In this document: positions 1-49,443 of the stretch, piece by piece
Numbering within the stretch: the stretch's first letter is position 1
Layout: each line of letters begins with the position of its first letter
NCBI GenBank assembly: GCA_903926465.1
Contig: CAIYJE010000008.1
Location: forward strand, 1 to 49,443
Length of the DNA stretch: 49,443 bases
Reading direction: 5' to 3'
DNA from: an uncultured Planctomycetales bacterium
GTDB taxonomy: Bacteria > Planctomycetota > Planctomycetia > Isosphaerales > Isosphaeraceae
The notes under the pieces: model-generated
Databases searched by the model: none
What the model was told of the DNA's origin: nothing
The model's input: only the letters and a program-made list of their open reading frames with translations
Program-made: the position numbers and the translations under genes

Positions 1-92
1 ACATCGTAGACATCCCGGAATGTACCGCATTGGGAGGGCCATTTCGATACCCAGGCCAGACAGGCCAGAATTCGCAACTCGTTCATTTTCAT

Positions 93-500
93 TCACATGC
101 GGCGATGTCGCCTTGACCGGAACCGGTAGTTACACCCTATTGAAATCGTGTAACCCCGCATCCCCTTGGGTATCAATGCCGCCAGTCCCCGCTGGCCTTT
201 GGGGCTAAGCCGAGCGTTCAGAATTGGCTCGTTGCGGGCCAGGGCCGTGAGCGCCGAACGCTCGACCACGTCCTCGATTGCCGAGAACGCCCCATCGGGT
301 ACAACGTCGCGGGGAAGGTTTTTGGTGTGCAACATTGTGGCATTGATCATGGCATTCCGAGAGATCACCACGGCTGGAACCACCACGGCGATCAGGTCAC
401 CAAGAGCCGACGGAGACTGGAGGTAGGTGCGCAGGCCCACAGCGGCCGAGATGCCGCAAACCAAGGCCAGAGGCAAAACCGCAATGGATTGCGGCTTCAT
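93..500 (-). CDS. cpaB: CpaB-like Flp pilus assembly protein, truncated after the SAF domain
   Basis: CpaB is an inner-membrane/periplasmic assembly factor of Flp (Tad) pili. The ATG at 500 follows an AGGAGG box (MKPQSIAVLP), giving about 135 residues. There is an N-terminal hydrophobic segment, then a SAF-like domain with recognisable CpaB wording (PRDVVPDGAFS, then EPILNARLSPKG, then LIPKGMRGYT). Family members normally run to about 250-300 residues and continue with a second conserved domain directly after the GMR motif; here the frame instead ends in an Arg-rich tail and a stop at 93. No other frame in the remaining 92 bases gives a convincing continuation. It is therefore either a decayed gene, a frameshift or sequencing error near 145-150, or a short variant. 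It lies downstream of two Flp pilin genes on the same strand, which supports the pilus assignment. Confidence 0.7.
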   Translation of the reverse strand: MKPQSIAVLPLALVCGISAAVGLRTYLQSPSALGDLIAVVVPAVVISRNAMINATMLHTKNLPRDVVPDGAFSAIEDVVERSALTALARNEPILNARLSPKGQRGLAALIPKGMRGYTISIGCNYRFRSRRHRRM

Positions 501-1078
501 CGGAATCCTCCTGACTTTCCACAGACGATGATGACCAGATTGATCATACACTCATGGCGAACCCGATAGGGTTGCAATCATGACGGTTAGACGCATGAGA
601 GCAAGCGGTAACAGTCGTTTGCCGTGGTCAGGCCGCTGGGATGTCGGTCGTGTTCCAGATGCAAGCTGTTGGTTTTCAAATTCTGGAACCGTCCATGCAA
701 GCTGGCAAAAGCTCGGTCAGCCGCCCCTGGAACAAGAGTCGCGGTTCGGCATCATGTTCCGTGTTCGGTGCGCTTGCTCAGTAAATTTACAAAATGAGCC
801 GTATTTCTAGCTGGCTACCCATGGCTGTCATCAACCTGATATCAAAGGCCCCCCACACGGCTCATGACCGACAAGACCACCAGAAGAAAAACGCAGAGCG
901 AGCGTCCAGGTTGTTCTCAGCAAGACGGGCGCACTGGTGGATTATTTTCGGGAAGGTATGCTCGCTGAGGAGCAGAGGAAACGGGAGTGGATCGTTCGTT
1001 CTCCTTGGATCATAGCCAATTGAATGTGTGCTGAGCCTTGGAGGCCGCAGCCCAGCGGCAGCCTCCTTCAATTTCCGC
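501..1078. other. Intergenic region between pilin genes and cpaB
   Basis: About 580 bases without a credible gene. Short ORFs on both strands lack family resemblance and good ribosome binding sites. An imperfect GC-rich inverted repeat lies just after the downstream pilin gene (about 1039-1065) and could end pilin transcription, but it has no T-run. Confidence 0.4.
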
Positions 1079-1267
1079 TCAACTGCCAAGTCCGGTTGCG
1101 GCGTCATTCAGTTTGGTACTGAGATTGGTGCCGAGTAAGGTGACGGCGGCGATGGCGACGATGGCAATGAGTGCCACCAACAGGCCGTATTCCACCATCG
1201 AGGCCCCTTCTTCGTCTCGGGCCAATGCCACGAGGTGCTTCTTGATGGCATGAATGCGCATGATCAT
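1079..1267 (-). CDS. flp: Flp/Fap-type pilin (second of a tandem pair)
   Basis: Structural subunit of a Flp (type IVb, Tad) pilus. From the ATG at 1267 the product is 62 residues (MIMRIHAIKK). It has a short basic leader, then the Flp-family core EEGASMVEYGLLVALIAIVA with the conserved Glu five residues after the prepilin-peptidase cleavage position, followed by a single hydrophobic helix and a Ser/Thr/Asn-rich end (LGTNLSTKLNDAATGLGS). It is nearly identical to the neighbouring upstream pilin gene, from which it is separated by about 50 bases, so the pair is a recent tandem duplication or a major/minor pilin pair. Flp pilins are typically about 50-70 residues, so the gene is complete. Confidence 0.93.
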   Translation of the reverse strand: MIMRIHAIKKHLVALARDEEGASMVEYGLLVALIAIVAIAAVTLLGTNLSTKLNDAATGLGS

Positions 1268-1318
1268 TGTGCGAGTTCTTGATTCCAAAAGGTGAGATTC
1301 GACTCTGACTGAAATGGC

Positions 1319-1498
1319 TCAGCTACCCAGTGTGGTGGCTGCCGAGTTCAGCTTGGTGCTGAGATTGGTGCCCAGCAAGGTTACGGCGACGATGGCAATG
1401 AGTGCCACCAGCAGGCCGTATTCCACCATCGAGGCCCCTTCTTCGTCCCGGACCAGTGCCGCGAGATGATTTTTCAGTGAATGAATGTGCGTGATCAT
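1319..1498 (-). CDS. flp: Flp/Fap-type pilin (first of a tandem pair)
   Basis: A 59-residue Flp pilin from the ATG at 1498 (MITHIHSLKN), preceded by a G-rich Shine-Dalgarno box. The same EEGASMVEYGLLVALIAIVA core is present, and it ends NLSTKLNSAATTLGS. Relative to the downstream copy, two or three residues are missing inside the hydrophobic helix (IVAVTLLG versus IVAIAAVTLLG), so the two subunits would differ slightly in helix length. It is the promoter-proximal gene of the small pilus cluster flp-flp-cpaB. Confidence 0.93.
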   Translation of the reverse strand: MITHIHSLKNHLAALVRDEEGASMVEYGLLVALIAIVAVTLLGTNLSTKLNSAATTLGS

Positions 1499-2040
1499 TG
1501 TTCTGCCCCCCCAAGTGAAGTCCAACCGTGACGTTCAAAGCGTACGTAAAATTGTGATGTTGCGATGCCATGGATGTCTTGCAGGTCTCATGGTAACAGA
1601 AGCAGAAGTTCGATGGGAAGCATAATGGGACAAAAACATCCAAAAGGTCGCAAGTCTTCAAAAAAGCCAGTTTCTGGGAATCGTATTGATAACGGCTTGT
1701 GTATGGAACTAGTTAAGAAACCCCGCCGATAGCGGCCTGCCGGAGTTTGAATTGCCAATGCCATCCTTCTTTGATCAGATTTCGTGTGGAGTTGCTCGCA
1801 GGTTTTGCGTTTGGTGGCTTGGACTTGAGCGGCTTACATCCGTATCGATCTCCCCTTCGATCGACTTCAGGCCCTGTGATGGATTGTTTCCATGGCCATG
1901 GGGTTTGCTGGGTGGTTGATGACGGTCCTGAACGTTTGCCCGCTGAGTTCAGAACCGGGGATAGATACCTTTTGGAGCAGTGGCCCTTTCTGGAGGACCA
2001 CAGCCTCTGAGAAGCCATAGGTCTGGATTGCGTGGATGAT
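1499..2040. other. Intergenic region upstream of the pilin pair
   Basis: About 540 bases, presumably holding the pilin promoter (read on the minus strand) and the 3' end of the membrane-protein transcript. The ORFs inside it show no family features. I could not identify a convincing sigma-54 or sigma-70 promoter by eye. Confidence 0.4.
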
Positions 2041-3600
2041 TCAGTGTCGTGCCTGAGAATCAGACCTTTGGTAGAGAACTCCAGCGGCATCTTGTCTTAT
2101 TTTTTGCCAATTGGCCGAGTTTCCAAGATAAGCATTCAGCAAACTTTTACGCTGCACCAGCGCCAGGTCGAAGGGAAAAGCCGCTCGGAATTCTTCAAGT
2201 TCCGCGGGATTCTTGTCTTCGGTCACGGCGTATTCCAGCAGTCGCGTGTCACCATACAATTCACAACGATCATCAATGGATACGCGGTACCCTGGTGTGA
2301 AATAGATCAAAAAGCCGGCAAAATACATGCTGTTGAAGATTGGTGTGCCACCGGCCACGCCGTTTTGGCGTTGCTGAAGCTCTGGTAACAGTTCAACAGG
2401 CCACCGACCAGGATCCAGCCGGGCTGATCCTCGCCCGAAAACCGGAATATGCACCTCGGCCACGAGCAAGCCAAGACAGCCGGCTGTCAGGCCAAGCGGT
2501 AGAATTATCTCGAAAAACGGGTTCCGGCTGGACGCAGGTGCCCTTGGGACTAGCCTGCATACCACGCTGCCACGGTTTGCCAGCCAGGAGAGCCAGCGGA
2601 CATGGGGTATCATGGTCTGCAGTGAAATGATGGCGGTCACCGCAAAAAGCGGGCTATGGCGCACCCGTAAGATGGCCAGCGGTAGCCAGACCAAGGGGAG
2701 TAGCCAGGAGACTTTCGGCCAGACTGGCCAGGTTCCAACCAGCGCTAAGATGTAAACGAATGCAAGAACCAGGATCAGAATGAACTTGGATGGAAACACC
2801 CAGAGCGGGCGATGCTCATCAATCAACAAGGGGACCACCGGCGAATTAATGACCGCCAACCAAGGATCAAACCACTGAACCCCAAACGGATTAACCAGCA
2901 CGCATAAACAGGAGAGCAGGCCAATTCCGGTGAACATGGCCGCATCGCGGCCAGAAGTCAGCGGGGAACGCTGGCCGAATTGATACCAGGCCAGCCAGCC
3001 GGCCAAGCAAAGGATCCAGGTTGCGATACCGCCTACCACTCCGCCATGCAGATTGGTCCAGAGGATAAAGATTGGGAGCAGGAGCCAGGACCACGCTCTG
3101 GGTTTTTGCCGGGTTTCAAGATCGACAATCAGGCCCCAGGTCAGACCCTGCAGAAGAATGGTGGCGAGGTGCGGTCGGGGATGGATGTGATAAGCCACCG
3201 CAGTGACAGACAGCCCGACCAGAAGCAGGGCCAGGAGTGGGTGGACCCCCTGACGCAAGTATCGTTGATAGATCATGGTGAAGAACCAGGCAACCACCAG
3301 GCTGGTCACCTGAAGTAGGCCGTCGAGGCCACCGATCCGATGGGCCATGGCCATCAAGATATTGGCCAGCCAGTGAGTATCGAGCCATTTTTGCGAGGGC
3401 GGGGTAAAGCTGAATGGGTCGATAGCGGTGGCATGTCCAGACCGGATTGTGTTCTCACCCACCACCACATGCCAGAAGACGCCAGGGTCACTGAAAAAGA
3501 CCTCTCTGCCAGCCACGGCCAGTCCCGTCCAGAGGCAGAGAAAGAAGCTGAATACGAGGATTGGGGACCAGTCCCTCGGGACTTCTCCTGGTTGCTTCAT
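2041..3600 (-). CDS. Polytopic membrane protein, GT-C glycosyltransferase-like
   Basis: From the ATG at 3600 (MKQPGEVPRDW) the protein has about 519 residues with roughly ten or more transmembrane segments and a soluble C-terminal part of about 100 residues. The first extracytoplasmic loop carries the pattern DPGVFWHVVVGE, then DPFSFTPPSQKWLDTHWLA. This resembles GT-C type membrane glycosyltransferases that place acidic and His/Trp residues after helix 1, and similar uncharacterised integral membrane proteins of planctomycetes and other bacteria. A lipid-linked sugar donor would be the expected substrate, but this is inference. The in-frame extension to 3735 is less likely because it is not membrane-like and the charged KQPGEV start suits an N-in helix; the ribosome binding site is weak. 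It is monocistronic in its surroundings. Confidence 0.75.
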   Translation of the reverse strand: MKQPGEVPRDWSPILVFSFFLCLWTGLAVAGREVFFSDPGVFWHVVVGENTIRSGHATAIDPFSFTPPSQKWLDTHWLANILMAMAHRIGGLDGLLQVTSLVVAWFFTMIYQRYLRQGVHPLLALLLVGLSVTAVAYHIHPRPHLATILLQGLTWGLIVDLETRQKPRAWSWLLLPIFILWTNLHGGVVGGIATWILCLAGWLAWYQFGQRSPLTSGRDAAMFTGIGLLSCLCVLVNPFGVQWFDPWLAVINSPVVPLLIDEHRPLWVFPSKFILILVLAFVYILALVGTWPVWPKVSWLLPLVWLPLAILRVRHSPLFAVTAIISLQTMIPHVRWLSWLANRGSVVCRLVPRAPASSRNPFFEIILPLGLTAGCLGLLVAEVHIPVFGRGSARLDPGRWPVELLPELQQRQNGVAGGTPIFNSMYFAGFLIYFTPGYRVSIDDRCELYGDTRLLEYAVTEDKNPAELEEFRAAFPFDLALVQRKSLLNAYLGNSANWQKIRQDAAGVLYQRSDSQARH

Positions 3601-4725
3601 GCTGCGCTCATTGCAGTGGAGAGGAAGATCCGGTCTTGAGTCCGGGACGATTGAGCCCCAGATCGGGAAGCAGGCTTCCGAAAGCCAGCGGATTTCGGTT
3701 CCAGTCGCACGCCAGGCAGTCTCATGATCGGACACTGGCGATTATGGAGCAGGCCGAAACTTCTTGGTGGCATTCGGCCCTGGGATGGGCGTGGTGGGCC
3801 TTGCCGCGTATTCGATTCATGTTCCGGCCCCCAATCGACGGGCTTGCCGCGAGTTTGTCAGTATCGGCAGCCGTACTTTTCATTCCTAGAGATCTGAGAG
3901 CCCAGGGTGGCTGGGTCCACATTCAGGAATCTAGCACCCATTCGCCGGAGGGCCGTGCGATACGCCTTTGAACGCAACACGCTGAGAGGTTGGCACACGC
4001 ATCCGGTCAATCATAGGGGGGGGCGGCGGATGTTCGCTGCGGATTCAGGGATTCGGCCCGATAGCCTACGGGCTCAAGCCTTGCCCTTGGATATCGTGCG
4101 TGCGAGATCGTTCGCCCAGGCCAGGGCGCTGGGACTCCTAACGAGCATAGAGCAGCATTCTCTCCGGTGATCGGATTTGCATACTGGGCAAATAGCCAGG
4201 GGTATCGCCAGGTGGTTTCTGCGGAAGTCCACCATTTAAGAATTGGAGCGAGCGTCACAGGGCGGCCCTATCTGGGTATCTCCAGGGCCACGGAAATCGT
4301 TGGAAAATGGTAAGAGATTTTGTGTGGGTAAGATTTTGGGGTTTTATGGCTTTCGCGGGCTTGAGTTTAGTGGTTGTTCTGACTGTGAGTTTGTTACACA
4401 TTGCCTATATTGCCTGGACTTTGGAACCCGAATGATCGCTACTTTTGATTGATGTAAGTTCGTGTGGAAAAGGGAGATCGCGTTCAAGGGATGCCCCAGG
4501 GATGACGATGAGAAGGTTGGCTCGCCAAGGTACACGCCGCGGCGAGGAATGGGGAGCACCGAATGGGGGGTGTTATCCGGCGGGTGGGGCCGCAAGGCCT
4601 CGGGTGATCGGGAACACCTGCCGACGGTTAACGCCTCAGGATTTTCCTCCCGGGCATCGTCAAGCCTTCAAGTGGCATGGCTGCCCTGGTTTGTTCCGTT
4701 AGTCCGTCAAGGAGACGTATCTCCC
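3601..4725. other. 1.1-kb region without a recognisable gene
   Basis: Neither strand has an ORF with family features or a strong ribosome binding site. It separates the divergently transcribed membrane protein and the secreted repeat protein, so both promoters should lie here. The segment around 4310-4445 is noticeably more AT-rich than its surroundings and is a plausible upstream region for the plus-strand gene. Confidence 0.35.
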
Positions 4726-5394
4726 ATGTTTAAGCCTGTGACGTTCAGCCTCAGTCTGGCCGTGGCTCTCGGTGCTGGTAGCTTTGGCTTCGCCGGTGGC
4801 CATGGTAAGAGCCTTCCTTCTGCCCAGAGCGTTGTTCCTAGCGCTCAGGGTGTGGTTGCGTCGGCTCAGACCGACAGCGGCTGCGGCGACATTGGCGGGG
4901 GCTGCGGCCCAGTCGCCAAGAAGTCTTGCCTGGGCGACCTGTTCAAGCACAAGGCCCCTCAGTACGAGTACGAGTGGGTCATGAAGAAGAAGCGGGTCTG
5001 GACCTTCAAGACTCCAGCCCTGTTCAGTGGCCTTGGTCATAAGGGCCTCGGCGGCCTGGGTGCCGGTTGCGGCCTGGGTGGCGCTGGTGGTTGTGATTCT
5101 TGCGGTGGTGCAGTTGCTGCTCCTGCCAGCTACGCTAGCCCACAGGCTGCTCCTAGCAGCCAGGCTGTGTACGGTTCTGGTCAGGCTGCTGCTTACGGTT
5201 CGGGTCAGGGTGCTGCTTACGGCTCAGGCCAGGCCACCTACTCCGCACCTGCCACCTACGGGACCGGCCAGATTGGTGGAAGCAGCCAGATCGTCGCTCC
5301 AGCGACCGACGCGGCTCCTGCTCCTCCAGCCACAGCCAATCCTTCGACCGCCAGCACTGGCAACGTTCTGTTCCTGGCTCCTGCCGGCAACTGA
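4726..5394 (+). CDS. Secreted Gly/Ser/Ala/Gln-rich repeat protein
   Basis: The ATG at 4726 follows a clear AAGGAGA box at the right spacing. Of the 222 residues, the first about 24 form a signal peptide (MFKPVTFSLSLAVALGAGSF...). A Cys/Gly-rich stretch follows (SGCGDIGGGCGP, then KKSCLGDLF), then a basic aromatic segment (YEYEWVMKKKRVWTF), a second Gly/Cys-rich stretch (GLGGLGAGCGLGGAGGCDSCGG) and a low-complexity tail with YGSGQ repeats. The clustered cysteines suggest disulphide or metal bridging, and the tail suggests an extended, possibly surface-exposed protein. I do not recognise a characterised family; comparable proteins occur in planctomycetes. A strong terminator follows, so it forms its own transcription unit. 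The longer in-frame extension to 4462 is rejected because it precedes the signal peptide. Confidence 0.82.
   Translation: MFKPVTFSLSLAVALGAGSFGFAGGHGKSLPSAQSVVPSAQGVVASAQTDSGCGDIGGGCGPVAKKSCLGDLFKHKAPQYEYEWVMKKKRVWTFKTPALFSGLGHKGLGGLGAGCGLGGAGGCDSCGGAVAAPASYASPQAAPSSQAVYGSGQAAAYGSGQGAAYGSGQATYSAPATYGTGQIGGSSQIVAPATDAAPAPPATANPSTASTGNVLFLAPAGN
5170..5241 (+). repeat. Three tandem 24-base units encoding YGSGQ(A/G)AA
   Basis: Within the secreted protein, YGSGQ starts at 5170, 5194 and 5218, with a degenerate YGTGQ copy later. The period is 24 bases (eight codons). Synonymous differences between copies show the duplication is not brand new. Confidence 0.85.
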
Positions 5395-5445
5395 GCTAAC
5401 TTAAGTTACTGAACCGGTTCATCCCGGATCAAGAACCTGAGAGCC

Positions 5446-5490
5446 ACACACGGCCCGGACATCGTCATGATGCCCGGGCCGTGTGTTTTT
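5446..5490 (+). terminator. Rho-independent terminator of the secreted repeat protein gene
   Basis: A perfect 13-base GC-rich stem (5446-5458 pairs with 5474-5486), a 15-base loop, then a run of T to 5490. It lies about 50 bases after the stop codon at 5394. Confidence 0.92.
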
Positions 5491-5837
5491 GTTGGTATCT
5501 AGAAATCCAGAAGCGTACAACTATTGTGGATTCGCAATTGTGCCTGGATGCTCCGGGCTTCAGATCAGCAAGCGGTCCGCCTATCGCGGTTCACGTTTGC
5601 CTTGCTTCTGATATTGGATACAAGCCCGATGCGTGAGTTTTCAAGTCGCGTTTTTGGGTTCCAAGCCCGCAAAATCGTAGCGGACGCACCAGGACATGGT
5701 TTCGCTATGCGGTGCGCTTGCCCAGATTAAGTGTAACGCAACGGTGAACCGCAATAGCGCCAATGTCCCAACCAGTGATCAGGCTTGAATTCCAGAATCC
5801 GCGAGCAGGGGTACTATGGATCTCGGATACGCTCGGA
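5491..5837. other. Intergenic region between convergent units
   Basis: About 350 bases between the terminator of the plus-strand gene and the end of the minus-strand acyltransferase operon. I see no gene or clear regulatory signal. Confidence 0.4.
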
Positions 5838-6881
5838 TTACACACGAGCAGTCCAGCGATCGGCCGGTTCCGGTGGCCCGACCTTGGACCCGTACCCAGG
5901 TGAGGGGTGGAGCTTGTTCAGGGCCTGACAGTTGCCGCTTTTGAACACGGTGGGATTGGCCAGTTGCGCAGATTCTGGTGGTGCCCCTGGGTAGGTGGGC
6001 CAGGTCCAGTAGGGGACGGCCTGGGCCGGGCTAGCGGCCACATGCTGTGTCAGGTGCTGCAGGTAGTGGCTCACGGCGGTTTGGGTGTTCTCTGTCTCCA
6101 CCTGAAACGGGGTGGTGAACTGGAGGCTGTACCTGCCCCCGGGTTCAAAGCGCGCGAATAATGGCACAACCCACGCGCCGGTTGAGGCTGCCAGGTAGGT
6201 CCAGTGGTCCAGCAAGCTGGCTGGTTGACCGAACCAGGAAACCGCTCGTCCTTCGGTGTTCGTGATATCTCCACAGAGGTAAAGCGACATCCCCTCTCGC
6301 AAGACGTTGCGTGCTCTGAGAATTCGTTCGGTTGCATCGCGAGGAGACAGGTTGCGGCATAGAAACAGGCTGGAGGAGGGGAGAAGCTGAGATGGATGAT
6401 CAAGCTGGGTGTGGAGATAGCTAGAGACGTGCCGGGGGCGCTGGATCATGGAACGCAACGGCAGATCTTGGCGGTAAAGCCAGTGCAGGGCTGGGATATA
6501 CGCACCCAGGTGTGAACCCAGGATAATCACGCCATCGCGCTGGGCCAGGGCTTCGAGCAGGCATTCAAAGCCTTGGACGTGGAACCGCTGTTCAACCTGG
6601 CGGTCGGACTGGTCGCCCAGCAAATAGTCTCGCGCCAGCATTCTGGCCGTGTTTGCTCCGAGCGCCGACCGGAAGGTGGGGACCTCGGACTCAGGGATCT
6701 CCACGGCGGCTCTGGCCCGTTGAACGGCGCCGTGAATGGTGCGCCGTCTTGGTCCCCAGCCGTTCTGAACCAGGCAGCCCATCCTCTGGAGGTAGAGGTC
6801 GGCTTTCTGGGCGTCAATCCTGGCCAGTTGCGGCATTATCTGGTTGTAAAACAGGGCTTTCCAGCTCAGTCGTAACGCCAT
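5838..6881 (-). CDS. LpxL/HtrB-like acyltransferase, catalytic motif degenerate
   Basis: The ATG at 6881 gives 347 residues; an in-frame TTG at 6947 is possible but less likely. The protein resembles the lysophospholipid/lipid A acyltransferase superfamily (LpxL, HtrB): a long helical N-terminus, then VIILGSHLGAYIPALHWLY, later SLYLCGDITNTEGRAVSWFG, and a helix ending near CQALNK. In the family the first block is the HX4(D/E) catalytic motif; here the histidine is present but the acidic residue position is occupied by Ile (HLGAYI), so either catalysis differs or the enzyme is inactive. It is the last gene of an operon with an adenylation enzyme, an SGNH protein and an MBOAT protein, which suggests a role in acylating a cell-envelope lipid or glycan. 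Confidence 0.72.
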   Translation of the reverse strand: MALRLSWKALFYNQIMPQLARIDAQKADLYLQRMGCLVQNGWGPRRRTIHGAVQRARAAVEIPESEVPTFRSALGANTARMLARDYLLGDQSDRQVEQRFHVQGFECLLEALAQRDGVIILGSHLGAYIPALHWLYRQDLPLRSMIQRPRHVSSYLHTQLDHPSQLLPSSSLFLCRNLSPRDATERILRARNVLREGMSLYLCGDITNTEGRAVSWFGQPASLLDHWTYLAASTGAWVVPLFARFEPGGRYSLQFTTPFQVETENTQTAVSHYLQHLTQHVAASPAQAVPYWTWPTYPGAPPESAQLANPTVFKSGNCQALNKLHPSPGYGSKVGPPEPADRWTARV

Positions 6882-6956
6882 GGTGAAAGATCCAGGGTGA
6901 GTGAGAAACCGCCGGTTGCCAGCCGCCTGCCAGGGCTTGCGGGGCAAATCCGAGAT

Positions 6957-8573
6957 TCAAGCCGGGGGCTCCGAGGCTTGGTGGATCAGAGCTTTCAAGG
7001 ATTGGTAGTCAATTTTGTCGGTGGAGGTCATGGGGAGTGCGGTCAGGAACCGGATCCGGTCGGGAACCATGTAGTGGGGCAGGTACTGGGTGCAATGCCG
7101 CTTCATGGCAATGATCGACGCCTTGCGCTCTGCCTTTACGGCCACGAACGCCTCGATCGATACGCCAGACTCATCGTTCTGAGAGAGAACGGCGGCCCGT
7201 TCCACGTCCTGATGCTGGTAGAGCGCGCTTTCGATCTCGCCAAGTTCGATCCGGTAACCCCGTTTCTTGACCATCCGATCTCGCCGGCCATGAAATGCAA
7301 AGCAGCCGGTTCCGTCATCGATCACCAGGTCACCGGTACGGTACCAGGCCGTGCCATCGGCATCTCGCACAAATGCCACGGCATCCAGGTCTGTGCGGCC
7401 AAAGTAACCGCGCATTACTCCCGGACCGGTGATGAGCAGCTCACCGGCCGACCCCACCGGAGTGAACTGGCCTTGTTCATCCACCACCCTGGCTTGCAGG
7501 GGCGGGCAAACCCAGCCGATTGGGAACGGCGTGTTTTGTTCGTCGGGAATTGTGGCCGGAATTGGTAACGCGGTACAGACGTTGGTCTCTGTGGGCCCAT
7601 ACAGGTTCCAGAGGTTGGCCAGAGGCCATTTGGCCCTGAGCGCCTTCAGGCCCCGGATTGGAAAGACCTCACCGGCGAATAGCACGACCCGCGGGGCGTG
7701 GTCGCCTTCCAACGCCTGGGGTGCATGCTCGACCATCATCCCCAGAATTGAGGGGGCTGAGTACCAGACGTTGATCTTTTGTTCGAGGATAAAGCTTGAA
7801 AGCCGGCCAGGCTCCTTGCCCAGCGTTTCACCAATAATGATCAGCGTGCCCAGATGCCGGCAGCAGGCGAACAGATCAAAGATCGACAGATCAAAATGAA
7901 AGGGGGCATGAGCAGAGAACCGCTCACCATCGGCATCCGCCAGCCCGAGCGCACGGCTACACCAGTCAATGAAGCAGAAGGCATTGCGATGGGTGAGCAT
8001 GACCCCTTTGGGGGTACCCGTTGAGCCTGAGGTATAAAGGATGTACGCCAGATCGTCGGAATTGGTTACCGGAGAGAGTGGCGTGGAGGCTGTGTCTGCC
8101 TGGATTTCGTCCCAGGTTGTGTCGGTAGCAGGGAGTTGTTCCGTCTCCGTACTGGCACCCACAACGATCAGCCTGGGTCGCGGCCCTGTTCCGGTCCAGA
8201 GCGTGAGTAACTCTTGAACCAGAGATGCGTGAACCACAATCGCGCGAACTCCGGCGTCTGCCAGAATGGCTGCACCACGCCGAACTGGTGCCGTGGGGTC
8301 GACCGGAACGTAGGCGGCTCCCACTCGAAACACGGCGTGGATCGAGGACACGGCCTCGATTCCCTTGGGGAGCAGTAACCCAACGCAATCACCGCGGCCA
8401 ATGCCCCAGCGGGCGAGCCTGGTGGCAACCCGATCGGCCTGGTCTGAGAGCTGGGCGTACGTCAATGCGCGCCCCAACTCTTCCTGCACGGCAATCCGCT
8501 CAGGGGCTCTCAGGCAAGCATGGGTTAGTAATTCACTCAGATGCGAATGCGAGTTTTGGGGATTCTCGCCCAT
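6957..8573 (-). CDS. Stand-alone adenylation enzyme (DltA-like / NRPS A-domain)
   Basis: A 538-residue ANL-superfamily enzyme that activates an amino or carboxylic acid as an acyl-AMP and normally loads it onto a phosphopantetheine carrier. The ATG at 8573 follows a GGAGG box. Core motifs in order: A3 YTSGSTGTPKG (about 180-190), A4 FHFDLSIFDLF (about 225-235), A5 LYGPTETNVC, A7 WYRTGDLV, A8 GRRDRMVKKRGYRIELGEIE, and an A10-like end TDKIDY with the catalytic lysine. No carrier, condensation or thioesterase domain is attached, and its length matches DltA and similar single-domain ligases. It starts 27 bases after the SGNH gene and sits with an MBOAT gene, as dltA does with dltB and dltD. The substrate cannot be read with confidence; D-alanine is only one option. 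Confidence 0.85.
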   Translation of the reverse strand: MGENPQNSHSHLSELLTHACLRAPERIAVQEELGRALTYAQLSDQADRVATRLARWGIGRGDCVGLLLPKGIEAVSSIHAVFRVGAAYVPVDPTAPVRRGAAILADAGVRAIVVHASLVQELLTLWTGTGPRPRLIVVGASTETEQLPATDTTWDEIQADTASTPLSPVTNSDDLAYILYTSGSTGTPKGVMLTHRNAFCFIDWCSRALGLADADGERFSAHAPFHFDLSIFDLFACCRHLGTLIIIGETLGKEPGRLSSFILEQKINVWYSAPSILGMMVEHAPQALEGDHAPRVVLFAGEVFPIRGLKALRAKWPLANLWNLYGPTETNVCTALPIPATIPDEQNTPFPIGWVCPPLQARVVDEQGQFTPVGSAGELLITGPGVMRGYFGRTDLDAVAFVRDADGTAWYRTGDLVIDDGTGCFAFHGRRDRMVKKRGYRIELGEIESALYQHQDVERAAVLSQNDESGVSIEAFVAVKAERKASIIAMKRHCTQYLPHYMVPDRIRFLTALPMTSTDKIDYQSLKALIHQASEPPA

Positions 8574-8600
8574 GGCACGCCTCCGTGCGGGCTTTTGGTT

Positions 8601-9848
8601 TCAGAGCGGGGTGTGGCTGATCCGTGTGGTTTGGTTCGGGCTCGTTGGTTCGGCATGTGGCCAGGCCGGGTCTGGATCCAGGTTGAAGATGACCCGGTAG
8701 ACGGCTGGGTTGAGCAGCAGCCGATGGCCGATCTCCAGGAAAAGCAGCCGGTGCCCAAAGCTATTTGGGTGATCGTCCCAGGGGGCAATTTCTACAGACA
8801 TCAGATCTTGCTGATCGAACGTGGCGGAAAGGTCCAGCACCGGAATCTGGCAGCGTTCAGCGTTTGCCAGAATATGATCAATGTCGGCACTGCGGCGTTC
8901 CTTGCTATCGCTACCAGCCGCGCGCGGAATGATTAAACATGCCAGCGGCAGGTTCATGGAGCGGCAGATTGCCCCGAGTTGCTCAACCACCTGGTCGTTG
9001 AGATTCCAGAGAATGGGCTCCAGATGCTGCCTGAGATATTCCTTGTCGCGGGCTTTGGGGTGTCCGCTGGAATCTCGTTCCGACGGGGTCGGGTCAATCC
9101 CGGCAGTTTCCAGGGTGGTTCGAACAAATTCATCGGGGATGGCCACGCCATCATTCAGCAGGTTACCAATGTGAAGCTGGAGCAGGCGCGTATCCAGCCG
9201 GGTTGCGGCATACAGCACAAGGTCAGGCTGAAATGCCTCGGCTTTGCGGCGAAACGCCTCCAGGCGGTGCAGTGGGCTGTACGCCGCCATGGCCAGATTC
9301 AAGACTTCAAACCGGCGCTCAAGGCCCCGTTTCGACGCATGAGCGTTCAGCCAGTCTTCAAGCTGGTTCTCATAGGTCTCCAGCGTGCCCACACCCCAAC
9401 CCATGTCCATGGACGAGCCGAGCAGCACAATCCGGAACGTGCCGGGGGGCTTCGCCTGGCTGTACTCGCGATCTCGTAAACCGAAGGCGTTGGTCGTGAA
9501 ATGGGAACCAAAGACTTCCGTATCCACGCTCGGTTTCAGTTCGAACTGGAGATAATCTTTGGGCAAGAACCGTGCGGCTCCAATATCCACGAAGTTCACG
9601 GTTTCCGGTGGTTTCCCCACCAGCCGAAGCGTGAGTTCATCACGCGCCTGCGAAGTTCCATCAATCAGCCCCACGTAATACCCGGTGGGCTGAGGGTTGT
9701 GCTCTGAATACGCAGGTGTGAGCGTGTGCAGGGTTCGCAATATGGACCGGAACCGCCCCTCGCCAGTGGTGGGAAACAGGCCCAGAGCGAGCAGGGCAAG
9801 CGTGATCAAAAACGGCTTGGTGGGTCGGTTCGGGAATTTCAGGTTCAT
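8601..9848 (-). CDS. Membrane-anchored SGNH-fold hydrolase/acyltransferase-like protein
   Basis: A 415-residue protein from the ATG at 9848, which overlaps the MBOAT stop codon (ATGA), indicating translational coupling. A single N-terminal hydrophobic segment (FLITLALLALGLFP) should anchor it with the catalytic domain outside. The SGNH features are FRIVLLGSSMDMGWGV (block I, nucleophile Ser near residues 145-146), preceded by TNAFGLRDREY as in many envelope SGNH proteins, and a C-terminal DDHPNSFGH that supplies the Asp/His pair. In O-acetylation and D-alanylation systems, MBOAT proteins work with SGNH partners such as AlgJ/AlgX or DltD that pass the acyl group to a glycan or teichoic acid. 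This gene is positioned to play that role; the acceptor is unknown. Confidence 0.82.
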   Translation of the reverse strand: MNLKFPNRPTKPFLITLALLALGLFPTTGEGRFRSILRTLHTLTPAYSEHNPQPTGYYVGLIDGTSQARDELTLRLVGKPPETVNFVDIGAARFLPKDYLQFELKPSVDTEVFGSHFTTNAFGLRDREYSQAKPPGTFRIVLLGSSMDMGWGVGTLETYENQLEDWLNAHASKRGLERRFEVLNLAMAAYSPLHRLEAFRRKAEAFQPDLVLYAATRLDTRLLQLHIGNLLNDGVAIPDEFVRTTLETAGIDPTPSERDSSGHPKARDKEYLRQHLEPILWNLNDQVVEQLGAICRSMNLPLACLIIPRAAGSDSKERRSADIDHILANAERCQIPVLDLSATFDQQDLMSVEIAPWDDHPNSFGHRLLFLEIGHRLLLNPAVYRVIFNLDPDPAWPHAEPTSPNQTTRISHTPL

Positions 9849-11227
9849 GGCATCAGCCCCCGGCGTAAGAGGTCCAGGAACGCCGGTACGCTGGGGCTTG
9901 ACCACAGGGCCCACAGTAGTGAGAGCGTGGTCAAGGTTCCCAGGACCTTGAATGCTCGGATGGTTTCCGACCGAACCGTGACCACTTGCCGGAGCCGCGG
10001 CGAGGGCCGGACCCGCTTGGCGTCGCTCTGGATATTGATCATCACCAGGGCGCCGAGAATACCCCAGAACAGGGTGTCGGGCAGGGTGAGCGTCCAGTGT
10101 CCGCGAAGCCAGAACGACTGATAGGAGTGTAGCAGCCAGGTGACGACAAAGACCACGGCGGTTGCCAGTGCCAGGGCTCTTGGTTGTGGCCAGGTCTTGA
10201 GCCGGAACATCACCGGGTTAAAGACCACGCGGACCATGAAGTCTTTCCAGTAGATGTTGATGCGTCGCCAGTAATCCGTGAAACCGGTGGCTAGTAGATA
10301 GTGATGGTGGGTTTCGGGCAATTTATACCCGAACAGGTGCATCAGGCCGCAGGCAATGTGGAACTGGCCAGAGACCCGCAGATAGAGCAGGTAGTTGAAC
10401 ACCAGAAACGCGGCCAGTGAAGCGGGTCCATCCACTCGGTCTGGCGTCAGCCGTAACCGTTGATCAATGATTCGGTAAAGCAGCAGATGCGTGGTCCCGG
10501 TGACCATCATCTGGAGCCCCAGCCGCTGCACGCGGTGGATGTCTTCAGTAAAGTACCCCCGCCGCAGAGTGCGATAGTCCACCACGGGAAAGTGCGGGAA
10601 GCAGGTGTTGGGGAGCAAGAAGATGTAGCTGAGAACGTCGATCGCCTTTTCAGGCTTCTTCGCGTGCTTGAGCTCATACAGCAGCACAATCATCCGGAAC
10701 ATGCAGAACGAGGCGAGCACGGGCCACACCAGTTCCGGGAGCCCAAGCGCCAGCACGCCTGCGCGAGACAGACCGGCCACCAAGGCAAACGCCGCCACCA
10801 TTCCTGCTCGTGCGGCCCAGGCCACCGGCACAAAACAGATTCCCACCAGCAGTGTGCCCAGGACGGCAATGGCCGCGGCTGTGGCTGTGCCATACGTTAG
10901 CCCCAGCCCAACCATCGTGGCCGCGATCAAAAACGGCTGCTTCCAGCGCAGGGGCAGCAGATAGTGCACGGGCAGGGCGGCCAGTGCCACCCCGGTGGTA
11001 ATCAGGAACCCCCGCCCCTCAACCTGGAAGAGCTGGAAGACCGCCACCAGCAAGCCTAGATGTGCCACGATCGGCAGGAATTCCCGCAGTTGACGACGAC
11101 AACTTTCCGGTTCGCCACCATACAGGCCTTGATCGGAACGAAGTCCGGGCCCAAGCCGCTCCAGAAAGCGGCGGTGCGGGGGACGGTTCCGGGGCGTGAT
11201 CTGGGGACGCGTTAGCGGTGTCGACAT
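9845..11227 (-). CDS. MBOAT family O-acyltransferase (AlgI/DltB-like)
   Basis: A polytopic membrane enzyme of about 460 residues that transfers acyl groups across or at the membrane. The ATG at 11227 (MSTPLTRPQ) has a GGAGG box just upstream; an ATG at 11266 is an alternative. Family signatures are visible: FRMIVLLYELKH, PHFPVVDYRTLRRGYF, TGFTDYWRRINIYWKDFM (the typical 'FW.R.NI.W..F' block), and WLLHSYQSFW, whose His is the conserved MBOAT active-site residue. Eight to ten hydrophobic segments surround these. It is the first gene of a four-gene minus-strand operon and overlaps the SGNH gene by four bases. The arrangement suggests that it acylates an extracytoplasmic polymer or lipid with a group activated by the downstream adenylation enzyme. 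Confidence 0.88.
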   Translation of the reverse strand: MSTPLTRPQITPRNRPPHRRFLERLGPGLRSDQGLYGGEPESCRRQLREFLPIVAHLGLLVAVFQLFQVEGRGFLITTGVALAALPVHYLLPLRWKQPFLIAATMVGLGLTYGTATAAAIAVLGTLLVGICFVPVAWAARAGMVAAFALVAGLSRAGVLALGLPELVWPVLASFCMFRMIVLLYELKHAKKPEKAIDVLSYIFLLPNTCFPHFPVVDYRTLRRGYFTEDIHRVQRLGLQMMVTGTTHLLLYRIIDQRLRLTPDRVDGPASLAAFLVFNYLLYLRVSGQFHIACGLMHLFGYKLPETHHHYLLATGFTDYWRRINIYWKDFMVRVVFNPVMFRLKTWPQPRALALATAVVFVVTWLLHSYQSFWLRGHWTLTLPDTLFWGILGALVMINIQSDAKRVRPSPRLRQVVTVRSETIRAFKVLGTLTTLSLLWALWSSPSVPAFLDLLRRGLMP

Positions 11228-11454
11228 CGTCCTCCACAAACCTCCATGTCGTGTGGAAGCGGCCATTCAGGTCAGATCCAACTCGGTTGGGCCAATCCCT
11301 GCACCGCTCCGAATCGCTTCAGCCTATCGCGACAAGTGACGGGTTTTAACCCACCCGCCCCGGAGCGTCAACCCGACCCCCGTACAGGTTAAAAAGGTGG
11401 AGAGATGGGCAAAATGCGCAACTTCAAAGCTCGCGAGTTGGTACCGCTCACAGC

Positions 11455-11943
11455 CTAGTCGGTGACGAGGCGATCGTGAAGCACGCTTGAGAATCGCTTG
11501 ACAAATGAATCGCCGAACACAACTAAATGGCTTTTGGACGGATTGCAAAAGACTCCGTGAGAGAAATCACTGCTGCCGAAAACGACGTACTCCGCCCAAG
11601 GAGTGACTGAAACCGGGAATGGCTCGAAGTGAGAGGTGATCTTCAATTCTCGCGGCACGAACGTCCACTCGCCGTGATTGACATCGATGGCGTAACAAGT
11701 ATCTGCCGCATGTGACTCTAGGAAGAGTTCGTACAGGGCGCGGCGAAGTCCAAACTCCGTTCCGGCACTCGGAGAGCTCAGATCGAAACCTACCGCACCG
11801 GCCGGCGGGTCGATCAACAATTCACGCTGTAGAGAGAAACCGAGGCGGGCGACGAATTGTTCGTACGGCGACGCCGGAGTGCCCATTTCAACTGACCGCC
11901 AACCGGCAGCGGCGAGGATCGTTTCGTCTTGCAAAGCGTTCAT
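11455..11943 (-). CDS. Hypothetical protein, possibly DUF2716-like
   Basis: A 162-residue soluble protein starting at an ATG (11943) with a weak GGTGA-type ribosome binding site. The composition and secondary-structure pattern look like a real protein. The C-terminal half (YAIDVNHGEWTFVP, then FPVSVTPWAEYVVFGSSDF, then GVFCNP, then LVVFGDSFVKRF) resembles the DUF2716 arrangement, in which a 'W.H..Y.F.P' strand is followed by 'P.GDYY.F...DF..G.FGHP' and a final 'C.FG'. This is recalled from memory and is tentative. It is flanked by non-coding DNA and a palindromic repeat pair, is isolated from any operon, and may be an accessory gene. Confidence 0.6.
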   Translation of the reverse strand: MNALQDETILAAAGWRSVEMGTPASPYEQFVARLGFSLQRELLIDPPAGAVGFDLSSPSAGTEFGLRRALYELFLESHAADTCYAIDVNHGEWTFVPRELKITSHFEPFPVSVTPWAEYVVFGSSDFSHGVFCNPSKSHLVVFGDSFVKRFSSVLHDRLVTD

Positions 11944-12021
11944 CGGTCACCAATAGACTTATAGCGGTTAACATTTGCGTTGCACACAGAGTGAGCGCCT
12001 TTCCTGATGTTCCATTTCCGA

Positions 12022-12100
12022 ATGTAGGACAGCCGCCCTCGGCTGTCTCTGGATTCCTGGGCCGTTACGAAGATGACAGCCGAGGGCGGCTGTCCTACAT
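12022..12100. repeat. Perfect 26-base inverted repeat pair, each arm itself palindromic
   Basis: The left arm (12022-12047) and right arm (12075-12100) are exact reverse complements, separated by 27 bases. Each arm contains a self-complementary hairpin GACAGCCG-CCC-TCGGCTGTC type core, so the element can fold as one long cruciform or as two small hairpins. This is the architecture of REP/BIME-like or miniature-transposon elements. Whether it recurs in the genome cannot be checked here. Confidence 0.8.
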
Positions 12101-12190
12101 CGAACGAAGATCAAGACACTGAGGCGTGACACTCAGCAAATCCTTTCGTGTGCAACCCAATCGTGAACGCTATAATCATCGGTACTTGTT

Positions 12191-12876
12191 TTACATCGGG
12201 GGAGGAAATACCGGATCACCAATCTTCCACGGATCGTTAACCACTTTCGACGATCTGTAGTGATCGGGGGTATAGTAGGGCTTTTTGTTCTTCCAGTCGT
12301 AGACCAGCCGCTTGTTCATGTCTGCGTCCTTGACGTAGATTTCCTGGTAGGCGCCGCCGGTTGGCAATTTGGGATTGGAACTGCTTCCATATTTTTGAAC
12401 TCATTATTTTCAGCGTTGTCAATCTTCCTGACGGGAGGAATTTGTAGGTCATCGAACCGATTCCTGGCGTCCTGGTCCAAATCGGCGTATTCGACCACGG
12501 GGATCCCGATGATCGCGATCAGCATAGGTTGCTGGACCGCCATGCCGGTATCCACATCAACGAGTGGGCCGGTTGAGGCAGCGACGACGGGCAAGCCCAC
12601 CGGGTTGTCCGAAATCAGGGCGAATCCGCCGTCATCCGCCACGTAGATGGTTGCAGCCCGTATGTTGCCGGCCGCATCGGCGATCAGCGCCTTGCCCAAA
12701 GCAAGATTGAACAGGCCGCCAACATCGCTCGATTCTCCCGCGAAGTATGAACCGTTCTGATCGGCAAACTGCTCGGTGCTGACCGCAACCACGTCCTGTG
12801 CACCCGCCCATACGGGGCATTACGCAGACAATGCGATGAACACCATAATCCAGCGGGCGGCCTTGAGAAGCATCAT
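12191..12876 (-). pseudogene. Degraded gene for a small secreted protein (nonsense codon plus frameshift)
   Basis: Three collinear segments of one reading unit are visible. First comes a signal-peptide-like start (MMLLKAARWIMVFIALSA) ending in an in-frame TAA at 12820-12822. The same frame resumes directly as CPVWAGAQDVVAVSTEQFAD and runs through about 150 residues with a coherent globular composition. It then breaks at a five-base A tract (T on the plus strand, 12392-12396), after which the next frame continues sensibly (KYGSSSNPKLPTGGAYQEIY, then KDADMNKRLVYDWKNKKPYY) to a stop at 12191. One extra A would restore the frame. Either two inactivating mutations occurred or there are two sequencing errors; the former fits the surrounding decayed patch. 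The family is not recognised. Confidence 0.65.
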
Positions 12877-12972
12877 GATGGATCCGTGAGCCGTTGTTGA
12901 AAGCCCAATGGATTGCTTGATCTTCGGGATACTCAGAAGCATCATGATGGATCCGTGAGCCGTTGTTGAAAG
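12866..12972. repeat. 38-base exact direct repeat, period 69, over the pseudogene start
   Basis: Copies at 12866-12903 and 12935-12972 are identical and separated by 31 bases. The repeat contains the start codons of the degraded gene, and because 69 is a multiple of three the duplication is in frame and adds a second N-terminus. Confidence 0.85.
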
Positions 12973-13291
12973 GGGGTCCGCCACTCCATCTTCTCTACAC
13001 GCATGCATACATTCGTCTAGATGTGGTGGTCAGATGATCATTTGACGCCGGCACACCGCCCAACCCAGGTTCATTCAAGGAATGCTATCTGCCCGATCGG
13101 CTGCTAGCCCACTCCATCAGCTCTCCAGGTTGTGCCATCCGGCCGTTTTCCACTAAACTCTGTAGTCTTCTCCAAACAAATGATGGGTATCGGATCTACG
13201 ACGACCGGCCGCGCGTCTGATGATGGATCTCGCGTTCGCCTCGGTTTGCCACGGACGAGCGACCGGCCTTCGATCAACAAGGAGTGTACTT
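12973..13291. other. Region upstream of the M16 peptidase gene
   Basis: About 320 bases lying between the divergent pseudogene and the peptidase gene. Apart from the peptidase Shine-Dalgarno box (AAGGAG at about 13279-13284), I see no defined signal or gene. Confidence 0.4.
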
Positions 13292-16066
13292 ATGTTTCGA
13301 CAAGTCTTGCGTGGACTGGCCGCGTCATTGCTGGCTGCGGCTTTGCCAACCGCACTCAGTTTCGCCCAAACGGCGGAACTCAAAAAAGTTTCATCCGTTG
13401 AAGGGATGACCGAGTACCGGCTTGAGAATGGGTTGAGGGTGATTCTCTTTCCGGACCCGTCCAAGCCCAAGGTTACCGTCAATCTCACGGTTCTGGTTGG
13501 TTCCCGCCACGAAGGGTACGGCGAGGCCGGCATGGCCCACCTGCTAGAACACATGGTGTTCAAGGGCACGCCTACGCACCCGGATATCCCCGGGGCCATG
13601 AAGGAACGCGGGGCCAGTTTCAATGGCTCGACCTCGGTCGACCGCACCAACTACTACGAAACGCTACCCGCCTCGGACGAGAACCTGGAGTTCGGGATCA
13701 AGCTCGAGGCCGACCGCATGGTCAACAGCCCGATCAAGGCTGAAGACCTGGCCACCGAATTCTCGGTGGTTCGCAACGAGTTCGAGAGCGGCGAGAACTC
13801 CCCAGAGCGGATCTTGGGCCAGCGCATGATGGCCGTGGCCTATGAATGGCACAACTACGGCAAGTCCACCATTGGCAATCGCTCAGACATTGAACGCGTG
13901 CCCGTGGACAACCTGCGCGACTTTTACAAGCGGTTCTACCAGCCCGATAACGCCATTCTGGTGATCGCCGGCCAGTTTGACGAGAAGAAGGCCCTGGGCT
14001 ACATCGCCAAGTACTTTGGTGCACTTCCCAAGCCAGATCGCAAGCTGCCCAGCACCTACACCGAAGAACCAGCCCAAGACGGCGAACGGGTGGTTACCCT
14101 CAGGCGTGTGGGAGACGTGGGCCTGGTGAGCTTGTTGTACCACACCCCGTCTGGCTCTCATCCAGACTTCCCAGCGCTTGAGATCCTTTCCGGGATCCTG
14201 GATAACCAGCCCTCGGGCCGGCTGTACAAAGCTCTTGTTGAAACGAAGATGGCCTCCGATGTTTCTGCCGGGGCGGCCCCGTTTCATGATCCGGGCGTGA
14301 TCGAGATGACGGCCGAGGTTTCCAGCAAAGAGCCAGCCAAAATTGAAGCCGTGCGCGATGCGATGACCCAGGTCATTGAGTCGATTGGTAAGGATGGCGT
14401 GACCAAGGAAGAAGTCGATCGGATCCGTCAGAAGCTGCTCAAGAACCGTGAGCTTGCCGCAGCCGACCCCAATCAGATTGCGATCCGCCTGAGTGAATGG
14501 GCCGCGCAGGGAGACTGGCGGCTGTACTTTGTGCTGCGTGATCGGCTGGAAAAGGTCACCCCCGAGCAGGTGAAGGACGTGGCTGCCAAGTACCTGCGTC
14601 CCAGCAACCGGACCGTGGGCTTGTTCTTCCCAACCACGGCTCCGGAACGAACCCCCATTCCGGCCAGCCCCGAAATTGCCACCCTGGTCGATGGTTACAC
14701 GGGCCGCGCCGTGGCGGCGGCCGCTGAAGCTTTTGATGTGGCCCCACTGGCCATCCAGAAGCGGGTTCAGTACCCCACGCCCATTGAAGGGGTGAAGCTC
14801 GCGCTGTTGCCCAAGCGCACCCGGGGCGAGGCCGTTCAGGTGGTGGTCAACCTTCGCTATGGCGATGCCCAGAGCCTCAAGGGGCTCGTGGATGCCTCGG
14901 CACTGTTGCCCGAGCTGATGGTGCGAGGCACGGCCAAGCTGAACCGCCAGCAGATCCAGGACATGCTGGACCAGAACTTTGCCAGACTGGGCGGCAGTGG
15001 CGGACGGGGCGGCCTGGCTGGCGGTGGCGGCGTCGGTCTTGCCAGCTTCTCAATTCAGACCAAGCGTGTCAACCTGCCGGCCGTGCTGGAAATCCTCCGT
15101 CAGATTGTGCGTGAGCCCAGTCTGCCTGCCGAGGAACTGGAACTGATCAAGCAGGCCCAGCTTACCCAGCTTGAGGCCAGCAAAACCGACCCCACCGCGC
15201 TTGGTATCAACCAGCTCCAGCGCACCGTGAGCCCGTATCCCAAAGATGACGTGCGCTACGTGCCCACCATTGAAGAATCGATTGAACGCCTCAAGGCGGT
15301 CAGTGTCGCTCAGATCCAAACGCTGTACCGTGATTACCTGGGTGCCAGCCACGGCGAACTGTCGATTGTGGGTGACTTCGAACCATCGGAGGTGCTGCCG
15401 GTCCTGGAGCAAACGTTCAAGGGCTGGGCTTCCAAGAAGCCCTATGCACGCGTAGATCGGCCTTACCAGCCCACCGAAGGGGGCACCCAAACCATTGAGG
15501 TTCCCGATAAGGCCAACGCGGCATACTTTGCCGGCTCGGCCGTACGTATGAATGACCATGATCCGGACTATCCGGCCATGGTGGCAGGGAACTTCATTCT
15601 GGGCGGCGGTTCGCTTTCAAGCCGCATTGCCGACCGGTTGCGCCAGAAGGGGGGGCTTTCTTACACGGCCCAGACCGTGTTCAATGCCAGCCCGCTGGAT
15701 GACCGGGCCACCTTGTTGATGCTTGCCATCTACAACCCCAAGAACGTGGATAAGGTGATTGAAGGGGTGAATGACGAGGTGGCGAAGTTGCTCAAAGATG
15801 GCGTAACCCCGACCGAACTGGAGCGAGCCACCAAGGGCCTGCTCGAACAGCAGACCGTCCAGCGCAGCAATGACGGTGCTCTGGCGAACATCCTGGCCAA
15901 TTATCTGTTCATCGGCCGTACGCTTCAGTATGACGCCGACTTCCAGAAGTCGCTCCAGGCCCTGACACCAGAGACGGTCTCGGCCGCGCTCCGGAAGTAT
16001 ATTAACCCCAAGACGTTCGCCGTGATCACCTCTGGAGACTTTGCCCAAGCGGGCAAGACCGAGTGA
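13292..16066 (+). CDS. Secreted M16 family zinc metallopeptidase, two fused domains
   Basis: The ATG at 13292 follows AAGGAG with an eight-base spacer. The 924-residue product starts with a signal peptide (MFRQVLRGLAASLLAAALPTALSFAQ). The first M16 domain has the inverted zinc motif HLLEH (residues 83-87) in AGMAHLLEHMVFKGT and the distal Glu in EFSVVRNEFESGE (about 156-166). The second domain has lost the HXXEH motif (LLPELM at the equivalent place) but keeps the substrate-binding R...Y element in GGGSLSSRIADRLRQKGGLS followed by YTAQ. This active/inactive pairing is normal for two-half M16 peptidases (pitrilysin-like, M16B pairs). A Gly-rich insertion (GGSGGRGGLAGGGG) lies in the second half. 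It probably degrades peptides in the periplasm. It is a single-gene unit ending in a hairpin. Confidence 0.93.
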   Translation: MFRQVLRGLAASLLAAALPTALSFAQTAELKKVSSVEGMTEYRLENGLRVILFPDPSKPKVTVNLTVLVGSRHEGYGEAGMAHLLEHMVFKGTPTHPDIPGAMKERGASFNGSTSVDRTNYYETLPASDENLEFGIKLEADRMVNSPIKAEDLATEFSVVRNEFESGENSPERILGQRMMAVAYEWHNYGKSTIGNRSDIERVPVDNLRDFYKRFYQPDNAILVIAGQFDEKKALGYIAKYFGALPKPDRKLPSTYTEEPAQDGERVVTLRRVGDVGLVSLLYHTPSGSHPDFPALEILSGILDNQPSGRLYKALVETKMASDVSAGAAPFHDPGVIEMTAEVSSKEPAKIEAVRDAMTQVIESIGKDGVTKEEVDRIRQKLLKNRELAAADPNQIAIRLSEWAAQGDWRLYFVLRDRLEKVTPEQVKDVAAKYLRPSNRTVGLFFPTTAPERTPIPASPEIATLVDGYTGRAVAAAAEAFDVAPLAIQKRVQYPTPIEGVKLALLPKRTRGEAVQVVVNLRYGDAQSLKGLVDASALLPELMVRGTAKLNRQQIQDMLDQNFARLGGSGGRGGLAGGGGVGLASFSIQTKRVNLPAVLEILRQIVREPSLPAEELELIKQAQLTQLEASKTDPTALGINQLQRTVSPYPKDDVRYVPTIEESIERLKAVSVAQIQTLYRDYLGASHGELSIVGDFEPSEVLPVLEQTFKGWASKKPYARVDRPYQPTEGGTQTIEVPDKANAAYFAGSAVRMNDHDPDYPAMVAGNFILGGGSLSSRIADRLRQKGGLSYTAQTVFNASPLDDRATLLMLAIYNPKNVDKVIEGVNDEVAKLLKDGVTPTELERATKGLLEQQTVQRSNDGALANILANYLFIGRTLQYDADFQKSLQALTPETVSAALRKYINPKTFAVITSGDFAQAGKTE

Positions 16067-16106
16067 GTGCTGGGGGAGTGATCTCCAAGACACTTCAAAC
16101 TCAATG

Positions 16107-16138
16107 CGGCCCGGTGGACCTTTTGGTTCACCGGGCCG
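16107..16138. terminator. GC-rich hairpin between convergent genes, probable bidirectional terminator
   Basis: Fourteen-base arms at 16107-16120 and 16125-16138 pair with one G-T wobble around a TTTT loop. It lies 40 bases after the peptidase stop and 66 bases from the end of the minus-strand surface protein. T-runs are weak, so efficiency is uncertain. Confidence 0.7.
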
Positions 16139-16203
16139 TGAGTGTTTCCGAACGGATCCAGATCCAGCGACGCACTACTCCGCCGGCAAAGCCTGTGACC
16201 GGG

Positions 16204-19200
16204 CTAGCTGAGTGGTGCTGCCGTGCTGGTTGATCTGGAGACCAGCACGAGGGAAGCCGTGGGCTTGACCGCGGCCACGATGGACTTGGGTTTCACCGAA
16301 GTCGACGCGGCTTTCTTGACTGGTTTCGAGGCCAAGCTTGTGCCGGGGGCTGGGCTGGGGTGAGGGATGCCGATGACGGTGCCTGGCCCTTTGAGGCTCT
16401 TGCCGCAGTTCAGGCTGAAGGCCGCCTGGTAATTCCCTCCGGCAACGCCGTTACCGGTGGCGGTCTTTTTGCCGTAATACTCGCCGTCGAGTGCATTTCC
16501 TGCCACATCCTGAATTCCGGACGTGGTGAGCACGCTCATGGCCTTGGCAATCAGATCAAAGTTCCCCTTCTTGTTAGAGGCGCCGCCGTTGAAGAACACG
16601 ACGACCTTTTGAGACAAGGGATTGGGGCCCGGAGTGATCTGGATGCTGGTGACCACGTGGTCGCCGGGCTTTGCGCCTGAGAGTTTGACAAGCTGGTAGT
16701 TGGCAGAGTCAAACAGGGTGCGGTAAAGCAGGCCCGAACCGCCGGGTGTGGTGCCGTCGGCGAGTAGGTCCTGGAACAGGAAGACGGCCCTGCTATGGCC
16801 AGGATCAAAGGAACTGAAGGTGATCCGTGGCCCCACCGTGTCGATTAGCAGGGTCGGCTCAATGCTGACAGGCGCGGCGGTGGAGGTGATGCCAAATTGG
16901 TCCATGGCCGTTGCGGTGATGTTGTACGTGCCGTCGGCCAGGGGATCGCAGGTGATGCTCCAAGAGCCGTCACTGCCGGCCTGAGCGGCCCCCACCACAA
17001 CCCCGTTGGCAAACAGCGTCACGTGTGAGAACGGTTCGCTGTGTCCCAGGAAATTGGGCTGATCGATGTTGGTAATCTTGTCGGTCTTGTACCAGCCGCT
17101 ATCGCTGGCCGTGTTGAGGTGACCACTGAGCGGGATCAACCGATCGTCGACGCTGGCGGTGTTGGTGATCGTGGTCTTCGCGCCATCAACGTCGATGACG
17201 AACACCTGGATGGTGAAGGTGCCGGTTCCGCCATTCACGGCCGAATCGGCATAGGTATGTTTGCCGGTCACCGTGTAAGAGCCTGCCGTGGCATCGGCAA
17301 CCACACGGCCGGCCGTGAGTGGCGTGCCGTCACCCCAGTCGATGGTCGCCATGAAGTCACGGATCGAGGACGACACGGTATTGGCGTCGGTAAAGCTGGC
17401 AACCGCGCCCGAGAACAGCGGCGGCGCGAAGACGGGAACCGGGAAGAGCGTGGCCTCGGTGGTGGTGATGGTGGGCTGCACTTGCGCAGCGGTCAAGGGG
17501 GCGTCGGCGATGATGGCCGAGCCTCCAAACGCGGTAGTGGCGCCACCGTCGTCCACCACCGTGACGGTGTAGGCGTAGGTGCCAGCCTCGGAATAGGTGT
17601 GGGCCGCCCTGACCAGGAAGATCATGCCGTTGGGCGAGCCCTTCAGGGTCAGGTTGGTGGCGTCCAGGGTTTGAGGCGGGGAACCATCGCCCCAGTCCAC
17701 GGTGATCGAGCCGGGTGGCGTGGTGTAATCGGCGATGGTCGCTCCAGGGTTGGCGTCACTGAAGCTACCCAGCAGGATGGAGCCGGTGGTAATCCCTTCG
17801 ATCCCGGTGATCTCGGTGCCGTTCGAGCTGGAGAGGGGGGCGTCGGCGATGGTGACGGTGGCGGTGCCACCGCCGCTGCTTCCCCCTTCGCTCATGATCA
17901 GGGTTGTGACCGCCGAGGTCCCTTCCTCAGCATAGGTATGGGCGCCGGTGACGTGGAGTACGCCGGCAGCGTCTCTGGTAATCTGGCCGGCGGTTGACGA
18001 ACCATCACCCCAGGTGATGGTTGCCGCATAATAGACCGAGGGATCGATGCCCACCGGGTTGGTCGGGTCGGTGAAGGTTGCAACCTCGGTGTTGGTGAAA
18101 TGGCTTGCCTCAACCGCCCCGGTGAACGCGATGGGGGTGACCACCAGGGGATTATTGGCCTTGATCTCAAACAGGCCGCGCCCATAAGTGGCCGCGCCCA
18201 GCAGATTGACGCCATTGTTGAGCTGAAGTTCGAGCTGCTTGACCTGGACGTTCGGCATGCCCGAGCCGTAACGGACCCAGGATCCGCCCTGGTTGAATGA
18301 GGCATAAACGCCAATGTCATTGCCAAGGTACAGGGTCTCGGGCGTCGTCCGGGGGTCAATGACCAGGCTGCGTGCCACCTCATCAGGCAGATCGCTTGAG
18401 ATATTGGTCCAGGTGGTACCGCCGTCGCCCGATCGGAAAAGCTTGCCGTTGCCGGTCTTGGCGCGGACCGCGTAAACCACCTGGCTATTGAAGGGATCAA
18501 CCTGCAGATCGGTGATGCCGCTGCCGAAGCTGGGGATGCTGACGTTGGTCCAGCTTGCCCCGGCATTGGTGGTGCTGAAGATCTGGCTACCGGTGGTAAC
18601 ATAAATTGTATTGGCATGCGACTTGGCAATCGCAATCGAGACGATGTTGCTGCCGCCGGTGTTGAACCCGTTGGTGCCCGCAACGCCAATCGAGGTCCAG
18701 GTGGGGGTGCCCGCCGTGGCGTCGGTGGTTTGGTACAGGGTTGCGGTGCCGTAGAGCATTCGTTTGGAATTGGACGGATCCAGGATGTAGGGGACGTAGA
18801 ACAAGCCGCCAGTCGCGCCCGGGGGGGTGATGTTCGTGGGGAAGGTTGCGCCACTATCGGTTGAGCGAACCAGGTTGGTGCCGTAGAACTCGTGGTAGAC
18901 AGTGGCGTGGTTCGCTTGATCCACCCGCACGAAGCCGCCGTCTCCGCCGGCGATCGCGGTCCAGGTGGTGGAGCCTGTGTACTTCTCGCTGCCGTTATCC
19001 TGGCTGCCGCCGTAGGCGATATTGGTGGCCGAGGGGTCCAGGGCCACGCCCACGAATTCGGTGATCCCCAGGTTGCCGTTGAGGTTCGCCCAGGTGAGCG
19101 CGGGAGTGAGGGTCTCCAGTCGCCAGATTCCCCCGTCGTTGCCTTCGAGCAGGTGATTAGCGGCATCAAACGCCATCACATGGTGATCGGCGTGCGGGGA

Positions 19201-20424
19201 ATTGGTTCCGCCGGAGATGTCTTGGACGGCGGTGGTTGGGGGCGAACCGGGCGTCACCACGACCCGGATGAAGCTGTTGGCGCCCGCCTGGCCCGCGGCA
19301 TAGAAGGTGTTGCCACTGGCGTCGGTGGGGTCCACGCCAATGCTGAGGTCATAGAAGGCCTGGCCACCCGCGAAATTCGGAATGCCCGCCAGCGCCGTCC
19401 AGCTTGAGCCAGAGTTGGTCGTTTGGTAAACCCCCAGTAATTGACTGTTCGAGGTATCGGCCACCGCCGCGTACACGATATTGCTGTGCGTTGGTGCGAT
19501 CGCCAGCGAGATTCGCCCCTCGTTGCCTCCCACCGGGAAGTTTCCGGACACGGCCCAGTTGAGTCCACCATCGGTGGTCTTGTACACAGAGTTCAGCGCG
19601 TTGCCCGCAGGATTCGCGGCCGCCGCATACACCACCTGCGAATTGGACGGATCCATGACCATGTCCACGAAGGCGTCGCCCGGGACCGTGGCGCTGGTGG
19701 TGTTGGTCCAGGTGGCACCGCCGTTGGTCGATTTCCAGATCCCGGTGTTGCCGGCCACGGCGCCGTTGGCAAAATCGGCCACGGCCGCGAAAACAATGTC
19801 GGGACTGGCAGGATCGACCACAATTTTGGCGATCGACCGGCGGTCGAACACCGACTGCCCCAGCAGGGTCCAGGAGGCACCGGCGTTGGTGGATTTCAGG
19901 ATGCCACGGCCCGGAAAACTATCGAAGAACGGCGTGCTGGCCTCACCGGTCCCGGCGTAGATGATACTGGGATTGCTGGGCGCCAGGGCGATAGACCCCA
20001 TGTTCAGCGTGGCCTGATTGTCTGTGAGCGCCGCCCAGGTTGAGCCGCCGTTGGTAGTCTTCCACACGCCGCCACCGGCCGCCGCCACGTAGATTGTGTT
20101 CGGGTCGGTGGGACTGGGTGCAATTCCAGTGATCCGGCCCGTTCCTGGGAACACGACCCCGATCGGGTCCGGGCCCAAGCCGCCGAAGCTGTCGGGTTCA
20201 GGCGCAGGGGGTAACGGAGTCGCCGAGGGATTGATGGGGTTCGGACCAACCGAGACCCAGGTCATGGGGCTCAGTTCGCTGGACGCAATGGACAGGAGCG
20301 TACGCGGCTCAAGCCCTTCCAGGTGCGGAAGCGGAGATGAGCGTGGCTTTCGTCGGGATGCCATTCTGCCCGGTATCATGGAACCACTCGGTTGGCTAAT
20401 TCTCGGGAATGTACGCTGCATCAT
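16204..20424 (-). CDS. LEPR-XLL surface protein with BNR/sortilin-like propeller and PKD repeats
   Basis: A 1406-residue protein beginning at the ATG at 20424 after a GGAGGAAG box. The basic N-terminus leads into HLEGLEPRTLLS (LEPRTLLS at residues 38-45), the planctomycete LEPR-XLL signature of large exported proteins. Residues about 55-750 carry many 'vWKTTNGGSTWaaL' type BNR/sortilin-like beta-propeller units (for example GGGVWKTTNGGSTW, GILKSTNAGASWTLLG, GIWKSTNGGATW). Three PKD-like domains follow, with 'TWGDGS', 'VDWGDGSPP' and 'IDWGDGTP' strands each ending in an 'HTYxExG' type motif. A bacterial Ig-like segment (HVTLFANGVVVGAAQAGSDG) and a C-terminal domain rich in Lys/Ser/Ala complete it. 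It is probably a cell-surface or extracellular adhesive or glycan-binding protein; no catalytic residues are evident. Confidence 0.88.
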   Translation of the reverse strand: MMQRTFPRISQPSGSMIPGRMASRRKPRSSPLPHLEGLEPRTLLSIASSELSPMTWVSVGPNPINPSATPLPPAPEPDSFGGLGPDPIGVVFPGTGRITGIAPSPTDPNTIYVAAAGGGVWKTTNGGSTWAALTDNQATLNMGSIALAPSNPSIIYAGTGEASTPFFDSFPGRGILKSTNAGASWTLLGQSVFDRRSIAKIVVDPASPDIVFAAVADFANGAVAGNTGIWKSTNGGATWTNTTSATVPGDAFVDMVMDPSNSQVVYAAAANPAGNALNSVYKTTDGGLNWAVSGNFPVGGNEGRISLAIAPTHSNIVYAAVADTSNSQLLGVYQTTNSGSSWTALAGIPNFAGGQAFYDLSIGVDPTDASGNTFYAAGQAGANSFIRVVVTPGSPPTTAVQDISGGTNSPHADHHVMAFDAANHLLEGNDGGIWRLETLTPALTWANLNGNLGITEFVGVALDPSATNIAYGGSQDNGSEKYTGSTTWTAIAGGDGGFVRVDQANHATVYHEFYGTNLVRSTDSGATFPTNITPPGATGGLFYVPYILDPSNSKRMLYGTATLYQTTDATAGTPTWTSIGVAGTNGFNTGGSNIVSIAIAKSHANTIYVTTGSQIFSTTNAGASWTNVSIPSFGSGITDLQVDPFNSQVVYAVRAKTGNGKLFRSGDGGTTWTNISSDLPDEVARSLVIDPRTTPETLYLGNDIGVYASFNQGGSWVRYGSGMPNVQVKQLELQLNNGVNLLGAATYGRGLFEIKANNPLVVTPIAFTGAVEASHFTNTEVATFTDPTNPVGIDPSVYYAATITWGDGSSTAGQITRDAAGVLHVTGAHTYAEEGTSAVTTLIMSEGGSSGGGTATVTIADAPLSSSNGTEITGIEGITTGSILLGSFSDANPGATIADYTTPPGSITVDWGDGSPPQTLDATNLTLKGSPNGMIFLVRAAHTYSEAGTYAYTVTVVDDGGATTAFGGSAIIADAPLTAAQVQPTITTTEATLFPVPVFAPPLFSGAVASFTDANTVSSSIRDFMATIDWGDGTPLTAGRVVADATAGSYTVTGKHTYADSAVNGGTGTFTIQVFVIDVDGAKTTITNTASVDDRLIPLSGHLNTASDSGWYKTDKITNIDQPNFLGHSEPFSHVTLFANGVVVGAAQAGSDGSWSITCDPLADGTYNITATAMDQFGITSTAAPVSIEPTLLIDTVGPRITFSSFDPGHSRAVFLFQDLLADGTTPGGSGLLYRTLFDSANYQLVKLSGAKPGDHVVTSIQITPGPNPLSQKVVVFFNGGASNKKGNFDLIAKAMSVLTTSGIQDVAGNALDGEYYGKKTATGNGVAGGNYQAAFSLNCGKSLKGPGTVIGIPHPSPAPGTSLASKPVKKAASTSVKPKSIVAAVKPTASLVLVSRSTSTAAPLS

Positions 20425-21039
20425 CGGCTTCCTCCGGTTCAGTTGTGCGAATGGAGATTCAAACGCAATGCCGAGATCTCTCCATCCACTCCGCCCTCAA
20501 CGAAGATCACCTGGTGAGCCGTGCGTGCCCGGCGCGCACACTCGCTCTGACACCGCTTGCGGAACGGTGTACTCATCAGGCATGTCCTGTTTGTTGCCAA
20601 GAGCGACAGCCATACCCCGCTCAAGGTGGCGGGACCGGAATTTTGGCAACCTTGGTCCATAACTGACTTAGGTTACACGGCGATCACATTCGATCGGGGC
20701 TGCCAAAAAACAACGCGCGTCAGCCATGGAACCGCCGCGGCCGCGGCCGTGCCCGAGCCTGGGACATTGCTCCTGGGCGGGCTGTTGGCAACGTGTGGCG
20801 GCCTTGTGGCCTTGCACCGTAGAGCCAAGACCAAAGCGTCTGCTGGAAATGACCAGGCCTGATCAACTTTTGAAGCCGTCGCTGGGTGTGTCTGGCAAGC
20901 CCTTACGTTGCGGTAAGGGCGAGCCGAAGGGATCACGCGTGGTGAGTTCGCTGTTTGCACTTGCCGCGTGAGATCTGCATTGTTGCCTGGCTCAACGAAA
21001 TTCGGGATGTCGGATGACTGGACATTCAGCGAGAACCAG
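20425..21039. other. Intergenic region containing a PEP-CTERM remnant and a hairpin
   Basis: About 600 bases between the surface protein and flhB. Besides the PEP-CTERM fragment listed separately, there is a perfect 8-base stem hairpin at 20899-20920 (GCCCTTAC/GTAAGGGC) without a T-run. Confidence 0.4.
20557..20862 (+). pseudogene. PEP-CTERM sorting-signal fragment
   Basis: The last about 40 residues of this frame form a textbook PEP-CTERM tail: VPEPGTLLLGGLLATCGG, a hydrophobic helix, then the basic stop HRRAKTKAS. The upstream part has no ATG start, no signal peptide and no clear ribosome binding site; only TTG or GTG starts exist, and the sequence before the motif lacks the Thr/Ser-rich body usual for these proteins. 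It is best read as the surviving 3' end of a PEP-CTERM gene whose front has been lost. A short intact protein cannot be excluded. Confidence 0.6.
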
Positions 21040-22107
21040 TTATTCCAGCGTGCGAATTTCGACTTCGGACCAAAGGCTTGCCAGTTCGGCAGCCAGGTAG
21101 GCAGGAAGGGGAGCCTGGTGGGCCCGGCTGGCAGCAAACCAGCGGGCGAGTTCGGAGGCTTTCACAACCCGTAGCCCGGCGCGTTCGGCAGACTGGCAGA
21201 GCATCCTGGCGGCCGTACCCCGGGCGATGGTTCGCACGCTCACCTGGCCAGGCGGCGGAGCACCGCCCAGCAAGATGGCCATTCCTCCCGCGTCCGTCAC
21301 CACCAAGCTGGCCCCAGCCAGGATTTCGGCGGGATCTTGCCGCCAGCTTCTGGCGGTCTGTTGCCGGCGAGAGCGGATGGCCGGGTCGCCGTCGATCTCT
21401 TTCTGTTCTTCGCGTTGCTGGTCGGGGGTGAGCCTGAGATGCTCTTCAAAACGCCGGAATCGTAGGGCGTAATCCACCAGGCCCACAACAACCCCGGTCA
21501 CGGCCAGCGGCATGCCCACGGTGCGCACCAGTGCAGAGGTGGCCATGAGCAGAGCGGGCAACTCAAGCCAGCCCAGGGTCTCAAGTGCGGGGAACTGGGT
21601 GATCAGGAGCCAGGCGGCAATTGTGATCAGGATTCCCAGTTTGACCAGGGCACCCAGGCCATGGATGAACGGTTCGGCCAGGTTCTGTTCTTCGTCGGAA
21701 TCGGACCCCAGTTTCCAGAGCCGCCCCAGGTCGGGGGTCAGGCGAGCGGGTGCCCAGAGTCCGCCGGTTTGTGCCTGATGCACGGCAATCATGGCGACCA
21801 GCGTTCCCAGCAAAATGGAGCCCAGCGGCATGGCGACCAAGACCGCGCACCGCTGGAACCGGTTGGTGATGTGCGCAGGGTCGATTTCTTGAGAGAGAAA
21901 CTCGGCCTGTGAGGCCGGTGCCGTAAGCCCCTCGGAAATCACCAGGCGGAGTGAACTGCCCAGTTCGCCGCCCCAGGCTCCCAACAGCACGAAGGCGGCG
22001 AGCAGCCCGGCTGCCGCCGTAAGTTCCGGGCTGTGCGGCGCATGGCCGGCATCACGCGCCTGCTGGCGACGTAACCGCGACGGTGCCTGGGTTCGTTCGG
22101 CCGACAT
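21040..22107 (-). CDS. flhB: FlhB-like flagellar export switch protein lacking the NPTH motif
   Basis: FlhB controls substrate switching in the flagellar type III export gate. This 355-residue protein has the family start (TQAPSRLRRQQARDAGHAPH, cf. the usual 'TPKRLxKAREEGQV'), four hydrophobic segments, the ELTAAAGLLAAF helix, and a C-terminal domain entered through DGDPAIRSRRQQ. Where the autocleavage motif NPTH is expected (about residues 269-272 in Salmonella), it reads VVTDAGGMAILL, with DAGG at 272-275. Asn and Pro, which perform self-cleavage, are both gone, so the protein should not autoprocess. The rest of the C-terminal domain (SVRTIARG, then AERAGLRVVKASELAR) remains recognisable. 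It is the last gene of the fliF-to-flhB operon, 39 bases after fliR. Confidence 0.87.
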   Translation of the reverse strand: MSAERTQAPSRLRRQQARDAGHAPHSPELTAAAGLLAAFVLLGAWGGELGSSLRLVISEGLTAPASQAEFLSQEIDPAHITNRFQRCAVLVAMPLGSILLGTLVAMIAVHQAQTGGLWAPARLTPDLGRLWKLGSDSDEEQNLAEPFIHGLGALVKLGILITIAAWLLITQFPALETLGWLELPALLMATSALVRTVGMPLAVTGVVVGLVDYALRFRRFEEHLRLTPDQQREEQKEIDGDPAIRSRRQQTARSWRQDPAEILAGASLVVTDAGGMAILLGGAPPPGQVSVRTIARGTAARMLCQSAERAGLRVVKASELARWFAASRAHQAPLPAYLAAELASLWSEVEIRTLE

Positions 22108-22146
22108 GTATGGGTAAGGCCTTGCAGAGAAGAAGAGTGGGTGAGG

Positions 22147-22995
22147 TCAAGAACCGCCCATCGAGACGGCCCAGCCGGTCCAGGCCGCAGCCAGAGTGGT
22201 GGCCAGCGTGGCAATCGAAAGCGCCGAAACAATCAGCCCCAGGGCAACGCGGACGGGCCAATCGAGCCCCGACATCGGCCGACCTGCCGCAGATCGAGAG
22301 ATCCAGGCCAGGGCCAGGCCAGAGAGCAGTAGCGCCACCCCGGCCGGCGCGGCGGCTTGCAGTGCCTGGGCCAGCGTGGCGGTCACGCGGGCGAAGAGGT
22401 CGTGGGTCAGGGCCAGTGGGCTGGAACTGTTCGTGTGCGTGGAGTACAAGCCGAACCCAGGCGGGGTGGAGGCGAAGCTGTGAACCAGCGCTCGCACCAT
22501 GACCAGAGGGCCGTCGAGTGTGAGAAACACGCCCATGGCCACCAGGCCATGCAGGTGTCCCAGCGGCGTCAGGCCGCCGGTTCCTCCCTCGTTCAGGTCA
22601 ATTGGTCCCAGGCCCCGGTCGGGCTCGATACCGAACAGGCTCGCGGGGGCCAAGCCGGCATGCTGAGCCACAATCTCGCCCGCCTGCCGTGCCCCGGCCA
22701 CCACCAGCGCGGCCGCAAGCCCCATGGCGGAACCAATGCCGAATTCGATGGCCAGCAACCCGATCCAGCCAGGCAGTTCACCGGGATTGGCCACGGGGGG
22801 AGCGATGGCGGCCACGCCAGGCGCAATGGCCGCCGTCAGGGCAATGGCCAGCACCAGTCGCACGTTATTGCTGATTCCGGCCAGACCCCAGTTCGGGGCC
22901 GTGATCACCAGGCCCAGCACGCGCGTGAGCACAATCACGAAGGTGACCGCCGTGGGGCCCAGAAAATCGAGATCGGGAAAGCCCAGCATGCTCAT
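22147..22995 (-). CDS. fliR: Flagellar export gate protein FliR
   Basis: A 282-residue integral membrane protein of the export gate, which forms the FliPQR core with FliP and FliQ. The N-terminus (FVIVLTRVLGLVITAPNWGL) matches the FliR 'f.lvl.R..gl...aP.fg' helix. Further blocks include EFGIGSAMGLAAALVVAGAR, the 'G.i' segment ARQAGEIVAQHAG and the loop NEGGTGGLTPLGHLHGLVAM, in which FliR proteins usually have 'l..l..l.f...ghh'. The length is slightly above the usual about 260 because of an insertion after the FGIEPD segment. The ATG at 22995 was chosen with a weak ribosome binding site. It lies 56 bases after fliQ and 39 before flhB. Confidence 0.88.
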   Translation of the reverse strand: MSMLGFPDLDFLGPTAVTFVIVLTRVLGLVITAPNWGLAGISNNVRLVLAIALTAAIAPGVAAIAPPVANPGELPGWIGLLAIEFGIGSAMGLAAALVVAGARQAGEIVAQHAGLAPASLFGIEPDRGLGPIDLNEGGTGGLTPLGHLHGLVAMGVFLTLDGPLVMVRALVHSFASTPPGFGLYSTHTNSSSPLALTHDLFARVTATLAQALQAAAPAGVALLLSGLALAWISRSAAGRPMSGLDWPVRVALGLIVSALSIATLATTLAAAWTGWAVSMGGS

Positions 22996-23051
22996 GCGGA
23001 GAAGGTCTCACAAACCAGGCCGAGGTGCAGATGGTGAACGGTTGGGGTACG

Positions 23052-23312
23052 TCAACCGCCCAGCGTACTGATAAGTCCACGCGTGTAGCTGACCCAGGTC
23101 GCCAGCATCCAGGGCAGGGTGCCCAGCACCACCAGCAGTACAACCACCTGGCGAGGTACTTGCGCCAGCACCGGTTCATGCAACTGGGTCACGGTTTGTA
23201 CCAGGCTAATAAGCAGGGCTACGGCCACGGCCGCAGCCAGTGGGGGACCGCCCAGCAGAAGGGCCATCCGCAGGGCCTCACGTGACCAGTCGATCAGACG
23301 GCTCGCATCCAC
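23052..23312 (-). CDS. fliQ: Flagellar export gate protein FliQ
   Basis: An 86-residue protein with two transmembrane helices, the normal FliQ size. The start is a GTG at 23312 preceded by GGAAGGA; the longer in-frame ORF to 23495 would add a non-homologous tail running into fliP. The family pattern 'a.....al.......aP.l......g...sl.Qa.TqlnE.tL.f.pk' is seen as SREALRMALLLGGPPLAAAV, then SLVQTVTQLHEPVLAQVPRQ. Unusually, the generally conserved helix-1 'P' block is GGPP. It lies 136 bases after fliP, the largest gap in the operon. Confidence 0.9.
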   Translation of the reverse strand: MDASRLIDWSREALRMALLLGGPPLAAAVAVALLISLVQTVTQLHEPVLAQVPRQVVVLLVVLGTLPWMLATWVSYTRGLISTLGG

Positions 23313-23448
23313 GGTCGTTTTCCTTCCGATCGAACAAAGAGTGCGAAATATCGGTGAGAGCGGTTCACGAATGGATTGCACGGGCGGGACAGTCGCCCCC
23401 AGCTGTCTCTTGAAGTCAGAGGGCAACACGGCTGGTAACTGCCGTCGT

Positions 23449-24381
23449 TCAGGTGATGGACTGGGTTCCAAAGCTGCGGAGCAGCATGTCGGCAATCAGC
23501 ATCCAGCCATCGGCCAGTACAAACAGCGCGAGTTTGATCGGGAGCGCCACCAGCGTGGGCGGCATCAGGAACAGCCCCATGGCCGAGAGTACGGCCGAGA
23601 CCACCAGGTCTACCACCAGAAACGGCAAGAATACGGCGAACCCTAGATAGAGCGCGGTGGTCAGTTCGCTAATCAAGAACGCCGGTGCAATGACCTGGAG
23701 CGGGAACTCTTCGCAGGTCTTGGGTTCTGGCTGACTGTTGGATTCCGCCGTGTGGGCGTACAGTGACCAGAGGTAATTCTGGTGCCCGGTTCGGCAAATC
23801 TGTTCGATCATGAAGGCTTTGATCGGTTCAGACGTCTCAACCCAGGCCACTTGGGGGGTGACTTGCTTTTGCCAGAGCGGCATGAGTGCGCGTGTGTAAA
23901 CCCGCTGCCCCAGCGGAGCCATGACCAGCATGGTCAGCAGCAGTGCCAGTGCGGATAGTGCTTGGGTGCCTGGCACTTGCATGCTCCCGAGCGCCTGGCG
24001 AACCAGCATGAGCACCACGCTAATTCGTACGAAGGCCGTGAACGTGAGTACGGCGGCCGGCAGCAAAGACAGTAAACTGAACAGGGCAAAGCTCCCCACA
24101 CTTCTCATCAGGCTATCCGTCGACGGCATGCCTGGAGTGGATGTGGCGGCTGGGTCGGGAGTGGCGGAAGCCTGGGGCTTTTCCTCGCTCCTGTCATCGG
24201 TAGCCTGGGGCTCGGTTGCAGGCGGTTGGGTGCTGTTCCGAGGTGCAATTGGAACGGCGGCCCGGGCCATGCGTGTGGGAGGTGTGGGCTTTTCTCCTGC
24301 ACTCGCCGTGGGGTTGGTGCTGGAGAACAGGCCCACGAATAATAGAACGTAGAGCGGATAAGCCGGGTGTGATCGGTTCAT
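23449..24381 (-). CDS. fliP: Flagellar export gate protein FliP with a Pro/Thr-rich N-terminal extension
   Basis: FliP forms the export gate pore. The 310 residues include a signal sequence, about 65 residues of Pro/Thr/Ala/Gln-rich low-complexity sequence, then the FliP core. Core motifs: LPAAVLTFTAFVRISVVLML (typical 'lpal.lmmTsFtRiivVl..lR.alG'), RQALGSMQVPGTQAL, LLLTMLVMAP, SEPIKAFMIEQICR, VIAPAFLISELTTALYLGFA (usual 'lipaF..SELk.AF.iGF') and PFLVVDLVVSAVLSAMGLFL (usual 'PFLiiDmvvas.LmsmGm'). The Lys of SELK is Thr here. The start ATG at 24381 lies three bases after the fliO stop. Confidence 0.93.
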   Translation of the reverse strand: MNRSHPAYPLYVLLFVGLFSSTNPTASAGEKPTPPTRMARAAVPIAPRNSTQPPATEPQATDDRSEEKPQASATPDPAATSTPGMPSTDSLMRSVGSFALFSLLSLLPAAVLTFTAFVRISVVLMLVRQALGSMQVPGTQALSALALLLTMLVMAPLGQRVYTRALMPLWQKQVTPQVAWVETSEPIKAFMIEQICRTGHQNYLWSLYAHTAESNSQPEPKTCEEFPLQVIAPAFLISELTTALYLGFAVFLPFLVVDLVVSAVLSAMGLFLMPPTLVALPIKLALFVLADGWMLIADMLLRSFGTQSIT

Positions 24382-24384
24382 GGG

Positions 24385-24939
24385 TCAGACGCCTCCAGCC
24401 GTGGTGATGGGCCGGGGAAGAGGCTCGATTCGAACGGTGGCGGGAATGCGCTCGGTAAGCTTGACCGATTCTTGCGGACTGGGCTCGTCCAGCCAGTCAT
24501 CCAATTCGGTCAGGAGCGTGGGTGGACCCTGAGTTCCGGTGCCTACGAGCAAGGTGCGTGATCCCACGCGTACGGTGTAGATTGAGTGACGGCCACCGAG
24601 TGATTGGCGGCCGAGCACCTGAATGGCGTTGCCGTGTGTGGGCCGCGGCGTCTGGGGATAGCGGCGGATCACGAAGGCGTACAATCCCACGCCCGCCAGA
24701 ACAGCTCCAATTCCGAGTGTGCCGTAGCTCCAGCCGCTTACGGGTGCAGTCGTGGTTGCACCCGCCTGGCCTGGCCGCTGGATTGGATGAACCCTGCGCG
24801 TGCTGGTTGGGGCCGTTGGTCCGTCATCCTCCTGCGCCCTGGCCTGTGTGATCAGGGTGAGGGCCAGCAACAGCAACAGCAACAGCAACAGGAACAGCGG
24901 TTTTCTGGTGCGCAGCAATGCCAGCAGGTGGTGCTTCAT
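24385..24939 (-). CDS. fliO: FliO-like flagellar export chaperone
   Basis: FliO is a small membrane protein that assists FliP assembly. This 184-residue protein starts at an ATG after an AAGGA box. It has an exceptionally leucine-rich N-terminal signal or anchor (nine consecutive Leu), a low-complexity periplasmic linker, a transmembrane helix (TLGIGAVLAGVGLYAFVIRR) and the FliO cytoplasmic domain with NAIQVLGRQSLGGRHSIYTV then RVGSRTLLVGTG (usual 'i.vl....Lg.k..l.lv.vg.r.lLlG.t'). It lies directly upstream of fliP with a three-base gap, the classical gene order. Confidence 0.87.
   Translation of the reverse strand: MKHHLLALLRTRKPLFLLLLLLLLLALTLITQARAQEDDGPTAPTSTRRVHPIQRPGQAGATTTAPVSGWSYGTLGIGAVLAGVGLYAFVIRRYPQTPRPTHGNAIQVLGRQSLGGRHSIYTVRVGSRTLLVGTGTQGPPTLLTELDDWLDEPSPQESVKLTERIPATVRIEPLPRPITTAGGV
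24865..24894 (-). repeat. Hexanucleotide microsatellite in fliO coding the poly-Leu run
   Basis: Four exact CAGCAA units (plus-strand reading) plus one variant unit, encoding consecutive leucines in the FliO signal sequence. The unit is a multiple of three, so copy-number change alters helix length without shifting the frame. Confidence 0.85.
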
Positions 24940-24993
24940 CGGTTCGGTCCTTGTGCGGGCTCAAGAGCGGCGTTGACAGGTGATCGCGCGACC

Positions 24994-25320
24994 TCAGGCC
25001 ACCATGTCCAGGATGTCTTCCGGATGATCGAAGGCAATCTGGCCGTGGCGTGCGAGCCGGCAGAGGACCTCGACCACGGTCTCTCGGGCTGCCAGCACGA
25101 ACTCGGCGGAAAGGGGTTCCGCCGAGGGCTGGCTGAAGTAGCTATCAATGGCTCGGGCGGTGGCTTGTGGAAGCCGGTTCAGCAACCTGCGCCTGAGGTT
25201 GGCATCCAGGCCCACGAATGCGGCTGCAACCTGGCCAAAGTCAACCAGAGCGAGCACAGCGCGCAGGTCGGGCGTATCCAGCTGGTCCAGGTCATCAATA
25301 ACCACGAGGTTCTCAGACAA
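24994..25320 (-). CDS. Second FliG C-terminal-domain-like protein
   Basis: A 108-residue protein that resembles an isolated FliG_C domain: NLVVIDDLDQLDTPDLRAVL (cf. 'FVFEDIv.lDdraiq.lLre'), VDFGQVAAAFVGLDANLRRR (cf. 'v....lalAlkgas.elr.k'), LLNRLPQATARAIDSYFSQP and a final AARETVVEVLCRLARHGQI (cf. 'eaq..iv.i.r.Le..G.i'). The start is a TTG at 25320, chosen because a perfect AGGAGGAG box sits five bases upstream and because it overlaps the end of fliG by eight bases, indicating coupling. It lacks any FliG_N or middle domain. It may supply a separate torque or stator-facing ring component, or be a divergent switch paralogue. Confidence 0.7.
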   Translation of the reverse strand: MSENLVVIDDLDQLDTPDLRAVLALVDFGQVAAAFVGLDANLRRRLLNRLPQATARAIDSYFSQPSAEPLSAEFVLAARETVVEVLCRLARHGQIAFDHPEDILDMVA

Positions 25321-25900
25321 GGATCTCCTCCTGACTGCTGGACTCTGGAAGGGCGAGCAAACCTTCGTCGTGAAGCCGTCGAAGTCGGTCGGCAATCTCG
25401 GCCTGGGCCGACTCTACATGCTCAAGCCGGAACGGGCCCAGGTTTGCGAGTGCCTGCTGTAAGGTTTCGGAGGCGGGGGCGGCCAGTGCGGCTAGCACCT
25501 TCTGGCGCACGGGGCGCGATGCGCCGGCCAGGGCCAGAGCCCACACGCTCACTTCCTCTTCGCGGAAAGCCAGGCAGAGGTCCGGGTCATCCATGCGTAC
25601 CACGTCGTCAAAGACGAACCGGAGCCGCTTCATGCCAAGGGCATAGAATTCGGTGAGAACCTCGCGTTGCAGCTCGGGATCGATGTGTTCAAGCCGGGCC
25701 ATTTCCAGGCTGACGGCATCAACGTCGGCCCGATCCAGATGGGAAAGGATCTGGCGTGCCAGTGATTCCTCCAGGCTTACCACCAGGATGGCCGCCTTGC
25801 GGAGCGGGTCCAGGTTTAGCCGAGAGCGTCTGGTCTCCGTGCCCATCGAAGACGTTTCTGGGGCGGTGCGTGGGCGTGTTTCCAGGCCGATCGTCGTCAT
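25313..25900 (-). CDS. fliG: Short FliG lacking the middle domain
   Basis: FliG is the rotor protein that joins the MS ring (FliF) to the C ring (FliM) and contacts the stator. The ATG at 25900 overlaps the fliF stop (ATGA) and has GGAGG nine bases upstream. The protein has 195 residues instead of about 330. Residues 33-88 match FliG_N (LRKAAILVVSLEESLARQIL, then EHIDPELQREVLTEFYAL), and residues about 95-183 match FliG_C (FVFDDVVRMDDPDL, then ALAGASRPVRQKVLAALA, then NLGPFRLEHVESAQAEIADR). The FliG_M domain with its EHPQ(R) motif, which binds FliM, is completely absent, with GMKRLR as the join. A second FliG_C-like gene follows immediately. Confidence 0.87.
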   Translation of the reverse strand: MTTIGLETRPRTAPETSSMGTETRRSRLNLDPLRKAAILVVSLEESLARQILSHLDRADVDAVSLEMARLEHIDPELQREVLTEFYALGMKRLRFVFDDVVRMDDPDLCLAFREEEVSVWALALAGASRPVRQKVLAALAAPASETLQQALANLGPFRLEHVESAQAEIADRLRRLHDEGLLALPESSSQEEILV

Positions 25901-27432
25901 CGGATATGACCTCCCTGCGCGATCCAGCGGTGCAGAACGCCGGCCGCTGCGCCGGGGTCGAGGCGAATCAGTTCACGAACGCGTTCGGTGGCGGTGGTGG
26001 TGGTAACCGTGGCCTGGGGGGCCGACTTTTGCCGCCGCCCGGCTGATGGATCCGGGCCAAGCCAGGGGCGTCTCAGGGCTAGCCAGCCACCACCCAGCAA
26101 CAGCAGGACGGCTGCGGCAAGGGCCAGGCCGCCCACAACGGGGAGCCAGCTTGGATTCCCTTTCCGGGGCGTCAGGCCGTTCATGCCGGCAAGCTGTCCA
26201 GACTCCAGGTCATCAATTCTCACGATGTTGAGCGCGGCCATCTCTTGCGACGGGATGATGGCGTTGACCACCGTCTGAATGGTTTCACGCACCCGGACCG
26301 CAAAGGGGGCCAGATCATCGGGGGTAGGTGCCTGCGTGGGATGGATGGCCTGGAACAGCTTGAGGTAATGACTGCGTGGAACCTGAACCAGCACGTAGGC
26401 TTGCCTAGGCAGTTCGCTGAATCGGTGATTGACGTGGCTGTTGCCAGTTCCTGCGTTTGAGGCTGGATGCGTGGCGTTTGCGAGCAGCCTGGGCGTTGAA
26501 TCTTCGGCTGGGCGTGAGCTGGGTTCGTCGGTGACCACGGGGCGGTTCACGCCGATGCGGTTAGGCGGAGCGATGGCGGGGGCTTCGTCGTCATGGGCCT
26601 GGAGCGGACTGGCCTGATCAATACGAACGTAGACCAGGGCGCCATCAATCCGGAGCTGATTCAGGATTTTCTCACGGAGTTCTTCCTCACGCACCCGGAC
26701 GGTGGAACGGGCTTCCACGTCGGGCCGGCCGGCCACTCGATAGTCTCGGCCATTGGTGGGGTCAATGACCGTGATGGCATCCGGATCAACCGCATCAATG
26801 TTCGTCAAAACGTGGCAGATTCGGTCGATGGTGCTGTGTGAGAGCGGCTGATCGTCTTCGGTCTGGATCAGGGCGGTGGCTTTGAGCGAGCGCACGGAAC
26901 TCAGGCGATTGGTGGGTGCCACGGGGGTAAGGATGATCGTTGCCGAGACCACGCCTCGGAATCTGGCGATCACCTCACGGGCAATTTTTTCCTTGCCGCG
27001 CAGGTCGCGTTTGTCCCGGTCGTCGGGCAGTTCCCACATGGAGCCGGCGGTGGCTCGATCGTCCAGTAGGTCGTCGAGCGGGCGTGGGCCGATGTGGCCC
27101 CGGCCCAGAACTTCAAGGGCTTCCGCCCGTTTGGCGGCTGCCACGCCCAGCTTGCCACCGGTTTCCACACAGGGAATGTCGGCCGCCTTGAGCGCGGAGA
27201 TAATTTTAGCGCTTTCGGTGCGCGAGAAGACTCGACCGTCATAGAGCCATTCCGTGTTGGCGGGCTCTGAGCCGGTGAAAAAACTGGCCGCGGTGGCCAG
27301 CAAAACCACGGCAATAAGTCCACCAATCGCCCAGCGTGCCCGTGGTCCAGCTTGGCCAAGCCAAGCGCCCAGGCGCTCATGCGCTGATCGAAGCTGTTCT
27401 GTCGCAAATTGTTGCGCGTCGTCCGCTCGCAT
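25897..27432 (-). CDS. fliF: Flagellar MS-ring protein FliF
   Basis: FliF builds the MS ring in the inner membrane around the export gate. From the ATG at 27432 (MRADDAQQF; a GAGGGG box lies eight bases upstream) the product is about 511 residues; an upstream in-frame ATG (27468) and GTG (27495) are alternatives. There is an N-terminal transmembrane helix (WAIGGLIAVVLLATAASFFT), a YscJ/FliF ring-building segment (EWLYDGRVFSRTESAKIISA, then LKAADIPCVE), a second helix near the C-terminus (LPVVGGLALAAAVLLLLGGG), and a cytoplasmic tail ending VRELIRLDPGAAAGVLHRWI, the FliG_N-binding element. The periplasmic part is somewhat divergent. It heads the fliF-fliG-FliG_C-fliOPQR-flhB operon. Confidence 0.9.
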   Translation of the reverse strand: MRADDAQQFATEQLRSAHERLGAWLGQAGPRARWAIGGLIAVVLLATAASFFTGSEPANTEWLYDGRVFSRTESAKIISALKAADIPCVETGGKLGVAAAKRAEALEVLGRGHIGPRPLDDLLDDRATAGSMWELPDDRDKRDLRGKEKIAREVIARFRGVVSATIILTPVAPTNRLSSVRSLKATALIQTEDDQPLSHSTIDRICHVLTNIDAVDPDAITVIDPTNGRDYRVAGRPDVEARSTVRVREEELREKILNQLRIDGALVYVRIDQASPLQAHDDEAPAIAPPNRIGVNRPVVTDEPSSRPAEDSTPRLLANATHPASNAGTGNSHVNHRFSELPRQAYVLVQVPRSHYLKLFQAIHPTQAPTPDDLAPFAVRVRETIQTVVNAIIPSQEMAALNIVRIDDLESGQLAGMNGLTPRKGNPSWLPVVGGLALAAAVLLLLGGGWLALRRPWLGPDPSAGRRQKSAPQATVTTTTATERVRELIRLDPGAAAGVLHRWIAQGGHIR

Positions 27433-27872
27433 CCCTGCGTCCCCTCGCGCTGACGGTAAAAACCGCATCTTGCGGTCTTTAGGTGTGTTATCCACAAATG
27501 GCCGATATTGTCAATTCGAGCCGGTGCAAAGGAGCGGTGATGAGCTTCACGGGTCGGGAGCCTGCTTGGTTGGCTCCAGGCCACCTGTCTGTTCGCCTGA
27601 GATCAATATTTGCAGGAAGCTCGACACTGGGGGTTTGGATTCGCAAAAACACAGTAGGGCAGCCTTAGGTGTTCTCGGATCGGGTCTCCTGAGGAAACCG
27701 GCCTTGTCAGACTGCCCCGAACCGGGCAGGATTCGCGAACCTGCCTGCTTTGCATCCCTTTTGAACTGCCTGATCTATCCCGCGAATTCCTGAATTATAG
27801 GCGTCGTTTGGGCGCGAAACTCTGGAATTCTCGATCCTATCGGACGGGCGGAGAGCCCAGGGGCGTTCCGTG
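27433..27872. other. Divergent promoter region between the fliF operon and the lipoprotein gene
   Basis: About 440 bases between divergently transcribed units. No gene was seen; promoters for both sides should lie here but I could not assign boxes reliably. Confidence 0.4.
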
Positions 27873-28448
27873 ATGCGGAGGGGGCTAATCGGTCTTTTTC
27901 TGGCGCTGATCGTTGCCGGCCTGGGGTGCCATGCGTTCCCAGGGGGCATGGGTCAGGGCTTTCGTACGGTCTCACCCAATCCCTTGGTTGTGCCCACCGA
28001 TGATTTTGAGCTGGTCTGGAAACACTGTGTGGCGGTGGTCGATGAGTACTTCGACATTGCTCGTGAGGACCGGCAGGCACGGACAATAGTGACCGACCCC
28101 AAGGTGGGTGCCACGCTGTTCGAGCCTTGGTATGGTGATTCCGCCGGCTTCCAGGAGCGGCTGGAATCTACGCTGCAAACCATTCGGCGGTTTGCAAGGA
28201 TCAAGGTCGAGTCTGCACCTGGGGGCGGTTACGCCGTCAAGGTTGAGGTCTACAAGGAGCTTGAGGACCTGGCCAAGCCTGAACGACAGGCCGGCAGCCG
28301 TGCCGTGTTTGACTCCGACTTTCCGGTCAACCGGACCCGTGAGATCGTGGGCCCTGTGCCAATTCCCAACGGCTGGATTCCGCGCGGTCGAGACACCGAG
28401 CTTGAGCAGGTGATTCTTGCCCGGCTACGGAATGATCTGTTTCTGTGA
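27873..28448 (+). CDS. Putative lipoprotein of unknown function
   Basis: The ATG at 27873 directly follows a GTG alternative (27870), with AGGGGCG upstream. The first 19 residues are a signal sequence ending in VAGLGC, an imperfect lipobox with Cys near residue 19. The mature 170-residue part (DDFELVWKHCVAVVDEYFDI, then RTIVTDPKVGATLFEPWYGD, then RFARIKVESAPGGGYAVKVE, then VYKELEDL) looks like one compact alpha/beta domain and is probably planctomycete-specific. The closing DTELEQVILARLRNDLFL is a conserved-looking amphipathic helix. Single gene, no neighbours in the same direction. Confidence 0.75.
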   Translation: MRRGLIGLFLALIVAGLGCHAFPGGMGQGFRTVSPNPLVVPTDDFELVWKHCVAVVDEYFDIAREDRQARTIVTDPKVGATLFEPWYGDSAGFQERLESTLQTIRRFARIKVESAPGGGYAVKVEVYKELEDLAKPERQAGSRAVFDSDFPVNRTREIVGPVPIPNGWIPRGRDTELEQVILARLRNDLFL

Positions 28449-28646
28449 GATGATCTGACCAGTCCGGTATGGAAAACCAGCGTCACCTGCGGCATGGCCA
28501 CGCGATGAATTCACGACCATTCACGGTTTTACACGTGTTTGGCTTTCAGATCTTGGCAACCATTTCACCGAATTCAGAAGTAAACGTTGGTAGGTGACAC
28601 CGGTTCCTTCATGATTTGCTAAAGGCACACCTGGATTGCTGCAACA

Positions 28647-28898
28647 TCAGCCTGAGGTTGCCTGATGGGTGACCTTGAGCAAGACCTCGAGTTTGGTCGA
28701 ACCTTGGACGCGCAGCTGAGCCTGGCCGCGGGTCCCGCTGGCTACCCAGTTCATGAGGCCAGCGGAAGCACGCACGCCTATCACGTTCAGCTCCCAGCCG
28801 TTGCGCGTGAGGCCGCAAATTAGCTCTTCGCAGAGATCAATCGCCAGATGATCCGAATTCGATTCGAGCGATCGCTTGATTTTTGGTCGGCCCATCAT
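28647..28898 (-). CDS. Small hypothetical protein
   Basis: An 83-residue ORF starting at paired ATGs (28898/28895) with AGGGGAGA about six bases upstream, which is better than chance. The sequence (MMGRPKIKRSLESNSDHLAI, then DLCEELICGLTRNGWELNVI) has an even charge distribution and predicted helix-strand content, but I do not recognise a family. It is flanked on both sides by non-coding DNA. Confidence 0.45.
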   Translation of the reverse strand: MMGRPKIKRSLESNSDHLAIDLCEELICGLTRNGWELNVIGVRASAGLMNWVASGTRGQAQLRVQGSTKLEVLLKVTHQATSG

Positions 28899-29203
28899 CA
28901 AGTCTCCCCTGGAAGAGGCGGCTGGAAAGCCTGGCCGTGTCGGCGGTCATCACGATAGAAACCACGGATCGCACCGGATCGTTCCCCTGGAACTCCTACG
29001 CTAGTCCACTAGTTCTTCGACCGGTGACCTGGTGCCGTTTGATAGAAATTACCACAAGATTTTCGATCTGTTGCCACCACGCTTCAAAGCGGTCCGCAAT
29101 GGTTTGGCAATCCATGGATCTGGCTTGGAAGGCGTGGAAATAGACTCGTCGGTCCGGAACGGATCAGCAACGGCTGGCGGCTGATAGGGAGTCAGGGGCT
29201 TGA
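28899..29203. other. Intergenic region
   Basis: About 305 bases between the small hypothetical gene and the end of the minus-strand hydrolase. Nothing recognisable. Confidence 0.4.
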
Positions 29204-30331
29204 TCAAGTTCCGGGCAGGGCGGGCCAGGCAATCAGTCTGGCTCCGTTGGAGGGAATGACTCGAGGGATGCTCTCCAGGTCATCGCCACAGAGTGGAGTG
29301 CGAACCGGTTCGCCTTGGCCCCAGTGGCCGAGGTCTCTGATCAGGGCACCGTTCTGGGTGGCTTCGTCCAGGGTCTGACCAGAGAACGCGGCTCTGAGCG
29401 TGAGATCGGTGACACGCCAGAACCCGTAGCGATCGAGTGGATCGACGGTTGCCTGGGTCATCTGGATCTGTCGAAACGGGCCATCACCGGTATCCAGGTC
29501 AAGGAGTGCGCCGGTGGGCGCGGTGTGGTCGGCCACCAGAGAGAGCGGCCCCGAGCGATCACTGCGGTAAAGCACGTATTCTTTACGATCGGCGGGGATG
29601 GCGGTCGCCTCTTGATAGATTTGCCGGGCCCGATGGTCGCCCACAATCCGGTCGCGGTCTCCTGCCACCACCAAGAGCAAGGTCTGGCCTGGTATCCGAT
29701 CCAGTCGCGGCTCACTCTGGGGGAGCACCTCGCCTGGCATCATGCAAACCACGGCGCGTGGGGTGGGCAAGGGGGAGACAAGCACGGCCGCAAGCTGGGC
29801 GGCCAGATTGCCGCCCGCGGAATGGCCGATGAGTGCGAACCGGTCGAAGTCTGGGCGAATCAGGTTGGAACCGGTGGAAAGCACGTCCAAGGCATCGGCA
29901 ATCGCCTGGCGTGCATTGGGTAGAAAGTCCACAACCGGGGTGGTGATGTCGGTCTGGTAGCGGGGATAAATCACAATCGCCCCCCGCCGAGCCAGGTGCT
30001 CTAGCCAGGCGCCGTAGATGCCGGGATTGATCGACAGCCAGCCGTGCAGGAACACAATCACCGGGGCTCGGGCTGGGATCGGCTCGATGGGTTCGATGAG
30101 CCAGTAAGAGTGCACACCCTCACCCAGCTTGCGCACCGAAATATCTTTATGGGGATAGGCCGGCTGTACGGACTCAGGTTTAGCAGTGGTTTCCTGAGCA
30201 GGTTGATCGGCGATCTGGCAGGTTGCTCCTGCCGCTCGACCACAAAGCGCGATGCACAGAAGCAGCCAGCACCAACCCCGATCCCGCGGTACCAGGCGAA
30301 GTCCCCATGCAATTGTGCGGAAAGCCTTCAT
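29204..30331 (-). CDS. Exported alpha/beta hydrolase
   Basis: A 375-residue protein from the ATG at 30331, which has AGGGA eight bases upstream; the ATG at 30340 is an alternative. A signal peptide or anchor (GWCWLLLCIALCGRAAGA) precedes the hydrolase domain. Catalytic features: the oxyanion loop in VIVFLHGWLSINPGIYGAWL, the nucleophile elbow GHSAGG, an acid in VVAGDRDRIV, and the histidine in LVADHTAPTG. The fold resembles PAF-acetylhydrolase/chlorophyllase-like serine esterases and the BAAT-type hydrolases common in planctomycetes. The substrate is unknown. It is divergent from the large secreted gene at 30727. Confidence 0.83.
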   Translation of the reverse strand: MKAFRTIAWGLRLVPRDRGWCWLLLCIALCGRAAGATCQIADQPAQETTAKPESVQPAYPHKDISVRKLGEGVHSYWLIEPIEPIPARAPVIVFLHGWLSINPGIYGAWLEHLARRGAIVIYPRYQTDITTPVVDFLPNARQAIADALDVLSTGSNLIRPDFDRFALIGHSAGGNLAAQLAAVLVSPLPTPRAVVCMMPGEVLPQSEPRLDRIPGQTLLLVVAGDRDRIVGDHRARQIYQEATAIPADRKEYVLYRSDRSGPLSLVADHTAPTGALLDLDTGDGPFRQIQMTQATVDPLDRYGFWRVTDLTLRAAFSGQTLDEATQNGALIRDLGHWGQGEPVRTPLCGDDLESIPRVIPSNGARLIAWPALPGT

Positions 30332-30726
30332 GACTCGCATCCCTGGCCACTTGGCAAACGAATTTCCGCGAACAACGTGTGTGTCACCTCCTGTTATCGG
30401 TTGGAATTGGTTCGGTTATTTGGTTTAGAGCGAATTTATCGAATGTTTGGCAGGGTGGGCGCTGGTTCCTCATCCAATCAGAACCAACAGATTCAGTTGA
30501 GAGACTCGCTAGATTTCCTATATTTACTGGGCTTCCTGGGTCCTCAAATTTCTCATGAAAGACTTGAGACTTTTGCCAATTTTATTTCAGGAAAGGATTT
30601 GGCTTTGACCGATAGGCATTAAGTGACTAAATCAAGACTCAGTGAACACAGTCACGATCGTCGCCTTCCTGAATGCACGGATGCACCGGGAATGCTCGAC
30701 TGGCTGCATGATCGGCGAAGAGATTG
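30332..30726. other. Divergent intergenic region
   Basis: About 395 bases between the hydrolase (minus) and the large secreted protein (plus). The AT-rich stretch at about 30400-30620 probably contains promoters for both. No gene recognised. Confidence 0.4.
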
Positions 30727-33700
30727 ATGCTCAATCCTCGGCGCAGGATTCGGAATTCCTGGTCTGCGGCGCTGGTTTTCGCTTTTGCGAGTCTCCATTT
30801 GCCATTGGCGTTTTCTTCCTTTTCTCCCGGCCGTAACAACGGCAAGGTTGAGAAAGGGGAGAATTCGGTGCGTCTCACGCTGGAAATTACGTGGGGCCCT
30901 CATGGCTTGCCTCAGTTACCAGACGCTGAAGCTGGGCAGGGGCCTGCGGGCGTTCAGGACGCGGTCCTCTTCGAGATGGGGGATGGCCGTGTTCTGGATG
31001 GCAAATCGATCGCGGCTCATGCCGGGTTTGAGCCCGGCCCGAGTGTTACCAATCAGGCGGTGTGGAGTCTGGGTCGTACCACCGCGGGTGGAGTGCGGCT
31101 TCGGGTAGAGTCTGCTCCTTCTGCCAATTTTTATGTGACCGCCGGTGGCCAGCGGACTCAGTTTTCCTTGAGTGGTCTGGTGGATGGGACCCAGCGGTCC
31201 TTACCACAATTTCCGATTCAGGTCAGTGTGAAGCGGCTCGATTGGGATGAACTTGAGGTTCGTCTGCCTGAGGGAAATGGGCTGGTCTCTGCGGGCGCCC
31301 AGGTTCCGGTCACGGTTGGTTTTAATATCTTGTCGGCCGAGGCAGAGCCAATCACGCTCCGGTACCGGGCCGACCTGAAGCCGGTGGGGGGTGGCGATGC
31401 CGTGTGGCGTTACCCGGGTGGTGCCGAAGCGGTAACCACCAATTCGGCGGTGCCTCCGGTGCGACGGTTTGATGTGGCGATGCCGGTAGAAGCCGGCACC
31501 TATGTGCTGGAAGTTGAGGCCACGTGGGACCAGGCTGGCGCTCAGGAGGGAACTCGACTCACCCGCTGGCTCAAGCGGAAACGACCGGGCATTAACGGTG
31601 TGGCCACGCGCCGGGTGACCCTGGTTGTGCCACCGAGCACGGTCAAAGGTGAGAGTTCTACCGTTAAACTACCCGCAGATGACCTGCCCGGTGACGCGGT
31701 TGACCTGGGCCGTGGCCATTCTAGCCATGCGTTTGCTTCAGGCCGCTCGGCAATCACGGCTCCTGGACGGAGAGACTGGCCCGTGCCGGTTTCCACACTG
31801 ACAGCGCCTGGGTTTCGAGATCGGCTGAGAGATTGGAGTGGTCGAGAGGACTTATCGGTGTTGGGGCCGGTCAATCCTTCCGGACTCGCCTGGGTTGCCA
31901 GCGAACTAAAGGTGCAGCGGCCAGGCAAACCCCACAGACTGCGGGTGACCCTGACGGGTGGGCATCCCGATGCCCTCGGCGTGGCGTTACTGGCGCCTTC
32001 GGGAGCAGAAGGGGCTGTTGGGCGTGTGTTCCTTGATACTCAGGTGAGTAGCTCACCGGTTGAGGATCCCAAGTCGCCGGTGGTGCAAAGCTGGCTGGTA
32101 TGGCCTGATGTTGAGCATCCGGTGGTGGTTTTGTGTAACCGTGGTGAGCGCTCCGAGGTGCGGGTTGGTTCAATCGAACTGGATGAGGTTGCAGAGCCTG
32201 TAAGCTTGACCGAGTCTGATAAAGCCGCTTCCACACGTGGCCGGGGACTGGCTCTGGACCTTACCGGCACGCATGCTCTGACGCGGTTCGGGGGTGTGAT
32301 CGAGGGAACTTCAACCGTTGATATGATTGTCAGAACCAGGAACCTGATCTCCTATGCCCGCTCATGCGGAGCGACCGCGATGGTGCTGCCCGATCATCTG
32401 TCAGACCGGCAGCCCAGGAGCCGGCTCGATGGCCAGTTTTTAGAAGACTCCACAGCCCCAGACGCGCTCCACCTGATGCTCCGTCTGCTGGCCGCTCAGG
32501 GCATGAGTAGCTGGATCTCGCTTGACCTTTCTGGCACGCTACCCGGTTTACCCGCGCCAGATTCGGCAGAGGCCCAGGCTCGAAACCTGGTACGCATCAA
32601 TGGAAATGGGGCCGTTGATCGACGTGCTTACCAGGTTTTGCATCCGCAAGTGCGTGCGGCGGTTGCCCAGCGGATTGAAGACGTGGTTCGGCCCGGGCTT
32701 GATCAGTCCAAGCTCCATGGCGTGGTTATTCGCATGGGGGCAGGCCCCACGATCCTTGGTCTCCCGGATACCGGGCTCGACGACCTCACTTATGCCGCAT
32801 TCGTGCGTGAGAACTTCCCCGCCCAGGAAGCTGGCCGGGTACCCGCCAAGGGGACCGACGCTCCCGGCCGATTCAGCACCCGCGCTCAGTTTGTTACGAC
32901 GGCGGCCCGGACCGTGTGGCTGGACTGGCGTGCCGACAAATTGGGGCAGGTGTATGCCGACTGGGCTCGTGGCGTGGAAACTCTGGCGCCGGGGTTACTG
33001 CTGGGGGTGGTGACCCCAGGCGTGGATGATGGGCCGGCCGGACTTTCCGCACGTCGTGCCGAGCGGGCCGGGTTAACACCCGACTCGGCCTGGCGAGAGG
33101 TGGGAGTGGAATTGAAGCGGTGGCCGTCCCAAACTCCATCGCTGGTGGTGTTCCGGGGAAGCAGCCTGACCCCAGACGCGCTTGCCCATGATGTGGCAAC
33201 CAGTCCGGAACTGGATGATTCGGTGGCTAGGGTGACGGGACGGGGGGTCTGGCTGGATTGTGGAACCAGGGCGGCTGGTACCGATCGGCTGCTCCTGCAG
33301 GCTCCGCCCACCCTTGGTGACGAGCCGCTCGGCCATGCGGTGGCGGGAACCGACCCGCGCTGGATCATGATTGCCGTGGAAACGCTGGCCGGTCAGGAAG
33401 AACGACTGGCGCGGTTTGCCCGGCTGTTTCAGGCGTTACCGGCCTCGATGGATGCTGGTCCACCGGTGCCTCGGCTCTCATCGGGAGTCGCGTTACGGTC
33501 TTGGAAGGCGAATAACCAAACCTACATTTCGCTGGCCAATGACAGCCCATACGAAGTGCGTCAGACCTGTTTTCTGCGGACCGCCAAAGGGGCCGTGGTA
33601 GATGATCTGGGCAGTGGTTCCCGGTTGAAGCCGGTCAAGGGCGAGGATGGCACCCAGGAACTGGTTTTGCAGTTGCCTCCCTTTGGGGTCACCGCCCTGC

Positions 33701-34557
33701 GAATTGCGGATCTGGACGCCACCATTGAGCCCGGTCCAACCCATCTGCCGGAACTTGGAAAACTTGAGGCGCAGGCAGAGCGACTGGTGGCTCGCCTGGG
33801 TCGCTTGAATAAACCCAATAGTCTGATCGGACCACCTTCTCCTGGATTTGAAGTGGTGGAACCGGGGGTTCGGCCAACGGCGCTGCTGGCTGAGATCCGG
33901 ACCTCAGACGGTTCCACCGAACCAATTGAAGGGGATCATCGCACTCCAGCAGGCTGGATGGCCTTTGGTGACCCGCTCAACGTCGTGGGGTTGGACCGAG
34001 ATCGGGTCCACACCGGCAGCGGTGCGTTGCGTCTCAATGCCCGGGTTGCCCCCGCTTTGGTGGTTAGCGAGCCGTTTCTGCCACCCGGCGGGGCCGCGCT
34101 CATCATCCATAGCTGGTTCAAGGCCGACCGCGAGGGAATGGTGCGGGTGTGGGTTGAAAGCGAGGCTGCGGGCGTCCTGAATTCCAGGCTTGCGGAGGTT
34201 CCGGTAACCACCGACTGGAGCGAGCGTCTGGTCCGAATTTCCGGGCTTCCTCCTGAGGGGCTGGATACGCTCAGGCTTCGCTATGAGTGGCTGGGCTCCA
34301 CCCCGAGCACGCTCTGGATCGACGATGTGACGGTGGAAGGGCAAGGGCCTTCCGAGCCCAGTCGGCGTACTCAGCGTGTATTGCTCGAGGCGTTGCAGGC
34401 GTTCAGAGCAAGACGCTATGCCGATTTTGCCCGGCTTCTCGGGTCGCATCGGGTGCGGACCGCAACCCAGCGCCTGGCCAGCGGCGAGAGTTCCGACTTG
34501 ATTCGAACCGGCCAGGCTGCAGACTCTGACCTACCTCCCGAACGACGAGTTCGGTAA
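30727..34557 (+). CDS. Large secreted protein with GHL10-like glycoside-hydrolase-type TIM barrel
   Basis: A 1276-residue protein from the ATG at 30727 with a signal peptide (basic N-terminus, then SAALVFAFASLHLPLAFSSF). Residues about 35-500 are beta-rich and include a P-domain-like jelly roll (KPHRLRVTLTGGHPDALGVA). At about 510-800 a TIM-barrel segment begins with LTRFGGVIEGTSTVDMIVRT and RNLISYARSCGATAMVLPDH, and continues with LLAAQGMSSWISLDL and LHGVVIRMG. This resembles the GHL10/DUF187 family of putative glycoside hydrolases. The C-terminal about 200 residues hold a carbohydrate-binding-module-like domain (DRVHTGSGALRLNARVA, then WIDDVTVEG). Catalytic acids cannot be assigned with confidence. 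It is followed after 71 bases by a TIM-barrel isomerase-like gene on the same strand. Confidence 0.75.
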   Translation: MLNPRRRIRNSWSAALVFAFASLHLPLAFSSFSPGRNNGKVEKGENSVRLTLEITWGPHGLPQLPDAEAGQGPAGVQDAVLFEMGDGRVLDGKSIAAHAGFEPGPSVTNQAVWSLGRTTAGGVRLRVESAPSANFYVTAGGQRTQFSLSGLVDGTQRSLPQFPIQVSVKRLDWDELEVRLPEGNGLVSAGAQVPVTVGFNILSAEAEPITLRYRADLKPVGGGDAVWRYPGGAEAVTTNSAVPPVRRFDVAMPVEAGTYVLEVEATWDQAGAQEGTRLTRWLKRKRPGINGVATRRVTLVVPPSTVKGESSTVKLPADDLPGDAVDLGRGHSSHAFASGRSAITAPGRRDWPVPVSTLTAPGFRDRLRDWSGREDLSVLGPVNPSGLAWVASELKVQRPGKPHRLRVTLTGGHPDALGVALLAPSGAEGAVGRVFLDTQVSSSPVEDPKSPVVQSWLVWPDVEHPVVVLCNRGERSEVRVGSIELDEVAEPVSLTESDKAASTRGRGLALDLTGTHALTRFGGVIEGTSTVDMIVRTRNLISYARSCGATAMVLPDHLSDRQPRSRLDGQFLEDSTAPDALHLMLRLLAAQGMSSWISLDLSGTLPGLPAPDSAEAQARNLVRINGNGAVDRRAYQVLHPQVRAAVAQRIEDVVRPGLDQSKLHGVVIRMGAGPTILGLPDTGLDDLTYAAFVRENFPAQEAGRVPAKGTDAPGRFSTRAQFVTTAARTVWLDWRADKLGQVYADWARGVETLAPGLLLGVVTPGVDDGPAGLSARRAERAGLTPDSAWREVGVELKRWPSQTPSLVVFRGSSLTPDALAHDVATSPELDDSVARVTGRGVWLDCGTRAAGTDRLLLQAPPTLGDEPLGHAVAGTDPRWIMIAVETLAGQEERLARFARLFQALPASMDAGPPVPRLSSGVALRSWKANNQTYISLANDSPYEVRQTCFLRTAKGAVVDDLGSGSRLKPVKGEDGTQELVLQLPPFGVTALRIADLDATIEPGPTHLPELGKLEAQAERLVARLGRLNKPNSLIGPPSPGFEVVEPGVRPTALLAEIRTSDGSTEPIEGDHRTPAGWMAFGDPLNVVGLDRDRVHTGSGALRLNARVAPALVVSEPFLPPGGAALIIHSWFKADREGMVRVWVESEAAGVLNSRLAEVPVTTDWSERLVRISGLPPEGLDTLRLRYEWLGSTPSTLWIDDVTVEGQGPSEPSRRTQRVLLEALQAFRARRYADFARLLGSHRVRTATQRLASGESSDLIRTGQAADSDLPPERRVR

Positions 34558-34628
34558 AATCGAACTTTCACGGAGAAAACAACACGAAGTGTCAGGTTGG
34601 TTGCCCGAGGGTGGGCCAGGAGGGGCCG

Positions 34629-35393
34629 GTGTTTGTCGCCTGCAGCACGCTTTGCTTCGCAGGTTTGCCGCTTGATGCGGTCCTGCGACGCATGATCGAA
34701 TTTGAATTCAACAAGATTGAACTGGCCATTCACGAACAAGGCCCGCACTTGCGGCCTTCGGAAGTCACAGATAATCCAGAAGCCGCGCTGCTCCAGTTGC
34801 GGGCCGGACCAAGCCTGACCGTGTCTTCTCTGGACCTCGATTTTGGTCCAGTGGATTCCGAGACTTTGCGGAAACGGTTTTCCGCGATGTGCCGATTCGC
34901 TCGTGGGCTAACCGTGGCCGTTCTGAGTGTTCCAGCCGCTGCGCGGGGAACATCGTTCGATGCCGAGGTCCAGCGGCTGAAAGGACTTGTGGACATTGCA
35001 CGGCGGGAGGGGTTGGTTGTGGCCGTTCCCACGCACCGTGATGCAATTACCGCCATTCCGCAGGATGCCAAGCGGCTTTGTGATGCCGTGCCCGGCCTGG
35101 GCCTGGTTCTAGACCCTGGCCATATTCTGAACGGCCCGCACCAGAGCGAAGACTATGACGAACTGTTCCCGTACGCCAAGAACGTCCACCTGCGAGATTC
35201 CGGCAAGAAGCCGGGCGAACTCCAGGTGCGCGTGGGTCAGGGGCAAATTGAGTACGGCCGGATTGTGAACATGCTGGAACGCGTGGGCTACAACCGGAGC
35301 CTGACAGTGGCCATCTTTGATCGGCCTGAAAATGATTTTGACGTGGAGCTGGAAGTGCGCAAGCTCAAATTGCTGATCGAGAGCCTGCTCTGA
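34629..35393 (+). CDS. Sugar phosphate isomerase/epimerase-like TIM barrel
   Basis: A 254-residue protein of the xylose-isomerase-like/AP-endonuclease-2 TIM-barrel superfamily. GTG at 34629 is preferred because AGGAGG lies five bases upstream and gives the usual MFVACSTLCFAG start; a GTG at 34611 is an alternative. Barrel strands seen: VACSTLCFAGLPLDAVLRRM, FNKIELAI, VAVLSVPAA, GLVVAVPTHRDAI, LGLVLDPGHILNGP and KNVHLRDSGKK, where the acidic and His residues (E37-like, H, D of LDPGH, H of VHLRD) correspond to the metal-binding positions of the family. It is cytoplasmic and probably acts on a sugar. It forms a unit with the upstream secreted protein and ends at a strong terminator. Confidence 0.85.
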   Translation: MFVACSTLCFAGLPLDAVLRRMIEFEFNKIELAIHEQGPHLRPSEVTDNPEAALLQLRAGPSLTVSSLDLDFGPVDSETLRKRFSAMCRFARGLTVAVLSVPAAARGTSFDAEVQRLKGLVDIARREGLVVAVPTHRDAITAIPQDAKRLCDAVPGLGLVLDPGHILNGPHQSEDYDELFPYAKNVHLRDSGKKPGELQVRVGQGQIEYGRIVNMLERVGYNRSLTVAIFDRPENDFDVELEVRKLKLLIESLL

Positions 35394-35483
35394 GGTTGAT
35401 CCCTCAAGGTTTGAGAGCCGGTTTCAGAACTGCCTTTATCAAGGGTTTTGAAATCTGTTCATGGCAATCGCCTAAAATTTCAT

Positions 35484-35526
35484 CAGGACAGACTTCCAGT
35501 TTACTGGGAGCCTGTCCTGTTTTTTC
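35484..35526 (+). terminator. Strong Rho-independent terminator
   Basis: A two-part stem: an outer 8-base arm (35484-35491 with 35512-35519), then an inner 8-base arm pairing CTTCCAGT with ACTGGGAG (one G-T wobble) around a two-base loop, followed by a T6 run ending at about 35525. It lies 90 bases after the epimerase stop. Confidence 0.92.
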
Positions 35527-35815
35527 TGGGAGTTGGCCGGTGGGCTGGTTCACAGCTTTTGAAGTTGCGGTGTGGGGGTGAAAGCCTCCCCAAAAAAGCC
35601 GCGGACGCTGCACTCCTCACCGCCGGTTGCATGAGCGAGGGATTTTGCTTCCTTGCGCGTTTATCAGGGGTTTCGGCCCGAACAAAGCGAAGCCGTAAGC
35701 GATCCACTGGCTGGCGCTTTGGGCTCGGATTCGGAGAAGCAGCCCAGGTTTACGCGACGGGCTCATAATTCAGGCGTGTTCTCCAGCAAAATCGGAGAAA
35801 GCGCAACTTCAGAAT

Positions 35816-38800
35816 TCACGGCTTGGGCCACAAACGCTGGCTGATCGGCGTGGTCCAACCCAGTCGCAAGTTTTCCAGGTGGTGCTCAATCTGATCAAGT
35901 TCCCAGATCTGGACAATCTTGTCGTCGCCGGCGCTGGCGAGGTATCGCCCTTCGCGGTCGAAGGCAATGGGGCCCACCGAGCCAACGTGGGGCGGGAATT
36001 TGAGTAACCGGGTTGGCTGTTCTTGACCCGACAGATTGGGAGCGAGCGGCAGAGACCAGAGATCGAGTGTGCCCCGCTGGTCGCCCACCGCCAGGGTGTT
36101 GCTGTTGGGGGCAAAGGCCAGGGCCGTGATCCTGCCCCTGGCTTCACCCTCGGTTCCCTTGATGGAAAAGCGGGCGATTCCGGTGGTGGGGCTGAGCACT
36201 TTCACCGTACCGTCCGCCATTCCACAGGCCAGCCAGTGCCCATCGCGGCTCAGTGCCAGGCTGGTGTAATTTCCGCTCGTGGCCGACCATGCCTGACGCG
36301 TGGCCACAACCAGTCCGCTGGCGGTTTCGGTCAGACTCCAGGCATGCAAAGTGCCTTCAAAGTCCAGCAGGTAGAGTGCGGACCCCTGTGGATCAAGTGC
36401 CAGTGCCTGCCAACCCACCGGCCCCCTGGGCCCGGGGCCCTCACCCCGTTCTCGGCCTCTGCGCGAACCACCAGGCCGAACTCGTTCGAACTCAGGAATT
36501 TGAACGCGCTGGAGCCTGTTGGGTTGGTTGGAATTCCACAGGACCACCTCTCCTCCCTGAGAGATTGCCAGCCGATTGCCGGAATCGCCCTGGGAATAGG
36601 TAATCCAGGAAGGAGGCCGGCGCATCTGGGTCCGCCGGAAGGCCTCCAGCATGGTTCCCTGCACAATGATGGCCGAGCCACCAACCAGCGTCGGGGTTTG
36701 GAGCATGGACGCAATGTTGGGGGGCGACGGAAGTTCCAGGTCTCGGCTGGAAGCCGCCGGTACTGCGTCGCTGAAGCGTAAGAAGTTGTTATTGGCAAGC
36801 AGTTCAAAGGGACGGAGGTCGAGTCCTTCCATGCCGATTGAGAGCAGCTTTCCTTGCTTGTCGTAAACCAAGAAACCGGGGCCACGTGGTCCAGTCAGGG
36901 TCCGTCCCATGCTGGGGCCTTTGGAAGGCGACCAGAGCCGGGTCTGCCCGTTCCAATCTCCAACCGATAGCGCACCTTCTGGGCCAAAGGCCACGGAATT
37001 GATCCGGTTGTCAAACCCAGACAGCGTGGAGCGGCCCACCGGTTCGATGATCTGCCAGCGTGCGGTCACGGTGTTGGTGGTTGCGGCCAGCGTGGTGCCG
37101 TCTGGGCTGAATTTGAGGTCGAGTACGGCGGCAGGGGCCTGGAGCGCGGCCACCAGGGTGTTGGTGGCTACGTCCCACACCTCAATACCGGTGGAACCGC
37201 CGGCCAGGGCGAGCAGGCTTCCATCGGGACTGAAGGTCAGGGTTCGAACCGTGGACTGGTGGTGGTAAAGGCCTGGCAGAGATGCATGCGTGGACCCTTC
37301 CCAGATCCGGATACTGCCATCACCAAGGGCTGCGGCCAGCAACTGATTGGGGCCCAGGGTCAGGGCGGTGATGTTTCCTGGAATTCCCTCAATGGCGCTC
37401 GATTTCAAGCCGGTCTCGGCATCGAACAGTGTGACGGTGCTGCCCGCCTCGGGGGCCTGGAACTGGAGCCAGCTCTGCGCAATGGTCTGGCTATCGGGTC
37501 CAATTGCCAGCAGCGGGATATCCGGGAACCGGGCCGGCTGAACGGTGGATTCCGACGTTGGCGGTTCCGCCAGGGTGGCCAGCGGTTGGCTTGGGTTCGA
37601 AAAGTCCCAGAGCACCGCCCTGAGTGAGAGAAATGGTCGTCCCCCCGGCCCTGGTGCGCGGCCAGGCCCGGTGGGCCCCGGTCTTGCCTGCCGTTCCAGA
37701 GTGATCAGGCGGCGGCCATCGGGCGTGGCCTGGATCGCCTCGATTTGCCGGTCTGGCAGGGCGATTTCGTCATGAATGGTTCCGGTGCGGGGCTCGATTC
37801 TGCGCACTCCCTGGCCATTTGGCCAGATGGTGGCCAGGAACGATCCAGATACGGCGATACCGGTCCCCAGCCGCTGGCCGCCGCCCCGGCCCGGTGGTCG
37901 GGATGGTGCATTTGGTCGGCCTGGAGCACCGGAGGGGAACCAAGGAAGATCGATGCGCTGGCTTAGCTCACCATCGGCCAGGCCATGCAGGGCAATGCTT
38001 TCGGCATTCTCAGCCAGGGACGCCAGGGTCGGCGGGTTGGCGGCGGGCGTGAAGACGGTGCCCCAGGTGGGTCCGGTTTCCACGGCGGTCCGGGGTTCCA
38101 CGTCGCGGAGGGCCAGGAACGCCACGGCTTCTTCGCGGAGTCGGGCCTGGAGATCCAAGTCGGCCGTGAGAGAGGCCGACTCTTTGAGCCGGTTCAGCCC
38201 TTGATTTCGTCGTTCGGGCAATGCCGACAGGCGGATGACGGTCGATTCTCGCCAGAGTTGCTGGGCGCGGGCAGCTTCTGAGTGTTGGATGGCGGCCCGG
38301 ACTTGTTTCATGGCCGTTGCGGTCTGCTCTTGCGCAGCCACGGCCGTGTTTCGCTCATTCAGCACCCGCAGGTAGGCCCAGGTGGCCACGGTCAGCACAA
38401 TAGCGGCGGCTGTTGCAGAGATGCTTGACGAGAAGGGATGGCGGCGGGCGAACCGGATCAACCGGCCAACAGGACCGATGCGACGGGCTCTCACCGGTTC
38501 GGAAGCCAGGTACCGGGTCAGGTCCTCGGCCAGTGCCTCAGACGATTCGTACCGATCCACGGGTCGCTTGGACATCGCCTTCAGGATGATCGTTTCCAGA
38601 TCGCGTGGCGTCCGGGGCGTAATTTTGCGTGGGGGAAGCGGATCCTTGGTCCGGATTTGCTCAATCACTTCCGCGCTGGTGGCACCGTCAAACGCGGGCC
38701 GCAGGGTCAGCATCTCGTAGAGCGTGGCCCCCAGGCTGTAAACGTCGGTTCGGGGGTCAACCGGCTGCGCGGCCGCCTGTTCTGGGCTCATGTACCGGGG

Positions 38801-39787
38801 GGTACCGACCGGCCCCGTGGCATGTGTGTGAGACTGGCCCGGATCGGTGGCGCGGCTGGCCAGTCCGAAGTCTGCAATCCAGGTGTTTCCGCGTTCATCC
38901 ACCAGCAAGTTGGACGGTTTGATGTCGCGGTGAATCACCCCCCGGCGATGGGCGTAGGCTAACCCCTCGGCCGCCTGCTTACCGGCCTGGGCCACCCAAC
39001 GATAGTAGCTTGAGCCCGTGGGAGGGGTGTATGGCGTTGTCAGATCGTCATCGGGCGGAATCCGAATGCCAAGACGACTGGTACGGCTGGAACTCTGAAC
39101 CCAGGAGGCGGTGGCGTCGGTCAAGGATCGGCGATCCATGGCCGCACGGGATTGGTCCGGCCCCTGTGTCAACGGTTCGGTGAGGGGAGCACCAGGGGTG
39201 GCTCTGGGGGTGGGCCGTGAGTCCGAGGGGTCGGCTCCACTGGGACCGCTTCTGGTTTGTTTCAGAAGCTTGATAACCCGGTCCAGCCCCGAGCCCTCAA
39301 TCCGTTGCATGGCGTAATAGCAGAGGCTGCCAACCTGACCTACGTCAAAGACTGGTACGATATAGGTGTGATGCAGGCCGGCCGCGGTTTTTGCCTCGTT
39401 CAGAAACCGCCGGCGGCTATTGGAATCGGGAGCAGCCGCATATCCCAGCACTTTGAGGGCTACCGGTCGATCTAGATCGACGTGGACCGCCTCGTAAACA
39501 ATACCCATGCCGCCGCGTCCGAGTTCGCGGACAATGCGGTAGCCGGCCACGCGGCGGCCGGCTCGGAGTGAACCGGACTCGCCCCGGCTGTCTCCCACCA
39601 GTCCGCGAACCAAGGCCAGCCCTTCAAACGCTTCCCGCAGTTCCATTTCCAGATCTGGATAGCGGGCCGCAAACTCTTCGGGGTCGGGCGCTTCGCCCGC
39701 TTCCGCAAGCGTGAGGTAAGCCTCGATCGCTTCACCCAGGCATTCTTCGTGTTCAGTCGGATTGGAATCGGCACCGGGCAAGCTCAT
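35816..39787 (-). CDS. Membrane Ser/Thr protein kinase with C-terminal WD40 propeller
   Basis: A 1323-residue Hanks-type kinase from the ATG at 39787 (MSLPGADSNPTE, AAGGGG upstream). After a short N-terminal helical region (10-70), the kinase domain shows the G-loop GRGGMG (90-95), catalytic Lys112 in VALKVL, HRDIKPSN (286-293), DFG (306-308), GTPRYMSPEQ (328-337) and a DVYSLG block. An unusual insert of about 80 low-complexity residues (about 175-258, Pro/Ser/Thr/Asp-rich) splits the N- and C-lobes. A transmembrane helix follows at about 454-474, then a coiled region, then an external part with many WD40-like units (IRIWEGSTHASL, IEVWDVATNTLV, LDLWSLPL, VQIWELDQIEHH). It probably senses an outside ligand or protein through the propeller. 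It is transcribed after sigma factor and lectin-like genes. Confidence 0.93.
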   Translation of the reverse strand: MSLPGADSNPTEHEECLGEAIEAYLTLAEAGEAPDPEEFAARYPDLEMELREAFEGLALVRGLVGDSRGESGSLRAGRRVAGYRIVRELGRGGMGIVYEAVHVDLDRPVALKVLGYAAAPDSNSRRRFLNEAKTAAGLHHTYIVPVFDVGQVGSLCYYAMQRIEGSGLDRVIKLLKQTRSGPSGADPSDSRPTPRATPGAPLTEPLTQGPDQSRAAMDRRSLTDATASWVQSSSRTSRLGIRIPPDDDLTTPYTPPTGSSYYRWVAQAGKQAAEGLAYAHRRGVIHRDIKPSNLLVDERGNTWIADFGLASRATDPGQSHTHATGPVGTPRYMSPEQAAAQPVDPRTDVYSLGATLYEMLTLRPAFDGATSAEVIEQIRTKDPLPPRKITPRTPRDLETIILKAMSKRPVDRYESSEALAEDLTRYLASEPVRARRIGPVGRLIRFARRHPFSSSISATAAAIVLTVATWAYLRVLNERNTAVAAQEQTATAMKQVRAAIQHSEAARAQQLWRESTVIRLSALPERRNQGLNRLKESASLTADLDLQARLREEAVAFLALRDVEPRTAVETGPTWGTVFTPAANPPTLASLAENAESIALHGLADGELSQRIDLPWFPSGAPGRPNAPSRPPGRGGGQRLGTGIAVSGSFLATIWPNGQGVRRIEPRTGTIHDEIALPDRQIEAIQATPDGRRLITLERQARPGPTGPGRAPGPGGRPFLSLRAVLWDFSNPSQPLATLAEPPTSESTVQPARFPDIPLLAIGPDSQTIAQSWLQFQAPEAGSTVTLFDAETGLKSSAIEGIPGNITALTLGPNQLLAAALGDGSIRIWEGSTHASLPGLYHHQSTVRTLTFSPDGSLLALAGGSTGIEVWDVATNTLVAALQAPAAVLDLKFSPDGTTLAATTNTVTARWQIIEPVGRSTLSGFDNRINSVAFGPEGALSVGDWNGQTRLWSPSKGPSMGRTLTGPRGPGFLVYDKQGKLLSIGMEGLDLRPFELLANNNFLRFSDAVPAASSRDLELPSPPNIASMLQTPTLVGGSAIIVQGTMLEAFRRTQMRRPPSWITYSQGDSGNRLAISQGGEVVLWNSNQPNRLQRVQIPEFERVRPGGSRRGRERGEGPGPRGPVGWQALALDPQGSALYLLDFEGTLHAWSLTETASGLVVATRQAWSATSGNYTSLALSRDGHWLACGMADGTVKVLSPTTGIARFSIKGTEGEARGRITALAFAPNSNTLAVGDQRGTLDLWSLPLAPNLSGQEQPTRLLKFPPHVGSVGPIAFDREGRYLASAGDDKIVQIWELDQIEHHLENLRLGWTTPISQRLWPKP

Positions 39788-39861
39788 GGCTTTCCCCTTC
39801 GCCAGGAAGATCGTGGCTACCAATCAAAATTAGCGTCAAACACTGGGAACAGGGCCTGATC

Positions 39862-40248
39862 TTATGATCTCCGGGTAATCCGGATATCCACTTCCCCCCG
39901 ATTGTTCCAGCGCAGCCAGGGGGCATCGTTGGCAAAACAAAGTAGTTCGCCAGACACCGTGGGCGTCAGGTTGCAATGCCGACCGATCAAGAAAAAATTG
40001 GCTCGGCGTTTATCCAAAGAGCCGATCAGTGAACACCAGTTTGCACCTGGCAAATTCAGGAAACGCTCATTCACGCCATGAAACCAGGTGGGGGTGGAAT
40101 ACCCATCGGCCGTGGCCCGATACCGAGAATCAAACCAGATGCCGCTGGACTCAAAGTGGTACTCTGCCCCAGCCTCCAGAGAGACTCCGGTTGAGTTCCA
40201 TCGGTCTCGTGCATAGATCACAACGGTGACCGATTCGCCAACGTTCAT
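39862..40248 (-). CDS. LecA/PA-IL-like lectin-fold protein
   Basis: A 128-residue protein starting at the ATG 40248, which overlaps the sigma-factor stop codon (ATGA), indicating translational coupling. The layout resembles the LecA (PA-IL) galactose lectin: VTVVIYARDRWNSTGVSLEA, AGAEYHFESSGIWFD, a middle loop with WCSLIGSL, then the C-terminal GELLCFANDAP followed by NNRGEVDIRI. In LecA the calcium site is built from Asp in the YNDVP segment and the Asn pair of the following NNSG; here D108 and N115-N116 align with these. No signal peptide is present, so it probably acts in the cytoplasm or as an adaptor. A carbohydrate or glycoconjugate ligand is inference. Confidence 0.7.
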   Translation of the reverse strand: MNVGESVTVVIYARDRWNSTGVSLEAGAEYHFESSGIWFDSRYRATADGYSTPTWFHGVNERFLNLPGANWCSLIGSLDKRRANFFLIGRHCNLTPTVSGELLCFANDAPWLRWNNRGEVDIRITRRS

Positions 40249-40871
40249 ACGCGATCGATCCTTTTCTTGAGCGACTTGAGGCCACGGGCCCAGAGGCCAC
40301 GCACGACCTTGCGACTGACACCAAGTTGCTGACCGATGGCCTCAAACGAGAGGTTGTCGGCATGGTAGAGCCAGAGCACTTCCGCCTCGGTCTCGGGTAG
40401 ATCGGCAATGGCGTCTGCCAAGAGAACCGTCAATTCTCGTCGGCTGGCGTCTTCGCTGGGGCTGGTTTGTGAAAGGGCCAGCACATCCAGCAGCCGGCCA
40501 CCCCCTTCGGAATCTCGATGGGCGGCAAGGTCAAACGGGCCATCCAGCGGAACCGCGCCGGTGGCGCCAGCTCGTTTGGCACGGTTGTGGTAACGCCCCA
40601 GATCGGCCAGCTTTTGCCCCACCAGTTTGCGGAGCCAGCCCACCAGGGCGGCTTCGTTTTGGCCAGTGAACTGGGGAAACTGCCTGACCACCTCCACCAG
40701 GGCTTCCTGAACCACGTCCGAAAGCTCAACACGTTCACGCAGTCGCGGTCCGAGCCCGGTGCGAACCACCAATCGCAGGTAATTTCGGTAGAGCGCGCAC
40801 AGTTCCCCCAGGGCCTCTTGCTGACCGGCGCGTGCTCGAGCCATGAGTTCGATCGGGCTCGGGCTGCTCAT
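40245..40871 (-). CDS. ECF-type RNA polymerase sigma factor
   Basis: A 208-residue sigma-70-family factor from the ATG at 40871 (MSSPSPIEL, AAGGA nine bases upstream). Region 2 runs from about 10 to 100, with ELSDVVQEALVEVVRQFPQF, AALVGWLRKLVGQKLAD and the polymerase-binding helix. Region 4 (about 145-205) has LADAIADLPETEAEVLWLYH and a helix-turn-helix ADNLSFEAIGQQLGVSRKVV. The long linker with Gly/Asp (PLDGPFDLAAHRDSEGGGRL) is typical of planctomycete ECF factors that sit beside Hanks-type kinases. It heads a unit with the LecA-like protein (four-base overlap) and the WD40 kinase (74-base gap). No anti-sigma gene is seen, so kinase phosphorylation may control it. Confidence 0.93.
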   Translation of the reverse strand: MSSPSPIELMARARAGQQEALGELCALYRNYLRLVVRTGLGPRLRERVELSDVVQEALVEVVRQFPQFTGQNEAALVGWLRKLVGQKLADLGRYHNRAKRAGATGAVPLDGPFDLAAHRDSEGGGRLLDVLALSQTSPSEDASRRELTVLLADAIADLPETEAEVLWLYHADNLSFEAIGQQLGVSRKVVRGLWARGLKSLKKRIDRV

Positions 40872-41001
40872 CGAGACCGATCCTTTCCAAACACTCCCAG
40901 GTTCCCGAGTTCCATTGCCATACAACTATCATCCGAACTTCACCCACAAGGTGGCAAGAGTTGAGGGTTTAAGACTCGAAATCTCAAGGAACGCTGGGCG
41001 C

Positions 41002-41040
41002 AAAAAAACCCGCTTCGATCCCTGGATGGATCGACGCGGG
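41002..41040 (-). terminator. Rho-independent terminator of the PEP-CTERM gene
   Basis: Read on the minus strand, a 13-base stem (41028-41040 with 41009-41021, one mismatch) around a six-base loop is followed by a seven-base T run (A7 at 41002-41008 on the plus strand). It lies about 42 bases after the stop of the gene at 41082. Confidence 0.92.
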
Positions 41041-41081
41041 TCGTGAACTTTGGTCAGGCCAGGTTGGCAAACTCAGCCAGT

Positions 41082-41792
41082 TCAGGCGAGCTTGGAGCCA
41101 CGGCCGAACCGCTTCTTGAGGCCAAAACCAACGATTGCCGTAGCGAACAAAGCAATGGTGGTTGGCTCAGGAATTGGGGGGCCAGGGCTGGTGGTGAGGT
41201 GGGCCTGAGCGGTGGTGCGACCGCCATTGGTGGTCGAAGGAACCAGTGAAACCTGAGGGTCAAGAACACTCAGATTGTTGATGAACGAGCCGGTCAGGAA
41301 CGAGCTGTACTTGATCGGATCGAAGGTCGCCACCACGCCGGACTGGCTGGAACCGGCGATGGTGCCGTTCAGGAATCCAGTGATGGTGATCGGAGACTCG
41401 TTCGGGGTGGGGCTGGTTCCGTCAACGTTCAGGGTGGTGTACGTCAGCGAGAACGGTGTCTGGTTGTAGGTGGTGCTGATGCCCGATGGCAAGTAGCCAA
41501 CGACAAAGCTGCCCAGGCTGAAGGCGGAAGGCGTGGTGAACGCGCCCGACACTTCAGGAATGAAGCTGATCACATTGGGACCCGTGATGCCGGTCAGGCC
41601 GATCGAACCGGAGGTCGCATAGTTCATCGAGCTCGGAACCGAAATTGGCGCCGTGGTCGCAGCCGTTGTGGTTGCGTCCGTCGTCGACGTGGTGTCAATG
41701 GTGCTAGCACCAGCGCTGTGGGCCATGAGGGCACAAACGCCCAGGCTGGCAACGGTCGACCGCAGTACGGCCCATCTACCTGAATTCAACAT
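41082..41792 (-). CDS. PEP-CTERM sorting-signal protein
   Basis: A 236-residue secreted protein from the ATG at 41792, preceded by AGGAGG. A signal peptide (MLNSGRWAVLRSTVASLGVC, then ALMAHSAGAS) is followed by a Thr-rich stretch and a beta-rich body (SGAFTTPSAFSLGSFVVGYL, then FSLTYTTLNVDGTSPTPNES). The C-terminus is a clear PEP-CTERM signal: PIPEPTTIALFATAIVGFGL then KKRFGRGSKLA, i.e. the PEP motif, a hydrophobic helix and a basic tail. Exosortase substrates of this kind are cut and attached outside the cell; no exosortase gene is in the window. The body resembles generic PEP-CTERM choice-of-anchor domains. It is a monocistronic gene with its own terminator. Confidence 0.92.
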   Translation of the reverse strand: MLNSGRWAVLRSTVASLGVCALMAHSAGASTIDTTSTTDATTTAATTAPISVPSSMNYATSGSIGLTGITGPNVISFIPEVSGAFTTPSAFSLGSFVVGYLPSGISTTYNQTPFSLTYTTLNVDGTSPTPNESPITITGFLNGTIAGSSQSGVVATFDPIKYSSFLTGSFINNLSVLDPQVSLVPSTTNGGRTTAQAHLTTSPGPPIPEPTTIALFATAIVGFGLKKRFGRGSKLA

Positions 41793-42393
41793 CGATCATC
41801 CTCCTGAATCACGAGAGTCGCTCTCCGGAGACGGGAGCCGAACCTGGCTCCAGAGGAGTCACCCCTGCATGGGGTGTTCCGACCGGGGGCGGTTGGCCAG
41901 GCAAGCAATCCAGACCACCTGGACGACCGACCTGACGTTATTGGCCTCGAGAAAATATTTCACGATTGATGGTCCGGGCCAGACCCCCAGAGGGTCCTGG
42001 GTTTCGCCCGAGGTCTTTGAAACCGAGATCGCAACCATCCAGGCCGGGCAACGTTTCATGAGACCAGACTCACAGGCTGTCAGTCATGATCTCGAACAAA
42101 TCGCTTCTGCCTGGGCGATGCCGCATCCCAATTTCATACCGCCCCCACCCAAGGCGTCCGGTAAAGGACGGTCTCAGGTAGCCATCAACGGGCGGGAAGA
42201 TAGAGGATCAACTGAATACTGTCTACTCCAAGTTCCGTCTTTTTCGGGAATACCTTGGAGATTAGTACGTCTGGGGCCGACAGCCATTGATCTCGAAAAC
42301 CTGTGATTTCTTGGGAGAATCTTGAACTTTCCTGGGGCTTGGAACCGATTGATTGGCCTCTTGGAACAAATTATGCCCGCCAGGCCCCTGAGC
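41793..42393. other. Intergenic region between PEP-CTERM gene and priA
   Basis: About 600 bases upstream of the PEP-CTERM gene and downstream of priA, both transcribed leftwards. An ORF crossing much of it has no family features. It should contain the PEP-CTERM promoter. Confidence 0.4.
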
Positions 42394-44697
42394 TCACAAC
42401 ACACTGATGGGATCGATATCAATGGCGAGTTCCAGTTCTCCAGGAACTGGGAACTGAGGCAAAACAGCCCGAATGGCGTCATGGAGGGGGGCTGGCGAAG
42501 ATGCGCGGATTTGGAGGTGGAAGCGGTGCAGGTCGCGGATCTTGGCGATCGGGGCCTCGGCCGGCCCCATCAGTCGGACCTCGGGAGAGGCTTCCTTGCG
42601 GAGCGCATCGGCCACCAGGTTCAGGTAGTTGCGAGCGGCTTCTGGTTCAGGCCCACGCACGATCAGCCGGGCCACGCGACCGAACGGCGGCAGGGCGCAG
42701 GCTTCTCGCCTCGGTAATTCTTCGTTCACGAATGACAGATAGTCATGGTGGGCGGCGTGCCGGATAGCCGGGTCTTCTGGGCAGAAGGTCTGCACCAGCA
42801 CCCGACCTGGTCGATTTCCCCGCCCCGTGCGGCCGGCCACCTGGGCCACCAGTTGAAAGGTCCGTTCCGAGGCCCTGAAATCTGGCAAGTGGAGCGCCGT
42901 ATCGGCGTTGATCACGCCCACCAGGGTGACATCGGGGAAATCAAGCCCCTTGGCGATCATTTGGGTGCCCAGCAGAATTTCGACCTGGCCGGCCTTGAAC
43001 GCCGCAAGCACTTTCTCATGGCTTCCAGGGGCCCGCATCGTGTCGGAATCCATGCGCCGGATGATCCGGTCTGGGAACGCGCTTTTGACCTCGCGTTCCA
43101 GCCGTTCGGTGCCAATTCCCCCGTAATGGAGCCGGCTGTTGCCGCAGGCCGCACAGGCGTCTGGGGGACGAAATTCGGCATCGCAGGTGTGGCAAACCGC
43201 CTGATTGCGGGCCTTGTGGAAGGTCAGAGCCACATCGCAGGCGGTGCACTTGAGGGTGGCACCGCAACTCGGGCAAATGATGAAGGTGTGAAAGCCGCGG
43301 CGGTTGAGCAACAGCATGACCTGGCCGCCGTCGGCAAGTGCTTTTTCCATGGCTCTGACCAGGGGACCGCTAAGGCCGAGCGAGGGTTGACCTGGCACTG
43401 GCTTTTCGTGTCTGAGGTCAATCAGTTCCACGTGCGGCATGGGCCGGCCACCCACCCGGCTCTCCAGGCTGATCCGGGTGTAGCGACCGGCTGCCGCGTT
43501 CCGCCAGGTTTCCAAGGACGGGGTTGCCGAGCCCAGGATGACCGGAATTCCCAGTTGCTGAGCCCGTTTCACGGCCACGTCACGCGCATGGTAGCGGGGG
43601 ACCGTTTCCTGCTTGAACGTGCCTTCGTGCTCTTCATCAATCACAATCAGGCCCAGCCGGCGTGCCGGGGCAAACACGGCCGACCTGGCCCCCACCACAA
43701 CCTCAATCTCGCCGGCCGCAATCGCCTGCCAGTGTCGGTGCCGTTCCGAATCGCTAAGGTGGCTGTGAAGCACGGCCACGCGGTCGAACCGCCTGCGGAA
43801 GCGGCGAATGGTCTGGGGTGTCAGGCTGATCTCGGGCACCAGCACAATCGCCTCTCGACCACGCGCAACCACACGCTCGATGGCGCTCAGATAGACCTCG
43901 GTCTTGCCGCTGCCGGTCACGCCATGGAGCAGGAACGGCTGAAAGGCGGGCCCTTCCGCGTCGAGTGCCGGCGCCATCCCCTGCAGGGCCTCAACTTGTT
44001 CGGGTGTGAGTTTAGGCCGACTTCCGCCCACCGTGAACTCGTCGGCAAACAGCGATTCGCCGGGTGCCGCGCGTGGCATCCGTTGTTTGACCGTGTGAAT
44101 CAGCCCAGATTGCCTGAGGGAGGCCACTGGACCGGGTCCGCAATGAGCCAGCCGGCACACATCGTTCAGGGTCAGCGGTTCCGTGGCCCTTAACAAGGTT
44201 CTCAGAACCTCAGCCTGCTTGGGCGGCAGGTCGGGTAGTAGGCTGGCATTGCGCACCTCTTCCGGCACAATCAGGAAAGTTCGGAGCGCGGTGCCGGCGG
44301 CCTTCTTCACCCCGGCCGGAACCACTGCATCTAACGCCTGCCCCCATGAGCACAGGTAGTAGCGTGCAATCCAGCGCGTCAGTTCGAGAATCGGCCCGTC
44401 GATCAGGGGCGCGGCGTCGATTGGCTCCAGAATGTCCTTGATCCGGGCCGGATCGAACCCCTCAGGCGGTCCATCCTCCAGCGAAACGCAGTAGGCCACG
44501 GTACTCTGGTTGCCCCGGCCCAAAGGCACCCGAACCCGCTGGCCGGGTGAGATCTTGCCCACAAGCTGGGCCGGTATCCGGTAGGTCAGAACCTGATCGA
44601 GCGGGCGGTTCAAAACCACGCCGGCAAACTGACCCCCATCGATGGGTCCCAGGTCGAAGAGCACGCCAGATTTTCCGCGCCGACCTTGCCCGCTCAT
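42394..44697 (-). CDS. priA: Primosomal replication restart helicase PriA
   Basis: PriA reloads the replisome at stalled forks. The ATG at 44697 gives 767 residues (an upstream ATG at 44766 adds a non-conserved tail). The N-terminal DNA-binding domain includes FAGVVLNRPLDQVLTYRIPA, GQRVRVPLG and the 'yylcswGqal...vP' block. Helicase motifs: GVTGSGKTEVYL (Walker A, about 259-270), VPEISLTPQTIRRFRRRF, VVGARSAVFAP, IDEEHEGTFKQE (DEEH), LGSATPSLET. Eight cysteines form the zinc-binding insertion (CPSCGATLKCTACD, CHTCDAEFRPPDACAACGNS). The C-terminal helicase part includes LLGTQMIAKGLDFPDVTLVG and QVAGRTGRG. All motifs are intact and the length is normal. It is divergent from nadD. Confidence 0.97.
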   Translation of the reverse strand: MSGQGRRGKSGVLFDLGPIDGGQFAGVVLNRPLDQVLTYRIPAQLVGKISPGQRVRVPLGRGNQSTVAYCVSLEDGPPEGFDPARIKDILEPIDAAPLIDGPILELTRWIARYYLCSWGQALDAVVPAGVKKAAGTALRTFLIVPEEVRNASLLPDLPPKQAEVLRTLLRATEPLTLNDVCRLAHCGPGPVASLRQSGLIHTVKQRMPRAAPGESLFADEFTVGGSRPKLTPEQVEALQGMAPALDAEGPAFQPFLLHGVTGSGKTEVYLSAIERVVARGREAIVLVPEISLTPQTIRRFRRRFDRVAVLHSHLSDSERHRHWQAIAAGEIEVVVGARSAVFAPARRLGLIVIDEEHEGTFKQETVPRYHARDVAVKRAQQLGIPVILGSATPSLETWRNAAAGRYTRISLESRVGGRPMPHVELIDLRHEKPVPGQPSLGLSGPLVRAMEKALADGGQVMLLLNRRGFHTFIICPSCGATLKCTACDVALTFHKARNQAVCHTCDAEFRPPDACAACGNSRLHYGGIGTERLEREVKSAFPDRIIRRMDSDTMRAPGSHEKVLAAFKAGQVEILLGTQMIAKGLDFPDVTLVGVINADTALHLPDFRASERTFQLVAQVAGRTGRGNRPGRVLVQTFCPEDPAIRHAAHHDYLSFVNEELPRREACALPPFGRVARLIVRGPEPEAARNYLNLVADALRKEASPEVRLMGPAEAPIAKIRDLHRFHLQIRASSPAPLHDAIRAVLPQFPVPGELELAIDIDPISVL

Positions 44698-44985
44698 CGG
44701 CTCAGACCTCACGGTTCCGCAGGCTGGCAGCCGCCCGACCCTCGAACGGCACTCCTGGTAGCTCATTCTAGACGTTTGTTCACACGAATCGAAGATGAAC
44801 TTGGGACGGTGAGTGAAATCTCAATGCTGACCTGGGTTCCGGCAACCGGCGTGGGACAGTATGTTAGCAGAGAGTGGAGTCTCTGGATGGAGGGGATCTC
44901 CTTGGGGTTGAGACGGCATTCCGGCAGCACGCCTGAGTGTGTCTTGGACGGTGTGCCGACCCGGTTCTGGGGAGCGCGGTAACAG

Positions 44986-45621
44986 ATGAGACTGGGCCTG
45001 TATGGTGGCAGTTTTGATCCGATCCACGTTGGGCACCTGATTCTGGCGGAATCTTGCCGCGAAGCCTGTGCCTTGGATGTGGTCTGGTTTGTGGTGACGG
45101 CAACCCCACCCCATAAACAGGGCCAGCGGACCCCCGTGGCCCACAGGCTGGAGATGGCGCGAATTGCAGTTGCCGGGAATCCACATTTCGAGGTTTCCGA
45201 AATCGAAGCCAACCCCGCGCAAGGGCCGCACTACAGTTACCAGACCCTGGAACGGCTTTCCCAAGAGCGGCCCGACGACCAGCTCTTCTTCTTGATTGGG
45301 GCCGATAGCCTGGACGACCTTCACAAGTGGCGGTTTCCCGAGCGGATTGCGGAGCTGGCCACCATTGTGGTGGTGCGGCGTCCGGGCGTTGATCCCCTGC
45401 GAACGCGGGGCGTGCCAGACCTGGGACCAGCCGCTCGGCCACTTTGTTTTGTGGAGTCGCCCCTGATCGGGGTCTCTTCCACCGATTTGCGTCAGCGCAC
45501 GGCCGAGGGCCGCACAATCCGTTACCTGGTTCCACGCGGGGTCGAGGCTTATATCGGCGAACGCCAACTCTACAGGGAACCGGCCGCCACCCTGGCTCCC
45601 GTGGCCGGCATCCAGTCCTGA
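44986..45621 (+). CDS. nadD: Nicotinate-nucleotide adenylyltransferase
   Basis: NadD converts nicotinate mononucleotide and ATP to deamido-NAD in NAD biosynthesis. The 211-residue product starts at an ATG after GGGGAGCG. The nucleotidyltransferase signature GGSFDPIHVGHL occupies residues 7-18, followed by VTATPPHKQ, HRLEMARIAV, a typical FLIGADSLDDLHKW substrate loop, and the C-terminal ISSTxIR-like motif GVSSTDLRQR with YLVPRGVEAYI. All family positions are present, so it should be functional. It stands alone on the plus strand, 288 bases from the divergent priA. Confidence 0.96.
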   Translation: MRLGLYGGSFDPIHVGHLILAESCREACALDVVWFVVTATPPHKQGQRTPVAHRLEMARIAVAGNPHFEVSEIEANPAQGPHYSYQTLERLSQERPDDQLFFLIGADSLDDLHKWRFPERIAELATIVVVRRPGVDPLRTRGVPDLGPAARPLCFVESPLIGVSSTDLRQRTAEGRTIRYLVPRGVEAYIGERQLYREPAATLAPVAGIQS

Positions 45622-45843
45622 GGCCATTCCGCATTCAGAAAAGGGCCAACCAGCCCGGTGCCTTGGCTTCCCTTGCCAGGAATTGGGTCGAACTACCGCT
45701 GCGCCCCCCTGGAAACCTGGAGATCGACCCATTACGATTCCGGGGCGTCGCGGCGACTCAGGGAGGATCTCGTCATTCGGATTGCCACGCCGCCATCTCG
45801 AATCACGCACCGCGTTTGTTCGACTACCAAGGATGCCAGGATC

Positions 45844-47352
45844 ATGAAGGCGAAGCTGCCACGGTGGGTGGGTCTGTCGGGCGTGCTCGGTCTCTTGAGG
45901 GTTGGGTGCGCACTGGGGGCCACCTGGCTTCAAGATCCACAATCGACCGGCCGGCCAGAACTCACAGCGTCTGCCGGCGGCTCTCGGCCCTCCCTTCCAC
46001 TTCAGGTAGACGGTCTGTTTCCAGAACTTGCCTTGCCTGCTGTTTTACCGGCACCGGTGGCCGAGCAGGGGATTAGTGCCCTGGTTACCTGGGCCGACAG
46101 ACTTTGGGCGGTTGGCTATTCCGAGTCTGGGCCCGAGGGGCGGGGCCTGTTTGAGATTAACCCCCAGCTTCAGCTTAGTAAAAACCCCGCCTCACTTCCG
46201 GAACCGGGTCGTCATGGCAATCGCTGGGTTCATCCAGAGTCTGCCCAGGCGTTCATTGGCCCTTATGTGATCGATGCCCGAGGCGCGGTCCGGGTGATTG
46301 ATGGGCTCAAAGACCAACCGCTGGCCGCCACCGCACGGCATCTGACCCAGCCTTCCACCTGGGTGTACCACCTGACCGCCTCTGGATCTTTGTTTGAGAC
46401 CCATGTTGGGAGCCTGGAAACCCGAAAATTGGCCGAACTCACGGACGTTCTGAAACTGCCCCCAGGGGCCGGTTTGAACGTGACTGCCGCTTGCACCGCG
46501 CAGAAGCGATTGATTGTGACGGTCGATTCCGTTCACGGAAAAGACCAGGTTGCCACCCGATCCACGGGTCGACTGCTTCAGTGGGACGGTTCGGCCTGGT
46601 CGGTCGTTCGAGAAAACGCGTTCCTGGATGTGAATGCCCCCGTTGAGCCGGGAACTCCAAGCGAGGTTCCGCTTTACGCGGTGGGTCGAGACAAGGCCTC
46701 AACGCTGCTGGAGGTGCTGGACCAGGGGATCTGGTGGCGGTACCGGTTGCCCAGAGGCGGCACCGGCCCGAATCGCGGGACGAGCTTTGAGTCGATGACG
46801 GTTCGGCCGATTCATCAGGGGCAGGTTTTGCTGGATTCCGCAGGCTTGTTTTTTGATCTCGCCGGGACTGGCCCCGCCGCGGAAACCTGGACGGTGTCTC
46901 CCATTGCCCGCCATTCCCGGTCCAGGCCCGACCTCACCTTCTGGCGCGGATTGCTGGTACTGGCAGGGCAGCCCGAGGATGGTGCGCTCGGATTGTCTCA
47001 ACCCAATTTCTGGTGGTTGAACCCCGAAAAGCTCGGGTTGTGCGGCAAGCCCCAGGGCTGGGGGGCGGTTTGGTGGGATGACCTGGTGGATGAAAAATCG
47101 GTCTCGGACCCGTTCCTGATGACCGGGTTCGATCAAAAAGTTTTGCACCTGACGCATGACGGCAAGGATGTGGCCAGCTTCACCATTGAAGTAGACTTCT
47201 TGGGAACCGGCACCTGGAAAACCTATGCGTCCATCCAGGTGTTCCCCGGCGTTTACGCGCATCACGAATTTCCCCAGGGGTACTCGGCGCACTGGGTTCG
47301 TTTGAAATGCGACACGCCAGGCCGGGCCACGGCCATGTTTATCTACCGCTGA
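45844..47352 (+). CDS. Secreted protein of unknown function, probable beta-propeller
   Basis: A 502-residue protein; ATG at 45844 follows AAGGA and AGGATC elements, and the longer in-frame extension to 45658 lacks sense. A signal peptide (MKAKLPRWVGLSGVLGLLRV, then GCALGATW) precedes repeated beta-strand blocks with Trp and 'L..W.G..' patterns (ALVTWADRLWAVGYSES, GRLLQWDGSAWSVVREN, LTFWRGLLVLAGQP), suggestive of a beta-propeller. The C-terminal 100 residues (DKSVSDPFLMTGFDQKVLHL type, ending GYSAHWVRLKCDTPGRATAM) resemble a sugar-binding discoidin-like module. No catalytic residues are evident. Comparable proteins are common in planctomycetes, but I cannot name a family. Confidence 0.75.
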   Translation: MKAKLPRWVGLSGVLGLLRVGCALGATWLQDPQSTGRPELTASAGGSRPSLPLQVDGLFPELALPAVLPAPVAEQGISALVTWADRLWAVGYSESGPEGRGLFEINPQLQLSKNPASLPEPGRHGNRWVHPESAQAFIGPYVIDARGAVRVIDGLKDQPLAATARHLTQPSTWVYHLTASGSLFETHVGSLETRKLAELTDVLKLPPGAGLNVTAACTAQKRLIVTVDSVHGKDQVATRSTGRLLQWDGSAWSVVRENAFLDVNAPVEPGTPSEVPLYAVGRDKASTLLEVLDQGIWWRYRLPRGGTGPNRGTSFESMTVRPIHQGQVLLDSAGLFFDLAGTGPAAETWTVSPIARHSRSRPDLTFWRGLLVLAGQPEDGALGLSQPNFWWLNPEKLGLCGKPQGWGAVWWDDLVDEKSVSDPFLMTGFDQKVLHLTHDGKDVASFTIEVDFLGTGTWKTYASIQVFPGVYAHHEFPQGYSAHWVRLKCDTPGRATAMFIYR

Positions 47353-47420
47353 ACGTCAACGGTACACGCATTCCAAGACCCGCAGCCCTTCCAAGCCCAG
47401 TGCGGATCTGGGCTTGGATT

Positions 47421-47789
47421 TCAGGCCTGGGATTTCTTCTTCCACCTGCCAAAGCCTGCATGCTCTGCCGCGCCCGGTCTGACCCGGCCACTTTCCGTCA
47501 GGATATTGCGGATCTTGCCAGATCGCGAACGAGATTCGGTTTTCCGTCGAGCGATTGACCAGCCGATGGCAAGTCCACCGATGGCACTCATCAGCATCCC
47601 GAAGCCAATCCAGAAGACGTGTCCCCACATCTCCCAGTATATCGAACCGCCGCCATCGACCTCGTTGGCGGCCAGGGCCTGGTCTTGAATGGCCTGATAC
47701 AGCGGGGTGAAGCCAACGATGGAGTGAACTACCGCGGCGGCCCAGCAGACAATTCCTACGATCAGAGTGATACGACTTGGTGTTAACAT
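47421..47789 (-). CDS. Small two-helix membrane protein
   Basis: A 122-residue protein from the ATG at 47789 with a poor ribosome binding site. It has two hydrophobic helices (ITLIVGIVCWAAAVVHSIVG and IGFGMLMSAIGGLAIGWSIA) connected by an acidic/aromatic loop (NEVDGGGSIYWEMWGHVFW) and a basic cytoplasmic tail. No family was recognised. The coherent topology with a positive-inside tail argues for a real gene. Confidence 0.6.
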   Translation of the reverse strand: MLTPSRITLIVGIVCWAAAVVHSIVGFTPLYQAIQDQALAANEVDGGGSIYWEMWGHVFWIGFGMLMSAIGGLAIGWSIARRKTESRSRSGKIRNILTESGRVRPGAAEHAGFGRWKKKSQA

Positions 47790-48217
47790 GAATTCTGGTG
47801 GCGATATTTATGAAAGCCCAGGTTCGCCTGGCCTGGCCGATCTGGGTGCAATTCGGTGCTTAGCCATCAAGGCTACGAGGTTCACTCACAAGGTTTAGCT
47901 ATCCAACCCTATAAGCAGGATGCTTGCCGGTCAAGATAACGATTGCATGTGCCGCCTGGTAAAAACGTCCGAAGCGGTAAAATTGGCACAGGTGTGCTGA
48001 TCTCGCGCGGCACGATGGGTTGTACGTTGCTTTTGATCTAATCTTGGGGGCGTTCCGCGTCTGCAATGTTCGCGCGGGTAATCGTACTGGTTTTCCGGGC
48101 GTGGGGCCGGTTGTTTTGGAGGGTCTGGTTGACGAACGGCCCAGCCTGCCTACGACAACACTAGATAATTCCCAAACGACCTGCCACCACGGTTTCCTTG
48201 AACCTGAGGTCATCTTG
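47790..48217. other. Divergent intergenic region
   Basis: About 430 bases between the small membrane protein (minus) and the SOUL-family gene (plus). It is relatively AT-rich around 47790-48000. No gene recognised; promoters expected. Confidence 0.4.
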
Positions 48218-48907
48218 ATGTTCAATTCCTTGGCAACCTGGTTTTCTGTAAGTGCGGCCTTGCTTGGCGTGGTGAGTGTTGGAAGGGGTGTAGCCCAGGA
48301 GGATTTGGTGAAGCCGTTGACTCGGTTCCAGATTGCCGGGGTGGAGCCCAAGGCGGCCGACGGTGATAGCCCACTGCCGGTGGGATTCCCAGCGGCCACG
48401 CTCCCAGGCCAGATTGAGGTCAAGACTTACCCGGCCTACCGAAGTGCGCGGGCTCGCGGTGAAAAGATGTCCATTTCGTCCTCCGATTTCCTGTTCTGGT
48501 CGTTGTTTCGTCACATCGAGCGGAATGAGATTGCCATGACGGCTCCCGTGATCAATACCTATCCACGAGAGATGATGGGGCAGCCCAAGGTGCGTGGAGA
48601 AGTTTCGATGGAGTTCCTGTACCGGAATCCATCCATGGGTAAACCTGGCCCGGATGGGGCCCAGATTGAGGTGATTGATCGCCCGGCCGAAACCGCGCTT
48701 TGTTTGGGGATCCAGGGGCCCCTGAATGAGGCACGCATGTCCGATGCCATGACCGTACTCGACGACTGGCTCAAGGCTCATGCCTCTGAATGGAAGGAGG
48801 CCGGTCCACCCCGACGACTGGGCTACCACGGACCGATGACCCCCGGGAACCGCAAGCTTTGGGAACTTCAGGTGCCGATCAAGCCTGTGGTGGCCACTGT
48901 AAAATAA
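48218..48907 (+). CDS. SOUL/HBP family protein (heme-binding-type), exported
   Basis: A 229-residue protein; the ATG at 48218 has GAGGT eight bases upstream and opens a signal peptide (MFNSLATWFSVSAALLGVVS). The SOUL core is clear: VKTYPAYRSARARGE, then SDFLFWSLFRHIERNEIAMT followed by APVINTY (cf. the family 'F..L..YI.g.N..g.kI.MTaPV'), and a closing GYHGPMTPGNRKLWELQVPI (cf. 'YnpP.tP...RrnEv.i.l'). SOUL proteins bind heme or tetrapyrroles in eukaryotes; in bacteria the ligand is unproven. The longer in-frame extension to 48020 is rejected since it precedes the signal peptide. Confidence 0.87.
   Translation: MFNSLATWFSVSAALLGVVSVGRGVAQEDLVKPLTRFQIAGVEPKAADGDSPLPVGFPAATLPGQIEVKTYPAYRSARARGEKMSISSSDFLFWSLFRHIERNEIAMTAPVINTYPREMMGQPKVRGEVSMEFLYRNPSMGKPGPDGAQIEVIDRPAETALCLGIQGPLNEARMSDAMTVLDDWLKAHASEWKEAGPPRRLGYHGPMTPGNRKLWELQVPIKPVVATVK

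Positions 48908-49443
<536 letters not shown>

Follow-up and report, generated by a model that had tools for sequence, protein, structure and literature searches.

The FlhB protein encoded in the window (the whole stretch of 49,443 nucleotides analysed here) carries no self-cleavage motif in its C-terminal domain, and we consider it probable that this protein belongs to a repurposed, single-mode flagellar export gate, which lacks axial parts and is kept for a non-flagellar task. The gate core in the window would consist of the FliF ring, two FliG-like proteins, FliO/P/Q/R and FlhB, with FlhA supplied from elsewhere in the genome. FlhB would be produced and persist as one uncleaved chain, and the gate would be fixed in one mode without a specificity switch; in this family it would run without the FliI ATPase, probably on proton motive force, and translocate a putative non-flagellar client through the inner membrane.

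The flhB frame is open and intact (Table 1), and its product matched PF01312 over residues 4–343 with 137.6 bits against a cut-off of 24.4. Its scores were below the cut-offs of both equivalog profiles, TIGR00328 for flagellar FlhB (90.4 versus 349.25 bits) and TIGR01404 for the injectisome protein SctU (90.2 versus 358 bits), and it is therefore a divergent member. DAGG stands in place of the self-cleaving NP(T/E)H motif: when a 15-member family profile was aligned to solved FlhB sequences, residues 272–275 fell on NPEH, and in an alignment with a canonical set the same stretch fell on NPTH, NPTE or NPSH, the motifs read in all members of that set, which comprised the 30 best-scoring planctomycete FlhB proteins, a choice that favours canonical ones. 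In the AlphaFold (AF2) model of the protein (mean pLDDT 83), DAGG is predicted to form a turn between strands 266–271 and 276–282. Foldseek returned as top matches mainly autocleavage-dead C-domains of YscU and EscU, plus FlhB (6s3l); the C-domain matches, to YscU, EscU, CT091 and FlhB, had a probability of 1.00 and E-values of 0.0017–0.03. Judged by the model, the FlhB/YscU C-domain fold is kept. The sequence-only reading of this DNA had placed DAGG at the NPTH position of an otherwise recognisable FlhB C-terminal domain; the two alignments bear out the former, and PF01312 coverage together with Foldseek the latter. Displacement of NPTH to another part of the protein was ruled out, since no Asn-Pro dipeptide occurs anywhere in the 355 residues, and the missing Asn and Pro also support the expectation of that reading that FlhB should remain uncleaved. 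The genome gave no second PF01312 match, FlhB being a single-copy protein; both a second canonical FlhB and a separate FlhB-C (FhlX-like) protein, for which the reading had proposed a check, were thus ruled out for the window's genome.

The loss extends through the family, defined here as 45 genomes taken to be Isosphaeraceae. FlhB was matched in 38 of them, once per genome, and none of the 38 aligned proteins has NPTH or NPTE, so that the clade-wide loss for which an alignment had been suggested is what the alignment gave. At the cleavage position most family proteins have a glycine-rich GxxG-type turn; since relatives show such turns at the same place, the alignments mark DAGG as neither chance nor sequencing error. 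In several genera the C-domain is missing from FlhB, and no detached C-domain was found near the C-domain-less FlhB genes of family members, except for a marginal fragment in L124, a locus taken as that of Isosphaera pallida. Salmonella and Shewanella require FlhB cleavage to change over to filament export but can make hooks without it (PMC7771051, PMC13344023): uncleavable FlhB abolishes filaments and not hooks (PMC7771051), and the switch is flipped by removing the C-terminal part of FlhB (PMC13344023). The family holds both predicted uncleavable and C-domain-less FlhB and therefore fits a system in which the switch no longer matters. Because cleavage serves the hook-to-filament switch, NPTH would have been lost as a consequence of the loss of hook and filament.

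Regarding the remaining flagellar parts, flagellin (Flagellin_N) was found in none of the 45 family genomes, while the same profile was positive in four control genomes. The hook/rod C-domain Flg_bbr_C was not found in the window's genome, nor was the rod N-domain Flg_bb_rod, which had matches in 3 of the 45 family genomes. The C-domain of the type III secretion ATPase (PF18269, FliI-type) was detected in a single family genome and not in that of the window; as this profile picks up, at 68.7 bits, the ATPase in a divergent relative among the planctomycetes, the absence does not merely reflect insensitivity. Isosphaera pallida has been described with pili and gliding and without flagella (PMC3072084), and a published survey reported few flagellar assembly genes and no motile swarmer cells in the family (PMC5352709). 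Flagellin being absent, the rod N-domain rare and the ATPase C-domain all but undetected, and given these descriptions, there is no hook-to-filament transition to regulate. The sequence-only reading had taken the missing motif to imply that the hook-to-filament switch is altered or absent, in what would be a working flagellum. The cleavage motif is indeed missing from FlhB, as that view requires, but it presupposes a hook and a filament, and since the genome has neither, it needs replacing; against undetected flagellin and rod/hook C-domain, and the published accounts of I. pallida and the family, a working flagellum is hardly credible.

In the window, fliF, the two fliG-like genes, fliO, fliP, fliQ, fliR and flhB follow one another in this order on the reverse strand (Table 1), an order common to most family loci; exceptions are L112, in which the block is rearranged, and L124, in which flhB stands alone. 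The fliQ frame extends to 23495, and since the FliQ match covers only the C-terminal half of this long frame, the true start probably lies near 23324. The listed GTG start of fliF sits inside a conserved promoter-like element and was for this reason judged too far upstream; the true start is probably further downstream, for example at an ATG near 27468. FliG is split over two adjacent genes (24994–25900), the middle domain of the first scoring below the cut-off, and such a pair of FliG matches recurs in many family loci. The flhA gene of the window's genome lies on another contig (766 bits against the general profile); flhA was found in all 38 genomes searched, and its neighbours in relatives encode an FlhF-like GTPase, a ParA-type ATPase and a FliA-type sigma factor. 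Of the components expected in a flagellum, FlhA, FliPQR and FliF are all present in the window's genome. A FliM/SctQ-like protein is present in most family members and was not detected in several genomes, including those of the window and I. pallida.

Table 1. Positions of the export-gate genes and associated elements in the window.
Feature	Position	Strand	Evidence and remarks
flhB	21040..22107	(-)	355 aa; membrane domain and FlhB C-domain without NPTH
DAGG codons (residues 272–275), place of NPTH	21283..21294	(-)	alignments, model
fliR	22147..22995	(-)	PF01311, 105.4 bits
fliQ	23052..23324	(-)	PF01313, 73.1 bits, residues 67–138 of long ORF
fliP	23449..24381	(-)	PF00813, 196.2 bits
fliO	24385..24939	(-)	PF04347, 35 bits versus cut-off 22
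fliG-like, second gene (FliG_C domain only)	24994..25395	(-)	PF01706, 37.4 bits; start uncertain
fliG-like, first gene (FliG_N joined to FliG_C)	25313..25900	(-)	PF14842, 60.6 bits; PF01706, 76 bits
fliF (MS-ring)	25897..27495	(-)	PF01514, 27.4 bits; family profile E 6e-179
Promoter-like element TTGACA-N12-TGTGGATAAC	27487..27514	(-)	upstream of fliF

The promoter-like element takes the form TTGACA-N12-TGTGG(A/C)TAAC and precedes fliF in many family members; the 386 kb of family loci contain nine exact copies of TGTGGATAA, eight of them at this pre-fliF position. Rfam gave no match, and a sigma-28 promoter upstream of fliF was discarded as a candidate, with no signal over controls (mean score 8.1 versus 7.7). 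TGTGGATAA is a perfect DnaA box, and control by DnaA through it is a speculation. Separately, a small, secreted-looking, Cys-rich protein is encoded in the window (4462–5394) and in L106 (15489–16064), the two copies having the stretch YEWVxKKKRVW in common; the L106 copy sits upstream of fliF and had no Pfam match.

Pairwise dN/dS values were mostly 0.04–0.5 for FliP, FliQ, FliR and the membrane part of FlhB, and 0.06–0.84 for the FlhB C-domain, which is strictly constrained in Singulisphaera and relaxed elsewhere. The gate system as a whole is under purifying selection and is not a pseudogene cluster, and the FlhB C-domain is the part of it that is freest to change. These data bear on whether the block is a decaying relic of a flagellum. 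The axial genes and ATPase were not found, the FliM-like protein is likewise missing in the window's genome, and several genera are without the FlhB C-domain, all as a relic would have it; on the other hand, a full operon with open frames is maintained through the family, dN/dS is well under 1 for most parts, FlhA still reaches its high score against the general profile and the promoter-like element is conserved, so that we regard decay as improbable. Two of the observations nevertheless count against a repurposed export gate, namely the C-domain, with dN/dS up to 0.84 and deletion in some genera, which also fits slow decay, and the FliM-like protein, undetected in several genomes, that of the window included.

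The other known half of the specificity switch lies in FlhA. Axial-less gates have lost Thr-490 (Salmonella numbering) more often than any other of the 134 columns that do not vary in canonical planctomycete FlhA (kept in 15 of 15 canonical, 2 of 15 other axial-less and 0 of 11 family proteins); it emerged from a ranking of all columns and had not been sought beforehand. The Phe-459 column is aromatic in all canonical FlhA proteins and Thr or Ser in 11 of 11 family proteins, and Asp-456 is mostly retained in the family. Numbering was transferred by alignment, in which D456, F459 and T490 fall at their published positions. Thr-490 and Phe-459 belong to the dimple of FlhA at which filament chaperones dock (PMC8166844, PMC10965912). 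At the level of sequence, then, both known halves of the switch, the FlhB motif and the FlhA dimple, are altered and the channel is kept. For FlhA, the best solved relatives are flagellar FlhA proteins (500 and 446 bits), ahead of a low-calcium-response (SctV-type) protein (374 bits). An altered methionine gasket in FliP was considered as a further convergent trait and set aside as not clean, since canonical proteins vary too.

The disappearance of the switch residues from both FlhA and FlhB would also suit an assembly that exports nothing, in which FliF, FliG, FlhA and FlhB serve as a scaffold or landmark in the membrane, for instance one used in pilus function, gliding or budding. Deletion of flhA, flhB, fliI or fliR inhibits twitching in Lysobacter enzymogenes (PMC7277350), I. 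pallida combines gliding and pili with the lack of flagella (PMC3072084), and the genes for the FlhF-like GTPase, ParA-type ATPase and FliA-like sigma factor adjoin flhA in family members. A purely structural role of the gate is possible. A pure scaffold, however, need not keep a pore, whereas FliP, FliQ, FliR, FlhA and the membrane part of FlhB are all kept here, and fliP and fliQ of Lysobacter are dispensable for twitching (PMC7277350); we therefore rate the scaffold as rather unlikely.

The association of a missing motif with missing axial parts is also found outside the family. FlhB scores were bimodal across 195 planctomycete genomes. In 20 of 20 tested genomes with a sole, NPTH-less FlhB (the window's included; in 3 of them FlhB was judged by profile coverage only and not by alignment), neither Flagellin_N nor Flg_bbr_C was found, whereas both were present in 5 of 5 genomes with canonical FlhB tested alongside. 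Three of these five also have a second, NPTH-less gate together with a second FlhA. In an FlhA tree built from planctomycete sequences only, without an injectisome outgroup, the family forms one clade (100/100), and the other axial-less gates fall among the flagellar FlhA proteins of their own families. The tree does not support one common origin for the axial-less gates, as it forces four changes on supported branches; the topology argues for repeated vertical conversion to axial-less gates, the direction of change being one that we infer. A sign test on independent pairs agreed in 4 of 4 (p 0.125), too few pairs for significance.

Some systems outside the family deserve separate mention. Dual-system planctomycetes (G212 with L101 and L179, G122 with L102 and L180, G109 with L103 and L181) combine a complete set of flagellar genes, whose FlhB has NPTH, with an NPTH-less FlhB and a second FlhA; in the tree their flagellar FlhA stands beside distant planctomycetes and the second FlhA within their own family, a pattern that would suit re-acquisition of the flagellum. 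In another family (f16), L090, L092 and L093 are axial-less with C-domain-less FlhB and still have fliF, and FliH and a FliI-type ATPase were identified in L090; these systems are a less reduced stage. L104 (G139) and L105 (G104) encode FlhB with a full-length C-domain in which EPDR or APNG occupies the cleavage site, without flagellin and with Thr-490 retained in FlhA, and are possible intermediates.

In its widest form, the proposal is that the flagellum was remodelled repeatedly and independently in planctomycetes into an inner-membrane export gate that has neither switch nor axial parts and serves a fixed non-flagellar client. Every such conversion would have removed the cleavage site of FlhB, and almost every one the chaperone dimple of FlhA, and in some species the gate would persist next to a separate, complete flagellum; we advance this tentatively, giving it close to an even chance. 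For the type III specificity switch, such gates amount to a natural experiment: in several lineages that have given up hook and filament and kept the channel, the FlhB motif and FlhA Thr-490/Phe-459 vanish in step, which is independent evidence that the motif and the dimple residues serve switching and chaperone docking and not channel function. The gates also suggest that bacteria lacking flagella put the flagellar export apparatus to a use that has gone unrecognised, and the cultured members Isosphaera pallida, Singulisphaera acidiphila and Paludisphaera borealis make the function directly testable.

In the open-access literature, to which the search was confined and which is weak evidence in this respect, neither gates of this kind in Isosphaeraceae nor a natural NPTH-less FlhB turned up as the subject of a paper. 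The canonical flagellar gate of flagellated planctomycetes and Salmonella uses the same proteins (FlhA, FlhB, FliPQR, FliF and FliG), and the FlhB C-domain fold and full-length FlhA are kept here; unlike that gate, the present one has no NPTH, no FlhA Thr-490/Phe-459, no axial parts and no detectable FliI ATPase, and its FliG-like genes are split. Laboratory FlhB variants, N269A and C-terminally removed FlhB (PMC7771051, PMC13344023), both have natural equivalents in the family, namely the predicted uncleavable FlhB of most members and the C-domain-less FlhB of others, but these are fixed family-wide, in a system without hook or filament. The nearest precedents are the systems of Lysobacter and Myxococcales. 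Lysobacter enzymogenes OH11 has likewise kept export genes without flagella and given them another role; however, its FliI ATPase is kept and required for its export, and its export genes are not in an operon (PMC7277350). The non-flagellar type III secretion system of Myxococcales is similarly conserved and incomplete, lacking core genes; it was once called a relic, and its conservation has been taken as an argument for function (PMC3459982). It belongs to the non-flagellar branch, whereas FlhA here falls among planctomycete flagellar FlhA proteins, in a tree without an injectisome outgroup.

Follow-up and report, generated by a model that had tools for sequence, protein, structure and literature searches.

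A shortened FliG and a second FliG_C-like gene in a flagellar-type gene cluster of Isosphaeraceae

In the flagellar rotor, FliG_N co-folds with the tail of FliF, FliM is contacted through the EHPQR motif of FliG_M, and the main determinant of the rotor-stator interaction is a set of charged residues on one helix of FliG_C (PMC7355467). What can a FliG do that consists of its two end domains only? Such a protein is encoded in the window (the whole stretch of 49,443 nucleotides analysed here) from an uncultured member of the Isosphaeraceae, together with FliF, a second FliG_C-like protein and components of the flagellar export gate. A sequence-only reading had concluded that the C ring here needs another mode of assembly, or else that the apparatus serves for export and is no rotating motor. 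The source genome (6.9 Mb, 99.66% complete, 2.95% contaminated) was assembled as a draft in 207 contigs, and absences reported for it are accordingly not absolute.

Short FliG and its companion gene

The fliG gene (25313 to 25900, minus strand, as for all features of the window) encodes 195 amino acids, in which a partial FliG_N is joined directly to FliG_C. This architecture, already proposed from the letters alone, was borne out by profile searches: residues 30 to 88 match positions 2 to 60 (of 104) of the FliG_N profile (PF14842, E 2.5e-16), and residues 87 to 183 match FliG_C (PF01706, E 3.4e-21). On the DNA, the FliG_N part (residues 30 to 90) extends over 25631 to 25813, the FliG_C part (residues 91 to 184) over 25349 to 25630 and the join GMKRL (residues 89 to 93) over 25622 to 25636; a variable N-terminal extension lies ahead of the FliG_N part. 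The sole match to FliG_M in the protein (17.8 bits, cut-off 25) overlies the FliG_N match, and FliG_M with its EHPQ motif is absent from the window gene as well as from the alignment of 18 loci. The profile alignment of the short FliG with full-length FliG of the same class (hhalign, E 1.7e-32) runs end-to-end with one internal gap, which stretches between the helix that ends in EFY and the RL-FVF hinge. The deletion of approximately 145 residues therefore comprises the end of FliG_N, FliG_M with EHPQ and the ARM_C part; the absence of FliG_M noted earlier stands, but the loss is wider than had been claimed.

The FliG_N part matches Thermotoga FliGn in complex with FliF (5tdy) in sequence (E 2.3e-14) and, in the AlphaFold model, in fold (1.1 Å over approximately 62 columns), while the FliG_C part of the model matches the solved structures 1qc7 and 8ucs at 1.6 to 2.3 Å. 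The mean pLDDT of the model is 83, but at a pTM of 0.61 it is no reliable guide to how the two halves are placed relative to each other. The charges that meet the stator are lost: the position of K264 (E. coli numbering) is occupied by A, G or V in all 18 short forms, R281 is retained in two of the 18 and the acidic pair D288/D289 is not retained. None of the four equivalents is present in the FliG_C part of the window.

The MS-ring protein FliF is encoded directly upstream (25897 to 27495; PF01514, 27.4 bits). Its C-terminal tail (approximately 25897 to 25985) bears the FliG_N-binding motif ERVRELIRLDPGAAAGVLHRWIAQG, kept in all 14 relatives inspected. Sequence and predicted fold thus both point to a FliG_N of the FliF-binding type. 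The loss of the FliF C-domain was uninformative as a clue, two flagellated relatives being likewise without a PF08345 match. A fusion of FliF and FliG, suspected from long open frames, was rejected: fliG overlaps fliF in a different frame in most loci, and in the single locus where both share a frame, a gap lies between the two genes. A small secreted-looking protein with the stretch YEWVLKKKRV is encoded near fliF in some relatives (e.g. L038:12238-12846:- and L044:14486-15097:-, the stretch being common to both). Its cluster is present in 11 of 21 loci (20 relatives and the window), and the protein could be merely syntenic.

The second gene (24994 to 25320) encodes a FliG_C-like domain only (108 amino acids; PF01706, 37.4 bits). 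Its TTG start (25318 to 25320) overlaps the fliG stop by 8 bases and is preceded by its own ribosome-binding site AGGAGGAG (25325 to 25332) within the 3' end of fliG; overlap, box and start codon were all located as the sequence-only reading had described them. Relatives share this arrangement of the start, with a GGAGG box separated by five or six bases from TTG-TCTGA, which identifies the gene as 24994 to 25320 and not as the longer open reading frame from 25395. The AlphaFold model of the product matches solved FliG_C (1qc7) at 1.8 Å (Foldseek).

The short FliG was found in all 18 aligned Isosphaeraceae loci, window included. A FliG_C match at E < 0.01 was obtained in 33 of 37 family genomes; the remaining four (three with no match, one doubtful) are 68 to 85% complete. 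The matches mostly start at profile position 13 to 15 (approximately), which sets them apart from the other families of the class, where FliG is mostly about 320 to 350 residues long. A pattern scan for the short form, whose reach is limited to close relatives, returned planctomycete records only and yielded 20 relatives, among them Singulisphaera acidiphila, Singulisphaera sp. GP187, Paludisphaera soli, Aquisphaera insulae and Tautonia sociabilis. In 18 of the 20, the junction (EF, a short linker, RL and the hinge FxF(E/D)D, searched as a regular expression) has identical spacing. A sequencing or assembly artefact inside fliG is ruled out, since the identical join occurs in many genera across the Isosphaeraceae, and the common junction and spacing point to one ancestral deletion. 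The second gene is less constant than the family-wide short fliG: it was called in 12 of 21 loci, window included, and in the others fliG is mostly followed too closely by the next gene, with a few gaps ambiguous. No full-length FliG is encoded elsewhere in the source genome, in which two FliG_C genes in total exceed the cut-off, both at this locus; the initial observation thus stands.

Retained gate and missing flagellar parts

The genes are arranged in the order fliF-fliG-(fliG_C2)-fliO-fliP-fliQ-fliR-flhB, which is kept, with intact frames, in many Isosphaeraceae genomes and genera. The gate set is complete: FliO (24385 to 24939; PF04347, 35 bits), FliP (23449 to 24381; PF00813, 196 bits), FliQ (23052 to 23312; PF01313, 73 bits; start assigned by codon score, the frame being open to 23495), FliR (22147 to 22995; PF01311, 105 bits) and FlhB (21040 to 22107; PF01312, 138 bits) are encoded at the locus and FlhA on another contig. 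This FlhA is of the flagellar type (746 bits with TIGR01398 versus 511 for SctV).

FlhB is cleaved at its N-P pair in the course of the substrate switch (PMC7064499). The FlhB of the window is without this autocleavage site, showing TDAGG where flagellated relatives show TNP followed by T/S/L and then H/E. Among the Isosphaeraceae FlhB aligned, from the window (21040 to 22107) and from L033 to L051 and L077 to L095, the site was lost in every one still having the cytoplasmic domain; it was kept in 20 of 20 flagellar FlhB examined from the class. Several Isosphaeraceae genera or relatives are missing the entire cytoplasmic domain. A small extra gene (a frame of approximately 90 to 150 residues) encoding the FlhB C-terminal domain only was observed in flagellated planctomycetes (G038, G039, G043, G044, G047, G048, G051 and G056).

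Several other flagellar components were not detected. Flagellin and MotB gave no match in the source genome and none over the cut-off across the 37 Isosphaeraceae genomes, FliE was found neither in the source genome nor in the family, and FliI did not exceed the cut-off in either. Rod proteins were not found in the source genome and gave matches in three draft genomes of the family only (G003, G016 and G024); the FlgB-type matches in G016 and G024 were set aside, as their contigs carry genes that by eye look foreign to the family. No family genome exceeded the cut-off of 379.5 for the SctN ATPase (TIGR01026), the best scores of approximately 220 to 237 bits being at the level of F1-type ATPases. 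Run on flagellated families of the class, the same searches do recover flagellin, MotB, FliE, rod proteins and FliI. Two further observations concern other families: in G054 (family f5), which is without rod, flagellin, MotB and FliE, a frame of 832 residues contains a FliG_C-like stretch, and FlhA, FliI and three SpoA proteins are also encoded, possibly another non-flagellar type III system. In G050, G052 and G055 (family f2) there is an additional FlhA, joined in the first two by a further, short FlhB that comes on top of the flagellar set; these genomes may have two type III systems.

No SpoA domain, as in FliM and FliN, was detected in the source genome at E 0.1, so that the search for fliM, fliN and motAB suggested at the outset ended with neither a SpoA domain nor a MotB match. 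Flagellated families of the class mostly have two to three SpoA proteins per genome. A single FliM/SctQ-like protein of approximately 400 residues was matched by profile in 28 of the 37 family genomes (e.g. L058:9895-11109:-, alignment A2); it has a C-terminal SpoA domain and a weak FliM match, and its best NCBIfam model is SctQ, below the cut-off of that model. In ten loci examined (L058, L059, L060, L061, L063 to L065, L069, L072 and L074), its gene is directly adjoined by one for a protein of approximately 300 residues (L058:11109-12035:-, alignment A1) with the motif IHPSWWxRALxxESPAVxR, whose sequence is not significantly matched in Pfam, NCBIfam or PDB (NCBIfam and PDB at chance level only). 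The idea that this neighbour is a relocated FliG_M, IHPSW resembling EHPQ, was unsupported (hhalign probability to FliG 0.4%). Neither protein was found in the genome of the window, nor in the near-complete, two-contig G019 or the single-contig G011. With no FliM, FliN or SctQ-like partner found, no C ring can be built from the known parts detected in the source genome. A C ring assembled differently, as first suggested, thus finds no partner in this genome and is conceivable in relatives, in most of which the single FliM/SctQ-like protein could attach some other way.

Proposed role and alternative explanations

Since filament, stator, rod and ATPase are lost and FliG is cut to its end domains, the locus cannot encode a swimming motor; the apparatus remaining in the Isosphaeraceae is probably a stripped-down membrane complex or a protein exporter. 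With moderate confidence, and as judged from sequence, we favour an MS ring and export gate derived from the flagellum, without ATPase or rod, which would be kept for a role other than motility. Of the earlier alternative of an export device instead of a rotating motor, the part that denies a motor is favoured by the absence of MotB, flagellin, FliE, rod, FliI and FliM/FliN and by the loss of the torque charges and of the FlhB site, whereas export itself is what we infer.

In the proposed complex, the FliF ring in the inner membrane would encircle the FliPQR-FlhB gate with FlhA, FliO acting as assembly factor. The short FliG would cap the ring on the cytoplasmic side, its FliG_N half co-folding with the C-terminal tail of FliF and its FliG_C half, which follows with no middle domains in between, presumably forming a compact collar. 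The extra FliG_C protein, translationally coupled to fliG, would probably add a second copy of FliG_C to this collar. As there is no stator, no torque charge and no FliM-binding domain, the collar could neither rotate nor switch; it may instead keep the ring joined to the FlhA/FlhB gate and dock the single SctQ-like protein in those relatives that have one. A flagellar gate is able to export without its ATPase, driven by ion motive force, and the gate proposed here would run in the same way if it exports. With the switch site of FlhB gone, it is proposed to serve one substrate class. Two points count against this explanation: with FliE and the rod absent, no path beyond the inner membrane is visible, and the losses of the FlhB domain and of the second FliG_C gene in relatives could reflect slow decay.

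That the genes are slowly decaying, functionless leftovers of a lost flagellum is rather unlikely, even though described Isosphaeraceae are poor in flagellar genes and have no motile swarmer cells (PMC5352709) and the losses just mentioned affect several lineages. The ordered cluster with its intact frames in many genera, the approximately 60% identity of the FliG_N part across genera and the conserved, coupled TTG start all speak against it. In addition, dN/dS of fliG was within 0.10 to 0.29 in three pairs (0.17, 0.11 and 0.29) and dN of the second gene was 0.000 at a dS of 0.199 (one pair), values that, for this small sample, support purifying selection on both genes in the pairs tested and argue against free decay.

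It is also unlikely that FliOPQR-FlhBA, with FliF and FliG as anchor, serves as a membrane platform for nanotubes or a hat-shaped inner-membrane particle and not as an exporter. Every gene of this core set (CORE) is present, a hat-shaped particle linked with flagellar export occurs widely (PMC9380563) and the export apparatus has been suggested to act at nanotubes (PMC7064499). However, nanotubes have also been regarded as signs of dying cells (PMC7532143), and the hat of Helicobacter pylori persists without FliF and without FliG (PMC9380563), so that a hat would leave the retention of these two proteins unexplained.

A repurposing for another motility or pilus system, as in the flagellum-less Lysobacter enzymogenes, is very improbable. 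Isosphaera pallida glides. The species is also described as phototactic (PMC3072084), and FlhA, FlhB, FliR and FliI affect twitching in L. enzymogenes (PMC7277350); the pilin effect in the latter needs FliI, however (PMC7277350), which was not found here. A functional, divergent rotating motor with parts too diverged for detection is hardly credible, for although FliG_C, the domain that contacts the stator of an ordinary motor, has been retained and is the part that matches solved FliG most strongly, its stator-facing charges are lost and several structural classes are jointly missing in all or nearly all of the 37 family genomes, yet found in flagellated families.

Comparison with known systems

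Compared to canonical FliG (PF14842-PF14841-PF01706), the short FliG shares the position after fliF, the FliG_C fold and, as far as the sequence indicates, a FliG_N of FliF-binding type; it differs in the lack of FliG_M/EHPQ, the end of FliG_N, ARM_C and the torque charges. The favoured MS ring and gate complex has all six proteins of the flagellar export gate or CORE (FliOPQR-FlhAB), including an FlhA of flagellar type, whereas FliI, FliE and the rod were not found and FlhB is without the N-P site. As in L. enzymogenes, export genes have outlasted the flagellum; that organism keeps FliI, however, and no rebuilt FliG is reported in the available text of PMC7277350. No description of a FliG without middle domain was found in the accessible text of the open-access literature on Isosphaera or planctomycetes, type III secretion and FliG. 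According to PMC12199754, 11% of non-motile species have a rotor protein and no filament protein, an acknowledged puzzle; the Isosphaeraceae fit this class, though a FliG without middle domain is not described in the available text of that study. In this family, the rotor protein was apparently rebuilt once and kept throughout, the parts for torque and switching being gone and the part that holds FliF staying.

The locus resembles the injectisome (NF-T3SS) in that a FliG_M-FliM linkage is missing and that, in most relatives, one SctQ-like protein replaces FliM and FliN. It differs from it by the presence of FliG and FliO, by the SctN ATPase not being found and by an FlhA nearer to the flagellar model. 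Tentatively, these genes may represent another lineage derived from the flagellar export machine, apart from flagella and injectisomes, in which an MS ring and gate without ATPase, rod and substrate switch would serve a function in the cell envelope and a collar of rebuilt FliG, encoded here by two genes, would replace the C ring.
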